Shown in pieces: positions 1-47,893 of a stretch of DNA of 47,893 bases. Below the pieces are notes generated by a model. That model was not told the origin of the DNA and did no database searches. It saw only the letters and a list, made by a program, of their open reading frames with translations. The DNA is from Gammaproteobacteria bacterium (lineage in GTDB: Bacteria > Pseudomonadota > Gammaproteobacteria > WFUO01). Within the stretch, counting starts at the first letter, position 1, and the number at the start of each line of letters is the position of its first letter. Position numbers and translations under genes: made by a program. The stretch is from positions 1-47,893 of the forward strand of contig WFUO01000047.1 of NCBI GenBank assembly GCA_015484945.1, written 5' to 3'.

Positions 1-456
1 GGCCGGTCGGGCACAGTGCAACACCATGGCCCGGATCTGTTCACCTGGCAGGTTGTAGTAGCCATCCGTATGCCAGCTCAGCGGCCGGTTGGTGTAGGGG
101 ATATACCCCTCGTGGCGACTGCCCTGCTCGCGCACACACAACGACGACAGGCTGTCGGCATCCGAGCACAGGTTGCCATCCAGTCGCTCCAGCCCCAGCT
201 GACAACCGATCCGCCAGGGCACGGACTTGTCGGCCGGATTGTCGAGACGGGTGCGGTAGTGCACTGAACCTACTTTAGATATTTTCGAGATAATTTTCTC
301 AAGTGTATGATTATCAATATTAAACGGATCACTAATATCAACGCTCAGGAAGGATGATTCGGTTGGATAACCGGTCAGCTTCCACCTTCTCCAGGCCGCA
401 TAGGCAGCCTGATTGATGGTCAGAAATGGGGAATCTGTGAATTTTGACGCTGTCAT
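1..456 (-). CDS. TauD/TfdA-like Fe(II)/2-oxoglutarate dioxygenase, N-terminal part (cut by window edge)
   Basis: The minus strand is open without a stop from an ATG at 456 to the window edge, giving 152 codons of a truncated gene. The reading contains YIPYTNRPLSWHTDGYYN. The H-T-D within it fits the HxD iron-binding pair of TauD/TfdA-type non-haem Fe(II)/2-oxoglutarate oxygenases, and the following segment (IRAMVLHC) also fits the family. The second iron histidine and the 2OG arginine would lie beyond the edge. The substrate cannot be predicted: the family includes taurine, gamma-butyrobetaine and many unknown oxygenases. The Shine-Dalgarno sequence is weak (GGA about 9 nt upstream). The gene is divergent from dsrA and shares its upstream region. 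The family call is fairly sure; the function is open. Confidence 0.82.
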   Translation of the reverse strand, partial: MTASKFTDSPFLTINQAAYAAWRRWKLTGYPTESSFLSVDISDPFNIDNHTLEKIISKISKVGSVHYRTRLDNPADKSVPWRIGCQLGLERLDGNLCSDADSLSSLCVREQGSRHEGYIPYTNRPLSWHTDGYYNLPGEQIRAMVLHCARPA

Positions 457-703
457 GGTGATGATCCGGACGCCCATAGCGACTCAGGGCGGCATGATAT
501 ATTAAATCATAGCAATTTACTAATGTATTTTGCCTGCACTTGATCATACTTATTATAAACGATGACATGGCAGGTGATACCTGTTGGCGCACCCTCGGCT
601 GATGCGTAGCTTCTCGTCCTGGAAATTCCTGTGATATACTTGCTGGTTACTGCATGCATGGTGGTGGTTCGGATTTTTGATCGAATCGGCAGGGTTGCGG
701 CCA

Positions 704-719
704 TATCCCTTTTGGGATA
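704..719. promoter_or_regulatory. 7-2-7 inverted repeat resembling a NarL-type operator
   Basis: The sequence TATCCCT-TT-TGGGATA contains a perfect 6-bp inverted repeat (TATCCC/GGGATA). The left half matches the NarL heptamer TACYYMT at 6 of 7 positions and the right half matches its complement at 5 of 7, in the 7-2-7 layout used by NarL/NarP. It lies 264 bp before dsrA. A NarL-like regulator is encoded at 16718-17365, just after the operon. That the regulator binds here is inference. Confidence 0.35.
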
Positions 720-923
720 GAAGTAGTGCCGATAACACCCCATCGGTTGGGTTTCCAACGCGCGCGCCCTGCCACTAGAATTCGTGCATGATTTTTCAGA
801 CTGCCTGAGAAATGGTTTACCGGTGCATGGCATCGGTTTGTTGTATCCGTCACAGGCACAGGCTGAGGCAGTAATCAGTATTTTTACCGTCTACCAGTGA
901 CAAGAAGTTGAAGGCTGGCAGGC

Positions 924-941
924 AAACAAAACGTTTTGGTT
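924..941. promoter_or_regulatory. Palindrome just upstream of dsrA
   Basis: CAAAACGTTTTG (927-938) is a perfect 12-bp palindrome. It extends to 924-941 with one mismatched pair and ends 42 bp before the dsrA start codon, next to a TATAAA. Its position fits an operator or activator site at the dsr promoter. No known regulator motif is recognised. Confidence 0.35.
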
Positions 942-982
942 TATAAAACTCCAATTTGATCACTTAGGTAAGGAGCTTACAC

Positions 983-2236
983 ATGGTCAAAAAGTATGAA
1001 ACTCCTATGCTGGACCAGCTGGAAGACGGCGTATGGCCGAGCTTTATTTCCGGTATCCGTCGTCTGGCGAACGAACACCCGGAAGAACGCATTCAGAGTA
1101 TGTGTCACTCGCTGCTGGGGCAACTCGAGCATTCATACGAGACCCGCAAGGGTTACTGGAAAGGCGGTACGGTTTCTGTCTTCGGGTACGGCGGCGGCAT
1201 CATCCCGCGTTTTTCCGAAGTTGGCGACGCCTTCCCTGCCTCACGTGAATTCCACACCCTGCGCGTTCAGCCACCTGCTGGCAACTACTACACTTCCGAC
1301 ATGCTGCGCCAGCTGGCCGATAGCTGGGAAAAATACGGTTCTGGCCTGATCACCTTCCACGGTCAGACTGGCAACATCATGTTCATCGGCACCACCACCG
1401 AGAACGTCCAGCACTTCTTCGATGAGATCAACGAATATGGTTGGGACCTCGGCGGTGCTGGTCCCTGCGTGCGCACTGCCATGTCCTGTGTTGGCGCGGC
1501 ACGCTGTGAACAATCCTGCGCCAATGAGCACAAGATTCATCGCCTGCTGGTCAACAACTTCATGGACGACATGCATCGCCCGGCGCTGCCCTACAAGTTC
1601 AAGTTCAAGGTATCGGGTTGCCCGAACGACTGCCAGAACGCCATCGAACGTGCCGACTTCGCCGTGATCGGCACCTGGCGTGACGATATGAAGGTCGATC
1701 AGGACGAGGTCAAGAAATACGTCGAAACCAAGGGCCGGCAGTACATCATCGACAATGTCATCAGCCGTTGTCCGACCAACGCCCTGGCACTGAAGGATGA
1801 CGACACCCTGGAAGTTGATAACCGCAACTGCGTACGCTGCATGCACTGCCTCAACGTCATGTGCAAGGCCCTGTCCCCCGGGGACGACAAGGGCGTCACC
1901 GTACTCATTGGCGGCAAGCGTACGCTGAAGATTGGCGACCTGATGGGTACCGTCATCGTTCCATTCAAGAAGCTGGAAACCGATGAAGACTATGAGGAAC
2001 TGGTCGAGCTGGCCGAGGAAACCATCGACTTCTTCGCCGAGAATGCGCTCGAGCACGAACGTACCGGTGAGATGATCGAGCGTATCGGTCTGGTCAACTT
2101 CCTCGAAGGCATCGGCGTTGAGGTTGATCCGCACATGATCAACAATCCGCGTGAATGCTCCTACGTCCGTACCGACATGTGGGACGAAGAAGCCGAGAAG
2201 TGGAACCGCCGCATGGCCGAAAAGGCTGCCGGCTAA
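983..2236 (+). CDS. dsrA: Dissimilatory sulfite reductase alpha subunit (reverse type)
   Basis: DsrA forms the cytoplasmic alpha2beta2 siroheme sulfite reductase with DsrB. In sulfur oxidisers it runs in reverse and oxidises DsrC-bound sulfane sulfur to sulfite. The 417-residue protein has the siroheme-[4Fe-4S] cysteines C169 and C175 (Cx5C) and C213 and C217 (Cx3C, in SGCPNDCQN). An inserted ferredoxin domain follows, with C263 and the group C283, C286, C289 and C294. The ATG has a strong Shine-Dalgarno sequence (AAGGAG) 7 nt upstream. It is the first gene of the operon. The oxidative direction is inferred from dsrEFH and dsrL nearby and the absence of dsrD. Confidence 0.98.
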   Translation: MVKKYETPMLDQLEDGVWPSFISGIRRLANEHPEERIQSMCHSLLGQLEHSYETRKGYWKGGTVSVFGYGGGIIPRFSEVGDAFPASREFHTLRVQPPAGNYYTSDMLRQLADSWEKYGSGLITFHGQTGNIMFIGTTTENVQHFFDEINEYGWDLGGAGPCVRTAMSCVGAARCEQSCANEHKIHRLLVNNFMDDMHRPALPYKFKFKVSGCPNDCQNAIERADFAVIGTWRDDMKVDQDEVKKYVETKGRQYIIDNVISRCPTNALALKDDDTLEVDNRNCVRCMHCLNVMCKALSPGDDKGVTVLIGGKRTLKIGDLMGTVIVPFKKLETDEDYEELVELAEETIDFFAENALEHERTGEMIERIGLVNFLEGIGVEVDPHMINNPRECSYVRTDMWDEEAEKWNRRMAEKAAG

Positions 2237-2260
2237 CACCGGATTTCGATCAACATGAAC

Positions 2261-2285
2261 AGGGTGTGGCATGACGCCACACCCT
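2261..2285 (+). other. Stem-loop between dsrA and dsrB
   Basis: AGGGTGTGGC and GCCACACCCT form a perfect 10-bp stem with a 5-nt ATGAC loop, 24 bp after the dsrA stop. No U-tract follows, so it is not a standard intrinsic terminator. It may protect the dsrA 3' end, mark an RNA processing site or attenuate transcription. These roles are inference. Confidence 0.7.
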
Positions 2286-2323
2286 AATTCAAGCAAAGAA
2301 TCATTTTTGATTTGGAGGTAAAG

Positions 2324-3397
2324 ATGTCAGACGCTCCACGTCCACCAATTGAAAGCGGATGCCCGGACGGTTTCCAGTACATGCATCCCGTCATGATCAA
2401 GAACTACGGCAACTGGGCCTATCATGAAGACCCGCAGCCTGGTGTTCTTCTGCATGTTGCCAAGTCTGGCGACAAGATCTGGACGGTTCGTGTCGGTACC
2501 CAGCGTATCCTCGACCTGTTCACCCTGCGCCTGTTGTGTGATATCGCCGACGAATATGCCGACGGCTATGTTCGCTTCACGATCCGCAGCAATATCGAGT
2601 ACATGGTTGCCGATGAAGCCAAGGTTCAGCCGTTGATCGACAAGCTGCGTGAAGAAGGCTTCGTCGTTGGTGGCACCCGCAACTCGGTTACCATGATCTC
2701 TCACACCCAGGGTTGGCTGCACTGCGACATTCCTGGTACCGACGCTTCCGGTGTGGTCAAGTCCATGATGGACGAGCTGCACGATGAGTTCGTTTCCTGG
2801 AACATGCCGAACCGCGTGCATATCACCACCTCCTGCTGCCAGATCAACTGTGGCGGACAGGGTGATATTGCCATCAACGTTCAGCACACCAAGCCGCCGC
2901 GCATCAATCATGACCTGGTTGCCAACGTCTGCGAACGCCCCTCCGTGGTAGCACGTTGCCCGGTAGCGGCCATCCGTCCCGCATTGGTTGACGGCAAGCC
3001 GTCACTGGAAGTGGATGAAAAGAAATGCATCTGCTGCGGCGCGTGCTTCCCGCCCTGCCCACCGATGCAGATCAACGATGCCGAACACACCAAGCTGGCC
3101 ATCTGGGTTGGCGGCAACCACTCGAATGCCCGCAGCAAACCGACCTTCCACAAGCTGGTCGCGGCAGGCATTCCGAACAACCCGCCGCGTTGGCCTGAAG
3201 CAACCGCCATCGTCAAAAAGATTCTCAAGACTTACAAGGAAGACGCAAAGGATTGGGAACGCATTAACGACTGGATCGAGCGAATCGGTTGGCCGCGTTT
3301 CTTCGAGCTGACTGGTCTGCCCTTCACCAAGTTCCATATCGATAACTGGCGTGGCTCGCGTAAGAACCTGAATGCTTCTACGCACATTCGCTTCTGA
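2324..3397 (+). CDS. dsrB: Dissimilatory sulfite reductase beta subunit (reverse type)
   Basis: DsrB is the beta subunit partnering DsrA and carries the catalytically active sirohaem in known enzymes. The chosen ATG at 2324 (MSDAPRPPIES) has GGAGG 6 nt upstream and gives 357 residues, matching characterised DsrB. An in-frame TTG at 2312 is an unlikely start. Visible cysteine motifs are WLHCDIPG and SCCQINCGG for the sirohaem-coupled cluster, and CPVAAI plus CICCGACFPPC for the inserted ferredoxin domain. It is separated from dsrA by 87 bp containing a stem-loop. Confidence 0.98.
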   Translation: MSDAPRPPIESGCPDGFQYMHPVMIKNYGNWAYHEDPQPGVLLHVAKSGDKIWTVRVGTQRILDLFTLRLLCDIADEYADGYVRFTIRSNIEYMVADEAKVQPLIDKLREEGFVVGGTRNSVTMISHTQGWLHCDIPGTDASGVVKSMMDELHDEFVSWNMPNRVHITTSCCQINCGGQGDIAINVQHTKPPRINHDLVANVCERPSVVARCPVAAIRPALVDGKPSLEVDEKKCICCGACFPPCPPMQINDAEHTKLAIWVGGNHSNARSKPTFHKLVAAGIPNNPPRWPEATAIVKKILKTYKEDAKDWERINDWIERIGWPRFFELTGLPFTKFHIDNWRGSRKNLNASTHIRF

Positions 3398-3429
3398 TCG
3401 ATCAGTATTTCCAAGAGGTATTTACTGAC

Positions 3430-3822
3430 ATGAAATTTGGAATTTTGATTAACGAAGGGCCGTATCAGCATCAGGCCTCAGACACTGCCTATAATTTCGT
3501 CAAGGCAGCGCTGGACAAGGGCCATGAGATATTCCGGATCTTCTTCTATCACGACGGCGTCAACAACGGTACCCGTTTTACCGTTCCGCCGCAGGATGAC
3601 CGGAACATCCAGGTTCGTTGGTCTGAACTGGCTGAAAAGCACGGTCTCGACCTCGTCATCTGTATTGCCGCGGCCCAGCGCCGCGGCATCATGGATGAGG
3701 ATGAAGCGAAGCGTCAGGGCATCGATGGCAACAACATCGCCCCCGGGTTCCGCATCTCTGGTCTGGGACAGCTGATCGAAGCCGGAATCCAGGCAGATCG
3801 TCTGGTAGTTTTTGGCGACTGA
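3430..3822 (+). CDS. dsrE: Sulfur relay protein DsrE
   Basis: DsrE is the catalytic subunit of the cytoplasmic DsrE2F2H2 sulfurtransferase, which passes persulfide sulfur to DsrC; it is the TusD homologue. The 130-residue protein contains LDLVICIAAAQRRG, in which the cysteine is residue 78. This is the same number as the active Cys78 of Allochromatium vinosum DsrE. The ATG is preceded by AGAGG. The gene follows dsrB by 32 bp and leads dsrEFH. The presence of dsrEFH marks an oxidative-type dsr operon. Confidence 0.97.
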   Translation: MKFGILINEGPYQHQASDTAYNFVKAALDKGHEIFRIFFYHDGVNNGTRFTVPPQDDRNIQVRWSELAEKHGLDLVICIAAAQRRGIMDEDEAKRQGIDGNNIAPGFRISGLGQLIEAGIQADRLVVFGD

Positions 3823-3834
3823 TGGGGGTGCATG

Positions 3835-4245
3835 ATGTCTGATACTACAAAGAAATTCCTTTACCTGAACAGAAAGGCGCCATATGGCACGATCTATGCG
3901 CTCGAGTCGCTGGAAGTCGTTCTTATTGGTGCCGCGTTCGAGCAGGACGTGGCCTTGGCCTTTGTCGATGATGGTGTCTATCAGATTACCAAGGGTCAGG
4001 ACACTGCGGGTATCGGTGTGAAAAACTTCTCGCCCACCTATTCCGCGTTGGGTGATTACGATGTCAACAAGATCTACGTTGAAAAGGAATCACTCGAAGC
4101 CCGTGGGCTTACGGTCGATGACCTGCTGGACCTCAAATACGAAGACGAAGACGACGACTGGGCCGAGAAGGACTCGATTCGGGTTGTAACCGCCCAGGAA
4201 CTTGCCGACATCATGGACGAGCAAGACGTTATTTTGAGCTTCTGA
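3835..4245 (+). CDS. dsrF: Sulfur relay protein DsrF
   Basis: DsrF is the TusC-like subunit of the DsrEFH hexamer. The protein starts MSDTTKKFLYLNRKAPYGTI and has the GxxNFSPTY region and acidic C-terminus typical of DsrF. Two ATGs are adjacent, at 3832 and 3835. The GGGGG Shine-Dalgarno at 3824-3828 is 6 nt from the second but only 3 nt from the first, so 3835 is preferred (136 residues, the usual length). It has no DsrE-type active cysteine, which fits a structural role in the complex. Confidence 0.95.
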   Translation: MSDTTKKFLYLNRKAPYGTIYALESLEVVLIGAAFEQDVALAFVDDGVYQITKGQDTAGIGVKNFSPTYSALGDYDVNKIYVEKESLEARGLTVDDLLDLKYEDEDDDWAEKDSIRVVTAQELADIMDEQDVILSF

Positions 4246-4260
4246 CCGAGGACGCAGACC

Positions 4261-4566
4261 ATGACCATTTTGCATACCGTAAACAAATCTCCATTTGAAG
4301 ATTCTTCACTGGAGTCTTGCCTGAGATGCTCCAAGGCCGGTTCCACCATTCTCCTCATCGAGGATGGCATCTATGGCGCCACGGAAGGAACCATCATCAG
4401 TGACAAGGTAAAAGCTGCGATGGCGGACAGGACTGTCTGCGCCCTGCAGCCCGATGTTGAAGCACGCGGGATGAAAGACAAGATAATCGAAGGCATCAAG
4501 CTCGTCGATTATGCTGGCTTTGTTGACCTTGCTACGGAAAATGACACCGTAGAATCCTGGCTTTGA
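4261..4566 (+). CDS. dsrH: Sulfur relay protein DsrH
   Basis: DsrH is the TusB-like third subunit of DsrEFH. The 101-residue protein begins MTILHTVNKSPFEDSSLESC, in which C20 matches the conserved cysteine of A. vinosum DsrH. A second cysteine, C23, follows. The LIEDGIYGAT segment is typical of TusB/DsrH. The gap to dsrF is 15 bp, consistent with one transcript and a stoichiometric complex. Confidence 0.95.
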   Translation: MTILHTVNKSPFEDSSLESCLRCSKAGSTILLIEDGIYGATEGTIISDKVKAAMADRTVCALQPDVEARGMKDKIIEGIKLVDYAGFVDLATENDTVESWL

Positions 4567-4599
4567 TTTTTTTCAATTTAACTTAAGGAGGCGTAAACC

Positions 4600-4932
4600 A
4601 TGCCTATTGAAGTAAACGGTAAGACCATCGAAACTGATGAAGAAGGTTACCTGGTAAACCTGAGCGACTGGAACGAAGACGTCGCTCTGAAACTGGCCGA
4701 AAGCGAAGGCCTGGAAATGGACGAAAACCGCTGGGAAGTCGTCAACTTCCTGCGTGAGTACTACAACGAGTATCAGATCGCGCCGGCCGTCCGCGTTCTT
4801 ACCAAGGCCATCGGCAAGAAACTGGGTAAGGAAAAGGGTAACAGCAAGTACCTGTACGAACTGTTCCCGTATGGCCCGGCAAAACAGGCCTGCAAGATCG
4901 CCGGTCTGCCGAAGCCGACCGGCTGCGTCTGA
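4600..4932 (+). CDS. dsrC: Sulfur carrier protein DsrC
   Basis: DsrC carries sulfur as a per- or trisulfide between DsrEFH, DsrAB and the DsrMKJOP complex. It is homologous to TusE. The 110-residue protein ends YGPAKQACKIAGLPKPTGCV. This C-terminal arm has both redox cysteines, C98 and the penultimate C109, spaced as in A. vinosum (C100/C111), so it is a full DsrC rather than a single-cysteine homologue. A strong AAGGAGG Shine-Dalgarno suggests high expression. A perfect 10-bp stem-loop follows the stop and may set the dsrC transcript apart from dsrM. Confidence 0.98.
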   Translation: MPIEVNGKTIETDEEGYLVNLSDWNEDVALKLAESEGLEMDENRWEVVNFLREYYNEYQIAPAVRVLTKAIGKKLGKEKGNSKYLYELFPYGPAKQACKIAGLPKPTGCV

Positions 4933-4950
4933 ACGACGCGCCTGCCTGCG

Positions 4951-4974
4951 AGTGCCGGCCATCTGGCCGGCACT
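4951..4974 (+). other. Stem-loop between dsrC and dsrM
   Basis: AGTGCCGGCC and GGCCGGCACT make a perfect 10-bp, GC-rich stem with a 4-nt ATCT loop, starting 18 bp after the dsrC stop. No U-tract follows. It could be a partial (leaky) terminator or a 3'-end stabiliser giving more dsrC than dsrM-P transcript. This role is inference; the structure is seen directly. Confidence 0.7.
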
Positions 4975-5031
4975 GTTCAGGCTGAATTGTCGAGAAGAAT
5001 CAGATTTCCGTAAACGGAGGGAACAGGGCTA

Positions 5032-5790
5032 ATGTCGACATTGTCGCTTGCGTACGTGGTACTGTTTTATGTCGCAGGATTCATCTTCCTGGCTGGACTG
5101 GTTTTGCGTATCACGAAATATGCGCGTACTCCCGCGCCTCTCAAGATTCCGACTATGCCTGCGCCTACGACCCGGACAGGTGTGGTTATGCGACTGGCTC
5201 GTGAAGTCGTCTTCTTTCAGAGTCTGTTCCGTTCCAACAAATGGATCTGGATCTTCGGATGGATTTTTCATCTTTCGCTGCTGCTAGCCTTCTTCCGCCA
5301 CCTGCGCTATGCACTGAGTCCGGATTCCATACTCTGGCCGCTGGTCAATAACGAGATCGTACTGAGTTTTGGCAAATATGCCGGCTTTACGATGCTGCTG
5401 GGCCTGCTCGGTCTGTTTGGTCGCCGCATCTTCGTCGATCGCGTTCGCTACATCTCGCAGCCCTCGGACTATCTGATGCTGTTGCTCATCATGGGTATCG
5501 CCGCAACAGGCCTGGGCACCAGCTATCTTTCACATACCGATATCGTTGCCCTGAAACAGTTTGCCCTTGGCCTGCTCTACTTTGACCCAAGGCCGGTACC
5601 CAACGATGCCCTGATCCTGATCCATCTGGCGCTCGTCGCGATTTTGCTGATCGTGTTCCCGATCAGCAAGCTGCTGCATGCACCCGGTGTATTCTTCAGC
5701 CCGACCCGCAATCAGGTCGATAATGCCCGGGAAAAACGTCATCTGGCGCCATGGGCGGCTGAGCTGGATTCAACTCGCGGTAATCGCTAG
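5032..5790 (+). CDS. dsrM: Membrane cytochrome b subunit DsrM
   Basis: DsrM is the NarI-like dihaem cytochrome b of the DsrMKJOP complex. It exchanges electrons with the quinone pool in the inner membrane. The 252-residue protein has about five hydrophobic helices (roughly 5-26, 72-90, 113-132, 148-167 and 191-211). Candidate haem ligands are H80, H90, H198 and H216. GGAGG lies 11 nt before the ATG. It is followed by dsrK after 29 bp, and DsrM and DsrK form the conserved core module of the complex. Confidence 0.96.
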   Translation: MSTLSLAYVVLFYVAGFIFLAGLVLRITKYARTPAPLKIPTMPAPTTRTGVVMRLAREVVFFQSLFRSNKWIWIFGWIFHLSLLLAFFRHLRYALSPDSILWPLVNNEIVLSFGKYAGFTMLLGLLGLFGRRIFVDRVRYISQPSDYLMLLLIMGIAATGLGTSYLSHTDIVALKQFALGLLYFDPRPVPNDALILIHLALVAILLIVFPISKLLHAPGVFFSPTRNQVDNAREKRHLAPWAAELDSTRGNR

Positions 5791-5819
5791 ACAAACGAGA
5801 ATGACAGAAGGAGTATCGC

Positions 5820-7343
5820 GTGGCAGATTTTGATACACCAGAACTGAAAGAATACCTGAGTATTCCGGCCATTGAACCGGGTGCCATGGAAGGCCTCGCG
5901 CCCTTTGTCGCCAAGCCGCCGCACCAGGAACCACTGGGTTACCCGGGTGAGCTGGTTGACAACTGGGAAGAAAAAGCCATCGAAAAGATGGGCGATATGC
6001 TCAAGAAATATCGTGGCTTCCAGGTATTCCTCGACAGCTGTGTCAAATGTGGCGCCTGCACCGACAAATGCCACTATTTCCTGGGTACCAGCGATCCAAA
6101 GAACATGCCGGTTGCCCGACAGGATCTGCTGCGCAGTGTCTATCGCCGTTACTTTACCTTTGCCGGCAAGTTCTTCCCCAAGCTGGTCGGCGCGCGCGAC
6201 ATGACCCGTGAAGTGCTGGATGAATGGTACAGCTACTTTCATCAGTGCTCTCAGTGTCGTCGCTGCTCGGTATTCTGCCCCTATGGAATCGATACCGCCG
6301 AGATCTCCATGGCTGCGCGCGAAATCATGGATTCCATAGGCCAGGGCCAGAAATACTGCAACGAAATCATCACCAAGGTATTTTCGATCGGCAATAACCT
6401 CGGTCTGCCCGAGCCAGCGCTGCGCGATACCCTGGAAGACCTCGAAGAAGAAATCTATGAAGACACCGGTGTCAGGGTGCGCCTGCCGCTGGACGAGAAA
6501 GGCGCCGATATCCTGCTTATCACGCCTTCCGCCGATTTCTTCGCCGAGCCGCACATCGATGGCTTGATGGGCTACGCCAAGGTATTCCACGAAGCCGGTG
6601 TCAGCTGGACCATCAGTTCCTATGCGTCCGAGGCAGCCAACTTTGGGATGTTCATTGGTAGTTACGAAAACAGCCAGCGTATCGCCATGCGTGTACGTGA
6701 GGCGGCACTCGATCTGGGTGTCAAGCGCATCGTTCATGGTGAATGTGGTCATGCCTGGCGCGTCGCCTACAGCTTCTGGAACACCTATGCCGGCCCCTGG
6801 GACTTCCTCGACCCCAACTATCCGGTACCACAGCACATCTGTGAATTCACCTGGGATCTCATTCAACAGGGCAAACTCAAGTTTGACAAATCCGAAAACG
6901 ACCATCGTGTCGTTACCTTCCATGACTCATGCAATGTTGCGCGTGCCACGCGTATGGGCGACAAGCCTGGCGGTCAGTTCGAGATTCCGCGTAACGTCAT
7001 CAAGGCGGTGTGCAACAACTATGTAGAAATGGATCCCGATACCATCAAGGACGCAACCTTCTGCTGTGGGGGTGGCGGTGGTCTGCTGACCGACGACCTG
7101 ATGGAGATCCGCGTCAAGGGCGCCATGCCGCGCATGCAGGCCCTGCACGATGTCGTCGAAGAGCAAGGCGTTACCAACATGGCGGCCATCTGCGCGATCT
7201 GCAAGAGCCAGTTCAGCAAGGTGCTGCCCTACTACAAGATGCCCATGGACATGATCGTCAGTGTCCATCAGCTCGTCAGTGATGCCTTGATACTGACAGG
7301 CCAGAACGATGGCGATGAAGCCTCAGGGGAACAGGATTCGTAA
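5820..7343 (+). CDS. dsrK: Heterodisulfide reductase-like iron-sulfur protein DsrK
   Basis: DsrK is the cytoplasmic catalytic subunit of DsrMKJOP, related to HdrD, and is thought to act on DsrC thiols or disulfide. It uses a GTG start at 5820 with AGAAGGAG 6 nt upstream; no nearby ATG has such support. The 507-residue protein has two [4Fe-4S] motifs (C74, C77, C80, C84 and C143, C146, C149, C153). Its C-terminal region contains HDSCNVARATRMG and FCCGGGGG (C415-C416), the cysteine-rich site for the unusual catalytic cluster. Confidence 0.97.
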   Translation: MADFDTPELKEYLSIPAIEPGAMEGLAPFVAKPPHQEPLGYPGELVDNWEEKAIEKMGDMLKKYRGFQVFLDSCVKCGACTDKCHYFLGTSDPKNMPVARQDLLRSVYRRYFTFAGKFFPKLVGARDMTREVLDEWYSYFHQCSQCRRCSVFCPYGIDTAEISMAAREIMDSIGQGQKYCNEIITKVFSIGNNLGLPEPALRDTLEDLEEEIYEDTGVRVRLPLDEKGADILLITPSADFFAEPHIDGLMGYAKVFHEAGVSWTISSYASEAANFGMFIGSYENSQRIAMRVREAALDLGVKRIVHGECGHAWRVAYSFWNTYAGPWDFLDPNYPVPQHICEFTWDLIQQGKLKFDKSENDHRVVTFHDSCNVARATRMGDKPGGQFEIPRNVIKAVCNNYVEMDPDTIKDATFCCGGGGGLLTDDLMEIRVKGAMPRMQALHDVVEEQGVTNMAAICAICKSQFSKVLPYYKMPMDMIVSVHQLVSDALILTGQNDGDEASGEQDS

Positions 7344-7425
7344 TATGCCGTAGGTGGTATACGGTAACAGGGTTTAAAAAATATCTGGTCGGCAACGACC
7401 AATTTCATGACTAGGAGATTCGAGA

Positions 7426-9378
7426 ATGGCAACTTCCTCAGAAGACATGAACAAGAAGCTTACATTCAGACGGTTCAAAGACGGCTATAACAAATGGGAC
7501 GCCTGGACCGACAAGATTTTCAAGGAGGACAGCTCCTACAAGTGTCCGACCTATGTTCATCGTACGCCGCCCTGCCAGGGAAGTTGCCCGTCTGGTGAGG
7601 ACATCCGCGGCTGGCTGGACATCGTGCGTGGCATTGAAAAGCCGCCGGCTGGTGTCGATTGGCATGAATATGCCTTCCGCCGCTCGACCGATGCCAACCC
7701 TTTTCCGGCCATCATGGGCCGTGTTTGCCCCGCTCCCTGTCAGGATGGCTGTAACCGCAACGAGGTAGAAGACTTCGTTGGTATCAATTCCATCGAACAA
7801 TTCATCGGTGACACGGCGCTGGCCAACAATTACACCTTTGAAAAGCCTGGCACCGAGAGCGGCAAAAAAGTCGCCATCATCGGCGGCGGTCCCGCGGGCC
7901 TGGCCGGTGCCTACCAGCTGCGCCGCAAGGGTCACGCTGTCACCCTGTTCGACGATCACGAGGAGCTGGGCGGCTTCATGCGCTACGGTATTCCCAGCTA
8001 CCGTACGCCTCGTGACGTACTGGATGGCGAAATCAAGCGCATTCTGGATATGGGTGTCGAAGTACGCACCAGCACCCGTGTTGGCAAGGATGTCAGCGTG
8101 GAAGAGCTCGAAAAGGAATACGATGCCATCCTGTGGTGTGTCGGCACGCATTCCGGCCGACTGGTTCCAATCGAAGGCGCAGACGCTCCCAACAGCATCA
8201 GCGGAATTGCCTTCCTCGCCGCCTTCAACGAAGGCCGCCTGCAGGCTGTTAGCGGCAAGGTCATCGTCATCGGTGGTGGTGACACCTCCATCGACGTCGC
8301 ATCTGTCGCTCGCCGTCTGGGCGCCATCAAGAACATCAATGAAAAGGATCGTCCTGAAAACGTCATCATGGGACACACCGCGCATGATGCCGCGTCCATT
8401 GCCGCACGTGAAGGCGCTGACGTCACCCTGACCTCACTGTTCCCGGTCGAGAACATGACCGCCGCCGAACATGAAGTCCGTGACGCCATTCATGAAGGCG
8501 TCAAGATCAAGGGCAGCGTCATGCCACTGGAGGCCATCAAGGGCGAAGATGGCCGCATCAAGGCCGTCAAGTTTGCCGAGTGTGAAATGGTTGACAACCG
8601 CCCGACTCCGAAAGAAGGCACTGAATTCGAGCTCGAATGCGACCTGCTCGTTTCAGCCATTGGTCAAAGCGGTAACCTGGAAGGCTTCGAGGAACTGGAC
8701 AATGGTCACGGCTTCATCGACGCTGACCGCAACTATCAGGTACCGGGCAAACCAGGCCACTTCGTGGCCGGTGACATTGTCCGCCCGCACCTGCTGACCA
8801 CGGCCATTGGTCAGGCCTCAGTGGCTGTGGAAAGTATCGACCACTACCTCAAGACAGGTGACACCGATGCCGTCAAGCGTCCGAAGGTGGATGTACACCA
8901 CTTCAACCTGCTCAACAAGCTGCGTGAAAGCGGTCATGCGCCGGCTCCCTACAGCCATGAGCAGGTACGTGGAACCAGTGACGCGGACTTTGCCGTACAC
9001 AACTTCGAGGATCGTTCGGCCAATGAAATCATCAAGGCAACCCAGCTGTTCCTTGGTCATTTCGAATACACGCCTCGCCACAAGCGCAAGGAAATCCCCG
9101 TCGATCCTGAAAACATCATCGGCAGCTACCGTGAGCGCATGGAAGGCCTGTCGGAAGAGGAAGCACAGGCAGAGGCCAACCGCTGCATGAGCTGCGGCAT
9201 GTGCTTCGAATGCGACAACTGTGTCATCTTCTGCCCGCAGGAAGCCGTCAAGCGCACACCCAAGGATCAGGCCACCACCGGCCGCTACGTGTACACTGAT
9301 TACACGCGTTGTATCGGCTGCCACATTTGTGCGGATGTATGCCCGACCGGCTACATCGATATGGGCATGGGTGAATAA
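7426..9378 (+). CDS. dsrL: NAD(P)H-linked iron-sulfur flavoprotein DsrL
   Basis: DsrL is a GltD-like cytoplasmic oxidoreductase that couples DsrAB to NAD(P)(H) and is required for sulfur-globule oxidation in A. vinosum. The 650-residue protein has an N-terminal cysteine-rich cluster region (C50, C54, C101, C105, C109), an FAD motif GGGPAG (153-158) and a nucleotide motif GGGDTS (283-288). It ends with two ferredoxin-like motifs (C587, C590, C593, C596, C599, C603 region and C629, C632, C635, C639). The ATG has an AGGAGA Shine-Dalgarno. The 82-bp gap before it includes a small stem TGGTCG-gcaa-CGACCA (7386-7401). DsrL supports the oxidative assignment. Confidence 0.97.
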   Translation: MATSSEDMNKKLTFRRFKDGYNKWDAWTDKIFKEDSSYKCPTYVHRTPPCQGSCPSGEDIRGWLDIVRGIEKPPAGVDWHEYAFRRSTDANPFPAIMGRVCPAPCQDGCNRNEVEDFVGINSIEQFIGDTALANNYTFEKPGTESGKKVAIIGGGPAGLAGAYQLRRKGHAVTLFDDHEELGGFMRYGIPSYRTPRDVLDGEIKRILDMGVEVRTSTRVGKDVSVEELEKEYDAILWCVGTHSGRLVPIEGADAPNSISGIAFLAAFNEGRLQAVSGKVIVIGGGDTSIDVASVARRLGAIKNINEKDRPENVIMGHTAHDAASIAAREGADVTLTSLFPVENMTAAEHEVRDAIHEGVKIKGSVMPLEAIKGEDGRIKAVKFAECEMVDNRPTPKEGTEFELECDLLVSAIGQSGNLEGFEELDNGHGFIDADRNYQVPGKPGHFVAGDIVRPHLLTTAIGQASVAVESIDHYLKTGDTDAVKRPKVDVHHFNLLNKLRESGHAPAPYSHEQVRGTSDADFAVHNFEDRSANEIIKATQLFLGHFEYTPRHKRKEIPVDPENIIGSYRERMEGLSEEEAQAEANRCMSCGMCFECDNCVIFCPQEAVKRTPKDQATTGRYVYTDYTRCIGCHICADVCPTGYIDMGMGE

Positions 9379-9408
9379 CAACAAATCTACAAGACAGGCA
9401 AACAAGCT

Positions 9409-9870
9409 ATGAAGTATTTTAAAAACATGATAGCTGTCAGTCTGGCGCTGCTGGTACTCAGCAGCGCCAGCTTTGCCGGCGACAGGGTCCCGTCACCAGT
9501 TATACCCAAGGCCACGAGCAAGGCCAAAAACGGGGGGCCTGAAGGGTGTGTCGAACCTGTCAGTGACATGCGTCGCAATCATATGAAGTACATCCTGCAT
9601 CAGCGGGATGAAACCATGCACAAAGGTATTCGTACCTCACGTCACAGCTTCAAGCGTTGCATCAACTGTCACGTCGTCAAGGACAAAAAGACCGGCAAGC
9701 CTGTCAATCACAAGGACAAGAGGCACTTCTGCAACAGCTGCCACAACTATGCGGCAGTGAAGATCGACTGCTTCGATTGTCATGCCTCGACACCAAAACC
9801 AGGTCCTGCTGCCACATCCAGCAAGCTGAACTCCAGTAATAAGCTGGTGAAGAAGGTGGAGGATCAATAA
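9409..9870 (+). CDS. dsrJ: Periplasmic trihaem cytochrome c DsrJ
   Basis: DsrJ is the periplasmic trihaem subunit of DsrMKJOP. Its signal peptide or anchor (about residues 1-23) ends in SSASFA. Three CxxCH haem motifs are present: CINCH (84-88), CNSCH (108-112) and CFDCH (121-125). C47 lies at the position of the cysteine (C46 in A. vinosum) that gives one haem its unusual His/Cys ligation. The Shine-Dalgarno is weak, and translation may be coupled to the upstream gene. The stop codon overlaps the dsrO start by one base. Confidence 0.96.
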   Translation: MKYFKNMIAVSLALLVLSSASFAGDRVPSPVIPKATSKAKNGGPEGCVEPVSDMRRNHMKYILHQRDETMHKGIRTSRHSFKRCINCHVVKDKKTGKPVNHKDKRHFCNSCHNYAAVKIDCFDCHASTPKPGPAATSSKLNSSNKLVKKVEDQ

Positions 9871-10634
9871 TGACCGACAAAAACATGAATCCTGACAACA
9901 AGAGCCGACGGAAATTTCTTGGTGCCACTGCCGCGGTAGCTGGCGCTGCAACGATCGCACCAGGCGTTACCCTGCTCTCGGTCGCTCAGGCCAAGCCTGC
10001 CGACCAGGAGGTCAGCAGCAAGAACCGTTGGGGTCTGCTGATCGACACCAGCAAGTGCGCCACCGGCTGTAAAGACTGTGTGGATGCCTGTTTCAAGGAA
10101 AACAGCATCACCAGAACCAACCACCCGCGCAGTGAAAAGACAGACGCGCAGTGGATTCGCAAAGTGGACCTGCGTAACAAGGCCACAGGCCACGTGGTCT
10201 CGCTACCCATGATGTGCCAGCATTGCGAACACCCCCCATGTGCCGACGTCTGTCCAACCGGCGCCTCATTCAAGCGTGCTGACGGCATTGTTCTGGTTGA
10301 CAAGCATATTTGCATTGGCTGCCGTTATTGCATGATGGCCTGTCCTTACAAGGCGCGTTCCTTTGTTCATGAAGAAACATTGACCCAGAACGAAAACGCA
10401 CCACGCGGCAAGGGTACTGTGGAATCCTGCACCCTGTGCGTTCACCGGGTTGACAAGGGTGGCATGAATCCCGCCTGTGTCGATGCATGCAATGCAAATG
10501 GACACAAGGCCATGGTATTCGGTGATCTGAAAGACCCTGACAGCGAGATCAGCAAGCAGCTCAAGCAATACAGCTCGGTTGCCATCCGCGCCGATCTCGA
10601 CCTGAATCCCGGTGTTCGCTACCGTGGCATTTGA
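9870..10634 (+). CDS. dsrO: Tat-exported iron-sulfur protein DsrO
   Basis: DsrO is the periplasmic ferredoxin-like subunit that links DsrJ to the membrane protein DsrP. The N-terminus has a Tat signal (SRRKFLG, R13-R14) followed by a hydrophobic stretch to about residue 41, so the protein is exported folded. Four cysteine groups for [4Fe-4S] clusters are visible, including CATGCKDCVDAC, CQHCEHPPCADVC and CIGCRYCMMAC, and CTLC further on. The start overlaps the dsrJ stop (TAATG). Length (254) and order match other dsr operons. Confidence 0.96.
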   Translation: MTDKNMNPDNKSRRKFLGATAAVAGAATIAPGVTLLSVAQAKPADQEVSSKNRWGLLIDTSKCATGCKDCVDACFKENSITRTNHPRSEKTDAQWIRKVDLRNKATGHVVSLPMMCQHCEHPPCADVCPTGASFKRADGIVLVDKHICIGCRYCMMACPYKARSFVHEETLTQNENAPRGKGTVESCTLCVHRVDKGGMNPACVDACNANGHKAMVFGDLKDPDSEISKQLKQYSSVAIRADLDLNPGVRYRGI

Positions 10635-10675
10635 TTGGTTGGCAAGACTGCAATAAAAGGCAGGTAGAACAAATC

Positions 10676-11890
10676 ATGAAAAAGATCCATTACCAGACTC
10701 TCGAAGGTCAAAGCAAGGGTTTCTACGGCCTGATCTTCCTTCTTGGCGCAATCATTCTGGTTTCACTCGGGGCTGCCTACTACATGGAACACAATGGCCA
10801 CTGGGTAACCGGCATGGACAACCAGATCGTCTGGGGGTTGCCTCATGTGTTCGCGATCTTTCTGATCGTCGCAGCCTCCGGCGCTCTCAACGTTGCTTCG
10901 ATAGGCACGGTTTTCAACAAGGCCATTTACAAGCCTCTGGGGAGGCTCTCAGGACTACTGGCAATCTGCCTGCTGGTAGGCGGCCTGATCGTTCTGGTTC
11001 TCGACCTGGGCCGGCCTGACCGTCTGATCGTGGCGATGACAAAATACAACTTCAAGTCCATCTTTGCGTGGAACATCATTCTCTATAATGGTTTCATTGC
11101 CCTGACCGCTGTTTATCTGTGGTTCATGATGGAACGCAAGATGAACAAGTATTACAAGCCTGCTGGCATCGCGGCGTTTGTCTGGCGTCTGATACTCACT
11201 ACTGGTACTGGCTCGATCTTCGGTTTCCTGGTAGCGCGTAATGGTTACGATGCCGCCATCATGGCGCCCATGTTCATCGCCATGTCCTTCTCCTTCGGTC
11301 TGGCCATTTTCCTTCTACTGATCCTGTATGGCTACAAGTGGGCGGATCGTGAAGTGGGTGATGCCTTGCTCAATCGTCTGAAGAACCTGCTGGGGGTGTT
11401 CATCGCGGGCGTGTTGTATTTCGTCATCGTCTATCACTTGACCAACCTGTATGAAGCCGAACATCATGGCTTTGAAAAATTCATACTTGCCGGTAACAGC
11501 ATCCACACACCGCTGTTCTGGATTGGCCAGATTCTGCTCGGCAGTCTGGTACCTCTGGCCATTCTGTACAGCAAACTTGGCCGCAAGCGCGGCATGATCG
11601 CCCTGGCCTCGGCACTGGTCATTCTTGGCGGTTTTGCGCAAATCTATGTCATCGTCATTGGTGGACAGGCTTATCCCCTTCAGATATTTCCGGGCTACGA
11701 AGTCATCAACAGCAGCTTCTCCGATGGCGTGGCCTATCACAAGTACACGCCGACCATCTGGGAGTTCCTCCTGGGTCTCGGTGGAGTTGCGATTGCGCTG
11801 ATCGCCTATGTGATCGGCAACCGGGTTCTACCGTTCATGCCCACATCGCTGGCTGATGAGGTCGTCGATCCCCACGCTACGGCCAAGTAA
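10676..11890 (+). CDS. dsrP: NrfD-like integral membrane subunit DsrP
   Basis: DsrP is the polytopic NrfD/PsrC-family subunit of DsrMKJOP and interacts with menaquinone or ubiquinone. The ATG at 10676 (MKKIHYQTLEGQSKGF) with AGGTAG upstream is preferred over an in-frame TTG at 10631. The 404-residue length is normal. About nine or ten hydrophobic helices span the protein. It is the last gene of the contiguous dsrA-P block; a large hairpin follows. Confidence 0.96.
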   Translation: MKKIHYQTLEGQSKGFYGLIFLLGAIILVSLGAAYYMEHNGHWVTGMDNQIVWGLPHVFAIFLIVAASGALNVASIGTVFNKAIYKPLGRLSGLLAICLLVGGLIVLVLDLGRPDRLIVAMTKYNFKSIFAWNIILYNGFIALTAVYLWFMMERKMNKYYKPAGIAAFVWRLILTTGTGSIFGFLVARNGYDAAIMAPMFIAMSFSFGLAIFLLLILYGYKWADREVGDALLNRLKNLLGVFIAGVLYFVIVYHLTNLYEAEHHGFEKFILAGNSIHTPLFWIGQILLGSLVPLAILYSKLGRKRGMIALASALVILGGFAQIYVIVIGGQAYPLQIFPGYEVINSSFSDGVAYHKYTPTIWEFLLGLGGVAIALIAYVIGNRVLPFMPTSLADEVVDPHATAK

Positions 11891-11908
11891 CCAGAAAAAA
11901 ATTATGAG

Positions 11909-11950
11909 AAATGCCCCCTTGCCGGTTTTGAATACGGCATGGGGGCATTT
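11909..11950 (+). terminator. Hairpin after dsrP, possible attenuator or terminator
   Basis: Two 16-nt arms (11909-11924 and 11935-11950; core ATGCCCCC/GGGGGCAT) pair with one mismatch around a 10-nt loop. There is only a TTT at the 3' foot and no longer U-tract, so strong intrinsic termination is uncertain. It would separate dsrA-P from the following ybiB-like gene and dsrNR. The rest of the gap (to 12128) shows only a weak promoter candidate: TTGAAT at 11967 and AATTAT at 11990, spaced 17 bp. Confidence 0.5.
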
Positions 11951-12128
11951 CAGTCTCTGTCGGGCATTGAATTTCCATGACAAACCGGCAATTATGAACG
12001 AAAGGCGCATCTGTTACATCATTGGAACCAGGAAATACCCTGCCGCCTAATCTGACGGCGCAACATTTCCGCAAAGATACGGGCTGTTTTGTTGCCCATG
12101 ACCAGGGTAGAAACAGGAGGATCCCGGC

Positions 12129-13133
12129 ATGTACTATGAAGAACATCCATTTGCCCAATACATACGCATACTTGGCAAGGGAAAGAATGGCTCACGCCCG
12201 CTGACCGAGGATGAAGCCTACGAGGCCATGAAGATGATCCTCAGAAAGGAAGTAACCGGGGAACAACTCGGCGCCTTTCTGATGCTGGAACGTATCAAGG
12301 AAGAAACCCCGCCAGAGCTGGCGGGTTTCGTACGCGCCACGCGAGAGACATTGGATGTTCCTGCTGACATGCCGCCCATTGATCTCGATTGGTCGTCCTA
12401 CGCCGGCAAGAAACGGCAATTGCCCTGGTATTTGCTGACCACCCTGCTGCTCGCCGAAAACGGCATCAGGATATTCATGCACGGAGCCAGTGGTCATACC
12501 AATGGCCGTATCTATACCAAGAACGTTCTGGCCGAAGTCGGACTAAAACCATGCACCAACATGCAGGAAGTACGTGCAAGCCTTGAACAAAACAATTTCG
12601 CCTATATGGATATCGAACACTTGTCACCAAGGTTGCATGAAATCATCGAGCTGCGGCCCTGGCTGGGGCTGAGATCACCAGTACATACGCTGGCGCGTAT
12701 GATCAACCCCTTCTCCGCCCCGTATGTCATGCAGGGTATCTTCCACCCCGGTTATCGCCCTGTACATCAGGAAACTGCCATCTTGCTGGGTGAAAAAAAT
12801 GTTGCCGTTGTCAAGGGTGATGGCGGTGAAATAGAACGCAACCCAGATATGGCCTGCCTGGTACAGAATGTACGTAATGGCGAAATGATCGATGAAGAAT
12901 GGCCAGCCATGTTTGACAAACGGCATGTACGTGACGATGTCATGGATACCACCCGCCTGCGAAAGGTGTGGAACGGCAGTGATGATGACGAGTACGCAAT
13001 AGCAGCTGTCATTGGTACGGCCGCTATCGCGCTGAGGCTGCTTGGCCGCGCACACGACATGGAATCTGCCGAATCCCTCGCCAGGGAAATGTGGGAACAA
13101 CGAAGCCGTGAGAAATACGGTACTGCCGCCTGA
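12129..13133 (+). CDS. TrpD2/YbiB-like protein (anthranilate phosphoribosyltransferase fold)
   Basis: The 334-residue protein looks like the TrpD2/YbiB branch of the nucleoside-phosphorylase/TrpD fold, often labelled 'glycosyl transferase family'. The N-terminal helical domain (about 1-75, with LTEDEAYEAM and EVTGEQLGAFLMLERIK) matches TrpD. The catalytic GTGGD phosphoribosyl-pyrophosphate motif is missing; the sequence there reads SSYAGKKRQLPW. The glycine-rich part is IFMHGASGHTNGR instead of KHGNR. Tryptophan biosynthesis is therefore unlikely, and E. coli YbiB binds nucleic acid. AGGAGG precedes the ATG. It sits between dsrP and dsrN, where A. vinosum has no such gene. Its role in sulfur oxidation is unknown. 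Confidence 0.85.
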   Translation: MYYEEHPFAQYIRILGKGKNGSRPLTEDEAYEAMKMILRKEVTGEQLGAFLMLERIKEETPPELAGFVRATRETLDVPADMPPIDLDWSSYAGKKRQLPWYLLTTLLLAENGIRIFMHGASGHTNGRIYTKNVLAEVGLKPCTNMQEVRASLEQNNFAYMDIEHLSPRLHEIIELRPWLGLRSPVHTLARMINPFSAPYVMQGIFHPGYRPVHQETAILLGEKNVAVVKGDGGEIERNPDMACLVQNVRNGEMIDEEWPAMFDKRHVRDDVMDTTRLRKVWNGSDDDEYAIAAVIGTAAIALRLLGRAHDMESAESLAREMWEQRSREKYGTAA

Positions 13134-13141
13134 GCAATTTC

Positions 13142-14548
13142 ATGCCGCGTCTGCTCATATCCGCAGCTCACAAGTCTTCCGGGAAGACCACAATCAGCAT
13201 TGGCCTGTGTGCCGCATTGAGGCATCGCGGCATGGATGTCCGCCCCTTCAAGAAAGGTCCTGACTACATCGACCCAATGTGGTTGGGCATGGCCGCGGGG
13301 CGTGCCTGTTACAATCTGGATTTCCATACCATGGAAGCAGATGAGATCGTCGCCCGCTTCAGGCAACATGCCGATGGTGGCGATGTATCCATCATCGAAG
13401 GCAACAAGGGCCTGTATGATGGCCTGGATCTGGACGGAAGCAACAGTAATGCGGCACTGGCCAGATTGTTGAATACCCCGGTGATACTGGTACTGGATGC
13501 GCGTGGCATGACCCGTGGCATTGCACCGCTGGTACTGGGGTACCAGGATTTTGACCCGGAAATCAGCATCCGAGGCGTTATCCTGAACCAGGTTGGGGGC
13601 AGCCGTCATGAAAGCAAACTGCGCAGTATTCTCGAACACTATACCGATGTCATGGTACTTGGCGCAGTGCACAAGAACCCGGAGCTCAATATCGACGAAC
13701 GGCATCTGGGCCTTGTTCCCAGCAATGAGTCCGGTCAGGCCAGGGATAAAATAGAACGTATCGCCCATACCCTCTCGAACGAGGTGGATCTCGATATGCT
13801 CATCAAACTGGCGCATGAGTCCGCATCACTGCCTGATGTGACGCCAATAACCGACATACCGCCACGGGGTCATCGCCTGCGTATTGGCATCGCGCATGAT
13901 TCGGCGTTTGGCTTCTACTATCCGGACGATCTGGAGGCCCTTACTGCGGCAGGTGCCGAGTTGGTGTTCTTCAGCCCGCTGACTGACGACCGGATACCGG
14001 ATGTGGATGCACTGTTTCTTGGCGGAGGATTCCCTGAAACCCATATGGAATCCCTTGCCGCAAACACCGGCATGCTGACATCGGTCCGCAAGGCCATCAC
14101 TTCTGGTCTGCCCGCCTATGCTGAATGTGGTGGACTGATGTACCTTGCCCGATCACTGCAATGGCATACCAGCAAGGTAAGGCTGGCTAATGTCATTCCC
14201 GGGGACATTATCATGCATGACAAGCCTCAAGGGCGTGGCTATATTCATCTGCTTGAGACCTCGGCCATGCCATGGCCCGATACACCGCCAGCGAACAGAG
14301 AAATACATGCGCACGAATTTCATTATTCGAGTATTGAAAATTTGCCATCAGATACCACTTATGCCTATACCGTCAGGCGGGGCCATGGTATCAATGGTAC
14401 TCATGACGGTATCGTTTGCCACAACCTGTTGGCAAATTATGCCCACATGCGTCACACGCGCAGTAATCAGTGGGCTTTCAGATTCGTGAAGTTCATCCGC
14501 GACATCCAGGCTGGCCAGAATGATTCAACGGCCAGTAAAGACAATTAG
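13142..14548 (+). CDS. dsrN: Siroheme amidase DsrN (CobB/CbiA-like)
   Basis: DsrN resembles cobyrinic acid a,c-diamide synthase and is believed to convert sirohaem to the sirohaem amide found in DsrAB. The N-terminal ATPase domain has a P-loop (HKSSGKTT, about 10-17) and KGPDYIDPMW (38-47). The C-terminal class I glutamine amidotransferase domain has LGGGFPE (293-299) and the nucleophile C329 in YAECGGLMYL, with a late histidine-rich segment (CHNLLANYAHMRH). The length is 468 residues. It starts 8 bp after the ybiB-like stop without a clear Shine-Dalgarno, suggesting translational coupling. Confidence 0.94.
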   Translation: MPRLLISAAHKSSGKTTISIGLCAALRHRGMDVRPFKKGPDYIDPMWLGMAAGRACYNLDFHTMEADEIVARFRQHADGGDVSIIEGNKGLYDGLDLDGSNSNAALARLLNTPVILVLDARGMTRGIAPLVLGYQDFDPEISIRGVILNQVGGSRHESKLRSILEHYTDVMVLGAVHKNPELNIDERHLGLVPSNESGQARDKIERIAHTLSNEVDLDMLIKLAHESASLPDVTPITDIPPRGHRLRIGIAHDSAFGFYYPDDLEALTAAGAELVFFSPLTDDRIPDVDALFLGGGFPETHMESLAANTGMLTSVRKAITSGLPAYAECGGLMYLARSLQWHTSKVRLANVIPGDIIMHDKPQGRGYIHLLETSAMPWPDTPPANREIHAHEFHYSSIENLPSDTTYAYTVRRGHGINGTHDGIVCHNLLANYAHMRHTRSNQWAFRFVKFIRDIQAGQNDSTASKDN

Positions 14549-14571
14549 CACAGCATACTACAGGAGAGACT

Positions 14572-14895
14572 ATGTTCAAGGTAACCGATGCAGCAGCTGC
14601 TGCCATTCGTGAATCAGCCAAACAGGCAAATGCTGAAGACATGGCCTTGCGCATCGCAGCCAAGGTCATTGATGACAAGGGAAACATCGAATACGGCATG
14701 GGATTCGATGAAAAAAAATCTCAAGACAGCAGTGTGATCAAGAGCGATGAGATCGAGATCATCATCGATTCAACCAGCATGGAGCTGCTGGAAGACTGCG
14801 AACTGGACTATGTGGAAATCACTGAGGGCCAATACCGGTTCATTTTCAAGAATCCACTGGATCCACAATACGTACCGCCCAAAGAAGACGATTGA
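14572..14895 (+). CDS. dsrR: IscA-like protein DsrR
   Basis: DsrR is an A-type carrier (IscA/HesB) homologue needed for normal dsr function in A. vinosum, apparently acting after transcription. The 107-residue protein has the A-type fold pattern. It lacks the three cluster cysteines of IscA: the terminal CGCG-type motif is replaced by NPLDPQYVPP, and only one cysteine (in LLEDCELDY) is seen. It therefore should not bind a cluster in the usual way. GGAGAG precedes the ATG. No dsrS-like gene follows; a two-component system is found instead. Confidence 0.93.
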   Translation: MFKVTDAAAAAIRESAKQANAEDMALRIAAKVIDDKGNIEYGMGFDEKKSQDSSVIKSDEIEIIIDSTSMELLEDCELDYVEITEGQYRFIFKNPLDPQYVPPKEDD

Positions 14896-15024
14896 CCAAA
14901 AACGGCAAAAATCCTCGCGGCATTTTTCGGCGGGTTGCTTGCCAGGCAAATGTTCCAGTCAGCGGTGATTTTGTAATATATTGTTTTTATAATGGTTTTT
15001 ATCTCATATCTGGCAGGCCGTAAA

Positions 15025-15043
15025 TACCTCTCAGGGGTATAAT
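15025..15043 (+). promoter_or_regulatory. Promoter of the NarX/NarL-like genes with overlapping NarL-type palindrome
   Basis: A perfect -10 hexamer TATAAT (15038-15043) shares its first bases with the palindrome TACCTCT-C-AGGGGTA (15025-15039). Both heptamers fully match the NarL consensus (TACYYMT and its complement), but the spacing is 1 bp rather than 2. No good -35 box is visible, as expected if an activator or repressor binds here. Transcription would start near 15050, at the annotated start codon. Another TATAAT lies at 14988-14993. Autoregulation by the adjacent response regulator is inference. The remaining gap from 14896 shows only a short AT stem. Confidence 0.5.
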
Positions 15044-15050
15044 AGACCAC

Positions 15051-16712
15051 ATGCAGACAAATCATTCGCAAAGCGCCATGCCGACAGCAGTTGAAAACGG
15101 TACGCATGCCACCGTCACGCCGGACATGCGTGACGGGCAGGAAAGTGCCAGCAGTGGCCACAGGCAGCTTGCGCGTGATTTGCTGTTCATGCCCGTTCTG
15201 TGGCTGTCGCTGGTCATGGCCTTGCTGATTCTGGCCAGCATCATAATACTGACCCAGGAGAATACCGGCCCGCATCTGCTGTTGATACAGATTGGTCTGT
15301 TGCTGATGGGCGCCTCGGCTGTGGCTGTCATCATTCATCGCCTCAACCGGCGAATAATCGAACCGCTTGATCAGGTTCGACACTGGGCCAGCAACATATG
15401 CAATGGTGACTTCTCCAAACCTTTGACTCCACCGGAGGATGGTCCCTTTGCTGAGCTGTTCAGGGATATCAACAAACTGGGAGAATGCCTCAGCCGGCTG
15501 GCCAGGGATCTGGACAAGGAAGTCAATATACACAGTGAAAAGATCGCTATCAAGAACCGTTCCCTGGAGATCTTGTACGATGTCGCTGCGAGCATCAATG
15601 TGTCCAGTGATCTCGATGAATTGTTGTTGCGATTTCTCGAGACCCTCAAGGACGAGGTTAACGCGCGTGCCGCCACCATTCGCCTGACCAATGACGAGGG
15701 TCAGATGGAGCTCGTTGCGAGCCTGGGCCTGGACGACAATATCATAGACAAGGAAAAGGTCATTCCCATCAATCGCTGCCTGTGCGGCAAGGCCATTGTC
15801 TCCGGTGAATTGATGTCACAGGATACTGTGCGCGAATGCAACCAGTTCGCCTGCGACTCTTTCTTCAACAACGATGATGTCGAGGTCATCGCAGTTCCAT
15901 TGCAGCATCGTGGAAAGACCTTGGGGGTTTACAACCTTTTCGTTGACAAGCCCGGCCTGATACACCGGGAAGATACCAAGGATCTTCTCAACAGCATCGG
16001 CAAGCACCTTGGCATGGCGATAGAAAAAGCCCGAGTGGAAGAAGAGTCCAAGCGGCTGTCTATACGCCGTGAGCGCAACATGCTCTCACACGAACTGCAT
16101 GATTCACTGGCCCAGACACTTGCCAGCTTGCGCTTTCAGGCGCTTAACCTGGATGATTCCATCAAGCAGAATAATATCGATACGGCACGTAAGGAGATCC
16201 AGATCATCCGTAACGGACTTGATGAGGCATATACAGAGCTGCGTGAACTACTGGCTCACTTCCGTGCCCCGTTTGATGAACGCGGCCTGATCGCTGCAAT
16301 CGAGAAGGTCATCGATCGCTTCCGTCGTGAGAGTGGCATGCTGATTTTCTTCCAGAATGAATGGAACCAGGTGGAACTGCCATCTGTCATGGAACTTCAG
16401 GTTCTACGGATCATCCAGGAAGCATTGAACAATATCAAGAAACACAGCAAGGCGCATGCGGTACGTGTATTGCTGCGCAGCGACGATGTTGAAACCCAGA
16501 TGGTGCTGATCGAGGACGATGGTATCGGTATCAATTCACCGGTGCTGGATGGCAAACCTGGTGAGCATATCGGCCTCTCGATCATGAAGGAACGAGCCAG
16601 CCGGCTTGGTGGCGTTCTGAGAATAGAATCCGAACCCGGTGAAGGCACACGCCTGATCCTCACCTTCCCACGTGTGCCCTATGACCAGGGCGAATTGCTG
16701 GAATTCAACTGA
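15051..16712 (+). CDS. NarX-like sensor histidine kinase without periplasmic sensor domain
   Basis: This is a HisKA_3-type kinase partner of the adjacent response regulator. Two transmembrane helices (about 44-67 and 75-97) are joined by a very short loop, so the periplasmic nitrate-sensing domain of NarX is absent. A HAMP-like linker (about 98-150), a Y-box-like LEILYDVAASIN (172-183) and a GAF-like domain follow. That domain contains a four-cysteine set: C243, C245, C263 and C268. The H-box SHELHDSLAQ has H350 as phosphoacceptor, and the ATPase domain ends the protein. Sensing is therefore probably cytoplasmic, perhaps redox or sulfur. The start is uncertain: 15051 has no Shine-Dalgarno and 15078 or 15126 are alternatives. 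Confidence 0.88.
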   Translation: MQTNHSQSAMPTAVENGTHATVTPDMRDGQESASSGHRQLARDLLFMPVLWLSLVMALLILASIIILTQENTGPHLLLIQIGLLLMGASAVAVIIHRLNRRIIEPLDQVRHWASNICNGDFSKPLTPPEDGPFAELFRDINKLGECLSRLARDLDKEVNIHSEKIAIKNRSLEILYDVAASINVSSDLDELLLRFLETLKDEVNARAATIRLTNDEGQMELVASLGLDDNIIDKEKVIPINRCLCGKAIVSGELMSQDTVRECNQFACDSFFNNDDVEVIAVPLQHRGKTLGVYNLFVDKPGLIHREDTKDLLNSIGKHLGMAIEKARVEEESKRLSIRRERNMLSHELHDSLAQTLASLRFQALNLDDSIKQNNIDTARKEIQIIRNGLDEAYTELRELLAHFRAPFDERGLIAAIEKVIDRFRRESGMLIFFQNEWNQVELPSVMELQVLRIIQEALNNIKKHSKAHAVRVLLRSDDVETQMVLIEDDGIGINSPVLDGKPGEHIGLSIMKERASRLGGVLRIESEPGEGTRLILTFPRVPYDQGELLEFN

Positions 16713-16717
16713 GCACC

Positions 16718-17365
16718 ATGAAAGTACTCCTGATTGATGACCATGCCCTCTTCCGCATCGGACTCGAAGGTTTGTTGGAGCGCCGCGAAATCGAGGTCGT
16801 TGCATCAGTCAGCACCGGTATAGAAGGCGTCAGCCGCGCACGGGAACTTCAGCCCGATGTCATCCTGCTCGACATGCGCATGCCGGACATGAATGGCATT
16901 CAGACCCTGAGAGAGATACGCGACAACGAAATCGAAATCCCGGTCGTGATGCTGACCACCAGCAGCGAGGAACGTGACCTGATAGAATCCTTGCGTAATG
17001 GCGCCCAGGGTTACCTGCTCAAGGACATGGATCCCGACGACCTGGTCAATGCCCTGCACGACATCGTATCAGGGAAGACTGTCGTTGCGCCCGAGCTGGC
17101 AGGCGTTTTGGCCAAGGTCGTGCAGCAAGGCAATAACAGTAACAATAGTGATCCAGCACCTTTTGCCGACCTGACACCACGTGAACATGAGATCCTGTGC
17201 CATCTGGCAGAAGGACAGAGCAACAAGGTGATCGCACGCAAGCTGGGCATCTCCGACGGCACCGTGAAACTGCACGTCAAATCCGTGCTGCGCAAACTGG
17301 GCGTACATTCACGCGTAGAGGCCGCGGTCATCGCTGTAGAACAGGATCTGTGTCAGAAACGATAA
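16718..17365 (+). CDS. NarL/FixJ-family response regulator
   Basis: The 215-residue protein has a receiver domain with acidic pocket D7-D8 and phosphoacceptor D52 (VILLDMRMPD), and a conserved K in LLKDMD. It ends with a LuxR/NarL-type helix-turn-helix (LTPREHEILCHLAEGQSNKV to about residue 210). It begins 5 bp after the kinase stop, so the pair is co-transcribed and almost certainly cognate. Its position just after dsrNR and before a rhodanese gene makes regulation of sulfur oxidation an attractive hypothesis. NarL-like boxes upstream of the kinase and of dsrA fit this but prove nothing. Confidence 0.93.
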   Translation: MKVLLIDDHALFRIGLEGLLERREIEVVASVSTGIEGVSRARELQPDVILLDMRMPDMNGIQTLREIRDNEIEIPVVMLTTSSEERDLIESLRNGAQGYLLKDMDPDDLVNALHDIVSGKTVVAPELAGVLAKVVQQGNNSNNSDPAPFADLTPREHEILCHLAEGQSNKVIARKLGISDGTVKLHVKSVLRKLGVHSRVEAAVIAVEQDLCQKR

Positions 17366-17389
17366 GCAACTAAACACGAGTCAGATTGT

Positions 17390-17857
17390 ATGAACAAGAA
17401 GTTTACCGATCTCATTAGAGAATGCCTAAACAGCGTCGAGGAATGTTTTCCGTGGGACGTGGAGGAAAAACTGGAACAGGGGAAAGATTGCCTGATTGTT
17501 GATGTTCGCGAGCCATATGAGTTCGATTTTGCCCGAATCGAACAGTCCATCAACGTACCCCGCGGAATCCTTGAGTCCGCATGCGACTGGGGCTATGACG
17601 ATACGATCCCCGAACTGGCTAGTGCCAGGAACAGGGAGATCATTGTCGTGTGCCGCTCGGGAAACCGCAGCATACTTGCCGCCTACACGATGCAACAAAT
17701 GGGTTACCGAAAAGTCGTATCCATGAAGACCGGCCTTCGCGGCTGGAACGACAACGAACAGCCACTGATAGACAAGGACGGCAATCCGGTTGACGTGGAC
17801 GATGCGGAAGAGTTTCTGGCCAGCAAGGTACGTCCAGATCAGATGGCGCCGGCCTGA
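17390..17857 (+). CDS. Rhodanese-like sulfurtransferase
   Basis: This is a single-domain rhodanese of 155 residues with CDC25-like features: LIVDVREPYEF (35-45), the active-site loop VCRSGNRS with C88, and a GLRGWN C-terminal signature. No signal peptide is visible, so it is cytoplasmic. Rhodaneses feed persulfide sulfur into TusA and DsrEFH relays in many sulfur oxidisers. It lies 24 bp after the response regulator on the same strand and may share its transcript. The Shine-Dalgarno is weak. The substrate is not predictable. Confidence 0.92.
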   Translation: MNKKFTDLIRECLNSVEECFPWDVEEKLEQGKDCLIVDVREPYEFDFARIEQSINVPRGILESACDWGYDDTIPELASARNREIIVVCRSGNRSILAAYTMQQMGYRKVVSMKTGLRGWNDNEQPLIDKDGNPVDVDDAEEFLASKVRPDQMAPA

Positions 17858-17881
17858 GCAGGAATGAGAGCAATATTCAGA

Positions 17882-19285
17882 TCAGGCTTCGCTGTCTGAT
17901 GTGAACCAGTTCAGTTTTTCATGCAGCTTGACCACCTCACCGACGATGATCAGCGTCGGTGGCTTGATGTCCGCACGCTGAATCTTTTTCGGCATGTCTT
18001 CCAGTGTACCCGTCACGACCTTCTGTTCCGGTGTGGTTGCCTTCTGTACCAGCGCAATGGGCATGCTGGTAGGCATCCCATGCGCGATCAACTCCTTACA
18101 GATGATAGACAGGCCCTGCAGTCCCATGTAGAACACGATGGTCTGGTTGGGTTGAGCCAGGCTGTGCCAGTTGAGATTCATGCTGCCATCCTTGAGATGA
18201 CCGGTAGCGAATACCACTGCCTGTGAATAATCACGATGGGTAAGTGGAATACCGCTGTAGGATGCCGCGCCGGCAGCCGCGGTGACAGCGGGAACGACCT
18301 GAAATGGTATGTCTTCCTGCAGCAAGGTTTCGATCTCCTCACCGCCGCGGCCAAAGATGAACGGGTCACCTCCCTTGAGACGGCAGACACGCTTACCCTC
18401 CTTGGCAAGACGTACGAGCAGTTCATTGATCCCCTCCTGTGGCAAGGCATGGTTGGCACGCTCCTTGCCGACATAGATACGCTCGGCATCACGCCGGCAC
18501 ATGTCCAACACCGGCTTAGAGACCAGACGGTCGTGCACGACGACATCAGCCTGTTGCATTAGACGCAGGGCACGGAAGGTCAACAGATCGGGATCACCCG
18601 GCCCTGCACCGACGAGATAGACCTCGCCTGTCTGTTCCCCCGCCTTGCCTTGCTCGGCATCCTGGAAGGCCTGTTCGAGATGCTGGCGTGCGCGTTCATC
18701 CTGCCCCGCCAATATCATCTCGACGATCGGCCCGGCCAGTACCTGCTCCCAGAAATGCCGTCGTTCATCGATGGTAGCGAAAGTTTGCTTGGCGCGTTCA
18801 CGATACTCGTCCAACAGGCTACCGAGACGGCCATAAGCCGAGGGGATCATCGTCTCCAGCCGGCTGCGCAACATGCGCGCCAGTACCGGTGAGCTGCCGC
18901 CGGTGGATACGGCGATCTGCACCGGCGAACGGTCGATCAGCGAGGGGGTGATGAAGCTGCACAGTTCGGGATCATCGACCACGTTGACTGGAATGCCCCG
19001 GCTGTTGGCAGTGTTTGAGACTGCGGCATTGACATGGCGGTCGTCGGTTGCGGCAATGACCAGCACCTTTCTATCGATGTCTGCAGGTTCGAAGCTGCCC
19101 TCACGCCAGGTGATGCGGGCTTCGTCAAACAGACGGCGCAGTCCATCACACAGATCCGGCGAGACGACATGCACCCTGGCCCCGGCATCGAGCAGCAGAC
19201 CAACCTTGCGTTCGGCCACGTCACCCCCGCCCACGACGAGGGTGTCGCGGTTACGAAGATCGAGAAAGATCGGCATATATTCCAT
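17882..19285 (-). CDS. cysG: Siroheme synthase (bifunctional CysG)
   Basis: CysG makes sirohaem from uroporphyrinogen III. The N-terminal half is precorrin-2 dehydrogenase/ferrochelatase (NAD motif GGGDVAERK near residue 19). The C-terminal half is the SAM-dependent uroporphyrinogen methyltransferase (VYLVGAGPGDPDLLT, CRLKGGDPFIFGRGGEE, TAAAGAASYSGIPLTHRD). The ATG at 19285 (MEYMPIFLDLRNRD) matches the family N-terminus and has GGAAGG upstream; an in-frame TTG at 19306 is less likely. The length is 467 residues. It converges on the rhodanese gene with a 24-bp gap. Sirohaem is the DsrAB cofactor, so this placement is functionally meaningful. Confidence 0.96.
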   Translation of the reverse strand: MEYMPIFLDLRNRDTLVVGGGDVAERKVGLLLDAGARVHVVSPDLCDGLRRLFDEARITWREGSFEPADIDRKVLVIAATDDRHVNAAVSNTANSRGIPVNVVDDPELCSFITPSLIDRSPVQIAVSTGGSSPVLARMLRSRLETMIPSAYGRLGSLLDEYRERAKQTFATIDERRHFWEQVLAGPIVEMILAGQDERARQHLEQAFQDAEQGKAGEQTGEVYLVGAGPGDPDLLTFRALRLMQQADVVVHDRLVSKPVLDMCRRDAERIYVGKERANHALPQEGINELLVRLAKEGKRVCRLKGGDPFIFGRGGEEIETLLQEDIPFQVVPAVTAAAGAASYSGIPLTHRDYSQAVVFATGHLKDGSMNLNWHSLAQPNQTIVFYMGLQGLSIICKELIAHGMPTSMPIALVQKATTPEQKVVTGTLEDMPKKIQRADIKPPTLIIVGEVVKLHEKLNWFTSDSEA

Positions 19286-19354
19286 CGGATCACGGCCTTC
19301 CGGCAAGCTTGAGACCGGGGCATTTTACCCCATTCATCACCGCAGGGGCAGTAT

Positions 19355-20947
<1,593 letters not shown>

Positions 20948-20951
<4 letters not shown>

Positions 20952-21328
20952 AGCATGCGTCCCAGTTTCATGCCCAGCCATGCGGCAAGCAGGCATAAGG
21001 TTACCGTTGCCAGTATGTTGATCATCGCCCTGGTGGTCATACCGGTCTCGAACAGGATCAGGGTTTCCACCGAAAATGTCGAAAAGGTCGTAAACGCACC
21101 GAGAAAACCGGTGGTCAGGGCCAGGCGCAGTTCCTCGTTGCCGGCCAGGCGCTCCAGAAACAGCACATACAACAGTCCCATCAACAAACTGCCCGTGATA
21201 TTGGCCGTCATGGTGCCATATGGAAACCCCTTGCCGAGCAGGGACTGAACGAGCTGGGTCACACCAAAACGCGACATGGCGCCCACGGCACCACCGGCGG
21301 CAATCGACAACCATTGTACCATGTTCAT
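20948..21328 (-). CDS. crcB: Fluoride ion channel/exporter CrcB (Fluc)
   Basis: The 126-residue protein has four hydrophobic helices. It contains the family signatures [14 protein letters not shown], the asparagine segment [10 protein letters not shown] and [16 protein letters not shown]. Fluc channels are dual-topology dimers in the inner membrane that release fluoride. Its start overlaps the rarA stop (ATGA) and its stop overlaps the DUF190 start, giving a tightly packed block. No fluoride riboswitch is possible directly upstream because rarA occupies that space. Confidence 0.95.
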
Positions 21329-22665
21329 GTTCCCCGCCCCTGCTGCTTGCGGCGCTGTGTGGAGTGACGATCGAGTTCACGCAGGTGGGCCAGCTTCTCC
21401 GCTATCTTGATTTCCAGTCCGCGCGTGACTGGATGATAGTAGCGTGCTTCATCCATACCCTCGGGGAAATACGACTCACCGGCCGCGTATCCCTCCGGTT
21501 CGTCATGCGCATAGCGATAGGTCTTGCCGTAGTCCAACTCCTTCATCAGTTTGGTTGGCGCGTTACGCAGGTGTAACGGTACCTCCAGACTGCCATGTTC
21601 GCGGGCATCGCGCATGGCTGCCTTGAAGGCCATGTAAACGGCATTACTCTTTGCCGCACATGCCATGTACACGATGGCCTGGGCAATGGCCAGTTCACCC
21701 TCCGGACTGCCCAGACGTTCCTGCACTTCCCAGGCATCCAGCGCAAGGCGCAATGCTCGCGGATCGGCGTTGCCGATGTCCTCGCTGGCCATACGCACCG
21801 CGCGACGGGCAATGTACAGCGGGTCACAGCCACCATCCAGCATACGCGCCAGCCAATACAGTGCCGCATCCGGTGCCGATCCACGTACTGCCTTGTGCAG
21901 GGCCGAGATCTGGTCATAGAAGGCCTCACCACCCTTGTCGAAACGGCGCTGACCGTCACCGGCAACCTCGCGTACCAGATCAACGTCGATGCGCGCTTCA
22001 CCGGAATCCTCCACGACCAGATCAGCGGCAATCTCGAGCAGATTGAGCGCGCGACGGGCATCACCATCAGCTAGCGTGGCCAGCAGATCCAGGGCTTCTT
22101 CCTCTATCTTCAGATTTCGTTCACCAAGCCCGCGTTCACCGTCGTACAGCGCCTGTCCGATGATACGGCGTATATCACTGGTCTCCAACGCCTTAAGAAC
22201 ATAGACCCTGGCGCGTGACAACAGCGCGTTATTGAGTTCAAACGAAGGATTCTCCGTGGTTGCACCGACGAAGATGACTGTGCCGTCTTCCACATAGGGT
22301 AAAAACGCATCCTGCTGGGATTTGTTGAAACGGTGCACCTCATCGACGAACAGCACGGTCTGACGGCCACGCAGTTCCTGGATCTGGCGCGCGGTATCCA
22401 CCGCCTTGCGGATATCCTTTACGCCCGCCAGGACGGCTGAGATGCTGATGAATTCGGCATCGGAAAGAGTTGCGATCATGCGTGCCAACGTGGTCTTGCC
22501 GGTGCCGGGCGGCCCCCATAACAGCATCGAGTGCAGCCGGCCCGCATCCAGGGCCAAACGCAGGGGCTTGTCCTCGCCCAACAAGTGCGCCTGTCCGAAG
22601 AATTCGTCCAGACAGCGCGGCCGCATTCTGTCGGCCAGGGGGCGAAACCGGGCATCGTCACGCAT
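21325..22665 (-). CDS. rarA: Replication-associated recombination protein A (AAA+ ATPase)
   Basis: RarA (MgsA) is a clamp-loader-like AAA+ ATPase acting at stalled replication forks. The 446-residue protein has Walker [13 protein letters not shown] (about 52-63), Walker [12 protein letters not shown] and the C-terminal region with [29 protein letters not shown] typical of the family. The start is 10 bp after the lolA stop. The lolA-rarA-crcB-serS order downstream of ftsK is common in gammaproteobacteria. Confidence 0.97.
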
Positions 22666-22675
22666 ATCCAGGCGC

Positions 22676-23299
22676 CTATTCGACCGGCTTGCCGATCACA
22701 TCCACGCCCTTGGGCATGACGAAGCGGAACACACCAGGTTTGAGCCTGGGGTTGATATAGACCCTTGTCAGGCTGATAGTCGTCACCTGATCGAAATTGT
22801 CGATCATGACCATCTCACGCAGGTGTTTGCCAAATCCAAGCCTGATCAGCTTGAAGTCCGAACCGGGCTTGCGCGGTTTTAGCTCCAGCCAGAGCAATCC
22901 CTTCTTGCGCCCCAACTCACGGATGATGAAATCCTTCTCCAGCGGGCGCCGGCCGCTGAGCACCATTGCCGGCGCGTTGCCAATAGCGTTACGCATGGGC
23001 CTGACCGTCACCTGCTCGAGTTCGGTGTCGTGAATCCAGACATTGCGTCCATCACCGATGATCAATTGCGGGTACGGCTTCACATAGTCCCAGCGAAACT
23101 TGTCGGGCCGCTGCAGGACCACCGTACCACTGGACGCCTGTACCACATCGCCGTGCCGGTCGCGCAACTGCTGGTAGAAGCTGGCGCGCAGGGTTCGTAC
23201 ATCATGATAGAAACGCTTGAGCTTCTGCATGCCCTCCCCGGCCGTAACGGCCAGTGGCAAAAACAACAGGATCAGCAAGACGAGGCGTCGTGGCGACAT
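22676..23299 (-). CDS. lolA: Outer-membrane lipoprotein carrier protein LolA
   Basis: LolA carries lipoproteins from LolCDE across the periplasm to LolB. The 207-residue protein has an N-terminal signal peptide ([20 protein letters not shown]). The mature part has the family pattern ([47 protein letters not shown] at the end). It is 4 bp after the ftsK stop and precedes rarA, the usual neighbourhood. Confidence 0.96.
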
Positions 23300-23303
23300 G
23301 GTG

Positions 23304-25622
23304 TCAGTCCTTCGGTGGGGGCGGCGCGATCACCTCGCGGCTGCCATTGCTCTGCATTTCACTGACGATACCGGCCGCTTCCATGGCTTCGATCATCCGC
23401 GCCGCGCGATTGTAGCCAATCTTCAGGCGCCGCTGAACCGACGAGATCGAGGCTCGGCGGGTTTCGGTTACGAAGCGCACGGCCTCGTCATAGAGAGGAT
23501 CGGACTCGCTGTCTTCTCCACCCCCGCTAACAGGCTTCTCACCCGGCAACTGCACAGCGGCCTCCATCGCATCCGAAACCACATCTTCGATGTATTCCGG
23601 TCCATCCTCGCGGTTCTTGAGGTTATCCACCACACGGTGAACCTCCTGATCGGAAACGAAGGCGCCATGCACTCGCACCGGCATGCCGGACCCAGCCGGC
23701 ATGTAAAGCATGTCACCGTGCCCCAGCAATTGTTCGGCACCCCCCTGGTCGAGAATGGTGCGCGAATCAACACGCGATGAAACCTGAAACGCGATCCGGG
23801 TGGGAATATTGGCCTTGATCAGGCCGGTGATGACATTCACTGACGGCCGCTGGGTGGCCAGCATCAGATGGATACCTGCAGCGCGCGCCTTCTGCGCCAG
23901 CCTGGCTATCAATTCCTCAACCTTCTTGCCGACGATCATCATCATGTCGGCAAACTCGTCGATGATGACGACGATATATGGAAGATGGTTGAGGATCGGC
24001 GGCTCCTCAACTGTCAAATTCTCCTCGGGCACGAACAGCGGGTCCGGGATGGGCTCGCCCTTGTCGATGGCCTCTTTCACTTTCTTGTTGTATCCGCTGA
24101 TATTTCGCACGCCCAGCGAGGCCATCAGCTTGTAACGCCGCTCCATCTCCCCGACACACCAGCGCAATGCGTTGGATGCTTCTTTCATGTCGGTTACGAC
24201 CGGGGTCAACAGGTGTGGAATACCCTCGTACACGGACAGTTCGAGCATCTTGGGGTCGATCATGATCAGGCGCACGTCCCGCGCCGTGGACTTGTACAGC
24301 AAGCTCAAGACCATCGCATTGATGGCCACCGACTTGCCTGAACCGGTTGTCCCCGCGACCAGCAGATGCGGCATCTTCGCAAGGTCGGTGACTACAGGCT
24401 GTCCGCTGATGTCCTTGCCCAGGGCCAGCGTCAACGGTGAGGCGGAACGGTCATATTCCTCGGAACGCAGGATCTCACTCAGGGTCACCAGCTCCCGATG
24501 CTCGTTGGGAATCTCCAACCCGATCGTGGACTTGCCCGGTATGACCTCGACGATGCGCACACTGACAGTGGACAACGCGCGCGCCAGATCCTTGGACAGG
24601 TTGCTGATCTGGCTGACCTTGACACCTGCCGCCGGTTGCAGTTCGAAACGCGTAATAACCGGCCCAGGATGCACCGCCTCGACAACGGCCTCGACACCGA
24701 AATCCTGCAATTTCATCTCCACCAGCCGCGACATGGCTTCGAGCGCGTCACGCGAGAATCCCTTGTCCACGGGCTGCGGCTTGTCCAGTAGCGCCAGTGG
24801 CGGCAGGTCGGCATCGGGTGGCGGATCGAACAGCTGAACCTGCTTCTCCAGTTCCACACGGGTGCTCTGCTCGACCTTGCCGATCACGGGTTCGATGCGA
24901 GGTGGTGGCCGTTTCTCCTTTTTCTTCTTTTCGACACGCACCACCTCCTCACGTTGCTGACGTGCGCGGCGAGCGGCCAGCGCGTCTCGAATACGTGCGC
25001 CGAGCTGGCGGCAGCGCGACAGCAAACCCAGAGTCAGACGTCCGGTGGTGTCGATCAGACGGATCCACGACAGGCCGGTGAACAATGTGACACCAGCGAG
25101 GAACACGGCCAGCAGCAGCAGGGTACCGCCAGTGAGCCCAAAACCGGACTTGACCACGCCGGCCACCAACCCGCCGATGATGCCACCGGCATCCGGTTCC
25201 GGCAGGCTGCCCGCCGAAACCGGAATGTGCAAGCTGGCCAGACCCGCTCCGGCCGTGAGCGTGAGCAGGAATCCACTCCAGCGAATCACCAGGATACGCA
25301 CATCCACCTTGCCGCTGCGGCGGCCGCGGAACAGCAACCAGCCGGTGTAACCGATGATGACCGGCAACAGATAGGCCATGTAGCCCGCCAGGAACAGGAA
25401 GATATCAGACAGCCAGGCGCCCACCCGTCCGCCGGCATTGCCAACCTTGCCGGTTTCGCCGGTGGAATGCCAGCTGGGATCGAGAGCGTTGTAGGTCAGC
25501 AGTGTCAGCAGGGTGTAGATAGCGATCGCACCGAAGATCACCAGCGCGCCCTCGCGCAAGCCGTGCACGATGTGCGCACTCAGCACGGAATCGTTGGTCT
25601 TCTTGCGTCTGGCCTGCGGCAA
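23304..25622 (-). CDS. ftsK: DNA translocase FtsK
   Basis: FtsK couples chromosome segregation with septum formation. The 772-residue protein has an N-terminal domain with about four transmembrane helices (about 25-190) and a short charged linker. The RecA-like motor has Walker A GTTGSGKS and Walker B LIMIDPK. A C-terminal winged-helix gamma domain ([24 protein letters not shown]) should read KOPS sites. The start is a TTG at 25622 with AAAAAGGA upstream; no in-frame ATG occurs before the membrane helices. Confidence 0.96.
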
Positions 25623-25676
25623 TGATTTGATCCTTTTTCCTAAGAATTATCTATAAATATTTAATTATTATACTAT

Positions 25677-26913
<1,237 letters not shown>

Positions 26914-26979
26914 TATCCGCCTGCATGTCCCTGCCGGTGCCCGGTTTTTTCACCCGCGCCCTGCGCGTATGCTTCGGCC

Positions 26980-28143
26980 ATGCAGATCCGTATCATCGAC
27001 AGTCTGGAAACGGTGCCTGCCGCCGATTGGAACCGTCTGTGCGACGCTCACCCGTTGTTGCGCCACGAGTTCCTCGTGGCCATGGAACGCCATGGCTGCG
27101 TGGGACCGGACTTCGGTTGGCATCCGGCCCACATCACGGTACATGAACACGGCCGTCTGGTCGGCGCCTGTCCTGGTTACCTGAAAACCAACACCTACGG
27201 CGAGTTCGTGTTCGATCATGCCTGGGCCGATGCGTGGCAACGCGCTGGCGGCCGCTGGTATCCGAAATGGGTCTCCGCCATCCCGTACACACCGGCCACC
27301 GGACCACGCCTGCTGACGGCCGCAAACACCAATCAGGCTGGTATCCGTCAGGCCATGATCGACACCGCCATCGGCTTGTGCGAGGCGCAGGGAATGTCTT
27401 CGGCGCACTGGCTTTTCACCGATGAAAACCAGACCACGGCACTGGAGAAACAGGGGCTTCTGCGCCGTCTGGGCTGCCAGTACCACTGGCACAACCGGCA
27501 TTACAACGATTTTGATGACTTCCTCTCCCGCCTGCGCTCGGCCAAACGCAAGCGTATTCGCGCCGAGCGCCGCAGCGTGGCAAACAGTGGATTACGGATC
27601 CAGCTTGTCAGTGGCGAACAAGCCAGTCCCGGACAGTTGCGCGCCGCGAGTCATTTCTACCGCAAGACCTTCGACGAGAAATGGGGTATCGCCACGTTCA
27701 ACGAGGCCTTTTTCACGGAAATCGCGCAAACCATGGGGGAACAGCTGTTGCTGGTGTTCGCCCTGGACCGCGAACGCCCGGTGGCCGGAGCCATCTGCTA
27801 CCGCAGCCACGACACCCTGTATGGCCGTCACTGGGGCTGTGACGAATACCATCCCAACCTGCATTTCGAACTGTGCTATTACCAGGGTATCGAATACTGC
27901 ATCCGTGAGGGTCTGATGTGTTTCGAACCCGGCGCCCAGGGCGAACACAAGATCGCGCGCGGCTTTCTGCCCACCCCGACCTGGTCGGCGCACTGGATCG
28001 CCGATATCGGCTTCCGCGATGCCGTGGCGAGCTTCCTCGACCAGGAGACACGCGGCATGCGCCAGCATATCGCCGTACTGGGCGAACACAGCCCCTACCG
28101 GCGCGAGAGCGACCCACGTGACGCGCCCAACACCGGCAATTGA
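26980..28143 (+). CDS. DUF482 (COG3146) GNAT-like protein
   Basis: The 387-residue protein has the hallmarks of the DUF482 family, predicted FemAB/GNAT-fold N-acyltransferases of unknown substrate. Markers are LRHEFLVAMERHGCVG at the N-terminus, FVFDHAWADAWQRAG, WYPKWVSAIPYTPATGPRLL and the C-terminal FEPGAQGEHKIARGFLPTPTWSAHW. It lies between trxB and aat, a neighbourhood seen in other proteobacteria. The start is the first ATG; no clear Shine-Dalgarno is seen. Peptidoglycan links in database names are unproven. Confidence 0.9.
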   Translation: MQIRIIDSLETVPAADWNRLCDAHPLLRHEFLVAMERHGCVGPDFGWHPAHITVHEHGRLVGACPGYLKTNTYGEFVFDHAWADAWQRAGGRWYPKWVSAIPYTPATGPRLLTAANTNQAGIRQAMIDTAIGLCEAQGMSSAHWLFTDENQTTALEKQGLLRRLGCQYHWHNRHYNDFDDFLSRLRSAKRKRIRAERRSVANSGLRIQLVSGEQASPGQLRAASHFYRKTFDEKWGIATFNEAFFTEIAQTMGEQLLLVFALDRERPVAGAICYRSHDTLYGRHWGCDEYHPNLHFELCYYQGIEYCIREGLMCFEPGAQGEHKIARGFLPTPTWSAHWIADIGFRDAVASFLDQETRGMRQHIAVLGEHSPYRRESDPRDAPNTGN

Positions 28144-28236
28144 TGCTGTCGCAGTCCTGACAGGCGGCCAGCACCCTTGTGTCACGCCCGCGGGCGTCCG
28201 GGCCGGCGGCATGCAGCCTGAATACCGTATCTGGCG

Positions 28237-28242
28237 TATAAT
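28237..28242 (+). promoter_or_regulatory. Candidate -10 box for aat-bpt
   Basis: A perfect TATAAT lies 32 bp before the aat start in a 131-bp gap, but no -35 box is recognisable at 16-18 bp. The same gap holds the GC-rich palindrome ACGCCCGCGGGCGT (28184-28197). Confidence 0.35.
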
Positions 28243-28274
28243 CTGCGACAGGATGAAGCTGCCAGAAGCCCAGC

Positions 28275-29009
28275 ATGCCCGCCCCGTACTGGCTGTCGCC
28301 TGACGATCAGACGTTTCCCGATGTCGAGCTGGCCCTGCGCGAGCCGGATGGCCTGCTGGCCGTCGGTGGCGACCTGTCTGTCGAGCGGCTGCTGACAGCC
28401 TACCGCCAGGGTATCTTTCCATGGTACTCAGAAGACCAGCCCATATTATGGTGGTCGCCGGATCCACGCTCGGTGCTGTTCCCGGAACGGCTGAAAATCA
28501 GCCGCAGCCTGCGCAAGACGCTGCGCAAGGGCCGTTTCCGGATCACGCTGGACCAGGCCTTCGATGACGTCATCGAGGCCTGTGCAGCCCCTCGTAGCGG
28601 ACAGGAAGGCACCTGGATCGTGGACGAGATGAAGCATGCCTACCGGCGCCTGCATGCGGCCGGGCACGCGCATTCGGTCGAGGCCTGGCTGGACGACCGC
28701 CTGGCTGGCGGCTTGTATGGCGTGGCCATTGGCCAGGTGTTCTTCGGCGAATCCATGTTCACCCATGTCAGCGATGCGTCCAAGGTGGCCTTCGTGCACC
28801 TGGTCCGCTACCTGCGCCAGTGGCACTATTCACTGATCGATTGCCAGGTGCGTACCGCCCATCTGGACAGCCTTGGCGCTACACAGATCTCGCGCCAGCA
28901 TTTCACCCGCCTGCTGGCCGAGGCTTGCGGCCGGCCGGGATATACCGGAGACTGGTCGCTGGTTCGTATAGGCCCCTGGAGCGACGATGAGCAGCAACCC
29001 GAATCATGA
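28275..29009 (+). CDS. aat: Leucyl/phenylalanyl-tRNA-protein transferase
   Basis: Aat adds Leu or Phe to proteins with N-terminal Lys or Arg, marking them for ClpS-ClpAP degradation. The 244-residue protein has the family motifs [78 protein letters not shown] and [14 protein letters not shown]. It overlaps bpt by 23 bp. With bpt, clpS and clpA nearby, the whole bacterial N-degron pathway is clustered within about 6 kb. Confidence 0.97.
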
Positions 29010-29709
29010 ACAGGTGCGGCGTCTGGCCTTCTATGCCACGCCAGTGCATGCCTGCAGCTATCTGCCGCTACGGCAGGCTCGCACACTGTTCGCCGATCCA
29101 CAGGCCAAACTCGACATGCGCACCTATGCAACGCTGATACGCTATGGTTTTCGACGCAGTGGCTCGCATATCTACCGGCCGTCCTGTCCCGACTGTGAGG
29201 CCTGCGTCCCGATTCGCCTGCCGGTGAAGACATTCCGCCCAAACCGGAGTCAACGCCGTACCTGGCGCCGCAACCAGGACCTGAACGTGATTGAGACCCC
29301 GGCGGAATTCGACGACGAGCAATACCGTCTCTACCGGCGCTACATGTCGGCAAGACACGCGGGCGGCAGCATGGACGAAGGCAATGAGAGCCAGTATCTC
29401 GACTTTCTCACCAGCCGTTGGAGCGACACCGTGTTCGTTGAATTCCGGCACCGCCGCCAGTTGATGGCCGTGGCTGTCATCGACCGGCTCGAGTGTGGAC
29501 TCTCGGCCGTCTATACCTTCTTCGATCCCGACCAGCGTTCGCGCGGACTCGGCAGTTTCGCCATCCTGTGGCAAATCGAACACTGCCGCAAGCTGGAACT
29601 GCCGCATCTGTATCTCGGCTACTGGATTGATGAATGCGGAAAAATGGCCTACAAGACCGCGTTCCGGCCCTACCAGCTGTTCCGCGAGGGCCAATGGCAT
29701 GACGTATGA
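28987..29709 (+). CDS. bpt: Aspartate/glutamate leucyltransferase Bpt
   Basis: Bpt attaches Leu to N-terminal Asp or Glu, creating N-degrons. The 240-residue protein shows [18 protein letters not shown], the cysteine-bearing [34 protein letters not shown] and [16 protein letters not shown], typical of the ATE/Bpt family. The ATG lies inside the end of aat with GGAG upstream, so translation is coupled. The 208 bp that follow (to 29917) show an AT-rich stretch but no clear gene or terminator. Confidence 0.96.
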
Positions 29710-29917
29710 AGATGCGCGACACAACCCATATAAATCAATAACTTATAATAAATACCAAGACAGCTTGACATCCATTCCCTATGCGGCAGGCGCGCGCACG
29801 CCATCCACTGCTCCGGTTCGATGAAAGACAGCCGCTAAAGCCGGACGGTGACTGGCCGATAGAACATACAAGATCTGGTGCTGTCAAATATCTTAGCCAC
29901 AATATGAGGGGGCTATC

Positions 29918-30148
29918 ATGCTGAGTCACATCGTACGCATCGTCAACCAGTTCGAACGCCGGCATGGTGTACGTCCGAATCTGTTGCATCTGAATCACGA
30001 ACACCTGGCCCACCTGCATGACGGCTTTAGCCGGGAGTTCGACATCGCCCGAATCATGGCCATGTTGCAAATGGATCTGATCATCGACGATGCCTGCACA
30101 CACCCGCACGTCTCCCGGGTCGAAACGGTGCATCGCCACATCGCCTGA
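29918..30148 (+). CDS. Small hypothetical protein (76 aa)
   Basis: This is an unrecognised 76-residue ORF with a strong GAGGGGG Shine-Dalgarno about 6 nt before the ATG. The protein (MLSHIVRIVNQFERRHGVRPN...) is histidine-rich, mostly helical by composition and cytoplasmic (no signal or membrane segment). It contains HLNHEHLAHLHDG and MLQMDLIIDDA. It sits between bpt and infA. The ribosome-binding site makes it likely real; no function can be assigned. Confidence 0.7.
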   Translation: MLSHIVRIVNQFERRHGVRPNLLHLNHEHLAHLHDGFSREFDIARIMAMLQMDLIIDDACTHPHVSRVETVHRHIA

Positions 30149-30271
30149 GACCGGGTAACAGCCGCTCAGGCACACACTGAGGGGTAAAAAACATCCGTCT
30201 GCCCCTTACCTTCGGCCATGTTTATGGATTAAACTAGCGCCCTTGTGAAACAACCGGGGAAAATCAGCCAG

Positions 30272-30490
30272 ATGGCAAAAGAAGATGCAATCGAAATGCA
30301 GGGCACCGTCATCGAAACCCTGCCCAATACCATGTTTCGCGTGGAGCTGGAAAACGGCCACATCGTAACCGCGCATATCTCTGGCCGCATGCGCAAGAAC
30401 TACATCCGCATCCTCACCGGCGACAAGGTCACCGTTGCCCTGACCCCCTACGATCTGACCAAGGGCCGTATCGTGTATCGCGCCAGATAA
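30272..30490 (+). CDS. infA: Translation initiation factor IF-1
   Basis: This 72-residue S1/OB-fold protein begins [20 protein letters not shown] and contains [32 protein letters not shown], near-identical to bacterial IF-1. The ATG at 30272 gives the standard length; an in-frame upstream ATG-less extension from 30245 (GTG) is not conserved. A GGGGA sequence lies 11 nt upstream. The proximity to aat and clpA/clpS is the usual order in gammaproteobacteria. A GCCGGC-5-GCCGGC stem follows the gene before the convergent neighbour. Confidence 0.98.
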
Positions 30491-30525
30491 TGGCCGCTAC
30501 GCCGGCCCGGCGCCGGCATCCCTGA

Positions 30526-31173
30526 TCAATGCAGGGCGCCCGCATCTTCCAGACAATCACGCGCCGCTTCCCTTACCTGATCATTATCGTCCGCCAGCAG
30601 CCCCTCAATGGCCTTGCGCGCACTCGCACTGTGAATCAGAGACAGGTAATGGCAGGCATCCATGCGCACAGTGGGATTGTCGTGTGCCAGCAGTGCCGTG
30701 AGGTTCGGCTCCAGCGCCTGCAGTGCCGAAGTCCCCTCGAGTGATTCCAGGATCGCAGCCAGTCCCAGACGCACGCTGATCGGGGTTTCGGCATCGGACA
30801 ACAAGGGCAGCAGCACCGTCAGAGACAAACGTCCCGAGTGAAACAGGCGCAACAGGCGATCGAGCGCGCCGTTTTCAAGCTGACCGGCCACATAGGCCGT
30901 TTGCCCTTCGGGAGTGTCCGATATCGACAGCCAGCGATCCAGCTCCGACTCGCCCATGGCGCCTTCGAACTCCAGTTCTCCTATCCGCATCCACGGTACT
31001 GAACGTACGCCAAGCTCGCGCAACGGCGCGGGATCGAGGCTGACATCGATGATCCGCAGATCGGTAATCCGGCCATCGGCATGCCGCTGTTCCAGCATCT
31101 GCCTCAACGCATGACAATGCGAACAATCAGGCGATGTGAGCAACTGCACCGGGGGTATGTGGCTGGTGGACAT
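30526..31173 (-). CDS. Thioredoxin-fold protein with C-terminal HEAT repeats
   Basis: The 215-residue protein joins a thioredoxin/glutaredoxin-like domain (about 8-85; CSHC at 17-20, and the cis-proline VRSVPWMRIGE near 57-66) to HEAT-like repeats (about 115-210; repeated AL..LL..DNP.VR.DA). The CxxC motif suggests a redox function; the HEAT repeats suggest protein binding. No signal peptide is visible. GAGAGG precedes the ATG. It lies between infA (convergent) and clpA (same strand, 29 bp upstream). The target is unknown. Confidence 0.85.
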   Translation of the reverse strand: MSTSHIPPVQLLTSPDCSHCHALRQMLEQRHADGRITDLRIIDVSLDPAPLRELGVRSVPWMRIGELEFEGAMGESELDRWLSISDTPEGQTAYVAGQLENGALDRLLRLFHSGRLSLTVLLPLLSDAETPISVRLGLAAILESLEGTSALQALEPNLTALLAHDNPTVRMDACHYLSLIHSASARKAIEGLLADDNDQVREAARDCLEDAGALH

Positions 31174-31202
31174 GATGGTCCTCTCCCGACAGTCGGCGGG
31201 TA

Positions 31203-33461
31203 TCAGTGCACCTTCTCGGGTTCCAGTATCTCGAGTTGCAGTTCGTCGCCCTCGACGCCGATGATGACGTGGCCGCCATTGGCCAGACGGCCGAACAACA
31301 GATCCTCGGCCAACGGCTTCTTGATGTGCTCCTGGATCACCCGCGCCATGGGCCGGGCACCCATCTTCTCGTCGTAGCCCTTCACGGCCAGCCAGTCCTT
31401 GGCCGCCTGATCGACTTCCAGCGTCACCTTCTTGTCCTCCAGCTGATGCTCGAGTTCGATCAGGAATTTATCGACCACATGACCGATGGTCAGCGCGTCC
31501 AGGGCCTGGAACTGGATGATGGCATCGAGACGGTTACGGAACTCCGGCGTGAAGGCCTTGCGAATCGCCTCCATTCCGTCACTGCTGTGATCCTGCTGAC
31601 TGAAACCGATCGATCGACGGCTGATCTGCTCTGCACCGGCGTTGGTGGTCATCACCAGCACCACGTTGCGGAAGTCGGCCTGACGGCCGTTGTTGTCGGT
31701 CAACGTACCATGATCCATCACCTGCAACAGCAGGTTGAACACATCCGGATGCGCCTTTTCGATCTCGTCCAGCAGCACCACGGCATGCGGATGCTTGAGT
31801 ACCGCATCGGTCAACAGGCCACCCTGGTCGAAGCCCACGTATCCCGGGGGCGCGCCGATCAGGCGAGAGACCGTATGCCGTTCCATGTATTCGGACATGT
31901 CGAAGCGAATGAGCTCGATACCCATGATGCGCGCCAGCTGCCGGGTGACCTCGGTCTTGCCCACCCCGGTAGGGCCGGCGAACAGGAACGAACCGATTGG
32001 CCGGTCCTCGTGTCCCAGACCGGAGCGAGACATCTTGATCGCCGAAGCCAGGGTCTCGATCGCCTCGTCCTGTCCGAACACGACCAGCTTGAGATCGCGT
32101 TCCAGGGTCTTCAATGATGCCTTGTCGGAAGCCGACACGCTCTTGGGCGGTATGCGCGCCATCTTGGCAATGATATTCTCGATATCGGTAACCGAGATCG
32201 ACTTCTTGCGCCGGGAGGCCGGCATCAACTGGACATTGGCACCTGCCTCGTCAATGACATCGATGGCCTTGTCTGGCAGATGACGATCGTTGATGTAACG
32301 ATCGGACAGCTCGGCCGCGGTACGCAAGGCCTTGAGCGAATACTTTACGCCATGATGCTCCTCGAAGCGTGACTTCAGGCCCTTGAGAATCTGGAAGGTC
32401 TCATCGATGCTGGGCTCGACCACATCGATTTTCTGGAAACGCCGCGCCAGTGCGCGGTCTTTTTCGAAGATCCCGCGATATTCCTGGTAGGTCGTCGAAC
32501 CGATGCACTTGAGATCGCCCGAAGCGAGCATGGGCTTGATCAGATTCGATGCATCCATCACGCCACCAGAGGCCGATCCGGCACCGATGATGGTATGGAT
32601 CTCGTCGATGAACAGGATGGCGCCCTTTTCCTTGCGCAATTGCGCAAGCACTCCCTTGAGGCGTTTCTCAAAATCACCACGATACTTGGTACCCGCCACC
32701 AGCGCGCCAAGATCCAGCGACCAGATGGTGGCATTGGCCAGCACCTCGGGCACCTCGCCATCGACGATCATCTTCGCCAGGCCTTCGGCAATGGCGGTCT
32801 TTCCGACACCGGCCTCGCCGACCAGTATCGGGTTGTTCTTGCGTCTGCGGCAAAGAATCTGGATCGTGCGTTCCACCTCGCCGCGCCGGCCGATCAATGG
32901 GTCGATACGGCCTTCACTCGCCATCGCATTGAGGTTGGTTGCGAAGTTTTCCAGCGGATTGCTGGCGGCCTCCTGATCCTGACCCTCGTCGGCTTCACTG
33001 GTTTCGCTCTCGTCGAAGCTGTCGTCATCGACCTTGGTGATGCCGTGTGAAATGTAGTTGACCACATCCAGACGGGTGATGTCCTGCTTGTTGAGAAAAT
33101 ACGCCGCCTGTGACTCTTGCTCACTGAAGATCGCCACCAGTACATTGGCACCGGTAACCTCGCTGTTGCCGGACGATTGCACATGCAGCACGGCACGCTG
33201 CAGAACACGCTGAAAACCTATCGTGGGTTGTGTCTCGCGGGTATCGTTGGGCCCGAGTATGGGCGTGGTCTCTTCGAGAAAGGCCTCGAGATCGGCGCGC
33301 AACACGTCCAGACGCGCGCCACAGGCCTGCAGAACATCCGCCGCATCGCTGTTTTCCAGCAAGGCCAGCAGCAAATGCTCGACGGTCATGAACTCATGCC
33401 GCTTCTCACGCGCCTCGCTAAAGGCATTGTTCAGTGTGTATTCCAGCTCTTTACTCAACAT
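31203..33461 (-). CDS. clpA: ATP-dependent Clp protease ATP-binding subunit ClpA
   Basis: ClpA unfolds substrates for ClpP. The 752-residue protein has the N-domain (about 1-145), an acidic linker, and two AAA+ domains: D1 with Walker A GEAGVGKTAIAEGLA and Walker B GAILFIDEIHTIIGAG, and D2 with GPTGVGKTEVTRQLA and VVLLDEIEKAHPDVF. The sensor and arginine residues appear normal. It starts 9 bp after clpS, the usual arrangement for the N-degron adaptor and its unfoldase. Confidence 0.98.
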   Translation of the reverse strand: MLSKELEYTLNNAFSEAREKRHEFMTVEHLLLALLENSDAADVLQACGARLDVLRADLEAFLEETTPILGPNDTRETQPTIGFQRVLQRAVLHVQSSGNSEVTGANVLVAIFSEQESQAAYFLNKQDITRLDVVNYISHGITKVDDDSFDESETSEADEGQDQEAASNPLENFATNLNAMASEGRIDPLIGRRGEVERTIQILCRRRKNNPILVGEAGVGKTAIAEGLAKMIVDGEVPEVLANATIWSLDLGALVAGTKYRGDFEKRLKGVLAQLRKEKGAILFIDEIHTIIGAGSASGGVMDASNLIKPMLASGDLKCIGSTTYQEYRGIFEKDRALARRFQKIDVVEPSIDETFQILKGLKSRFEEHHGVKYSLKALRTAAELSDRYINDRHLPDKAIDVIDEAGANVQLMPASRRKKSISVTDIENIIAKMARIPPKSVSASDKASLKTLERDLKLVVFGQDEAIETLASAIKMSRSGLGHEDRPIGSFLFAGPTGVGKTEVTRQLARIMGIELIRFDMSEYMERHTVSRLIGAPPGYVGFDQGGLLTDAVLKHPHAVVLLDEIEKAHPDVFNLLLQVMDHGTLTDNNGRQADFRNVVLVMTTNAGAEQISRRSIGFSQQDHSSDGMEAIRKAFTPEFRNRLDAIIQFQALDALTIGHVVDKFLIELEHQLEDKKVTLEVDQAAKDWLAVKGYDEKMGARPMARVIQEHIKKPLAEDLLFGRLANGGHVIIGVEGDELQLEILEPEKVH

Positions 33462-33470
33462 GATCCCACC

Positions 33471-33800
33471 TCAAGCCGCCTCCATCGCGCACAACAACGG
33501 ATGTTGATGCGTTCTGGCGTATTCGTTGACCTGCGCCACCTTGGTTTCGGCCACATCTCTAGTATATATCCCGCACACGCCTTTACCACGGGTGTGCACA
33601 TGCAGCATGATCTGGGTTGCCTTCTCGCGGCTCATCGAGAAAAAACGTTCCAGTACCTCGACGACGAACTCCATCGGAGTGTAATCGTCGTTCATCAGCA
33701 CCACCTTGTACATCGGTGGCCGCTTTAGTCTGGGCTTGGCCGTCTCCAGGACGGTACCGTCGTTTCCGGCGTTCCTGCTGTGCTTGCTCATGTCTCCCAT
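33471..33800 (-). CDS. clpS: ATP-dependent Clp protease adaptor ClpS
   Basis: ClpS binds N-degron residues and delivers substrates to ClpA. The 109-residue protein has the core [25 protein letters not shown] and the acidic-pocket region [20 protein letters not shown]. Two in-frame starts, 33800 and 33791, are possible; a GGGAG sequence between them lies very close to the second. Upstream is the AT-rich region shared with the divergent cold-shock gene. Confidence 0.96.
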
Positions 33801-33928
33801 TTTACCCGAAAGCGCACGAAAATGCGTTACAGACAGACTATCCGGTAATACTTATGCGATAAAAAAGGTTTTATATGCAATTGATTTTTAAAAAATATAA
33901 TAAATCTTGACATGACTCCTGCAAAGAT

Positions 33929-33949
33929 ACTTGACTATTTCTGTCAAGT
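33929..33949. promoter_or_regulatory. Perfect inverted repeat upstream of the cold-shock gene
   Basis: ACTTGAC and GTCAAGT (7 bp each) flank a 7-bp spacer, about 75 bp before the cold-shock start codon. A TTGACA (33907-33912) lies just upstream, but no -10 box is found at the usual distance. The element could be an operator in the divergent clpS/csp region. The first part of this 223-bp gap (33801-33906) is AT-rich and has no gene. Confidence 0.4.
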
Positions 33950-34023
33950 GTATGACAGTCCTGATCTCAATGGGGGTCGAGAGACGTTTTTCAAGGTTTC
34001 ATTGCAGTATTCAGAGGTAGGAA

Positions 34024-34236
34024 ATGGCCACCGGAACAGTGAAATGGTTCAGTAACGCCAAGGGATACGGGTTCATACTCCCGGACGAAGGCGACGAGGA
34101 CATCTTCGCACACTTCTCATCCATCGAGATGGAGGGCTACAAGACGCTCAAGCAGGGGCAAAAGGTAGAATTCGATATCGTTGAAGGTCCCAAGGGCAAG
34201 ACCGCTTCGCGTATCCGTCCCGGGGATTCGCAGTAA
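34024..34236 (+). CDS. Cold-shock domain protein (CspA family)
   Basis: This 70-residue single cold-shock-domain protein binds single-stranded RNA and DNA. RNP1 is KGYGFIL and RNP2 is DIFAHFSSI, both intact. AGAGGTAGG precedes the ATG. The long leader (over 75 nt) is common for csp genes. Which paralogue it is (CspA, CspD or other) cannot be told. Confidence 0.95.
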
Positions 34237-34246
34237 CACTGCAAGC

Positions 34247-34274
34247 TGGCGGGCTGCTGAAACACAGCCCGCCA
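34247..34274. terminator. Hairpin between the convergent cold-shock and icd genes
   Basis: TGGCGGGCTG and CAGCCCGCCA form a perfect 10-bp GC-rich stem with an 8-nt loop, located between two convergent genes. It lacks a U-tract on either strand, so it may act as a weak bidirectional terminator or a 3'-end block. Confidence 0.5.
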
Positions 34275-34280
34275 TGCCTG

Positions 34281-35549
34281 TTACATGTGACTGATCATGG
34301 CCTCACCAAAGCCAGAACAGCTGACCTTGGTCGCACCCGGCATCAGGCGTTCCAGATCGTAGGTCACCGTACGCGCCTGGATTGCGCCGCCGATACCCTT
34401 GATGACCAGGTCGGCGGCCTCGGTCCAACCCATGTGACGCAGCATCATTTCACCTGACAACACCAGTGAGCCCGGGTTTACCTGGTCCTTGCCGGCATAT
34501 TTGGGTGCCGTGCCATGGGTGGCCTCGAACATGGCGATACTGTCAGACAGATTGGCCCCCGGCGCGATACCAATACCACCCACCTGGGCCGCCAGGGCAT
34601 CAGAGATGTAGTCGCCATTGAGGTTGAGTGTAGCAATGACACTGTATTCCTCGGGGCGGAGCAGGATCTGCTGCAGGAAGGCATCGGCGATGACATCCTT
34701 GATGACGATTTCATTGCCGGTGCGTGGATTGCGCATACGGCACCATGGCCCACCATCGATCTCGACAGCGCCGAATTCCTCCCGCGCCAGTTCGTAACCC
34801 CAGTCGCGGAAGGCGCCCTCGGTGAACTTCATGATATTGCCCTTGTGCACCAGGGTTACCGAACTGCGGTCATTGTCTATCGCATACTGGATGGCCTTGC
34901 GGACCAGACGTTTGGTGCCTTCGGCCGACACCGGTTTGACGCCGATGCCGGATGTCTCGGGGAAACGGATCTTGCGCACCCCCATCTCGTTACGCAGAAA
35001 GTCAATGACCTTGCGCGCCTCTTCGCTGCCACTGGCCCACTCGATACCGGCATAGATATCCTCGGAATTCTCACGAAAAATCACCATATTGGTTTTTTCC
35101 GGCTCCTTCAGCGGGCTGGGCGTACCATCGAAATAGCGCACCGGGCGTAAACAGACATATAGATCCAGTTCCTGACGCAACGATACGTTCAGCGAACGGA
35201 TACCGCCACCCACCGGGGTAGTCAGCGGCCCCTTGATCGAGACGACAAAATCCTTGATAGCCTCCAGGGTTTCATCCGGCAGCCAGCGCTTGCCCTCGTC
35301 ATCACCCCCATAGAGGTGATAGGCCTTCTCTCCGGCGTAGATCTCCATCCACTGGATCTTCCGCTGGCCGGCATAGGCCTTATCCACTGCCGCATCGAGC
35401 ACGGCCCTCATGACCGGGGTGATATCGACACCAATGCCATCACCCTCGATGTAGGGAATGATGGGTCGATCGGGCACGTTCAGGGAAAAATCTTCATTGA
35501 CGGTAATGCGTTCGCCACTCTCGGGCACGGTGATATGTTGGTAAGCCAT
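34281..35549 (-). CDS. icd: NADP-dependent isocitrate dehydrogenase
   Basis: Icd oxidises isocitrate to 2-oxoglutarate in the TCA cycle. The 422-residue protein is of the E. coli type, with [39 protein letters not shown] (substrate site; S119 equivalent to the AceK-phosphorylated serine) and the metal-binding [15 protein letters not shown] segment. Its end faces the cold-shock gene. Confidence 0.97.
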
Positions 35550-35603
35550 CGGTTAGCCGACTCCGTTCAGAAACTGTAAAGACAGCTATTCTAGCAAAAT
35601 CGG

Positions 35604-38498
35604 CTATTCAGGGTCACCCATACAGGATGGCGTGCCGTCGATGTCTTTCACATCGGCGGCATTGCCAATGATCTCTGGCCTGCCAAGATAGAACCCCTGG
35701 CAGAAATCCACGCCCATTTCAGTGAGTATGTGCATGGCTTCGCGGGTCTCGACGAACTCGGCCACGGTCTGCTTGCCCATGACATGAGCGATATCGTTCA
35801 TGGACTTGACCATGGCGGCGCTCAGCTTGTCGGATTCGATATTGCGCACGAACGATCCATCGATCTTGACCATATCGACCGGCAGCTCCTTGAGATAGCC
35901 AAACGAGGAATAACCACTGCCGAAGTCGTCCAGCGCTGTCTTGCAGCCCATGTTGCGCAACTGCCGCAGGAAACGGAAGGCGTCCTCCATGTGGGATATG
36001 GCCACCGTTTCAGTGATCTCGAACATGATGAGATCGGGCCGAACACCATTGCTGCGAATGGTTTGCCTGATATGCTGAAATACATCGTCATCACCGATGG
36101 ATTGCGCAGACAGATTGATCGATATGCTGCTGACATAACTGGCGCTGCTCATGCGCTGGCGCAGCATATGTATTGCGTGAGTGATCACCCAGGTGTCGAT
36201 CTCTTTCATCATATCGAAACGTTCTGCCGAGCCGATGAAACCAAACGGCATCACCAGTTTTTCATCCTCGCCCCTGAGTCTCAGCAGCATCTCGGTCCAG
36301 ACCACCCGCCCACTGCCTGTCTCAACGATCGGCTGCGCAGCCAGCACGAAACGGTCGTTCTGCAGGGCATGATTGATCTGCTGGACCCAGCTCATGGTCT
36401 CGAGCATTTCGGCCTTGTTCTTGTGGTCGTCATCCGAATACAGGTGCACGCGGTTGCGTCCTGAGCGCTTGGCCAGGTGACAGGCATAATCCGCCTCCAG
36501 CATGAGGTCGTCGCGGCTCTTGCTCCCATCGATCATCGTGACGCCGATACTACAGCCCACATCCAGCGCCTTACCGGATTCATAAACCTTGTTGTCACGC
36601 AGGCTGGAACGGAATTTGTCGGCGATGGACAGGGCCTGATGACTGTTGACATCATAGGCCAGTACGGCAAACTCATCACCACCCAGGCGCGACAGCACAT
36701 CACTTTTGCGGGTATTGCCGCGTAAGACTACCGCCACCGAAACCAGCACCTTGTCGCCAACCACATGCCCCAGGGTATCATTGATCAGCTTGAAGTTGTC
36801 CAGGTCGATGAAAAACAGCGCGCATTCGAGACTATCCGACCTGCCCGCCTGATCAACCACTCGATCTAGCTCCTCGATGAAATACCGCCGGTTGTGCAAC
36901 CCGGTCAGTGAATCCAGGTCGGCAAGTGCCTGCAACCGTTCAAGCATCGCCTTCTGCTCGGTAACATCGGATACGATGCTGATATGAAACCTTTTCCCAT
37001 CCAGCGAAAACGACGATACCCTGATAGAAAGATAGCAATCCTCATTGTAACGCCGCACGAGAAGTTCGCGCTGCATCCCGGCCTGATCGGGATTACCTAC
37101 CCATTCGCACAATGCCCGTTCAGGATCGGACTCTCCGGTCAGTACACCCACATGCTCGCCGATGACATGCTCGGCACGGGTACGGAACAGGAATTCAGCA
37201 GCGGTATTGAAGGTTTCTATCCGTCCCTCACTGTCGAGAATGATGATTCCCTCGGCTGCATTGCGCAGAATCGCCTCCAGCCTGGACTGGCGTGTACCTA
37301 CCTCTCTTTTCATATGATTGAAGGCGCTTACCAGCAGTTCCGACTCATTGGTATAGTACTTCATGACAGGCAGCTCATCGGTCTCGCCACGCGCCTGCCT
37401 GTTCATGGCATCGACAACGTCCAGCAAGGGCTTGCGGATGGTACGCTGGAAAACCAGGTAGCCAATCAGCAATACCACAAAAACGATGGCTACGAACGCC
37501 CATATGAAACCCGACAAGGTTTGCGACGTACTGAGAGATCGTCCGATCTGGATACCGATCAAACGTGAGGTTATCCTGCGCATGCGTGTTACCGTTTCGA
37601 AGGAACGGGAAATGAGTGGTGATACAAAACGGTTGAGTAATGCCGCGTCCTTGCGCCACTGCGGAGACATGAAACTCTTGACCACGCGCGCAAAGGTCTT
37701 GCGATAATGCGCCGACTCTCGTTTCAGCCTGATGATCATGTTGCTGAAGTCGATATCGACATCCAGATCCTTGCCCAGCTTTTCCAGTCTTGTGAGCAGC
37801 TTGTCAACCTGGTCGTGATAGACACGCTGGGTTTCAATATTCGTGGGAAGCACTTTCTCGGGCTCGCCGAAAGTGCCACTGCGATTGGCGACGAATACGC
37901 GGACGGTGCTGATATTCTGCGCCCAGTAATAACGAATGTCATTGAGCAGGCGCCAGACCTGACGCCACGCCTTGCCCGTATGACCAGCCGCCTCATCCAG
38001 CATCAAGTCCACTGTGGCCGCAAATCGGCGGTTGCCTGGCTGCAGCTCGTTCAACATTATCGCGGCGGCTGGATAACGTGTGGCCGGCTGCATCTGTATC
38101 CTGAGCAACTGACTGACAAGGTTGTCCAGTTTACGAACCTGTACTTCCAGCTGTTTTGTCTCACTCGCCAGCTGCCGATGCAGGCTGCTGTCCTGGCTCT
38201 CCATCAAACGCTTTATCTCGGTATGGATATTGACCAGCTCCTGCATGGCCTGGCCAGCGGAATTACGATCGAAATTGACCGCATGCCGGTAGAGCGCTGT
38301 TTTCAGCTTTTGCAGATGCAGGATCAGTCGCTGCAGAATACTGTCCGTCTCCTGGACACCGCTGAGCAGTTGCACACCACGCTCCACATCAATCCCGACC
38401 CTGTGCGTGGTGTACAGGGCGGCCATCATCAGCAAACTGCCGAGCAACACGGCAGTCAGGATGAACCTGGCGCGAAAACTGCTGATGAGTCTTTTCAT
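35604..38498 (-). CDS. Membrane-bound PAS-GGDEF-EAL protein (c-di-GMP turnover)
   Basis: The 964-residue protein likely makes and/or degrades cyclic di-GMP. It has an N-terminal helix (about 10-30), a long mainly helical periplasmic domain (30-330), a second helix (about 330-352), a HAMP-like linker, a PAS domain (about 405-520), GGDEF at 606-610 and an EAL-type domain to the end. The inhibitory I-site RKSD lies at the correct distance before GGDEF. The EAL signature is E736-M737-L738, a variant. The key downstream residues (ALDDFGSGYSS, INLSAQS, KIDGSFV) are intact, so phosphodiesterase activity is likely. It is divergent from nudJ across 50 bp. Confidence 0.93.
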   Translation of the reverse strand: MKRLISSFRARFILTAVLLGSLLMMAALYTTHRVGIDVERGVQLLSGVQETDSILQRLILHLQKLKTALYRHAVNFDRNSAGQAMQELVNIHTEIKRLMESQDSSLHRQLASETKQLEVQVRKLDNLVSQLLRIQMQPATRYPAAAIMLNELQPGNRRFAATVDLMLDEAAGHTGKAWRQVWRLLNDIRYYWAQNISTVRVFVANRSGTFGEPEKVLPTNIETQRVYHDQVDKLLTRLEKLGKDLDVDIDFSNMIIRLKRESAHYRKTFARVVKSFMSPQWRKDAALLNRFVSPLISRSFETVTRMRRITSRLIGIQIGRSLSTSQTLSGFIWAFVAIVFVVLLIGYLVFQRTIRKPLLDVVDAMNRQARGETDELPVMKYYTNESELLVSAFNHMKREVGTRQSRLEAILRNAAEGIIILDSEGRIETFNTAAEFLFRTRAEHVIGEHVGVLTGESDPERALCEWVGNPDQAGMQRELLVRRYNEDCYLSIRVSSFSLDGKRFHISIVSDVTEQKAMLERLQALADLDSLTGLHNRRYFIEELDRVVDQAGRSDSLECALFFIDLDNFKLINDTLGHVVGDKVLVSVAVVLRGNTRKSDVLSRLGGDEFAVLAYDVNSHQALSIADKFRSSLRDNKVYESGKALDVGCSIGVTMIDGSKSRDDLMLEADYACHLAKRSGRNRVHLYSDDDHKNKAEMLETMSWVQQINHALQNDRFVLAAQPIVETGSGRVVWTEMLLRLRGEDEKLVMPFGFIGSAERFDMMKEIDTWVITHAIHMLRQRMSSASYVSSISINLSAQSIGDDDVFQHIRQTIRSNGVRPDLIMFEITETVAISHMEDAFRFLRQLRNMGCKTALDDFGSGYSSFGYLKELPVDMVKIDGSFVRNIESDKLSAAMVKSMNDIAHVMGKQTVAEFVETREAMHILTEMGVDFCQGFYLGRPEIIGNAADVKDIDGTPSCMGDPE

Positions 38499-38548
38499 CT
38501 GGCATTGATGCCCGTTATCATGTACACACTGCCCTTCGGAATATCCTC

Positions 38549-38995
38549 ATGATCTGGAAACCACATGTCACTGTCGCCGCCATCGTGGAACAGGATGGCC
38601 GCTTTCTGCTCGTCGAGGAAGAAACCGCGCATGGCCTGGTCCTCAACCAGCCGGCCGGTCATCTCGAACCGGGTGAGAGTCTCATCGAAGCCGTGGTGCG
38701 CGAAACACGGGAAGAGACCGGACATGATTTCCAGCCCCTGAGCATGACCGGTATCTACCGCTGGCACAGCACGCTTGATGATACAACTTTCCTGCGTATC
38801 TGTTTTCATGGAAAATCCACCGGTTTCGACGCCCAACGCCGCCTGGATGAGGGTATCAGACAGGCCCTTTGGCTGACGATTGATAATATAAGGAGTAGAT
38901 CGGCCGAACTGCGCAGCCCTTTAGTACTGGCCGGTTTTGAGGACTATCTGGCAGGCCACGCCTGCCCGTTGAACATGATTCGGGATCTGGTATGA
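38549..38995 (+). CDS. nudJ: Nudix hydrolase (NudJ-like)
   Basis: The 148-residue protein carries the Nudix box G-x5-E-x7-REUxEExGU as GHLEPGESLIEAVVRETREETGH. It is followed by the expected YRWHSTLDDTTFLRICFHG. Its position before mnmA-hflD is the nudJ place in E. coli and Pseudomonas. NudJ hydrolyses nucleoside di/triphosphates and thiamin pyrophosphate precursors. The stop overlaps the next start by 4 bp. Confidence 0.92.
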   Translation: MIWKPHVTVAAIVEQDGRFLLVEEETAHGLVLNQPAGHLEPGESLIEAVVRETREETGHDFQPLSMTGIYRWHSTLDDTTFLRICFHGKSTGFDAQRRLDEGIRQALWLTIDNIRSRSAELRSPLVLAGFEDYLAGHACPLNMIRDLV

Positions 38996-39594
38996 CGAGA
39001 CTCATCGTTTGTTACGTTTTTTTCATGCTGCTGTTCTCCCGGCCCGTCATGTCCGATGTGTTTGTGCGTGACGATATCGTCACCCGCCCCACGCCGGCGC
39101 ATTTTTCCGTCTGCTACGATCACAGCTGCGAAACCGTGGATCAGCTTAGCCTTGGACCAGCCCAGTGGTCACGCATCAGACTGATCTTCCAGCCCCTTCC
39201 CGGAACACCAGCCGAGGAGCGTCAACGGATTCGCCGGGCGATAGCATCGATGGAACAAATGGTTGGAAAAAAAACCGGTACCTGGCGCGACAAGGGCAAA
39301 AACCTGAAGGGGCTTTTTCAACAGGGGCAGATGGATTGTATAGATGAATCGACCAATACCACTACCTACCTGCGCATGATGAAAAATGACGGCCTGATAC
39401 GCTGGCATGCGATAGAGGATCGTGCCACCCGTTATCCTTCTATCTTCTCGTGGCCGCATACCACGGCGGTGATTCGTGATTTGCGTAATCAGCGTCGCTA
39501 TGCGGTGGACTCATGGTTCTTCGACAATGGTGTGCCGCCCGTAATCGTACCACTCGAGAAATGGCGCAGTGGCTGGGAACCATCACGCAAGTGA
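38992..39594 (+). CDS. Secreted protein of unknown function, possible Cys-His-Asp triad
   Basis: This unrecognised 200-residue protein has an N-terminal signal peptide (MTRLIVCYVFFMLLFSRPVMSD). Near the C-terminal half, QMDCIDESTNTTTYL (C116), WPHTTAVI (H156) and YAVDSWFFDNG (D173) occur in the order and local setting of transglutaminase- or papain-like triads. This suggests a periplasmic transglutaminase-like or cysteine-peptidase fold; the family is not identified. It overlaps nudJ (ATGA) and precedes mnmA by 69 bp, an unusual insertion in this locus. Activity is unproven. Confidence 0.8.
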   Translation: MTRLIVCYVFFMLLFSRPVMSDVFVRDDIVTRPTPAHFSVCYDHSCETVDQLSLGPAQWSRIRLIFQPLPGTPAEERQRIRRAIASMEQMVGKKTGTWRDKGKNLKGLFQQGQMDCIDESTNTTTYLRMMKNDGLIRWHAIEDRATRYPSIFSWPHTTAVIRDLRNQRRYAVDSWFFDNGVPPVIVPLEKWRSGWEPSRK

Positions 39595-39663
39595 CTCCGC
39601 AGCGAGCCGGGGAAATGGGATAGAATGAACACCTGAACCGGCATCCCGAAAGATCTGCACAGG

Positions 39664-40773
39664 ATGGACACGAAAATCAACAAACGTATCATCGTCGGCA
39701 TGTCCGGAGGCGTGGATTCATCTGTCGCCGCCCTGCTGTTGCTGCGCCAGGGTTATCGGGTCGAAGGCCTGTTCATGAAGAACTGGGAGGAAGACGACGC
39801 TGAAGGCTACTGTAGTGCTGCGGAAGATCTGCGCGACGCACAGTCGGTGTGCGACCGACTTGGCATACCGCTGCATACGATCAACTTCTCTGCCGAATAC
39901 TGGGACAGAGTGTTCGAGTACTTTCTTGCTGAATACCGCGCCGGACGCACCCCCAATCCTGACATCATGTGCAACAAGGAGATCAAGTTCCGCGCGTTTC
40001 TCGATCATGCTCTCGGATTGGGCGCCGATGCCATCGCCACCGGCCATTATGCGCGTATGGAGACGGTCAAGAACGGAAGGCGCCGGCTGCTCAAGGGCAT
40101 CGACCGCAACAAGGACCAGAGCTATTTTCTCTATACGCTGGACCAGCGGCAGCTCGCCCATACCCTGTTTCCCGTTGGCACATTGGAAAAACGCGAGGTC
40201 AGACACATCGCGCACGAGGCCGGATTCGCCAATCAGGACAAAAAAGACAGTACCGGTATCTGTTTCATTGGCGAGCGCAACTTCCGCGAGTTTCTGCAAC
40301 GCTATCTGCCGGCGCAACCGGGAGAAATACGCGATATCGACGGCAGGCTGCTCGGCCGGCACGATGGCCTCATGTACTACACCATCGGCCAGCGTCAGGG
40401 GCTTGGCATCGGTGGCCGGGCAGACAGCGGCGAGGCCCCCTGGTACGTGGCCGGCAAGGACATGCACAGCAATACCCTGATCGTGGTCCAGGGGCACGAT
40501 CATCCGGCACTGATGCGCAACACACTGGAAGCCATCGACCTGCACTGGGTCGCTGGCAAACCGCCACACCAAGAGTTCCGCTGTCACGCCAAGACCCGCT
40601 ACCGGCAGCCAGACCAGCCCTGCAGCGTGAACTTGACCGATACCACGACCTGCCAGGTGACATTCGACCAGCCGCAACGCGCCATCACACCAGGACAGTC
40701 GGTAGTTTTCTATGAAGGCGATGAATGTCTCGGTGGGGGTATCATTACCGGTTCGGGAGACCTAAGGACATGA
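39664..40773 (+). CDS. mnmA: tRNA-specific 2-thiouridylase MnmA
   Basis: MnmA thiolates uridine 34 of tRNA-Lys/Glu/Gln, taking sulfur from the TusE persulfide. The 369-residue protein has the PP-loop [14 protein letters not shown] (12-25) and the catalytic cysteines C103 ([12 protein letters not shown]) and C200 ([12 protein letters not shown]). The TusBCD/TusE donor system is homologous to DsrEFH/DsrC encoded in this window. The stop overlaps the hflD start (ATGA). Confidence 0.98.
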
Positions 40774-41405
40774 GACATACCGAACGTGAACGTGTCATTG
40801 CGCTGGCTGGCGTGTTCCAGGCCGCTCACTGCGTGCACCAGGTTGCCCATATCGGCGCGCACATGAACGATGCCATCACCAGCAGCATCCACAGTCTGTT
40901 CGTCACCGACACCCTGGATGCTGCGGATGCCTTCAATGGCGTGGCCGGTGTCATGACCGGACTGGGGACGGTGTTCTCACAACTTGGCGGGGATGGCGGC
41001 GCAACGCGTCACCCGAACATCACCCGCTATGTACTGGGCCTGCTGATGCTGGAACGGCGGCTGCAAGGACAAACAACGATGCTGGAAACGATCCGCCAGG
41101 GCATCGATCTGGCACAGACGCAAGTCGAATATTTCGGCAGCGAGACGCACGAGAATGTCATCGCCCGGCTGGCCGATCTCTACCAGCAGACCATCAGCAC
41201 TCTCAGGCCAAGGATCCTGGTACAGGGCGAACCGGAAGTCCTGCAACGCCAGCAGAATGCCAATCTCATCCGTGCGCTGCTGCTTGCCGGTATTCGCTCC
41301 GCGGTGATGTGGCGTCAGTGCGGTGGCAGGCGGTGGCACTTCATCTTCCGGCGCCGCAAGATCCTCGCGCTGTGTCGTGAACTGCTGGCCGAAGCCACAC
41401 GATAA
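40770..41405 (+). CDS. hflD: High frequency lysogenization protein HflD homologue
   Basis: The 211-residue protein starts [20 protein letters not shown] at 40770 with AAGGA upstream; a longer in-frame start at 40725 lies within mnmA and is unlikely. The fold is mainly helical ([32 protein letters not shown]). HflD peripherally binds the membrane; its cellular role beyond lambda lysogeny in E. coli is uncertain. The mnmA-hflD order is conserved. It converges on acnB with a 6-bp gap. Confidence 0.94.
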
Positions 41406-41411
41406 AGAACC

Positions 41412-43976
41412 TCAGCCTGCCTTTTCGACCGGAAACTGAACCTCGGCGGCCTTGTTGCGGTATTCCTCGATCTGGTCGAAATTGAGATAGCGGTAGATCT
41501 CTGCGGCCATCGGCTCCAGCCCCCTGACATACTCGAGATACTCCTCGGGCGTGGGCAGATAACCCAGGCGCGCGGTCACGGCGCTGAGTTCAGCCGAGCC
41601 GAGATAGACATTGGCATCCTTGCCCATGCGGTTCGGGAAATTGCGTGTCGAAGTCGAGACAACGGTCGCACCATCAGCCACACGCGCCTGGTTGCCCATG
41701 CACAATGAACAGCCCGGCACTTCGGTACGCGCGCCAGCCTTTCCAAAGATGGCGTAGTAGCCCTCCTCTATCAGCTGATGCTCATCCATGCGGGTTGGCG
41801 GCACGATCCACAGCCGCGTGGGAATACCGCTCACACCCTCCAGTACCTTCCCGGCGGCCCGGTAGTGACCGATATTGGTCATGCACGAACCGATGAACAC
41901 CTCATCGACCTTCGCGCCAGCAACCTCGGACAGCGGCTTGATGTCGTCCGGGTCATTGGGGCAGGCCAGTAACGGCTCGGTGATCTCGTTGAGGTCGATT
42001 TCGATGATCTCGGCGTACTCGGCATCCGCATCGGCCTCGAGCAGTTGCGGGTCGGCGATCCACTGCTGCATCGCCTCGATACGACGCGCCAGGGTGCGCT
42101 TGTCGCCATAGCCGTTGGCGATCATCCACGTCAGCAGGGTGATGTTGGATCTGAGAAACTCGATGATCGGTTCCTTGTCCAGCTTCACGGTACAACCGTT
42201 GGCCGAACGCTCGGCCGAGGCATCCGACAGTTCGAAGGCCTGCTCCACCTTGAGATGCTCCAGCCCCTCGATCTCCAGTACACGCCCGGAAAACACGTTC
42301 TTCTTGCCCGCCTTCTCGATGGTCAGCAAACCGCGCTGTATGGCCACATAGGGTATGGCGTTGACCAGGTCTCGAAGTGTAATACCCGGCTGCATGGTGC
42401 CCTTGAAGCGCACCAGTACCGATTCTGGCATGTCCAGCGGCATTACTCCAAGCGCAGCGGCAAAGGCCACCAGGCCGGAGCCTGCCGGAAAACTGATGCC
42501 GATTGGAAAACGTGTATGCGAGTCACCACCCGTGCCGACCGTATCGGGCAGAATCATGCGGTTGAGCCAGGAATGGATCACACCGTCACCCGGACGCAGT
42601 GAGACCCCGCCGCGGGTCATGATGAATTCCGGCAACTCGTGCTGGAGCTTGATGTCCACCGGCTTGGGATAGGCGGCCGTATGACAGAAGCTCTGCATCA
42701 CCAGGTCGGCAGAAAATCCCAGACAGGCCAGCTCCTTGAGCTCGTCACGCGTCATCGCACCGGTGGTGTCCTGGGAACCGACAGTAGTCATGCGAGGCTC
42801 GCAATAGGTGCCTGGGCGAACACCCTCAACGCCACAGGCCTTGCCGACGATCTTCTGCGCCAGCGTGAATCCCCTGCCGCTGTCGGCTGGCGCCACCGGG
42901 CGCAGGAACACATCCGATGGTGGCATACCCAGCGCCTCGCGGGTCTTGTCGGTCAACGAGCGGCCGATGATCAACGGAATTCGGCCGCCGGCACGCACCT
43001 CGTCCGGCATGGTGCTGGGCCTGAGCTCGAAGGTGCTGATGGTCTCACCGGCCTCGTTGGTGATCCGGCCTTCGTACGGGTGGATATGGATCACATCGCC
43101 GGTCTGCATGGCCGAGACATCGCATTCTATCGGCAGGGCGCCGGAATCCTCCGCGGTATTGAAGAAGATCGGCGCGATCTTGCCGCCAAGGATCACCCCG
43201 CCCTGACGCTTGTTGGGCACGTACGGTATGTCGTGGCCCATGTGCCAGAGTACCGAGTTGATGGCCGACTTGCGCGAGGAACCGGTGCCGACCACGTCGC
43301 CGACATAGGCCAGCGGATGGCCCTTCTCCTTCAACGCCTCGATGGTTTCAAGCGCATCGGGCATCTTGTTCATGAGCATGGCCTTGGCATGCAAGGGGAT
43401 GTCGGGACGGCTCCAGGCCTCGGATGCCGGTGACAGATCATCGGTATTGGTCTCGCCCGGTACCTTGAACACCGTGACGGTGATTTTCCCGGGCAGCGGT
43501 TCACGGCTGGTGAACCACTCTGCCTCGGCCCAGCTCTCCACCACCTTCCTGGCCCAGTCGTTGCTGTCAGCCTTCTCGACGACATCGTGATAGGCATCGA
43601 AGATCAACAGGGTGTGTGACAGGGCCTGCGCGGCGATGGGCGCGAGATCATTATTATCCAGCAGACCGATCAGCGGCTGGATGTTGTAGCCACCCAGCAT
43701 GGTGCCCAGCAGTTCGGTTGCCCTGCGCGGGTCGATCAAGGGTGATTCGGCCACGCCATTGGCGATATCGCTGAGAAAACCGGCCTTGACATAGGCGGCC
43801 TGGTCCACGCCCGGCGGTACCCGGTGAATCAGCAGATCCAGCAGCTCCTGCCCGCTGCCGGCGGGCGGGTTCTTCAGCAGCTCGACCAGCTCGGCGGTCT
43901 GGCCTGCGTCCAGCGGCAGCGGCGGCAGGCCCTCGGCGGCGCGTTCTTCGACATGTCTGTGGTAGTTTTCCAGCAC
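41412..43976 (-). CDS. acnB: Aconitate hydratase B
   Basis: AcnB interconverts citrate and isocitrate in the TCA cycle through a labile [4Fe-4S] cluster. The 854-residue protein begins [20 protein letters not shown], with a GTG start at 43976 and AAGG upstream. The N-terminal HEAT-like domain (about 1-160) is specific to AcnB. Cluster cysteines are visible in [15 protein letters not shown] and [11 protein letters not shown]. With icd (34281) it supplies the TCA steps in the window. Confidence 0.97.
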
Positions 43977-45625
<1,649 letters not shown>

Positions 45626-45698
45626 AAAACCGGACACAAAATCATTATTTTGTGACACAGTCCACATTGTTGAGCATTTCGATGTGGATAATGGGATC

Positions 45699-45814
45699 CA
45701 GATGGTGTGAACGGCTCGCTTATTCCCTCCCGCTTTGCTTCCCCAAGGGTGTCGTTCAAACTATCCCGACCCGGACTGCATTACCCCCATCCCGTGCAGT
45801 CCGGGTCTTTTTTT
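45699..45814 (+). ncRNA. Candidate structured small RNA, copy 1
   Basis: This non-coding element between purB and roxA has a close relative 270 bp downstream. A GATAAT -10-like box (45687-45692) suggests a start near 45699. Helix P1 pairs TGAACG (45708-45713) with CGTTCA (45753-45758) and encloses C-rich segments (CCCTCCC and the conserved GCTTCCCCAAG). A strong terminator hairpin with a C-rich loop follows. The matching helix in copy 2 shows a compensatory A-U to G-C change. It may be a trans-acting sRNA that pairs with G-rich Shine-Dalgarno regions through its C-rich loops; this is inference. No Rfam family is recognised. Confidence 0.65.
45769..45814 (+). terminator. Intrinsic terminator of candidate sRNA copy 1
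   Basis: ACCCGGACTGCA and TGCAGTCCGGGT form a perfect 12-bp stem around a 14-nt loop (TTACCCCCATCCCG), followed by C and seven Ts (45808-45814). This is the strongest intrinsic terminator in the window. Confidence 0.88.
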
Positions 45815-45930
45815 GCGCCATCAGCCTGCCGGACCTGGGCAATCGTCACGAACATGGAACATAATGGATACGCCTTCCCTGAACCTGATGGAAGCCTGCG
45901 AGTGCGCCGCGCTGCATCCCTTCATCGGCA

Positions 45931-45942
45931 AAAACCGGTTTT
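45931..45942. promoter_or_regulatory. Palindrome upstream of candidate sRNA copy 2
   Basis: AAAACCGGTTTT is a perfect 12-bp palindrome ending 19 bp before a perfect -10 box (45962-45967). It overlaps where a -35 box would be, so it may be an operator. Confidence 0.4.
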
Positions 45943-45961
45943 CTCCAAACAGACCGCATCG

Positions 45962-45967
45962 TATAAT
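45962..45967 (+). promoter_or_regulatory. -10 box of candidate sRNA copy 2 / roxA leader
   Basis: A perfect TATAAT aligns with the GATAAT in front of copy 1, so the promoter element was duplicated with the RNA. No clear -35 is seen. The predicted start is about 45974. Confidence 0.5.
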
Positions 45968-45973
45968 GAGGGC

Positions 45974-46080
45974 GTAGTGTGGATGGCTCGCTTGATCTCA
46001 AGCATGCTTCCCCAAGTATGTCGTCCATGCTATGCGAGCCCGGGTCGATATACCCCCCCATCCCGTACGGCCCGGGCTCA
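45974..46080 (+). ncRNA. Candidate structured small RNA or roxA leader, copy 2
   Basis: This diverged copy of the 45699-45814 element shares GTGTGRAYGGCTCGCTT, GCTTCCCCAAG, TGTCGTYCA and the loop TACCCCC..ATCCCGT. P1 pairs TGGATG (45980-45985) with CGTCCA (46022-46027). Two small hairpins lie inside: CTTG-atct-CAAG and CATGCTT-CCCC-AAGTATG, the latter exposing CCCC. The terminal hairpin AGCCCGGG/CCCGGGCT (46037-46044, 46071-46078) lacks a U-tract, so transcription may read into roxA, 33 bp downstream. GGCTCGC (45985-45991) can also pair with GCGAGCC (46034-46040), as an alternative helix or pseudoknot. Confidence 0.6.
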
Positions 46081-46112
46081 CCCCTGATCGCGGACCGGTA
46101 CCCGGAACATAC

Positions 46113-47255
46113 ATGGGCAGCGTATCATCCACATTCCCAAACTGGCTGCCACAAGATTTTCTTGATGAATTCTGGCAACGCCGACCCCTGCTGATACGTC
46201 AGGCCTTACCCGGCTATTGTCCGCCACTGGATGGCGATGAACTCGCCGGCCTGGCCTGTGAAGAAAACGTGGAATCACGCATCGTCCTCGAAAAGAACGG
46301 ACAACACCCCTGGCAGGTGCTTCATGGCCCGTTTCAGGAACAGGATTTCACCCGTCTCCCGGCAACCCACTGGACCCTGCTGGTGCAGGATGTGGACAAA
46401 CACGATGCCGATGTCGCCGCACTGCTGAAGTATTTCCGCTTCATACCCGATTGGCGTATCGACGACATCATGATCAGCTATGCCGCGCCGGGCGGCTCGG
46501 TCGGGCCGCATACCGATCAATACGATGTCTTTCTCCTGCAGGCCAGTGGCCGTAGGCGCTGGATGATCGACAGCAGCTGTCGCTCACAGCGGCTGATGGA
46601 TGGCCTGGACTTGCGCATTCTGGCCGAGTTCGACCCAGACCGGGAATGGCTGCTGGAGCCCGGTGATCTGCTGTATCTGCCACCTGGCGTGCCGCACCAT
46701 GGCATTGCCGAAGATCCATGCATGACCATCTCGATCGGCTTCCGCGCCCCTACCGACAATGAATTGCTGAGCGCGGTCATTGGCCGTCATCTTGAGCAAC
46801 ATGAGGAACGTTTCCATACTGATCCCGGCCTGCCCTGCCAGCAACGTGCCAGCGAGATACACCCACATGCACTATCGGCCTTGCGCTCACTGGTCACAGA
46901 AGCCATGCAAATCGACGATACAACAATGAATCGCTATCTGTGTGAATGGCTCAGTGAAACAAAGCCTGGTATTGTGATCACCGAACCCGAAGAACCACTG
47001 GACTACGAGCCCTTCATCCGGCGCCTGCAACATGAGGGATTGGTTCGGGCATTGGGTATTCGGGTTTTGTGCGCCAGGCAAAATGACACATGGCATCTTT
47101 ACATCGATGGCGAGACCTTCCCTGATGTCGATGCCTCGATCATCGACAGGATCGACAAGGGCCTGCTGCTGGATGCCGCCCACTGCCCGCCAGACGCCGG
47201 AGAACTGCTGTACCGGCTTTATCGCAGGGGATACTATGTCTTTTCAACAACGTGA
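46113..47255 (+). CDS. roxA: Ribosomal protein L16 arginine hydroxylase (RoxA/YcfD)
   Basis: RoxA is a JmjC-type cupin Fe(II)/2-oxoglutarate oxygenase that hydroxylates Arg81 of ribosomal protein L16. The ATG at 46113 (MGSVSSTFPNWLPQDFLDEF) gives 380 residues; the in-frame extension from 46032 reads through the RNA element and is unlikely. Iron ligands are H133 and D135 (GPHTDQYDVF) with a histidine in PPGVPHHGIAED (about 195-196). FWQRRPLLIRQA is the typical N-terminus. The Shine-Dalgarno is weak (GGAA). Its end overlaps the acetyltransferase gene. Confidence 0.93.
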   Translation: MGSVSSTFPNWLPQDFLDEFWQRRPLLIRQALPGYCPPLDGDELAGLACEENVESRIVLEKNGQHPWQVLHGPFQEQDFTRLPATHWTLLVQDVDKHDADVAALLKYFRFIPDWRIDDIMISYAAPGGSVGPHTDQYDVFLLQASGRRRWMIDSSCRSQRLMDGLDLRILAEFDPDREWLLEPGDLLYLPPGVPHHGIAEDPCMTISIGFRAPTDNELLSAVIGRHLEQHEERFHTDPGLPCQQRASEIHPHALSALRSLVTEAMQIDDTTMNRYLCEWLSETKPGIVITEPEEPLDYEPFIRRLQHEGLVRALGIRVLCARQNDTWHLYIDGETFPDVDASIIDRIDKGLLLDAAHCPPDAGELLYRLYRRGYYVFSTT

Positions 47256-47706
47256 CTTCAGCGTCAGGCTGGCAGACTGGAAACAGGACCGCCAGGCCCT
47301 ATGCGACATTCGGCGCAAGGTGTTCATCGAGGAACAGCATGTGCCTGAAGCGCTGGAGTGGGATGGTCTGGATGCCGACTGCGTGCATGTCCTCGCCAGT
47401 GACAAACACGGCAACGCGATAGGCACCGCGAGAATGACACCCTATGGCCATATCGGCCGAATGTCCGTATTGCGGCAATGGCGTAACCAGGGCGTGGGCA
47501 GTGCGATGCTGAATAAGCTGCTGGAGCATTCACGCCTGCATGGCCCGCAACGTCTGTGGCTGAACGCCCAGACCCGGGTCACCGGATTCTACCAGCGGTT
47601 CGGATTCTCGGTCGAAGGTGAGGAATTCCTGGACGCCGGTATTCCCCATCTGAAAATGCAACTGTCACTTGCGGCAGGCACGAGGCCAGACAAAGATGAA
47701 TTATGA
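47236..47706 (+). CDS. GNAT family N-acetyltransferase
   Basis: The 156-residue protein starts at the ATG at 47236 with AGGGG 5 nt upstream, overlapping roxA by 20 bp. The acetyl-CoA site is RMSVLRQWRNQGVGSAML, and the C-terminus has VTGFYQRFGFSVEGEEFLDAGIPH, as in ElaA-like GNATs. Its substrate is unknown. It overlaps the next gene by 11 bp, so the three genes are probably one operon. Confidence 0.92.
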   Translation: MSFQQRDFSVRLADWKQDRQALCDIRRKVFIEEQHVPEALEWDGLDADCVHVLASDKHGNAIGTARMTPYGHIGRMSVLRQWRNQGVGSAMLNKLLEHSRLHGPQRLWLNAQTRVTGFYQRFGFSVEGEEFLDAGIPHLKMQLSLAAGTRPDKDEL

Positions 47707-47893
47707 CGGCATGATACTCAACCAGACACGTGGTGAAATCGAGTTCACTTCCCTGGCGGAAAACCGCGCCATCCTGACCGGCATGATCGCCCAGGCGCGC
47801 CGCTGCATCGCCCTGTACAGCACTGATCTGGAGCCACGGCTCTATGACGACAGGCTGTTCATCCAACATCTGCAGCGCCTGGCTATCAGCGGC
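47696..47893 (+). CDS. Hypothetical protein, N-terminal part (cut by window edge)
   Basis: An open frame from the ATG at 47696 to the window end gives 66 codons without a stop. The sequence MNYDGMILNQTRGEIEFTSL...QARRCIALYSTDLEPRLYDDRLF resembles the small PLD-like DUF7931-type domain found next to or fused with GNAT proteins in gammaproteobacteria. That call is from memory of the pattern and is tentative. It overlaps the acetyltransferase by 11 bp, which supports co-translation. Confidence 0.7.
   Translation, partial: MNYDGMILNQTRGEIEFTSLAENRAILTGMIAQARRCIALYSTDLEPRLYDDRLFIQHLQRLAISG

What the first reader, a model, noticed from the sequence alone, without database searches (positions are those of the whole stretch)
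15025..15043. NarL-type palindrome overlapping the kinase -10 box
TACCTCT-C-AGGGGTA matches the NarL heptamers at all 14 positions, with a 1-bp instead of a 2-bp spacer, and runs into a perfect TATAAT. It suggests autoregulation of the two-component genes. The predicted transcription start coincides with the annotated start codon, so the true start codon may be 15078 or later, or the mRNA is leaderless.
Basis: partly seen in the sequence, partly recalled or inferred. Interest (0 to 1): 0.55.

Follow-up and report, generated by a model that had tools for sequence, protein, structure and literature searches.

The report
Sulfur-operon regulator and its DNA sites
The reported DNA palindrome in front of a sensor-kinase gene is really there but is not conserved in relatives; following it led to a different, strongly conserved pair of DNA sites in front of the sulfur-oxidation (dsr) genes, which are probably the true targets of the neighbouring regulator.

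Summary
The sequence observation is correct: TACCTCT-C-AGGGGTA at 15025-15039, running into TATAAT at 15038-15043, 7 nt before ATG 15051. The genes are a NarX/NarQ-like kinase and a NarL-like response regulator (RR) at the end of a dsr (reverse sulfite reductase) cluster. As a NarL site the palindrome is one base short (7-1-7). It occurs once in the 1.81-Mb genome (about 1.7 expected by chance) and in 0 of 80 orthologous kinase promoters; one of the 80 (L094) has a near match. The RR recognition helix is invariant in 76 of 76 orthologs, so a general autoregulatory site should have been conserved.

The likely real operator lies 14 kb upstream, at the dsrA promoter: TATCCCTTTTGGGATA (704-719), exact NarL 7-2-7 geometry with C3 changed to T; the RR carries Leu at NarL Val189. 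A second element (736-753) and a -10 (776-781) follow at nearly fixed spacing in relatives. The operator (11 or more of 12 positions) is in 58 of 70 dsrA promoters from genomes with the RR and 0 of 6 without it. The kinase palindrome uses the same half-sites with a 3-bp instead of a 4-bp spacer: fortuitous, or a lineage-specific, probably repressive, site. Binding is inferred throughout.

The parts
15025..15039 (.). Reported palindrome TACCTCT-C-AGGGGTA (7-1-7); also TACCTC-N3-GGGGTA
   Evidence: not conserved in 80 orthologs
15038..15043 (+). TATAAT, putative -10 of the kinase promoter, overlapping the palindrome by TA
   Evidence: no -35 found; 7 nt before ATG
14988..14993 (+). Second TATAAT, possible alternative -10 giving a leader of about 50 nt
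   Evidence: sequence; no -35 partner in the scan
15051..16712 (+). NarX/NarQ-like sensor kinase: two TM stretches with a short loop, HAMP-like, GAF, HisKA_3, HATPase_c
16718..17365 (+). NarL-like response regulator (receiver + GerE)
17390..17857 (+). Rhodanese-domain protein, often next to the pair in relatives
14572..14895 (+). dsrR (IscA-like)
   Evidence: upstream of the kinase in many orthologs
13142..14548 (+). dsrN (CobB-like)
704..719 (.). Proposed primary operator TATCCCTTTTGGGATA (7-2-7 geometry), centre about -76.5 of dsrA
736..753 (.). Second conserved element CACCCCATCGGTTGGGTT, centre about -43.5 of dsrA
776..781 (+). TAGAAT, putative -10 of dsrA, 72 bp after the operator start
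983..2236 (+). dsrA, first gene of the dsr cluster

Best explanation
The kinase-RR pair is a dedicated regulator of the dsr sulfur-oxidation operon. Its conserved target is the dsrA promoter: a phosphorylated NarL-like dimer binds TATCCC-N4-GGGATA at about -76 and probably a second element at about -43, and activates dsr transcription. The palindrome at 15025-15039 is built from the same half-sites but is one base short and is absent from orthologous kinase promoters, so it is mainly a fortuitous arrangement around a strong -10 box, or at most a weak lineage-specific site. Shown: the sequences, their conservation, the spacing, the co-occurrence with the RR. Inferred: binding, activation, and the signal.
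For: dsrA operator at 11 or more of 12 positions in 58 of 70 RR+ and 0 of 6 RR- dsrA promoters (Fisher p 8.5e-5); shuffles 17 of 1400; reversed-pattern control 0 of 70. Of the 58 sites, a CM[CT][CT]CC element was found downstream for 48, at 31-36 bp in 46 of those 48, and a -10-like box for 48, at 70-76 bp in 44 of those 48. The operator has NarL's 16-bp 7-2-7 layout with C3->T; the RR keeps K188 and K192 and has Leu at 189 in 76 of 76. The dsrN-dsrR-kinase-RR order recurs widely. In 8 of 9 genomes reached through named records at least one dsrA copy has 11 or more of 12, including Marichromatium bheemlicum DSM 18632. The kinase palindrome is not conserved: 0 of 80 at 12 of 12, 1 of 80 at 11 with the N3 pattern, 1 of 80 at 11 or more with the N4 pattern; single heptamers in kinase upstreams 19 against 15.1 +- 4.3 shuffled.
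Against: 12 of 70 RR+ dsrA promoters lack the operator at this threshold; for at least L167 the dsrA start was probably misplaced. The 6 RR- genomes come from only three families, so they are few independent cases. Another regulator inherited together with the RR could be the binder. A perfect TATCCCGTACGGGATA also lies near an ssb-like gene in this genome. The kinase palindrome's half-site pair is unusual for its stretch (2 of 3000 shuffles), and one ortholog (L094) has a near match with the same spacing. No binding or expression data exist.
Confidence: 0.62

Rival explanations
1. One reading: the RR binds 15025-15039 and autoregulates the pair (in addition to any role at dsrA). From its position (centre about -18, over the -10) this would be repression, as described for the NarL 7-2-7 site near the frdA start (passage of PMC4549865).
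For: Both half-sites match the independently derived family half-site; score reached by 2 of 3000 shuffles; L094 has TATCCC-N3-TGGGTA upstream of its kinase; the NarL-like recognition lysines are kept.
Against: No comparable N3 site in 79 of 80 orthologs; 3-bp instead of 4-bp spacer, while all 28 dsrA upstreams at that score have 4; genome-wide count equals chance.
Confidence: 0.33
2. The dsrA palindrome is bound by some other protein co-inherited with the dsr cluster (for example DsrC, for which a regulatory DNA-binding role in Allochromatium was proposed; recalled, paper not held), and the RR acts elsewhere.
For: Only co-occurrence and geometry link the site to the RR; DsrC is encoded in the window.
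Against: 0 of 6 dsrA promoters of RR-lacking genomes have the site; NarL-like layout and base contacts; RR adjacent to dsr genes in many genomes.
Confidence: 0.15
3. The kinase palindrome works as RNA: a hairpin (UACCUC-UCA-GGGGUA) that hides a weak ribosome site AGGGG in read-through transcripts of the dsr operon.
For: A 7-bp hairpin is predicted at -6.6 kcal/mol.
Against: z-score -0.95, 33 of 200 shuffles fold at least as well; palindrome not conserved; AGGGG is 13 nt from the ATG.
Confidence: 0.05

Closest known systems
NarX/NarQ-NarL of Escherichia coli
   Same: Kinase matches NarQ and NarX models best; RR matches NarL best; K188 and K192 kept; the dsrA operator has the 16-bp 7-2-7 layout of NarL's high-affinity site.
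   Different: Below NCBIfam cut-offs for NarX, NarQ and NarL; only a short loop between the two TM stretches, so no room for the periplasmic nitrate-binding domain (domain recalled); operator has T at position 3; RR has Leu189; encoded with dsr; no narG over the cut-off in the 76%-complete genome.
NarX-NarL annotated in Allochromatium vinosum (Alvin_1057/1058)
   Same: PMC3368242 (passage) notes a NarX-NarL pair in a sulfur oxidiser without obvious nitrate reduction genes; it may be the ortholog.
   Different: Orthology not tested here; the A. vinosum sequence was not reached by name.
RsrS-RsrR of Acidithiobacillus caldus
   Same: A two-component system regulating sulfur oxidation (listing and start of abstract only, PMC5093147).
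   Different: Regulates the tetrathionate intermediate pathway, not dsr.

Membership tests
NarL binding site (7-2-7) | Two inverted TACYNMT-like heptamers | tested here: met
   12 of 12 informative positions at 15025-15039; consensus recalled
NarL binding site (7-2-7) | 2-bp spacer between heptamers (PMC4549865) | tested here: not met
   Spacer is 1 bp; the canonical form occurs 0 times in the genome
Autoregulatory site of this RR family | Conserved in orthologous kinase promoters | tested here: not met
   0 of 80 at 12 of 12, 1 of 80 at 11
Proposed dsrA operator TAYCYC-N4-GRGRTA | Present in dsrA promoters of RR+ genomes, absent without the RR | tested here: met
   58 of 70 against 0 of 6
Proposed dsrA operator TAYCYC-N4-GRGRTA | Bound by the RR | not testable with these tools
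   needs gel shift or DAP-seq
NarL (NCBIfam NF007935) | Score over the curated cut-off of 250 | tested here: not met
   234.5 bits
NarL/FixJ-type response regulators | Receiver plus GerE domain, conserved phospho-acceptor Asp | tested here: met
   PF00072 and PF00196; D52 invariant in 21 aligned
NarX/NarQ nitrate sensors | NCBIfam equivalog cut-offs | tested here: not met
   NarQ 216.8 of 553, NarX 160.3 of 578
NarX/NarQ nitrate sensors | Periplasmic nitrate-binding domain between TM1 and TM2 (recalled) | tested here: not met
   Hydropathy shows two TM stretches close together within about residues 41-95

The most novel reading that the evidence does not exclude
Pairs annotated as nitrate sensors NarX-NarL in many gammaproteobacterial sulfur oxidisers are in fact the dedicated switch of the dsr operon: the kinase senses intracellular reduced sulfur or redox state through a conserved CxC...C cysteine set in its GAF domain, the RR activates dsrA from a changed NarL operator (TATCCC-N4-GGGATA, explained by V189L), and in this lineage a shortened operator adds negative feedback on the kinase.
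Probability: 0.2. Interest if true: 0.75.

Novelty: new variant of a known kind. Interest (0 to 1): 0.52.

Why it matters
The dsr pathway is a main route for oxidising stored sulfur, and my searches of the held open-access library found no regulator with a defined DNA site for it (subscription papers not covered). A conserved operator with near-fixed promoter geometry, tied to a regulator encoded in the same cluster, makes dsr regulation directly testable in culturable relatives such as Marichromatium, and suggests that some NarX-NarL annotations in sulfur bacteria may mislead. The palindrome that started this is by itself a minor feature.

Tried and rejected
NarL regulon in this genome: rejected; the 7-1-7 pattern occurs once and the 7-2-7 pattern zero times. 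Conservation of the palindrome in kinase promoters: rejected in 80 fetched orthologs. The 80 are those fetched of 101 non-window places; 21 were left out, mostly partial hits, contig-edge hits and the lower scores. An excess of 11-of-12 NarL-pattern hits (5 of 80 against 0.8 shuffled) was looked at: the hits use mixed spacers and scattered positions, so I treat it as unexplained, not as support. De novo search of kinase upstreams gave mainly words from the coding tail of dsrR and GC-rich words, no convincing shared operator. RNA hairpin: weak. A first genome-contig scan with the kinase found nothing. In the second scan (80 RR loci), 68 had an adjacent kinase ortholog (12 had none); none of these kinase upstreams gave a pair score above 8.0, but several stretches began inside the gene because the alignment started late, and 4 duplicated earlier loci. 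First dsrA set: 40 regions chosen for contig length, dsrA found in 35, plus the window. Second set: 23 of 24 dsrA+ genomes without a strong kinase hit (one dropped, dsrA cut by a contig end) plus 17 with the pair. Of the 23, 17 turned out to have an RR at E 1e-50 or better and were counted as RR+. Other genomic matches of the operator outside dsrA were listed but not annotated. Papers: passages only of PMC11406059, PMC4287430, PMC6382920, PMC4549865, PMC3368242 and PMC4136832; all others as search listings with abstract starts. The Grimm 2010 papers on dsr regulation and DsrR were not held and are recalled only.

Full report
What is there. The reported sequence is exact: TACCTCT-C-AGGGGTA at 15025-15039, TATAAT at 15038-15043, ATG at 15051. 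The window carries a dsr cluster: dsrA, dsrB, dsrE, dsrH, dsrC, dsrM and a dsrK-like gene are supported by Pfam; dsrF, dsrL, dsrJ, dsrO and dsrP are named from ORF order and recall; dsrN and dsrR by Pfam and NCBIfam. Then come a kinase (HAMP-like, GAF, HisKA_3, HATPase_c), a response regulator (receiver, GerE) and a rhodanese.

Is the palindrome more than chance? In the genome (1.81 Mb, 76% complete, no closer relative than the same class among those searched) the 7-1-7 pattern occurs once, at this site, and the 7-2-7 pattern never. About 1.7 are expected for a pattern of this size (arithmetic). Inside the kinase upstream stretch it is unusual: 2 of 3000 shuffles. That is suggestive only, since the site was selected for being notable.

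Conservation. Kinase orthologs at E 1e-95 or better occur in 102 of 369 genomes of the class, the window's own included. I fetched 80 of the 101 non-window loci. The order dsrN-dsrR-kinase-RR, often with the rhodanese, recurs in many of them. The full NarL pattern is found in none of the 80 kinase upstreams, and single heptamers are not enriched (19 against 15.1 +- 4.3). The RR recognition helix reads DGTVKLHVK in 76 of 76 RRs, the window's included: NarL Lys188 and Lys192 kept, Val189 replaced by Leu. A regulator whose reading head never changes should keep its site; it has not kept this one.

The conserved site. dsrA was found in 35 of 40 fetched regions. With the window that makes 36 dsrA upstreams, of which 29 carry TAYCYC-N4-GRGRTA at 11 or more of 12 positions. 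Across 76 genomes the pattern reaches 11 or 12 of 12 in 58 of 70 genomes that have the RR and in 0 of 6 that do not (Fisher p 8.5e-5, not corrected for relatedness; the six belong to three families). Shuffles reach it in 17 of 1400 and the reversed pattern in 0 of 70. Among the 58 sites a second element (CACCCCAT-like) was found in 48, at 31-36 bp in 46 of these; a -10-like box was found in 48, at 70-76 bp in 44 of these, at exactly 72 in 29. In the window this gives an operator at 704-719, an element at 736-753 and TAGAAT at 776-781. If transcription starts near 788, the two sites are centred near -76.5 and -43.5, 33 bp or about three helical turns apart, a usual arrangement for an activator (inference). 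Of nine genomes reached through named records, eight have the operator at 11 or more of 12 upstream of at least one dsrA copy, among them Marichromatium bheemlicum DSM 18632 and Thiothrix singaporensis; Thioalkalivibrio sp. HK1 has 10.

How the two fit. NarL's high-affinity test site is TACCCCTAAAGGGGTA (passage in PMC4549865). The dsrA operator has the same length and layout with T for C at position 3, alongside the Val-to-Leu change in the recognition helix; that the one causes the other is inference. With half-sites weighted from 58 dsrA sites, the window's three best pairs are 704 (22.5 bits, spacer 4), 38214 (15.9, spacer 4) and 15025 (15.9, spacer 3). Thus the palindrome is made of legitimate half-sites, one base too close. 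All 28 dsrA upstreams (of 36) at or above that score have spacer 4. The N3 form occurs once in the genome, here. One ortholog, L094, carries a comparable N3 pair upstream of its kinase. So lineage-specific autoregulation remains possible; its place over the -10 would make it repressive, as NarL represses frdA from a site near the start (PMC4549865).

Start codon. A -10-like box 6-8 nt before an in-frame ATG or GTG also occurs in 6 of 80 orthologs (L072, L076, L082, L086, L091, L125), three of which begin VQTT where the window begins MQTN. This favours ATG 15051 and a leaderless mRNA, but no shuffle control was run, and a second TATAAT at 14988-14993 is an alternative.

What the pair senses. 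It is unlikely to be nitrate: the two membrane stretches are separated by only a short loop, the NarX and NarQ cut-offs are missed by far, and no narG over the cut-off was found in this incomplete genome. Three GAF-domain cysteines are conserved (C243 in 68, C245 in 66, C263 in 69 of 81), a candidate sensor of redox or reduced sulfur. Cysteines are also known in the middle part of NarX/NarQ (recalled), so this is only a lead.

Known work. Searches of the held library found no dsr regulator with a defined operator. PMC3368242 (passages) states that A. [quoted passage not shown]

Verdict. Observation confirmed; interpretation partly supported. The palindrome itself is a modest feature. The conserved dsrA operator and its proposed regulator are the useful result.

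Noticed in passing
window 704-781: Conserved operator, second element and -10 upstream of dsrA with near-fixed spacing; treated as the main result here.
   Followed up: yes
window 15777-15839 (kinase residues 243-263): CxC...C cysteines in the GAF domain conserved in 66-69 of 81 kinases; possible redox, Fe-S or sulfane-sulfur sensing.
   Followed up: partly
L183 1501-1516 (G000:C54:20507-20522): Perfect TATCCCGTACGGGATA just upstream of an ssb-like gene in the same genome; function unknown, may be chance.
   Followed up: partly
L094, about 70-80 bases upstream of the kinase start: TATCCCTTTTGGGTA (3-bp spacer) upstream of a kinase that follows dsrN without a dsrR match, in a genome whose dsrA upstream (L158) lacks the operator.
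   Followed up: partly
L324, L328-L332: In three genomes with two dsrA copies, one copy has the operator at 11-12 of 12 and the other scores 8-10: possible split in regulation between paralogs.
   Followed up: no
window 788-982: dsrA would have a leader of about 195 nt; the operator-to-ATG distance is 117-310 (median 227) in the 58 sites.
   Followed up: no
window 12129-13133: A TrpD-like / PRK09071 glycosyltransferase-family gene lies between dsrP and dsrN.
   Followed up: no
L226, L228, L229, L230, L231, L234, L236, L238: Further strict operator matches outside dsrA promoters in relatives with the pair; contexts not annotated.
   Followed up: no

Follow-up and report, generated by a model that had tools for sequence, protein, structure and literature searches.

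A candidate family of small RNAs with C-rich loops and a predicted CRP-type promoter, encoded downstream of purB in Gammaproteobacteria

Introduction

CyaR of enterobacteria is a CRP-activated small RNA (sRNA) acting on ribosome-binding regions, and the Helicobacter RNA RepG uses the C/U-rich loop of its terminator to bind a G-repeat located in the leader of an mRNA. A third system is sX13 of Xanthomonas, an RNA of about 115 nt with three stem-loops and apical C-rich loops, encoded downstream of polA (PMC3771888). It is presented there as Hfq-independent and is reported only from Xanthomonadaceae. Its loops target G-rich motifs in the vicinity of start codons, and their pairing with G-rich start regions has been shown (PMC3771888). 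Searches of the open-access literature turned up no C-rich sRNA of the kind described below that is linked to purB or controlled by CRP.

The RNA presented here comes from a window of 47,893 nucleotides (the whole stretch of DNA analysed, contig WFUO01000047.1 of a gammaproteobacterium), in which a first-pass annotation had pointed out two non-coding copies between purB and roxA. It resembles CyaR in its predicted CRP-controlled promoter, but differs from it in genomic neighbourhood and sequence, and no CyaR match was obtained in the Rfam scans. The loop mode of RepG is the same as the one proposed below for the second hairpin of the purB-linked RNA; the organism and the sequence are however unrelated. 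With sX13 the RNA shares a similar size, stable stem-loops, apical C-rich loops and a housekeeping-gene neighbour. However, sX13 has three stem-loops and a polA locus, whereas the purB-linked RNA has a two-hairpin consensus and lies at purB (36/65 matches). No CRP site of the purB-RNA kind is described for sX13 in the passages of PMC3771888 considered here, and the window RNA has no Rfam match to sX13.

Results and discussion

Two copies of the RNA lie between purB and roxA

The purB gene (44261..45625, + strand), whose position upstream of the RNA is conserved among relatives, has its stop at 45625, and the ATG of roxA (ycfD-like, 46113..47255, + strand), located downstream here and in only some relatives, is at 46113. 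Two non-coding two-hairpin RNA copies, both on the + strand, are found between them. Copy 1 is a predicted transcript extending from 45699 to 45814, in which a first hairpin with a large C-rich loop, ATTCCCTCCCGCTTTGCTTCCCC (45701..45765), is followed by a terminator hairpin with the loop TACCCCCATCCC and then T7 (45768..45814). Copy 2 (45974..46085) also has a second hairpin with a C-rich loop (46036..46079, + strand), which is not a canonical terminator because the sequence following it, ACCCCTGATC, has no U-tract. Folding places small extra hairpins inside the first hairpin of this copy, and the roxA ATG is 33 nt past the second hairpin. The non-coding copies are thereby present where the first-pass annotation had put them, together with the sequence blocks it described. 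Its claim of C-rich terminal hairpins holds for both copies, including the strong hairpin and T7 of copy 1, but does not extend to a canonical terminator in copy 2.

A coding origin was rejected, as the differences in loop length among the RNAs are not multiples of three and an ATG in copy 1 reaches a stop after two codons. An 854-aa ORF on the - strand of the window (41412-43976), lying before purB, reads like aconitase B.

The structure is conserved among relatives

On the + strand, copy 1 folds with -47.5 kcal/mol (z -6.50) and copy 2 with -52.1 kcal/mol (z -6.74), and in neither case was any of 200 dinucleotide shuffles as good; the - strands of the two copies fold less well (z -2.6 and -1.7, respectively). 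The outer helix is compensated, with TGAACG/CGTTCA in copy 1 and TGGATG/CGTCCA in copy 2. This compensatory change, on which the first-pass annotation had based its case, is confirmed and can be followed through 26 relatives. In a structural alignment of 26 members, double changes occur in 24 of the 26 base pairs, the observed values being reached by none of 500 shuffles, and 90.5% of the cells are paired as compared with about 37% for slid partners. Since this alignment is fitted to the structure of the covariance model, an arm-swap test was also run, in which the native arms of hairpin 1 gave a mean of -16.6 kcal/mol and those swapped between members -8.6 kcal/mol (0/10,000 permutations as low), the arms still being cut out by the model's alignment. 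When folded singly and without alignment, all 47 RNAs had a z below -2, with a mean of -5.7. Both the alignment and the single folds give two hairpins as the consensus architecture. Selection on RNA structure, which had been suggested from the two window copies, is thus strongly supported by the double changes, arm swaps and single folds of the relatives.

The RNA follows purB in many families

A DNA search of 94 genomes of the same class, each from a different family, returned clear relatives in three of them (G055, G001 and G088). The RNA follows purB in G055 and G001, while in G088 it adjoins roxA, in divergent orientation, near a contig end. The first covariance model (R1), made from these sequences (five in all), was run on 369 genomes and gave matches in 33 of them at E 0.01. 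The rebuilt model (R2), made from 26 members, gave matches in 59 of the 369 at E 0.05, including weak ones and unrelated C-rich terminators. The window copies score 123.9 (R1) and 109.1 (R2) bits for copy 1, and 98.1 (R1) and 71.2 (R2) bits for copy 2. Among 65 located matches, 36 are 43-509 nt downstream of purB and on the same strand as purB, a synteny which emerged although nothing about purB is built into the covariance model. When members that are linked to purB or bear a CRP site are taken together with a few at contig ends, the RNA is carried by 35 of the 369 sampled genomes of the class, in 21 families. In a phylum-wide search of 299 genomes, strong matches were confined to the source genome itself, and the weak matches elsewhere were not counted as members.

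Some model matches were set aside. Three of them (L057, L058 and L060) resemble ordinary terminators, and seven others without the purB/CRP signature (L055, L056, L059, L061 and L082-L084) were not counted as members.

A CRP-type promoter accompanies the RNA

A CRP site centred at approximately -40.5 to -41.5 is in the class II position. Upstream of copy 1 there is a CRP-type site, TGTGACACAGTCCACA (45651..45666, + strand), which has 9 of 10 consensus bases. Relative to the predicted start (approximately 45699) its centre is at about -40.5, and it is followed by a GATAAT -10 box at 45687..45692 (+ strand). The first-pass annotation had missed this site. A site of this type, with 8-10 of 10 consensus bases, lies upstream of 33 of the 36 purB-linked copies. 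The distance from its centre to the -10 box is 28-29 nt in all but two copies and 31 nt in those two, a spacing slightly favoured by the method, as the -10 was the best-matching box at a distance of 26-33 nt, and ties were resolved toward 29. With the -10 box at -12 to -7, the centre falls at about -40.5 to -41.5, so that a predicted site at the class II position is present in 33/36 purB-linked copies. It is absent for window copy 2, which has a TATAAT box (45962..45967, + strand) with a weak -35 and no CRP site (best 5/10).

The source genome codes for a CRP orthologue with 64% identity to E. coli CRP and a canonical recognition helix, SREMVGR. At E 1e-40, CRP is found in 33 of the 35 carriers compared with 189 of the 369 genomes overall (Fisher 1e-8, phylogeny not corrected). 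The two carriers without an orthologue at this threshold, G001 and G352, are both fragmented MAGs, and the missing CRP may therefore reflect incompleteness.

For the reverse control, 60 downstream flanks of purB were used, nearly all from genomes in which no RNA had been found after purB. The unfiltered model detected the RNA in two more of them, G064 and G081 (three tandem copies), and a model-free scan for a CRP site and -10 box picked these same two, with a C-rich hairpin. Its other picks were two chance-like matches, in genomes without CRP and with no C-rich hairpin. Apart from these two, the CRP-type promoter was missing from the flanks without the RNA in this control, which indicates that it accompanies the RNA and not purB.

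Four copies away from purB (L042, L044, L052 and L086) keep the CRP site. One genome, G036, holds one of them (L042) as well as a purB-linked copy (L079), which suggests dispersal out of the home locus.

Tandem arrays and the divergence of copy 2

Tandem arrays also occur elsewhere, with three copies each in G022 and G169 (which belong to one family), three in G081, and two each in G075, G071 and G337. The arrays of 2-3 copies after purB (L040/L041, L054, L073, L087 and L117) thus come from five families other than that of the window, and most of their copies have a CRP-type site of their own. Window copy 2 departs from most copies: it has no CRP site, its TATAAT box comes with a poor -35, and no U-tract follows its second hairpin. 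It may be in decay or may now be part of the roxA leader. The recurrent arrays would form a natural series in which divergence of control among sRNA paralogues can be followed.

Loops and possible targets

Every one of the 47 RNAs folded carries a C tract in a hairpin loop, and C makes up 52% and G 4% of their enclosed unpaired bases. The stems vary freely among members while the loops remain C-rich. Loops rich in C and poor in G are expected for loop pairing with a G-rich sequence and not for a CsrA sponge, and the idea of a C-rich-loop sRNA put forward in the first-pass annotation fits these conserved tracts and the near absence of G. By analogy with sX13, we infer that the loops could act on G-rich Shine-Dalgarno regions. 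A target-pairing scan of a small set of 38 start regions gave nothing above shuffles (mean z +0.2). The genome has an hfq gene (8e-30), which together with the U-tailed terminator of copy 1 (T7) would suit an Hfq-dependent trans-acting sRNA; copy 2 has no U-tail.

Known families and alternative explanations

Neither the window RNA nor 20 related loci reached the gathering score of any family in Rfam 15, in keeping with the first-pass annotation, which had not recognised a known family. Likenesses to anti-hemB (RF02837; 18.5 bits for the window RNA, gathering score 49.5) and Atu_C10 (RF02497; 19.9 bits, gathering score 60) consist of a terminator hairpin with a C-rich loop. These sub-threshold similarities raise the question of whether the RNA is a diverged branch of a known C-rich sRNA family, be it one of these two or the polA-locus RNAs (sX13, ErsA/Pseudomon-1). 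The loops are of the same kind, and the refined model weakly matches C-rich RNAs beside polA or an engB-like gene in other genomes (L055, L056, L082 and L083); for one of these there is a weak match to Pseudomon-1/ErsA as well. We nevertheless find such descent improbable, since the Rfam scores are far below gathering, the locus is a different one, the polA-locus RNAs lack a CRP site at the spacing seen in the purB-linked copies (best 5-7 of 10), and sX13 is reported only from Xanthomonadaceae (PMC3771888). A CsrA/RsmA-sequestering RNA could likewise be a small RNA with several hairpins, and CRP influences CsrB/CsrC in enterics (PMC7591399), but there is no GGA in the hairpin loops of the 47 RNAs, and this loop composition contradicts sequestration, to which we give hardly any credence.

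An element acting in cis on a neighbour only, whether it serves roxA as 5' leader or attenuator or supplies purB with its 3' UTR and terminator, would agree with the position between these genes. Copy 2, which has no U-tract and lies 33 nt before the roxA ATG, could itself be a roxA leader. This explanation is somewhat more plausible than a diverged known family, but still unlikely: the RNA has its own conserved promoter after purB, a strong terminator ends copy 1, roxA is within reach downstream in a minority of loci only and is divergent in G088, and L042, L044, L052 and L086 keep the CRP site though they are not beside purB.

The RNA is thus probably a member of a new family of CRP-activated, trans-acting sRNAs with C-rich loops, encoded after purB and repressing mRNAs via their G-rich start regions. 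The family is supported computationally by structure, covariation, synteny and CRP-type promoter architecture. Our best reading, made by analogy, is that it would work like sX13 and CyaR, no relation to either being established.

Proposed mode of action

The trans-acting RNAs of this family would be about 100-120 nt long and transcribed from just downstream of purB. CRP-cAMP would bind at about -41 and recruit RNA polymerase in the class II manner. The transcript would then form two hairpins, one at the 5' end and one as terminator, and each would expose unpaired C-rich loop bases for pairing with G-rich or Shine-Dalgarno segments of mRNAs, probably with the help of Hfq, and this pairing would block translation of the targets when cAMP is high. 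The source genome has the gene in duplicate, copy 1 being the CRP-type gene and copy 2, without CRP site and U-tract, now standing in what may be the roxA leader region.

A wider proposal, which we advance tentatively and with rather less than even confidence, is that the conserved module of CRP and sRNA at purB, in at least 21 families, extends the cAMP response to translation through C-rich loops resembling an anti-Shine-Dalgarno sequence, that in some lineages it has grown into arrays of 2-3 copies diverging in control, and that window copy 2 has become an mRNA leader carrying sRNA loops.

Three points go beyond the first-pass annotation: the promoter of CRP type, the broad occurrence of the RNA next to purB, and the changes that copy 2 shows in its promoter and terminator. 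If the sRNA reading is true, this is a widespread regulatory RNA, absent from Rfam, which has a fixed genomic address and cAMP-CRP as predicted inducer, so that any cultured carrier would serve for testing whether it is expressed and what it does. CRP-linked riboregulation would then reach past the enteric examples (CyaR and Spot 42) into many poorly studied families.

A second C-rich RNA

A second C-rich two-hairpin RNA was seen in other families (L055, L056, L082 and L083, and perhaps also L059, L061 and L084), with the motif AACCCGGTTTCCCCAAGCCGGGT... CCCCGG...CTTCCCCCC...CCGGGGTTTTTTTT in L055, L056 and L059. It lies beside polA in L055, L056 and L083 and beside an engB-like gene in L055 and L082, and its only Rfam matches are sub-threshold (anti-hemB and Pseudomon-1/ErsA). 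The polA/engB-side RNAs (L055, L056, L082 and L083) appear to be a separate C-rich class without a CRP site, which agrees with the polA-locus sRNAs discussed in PMC3771888.
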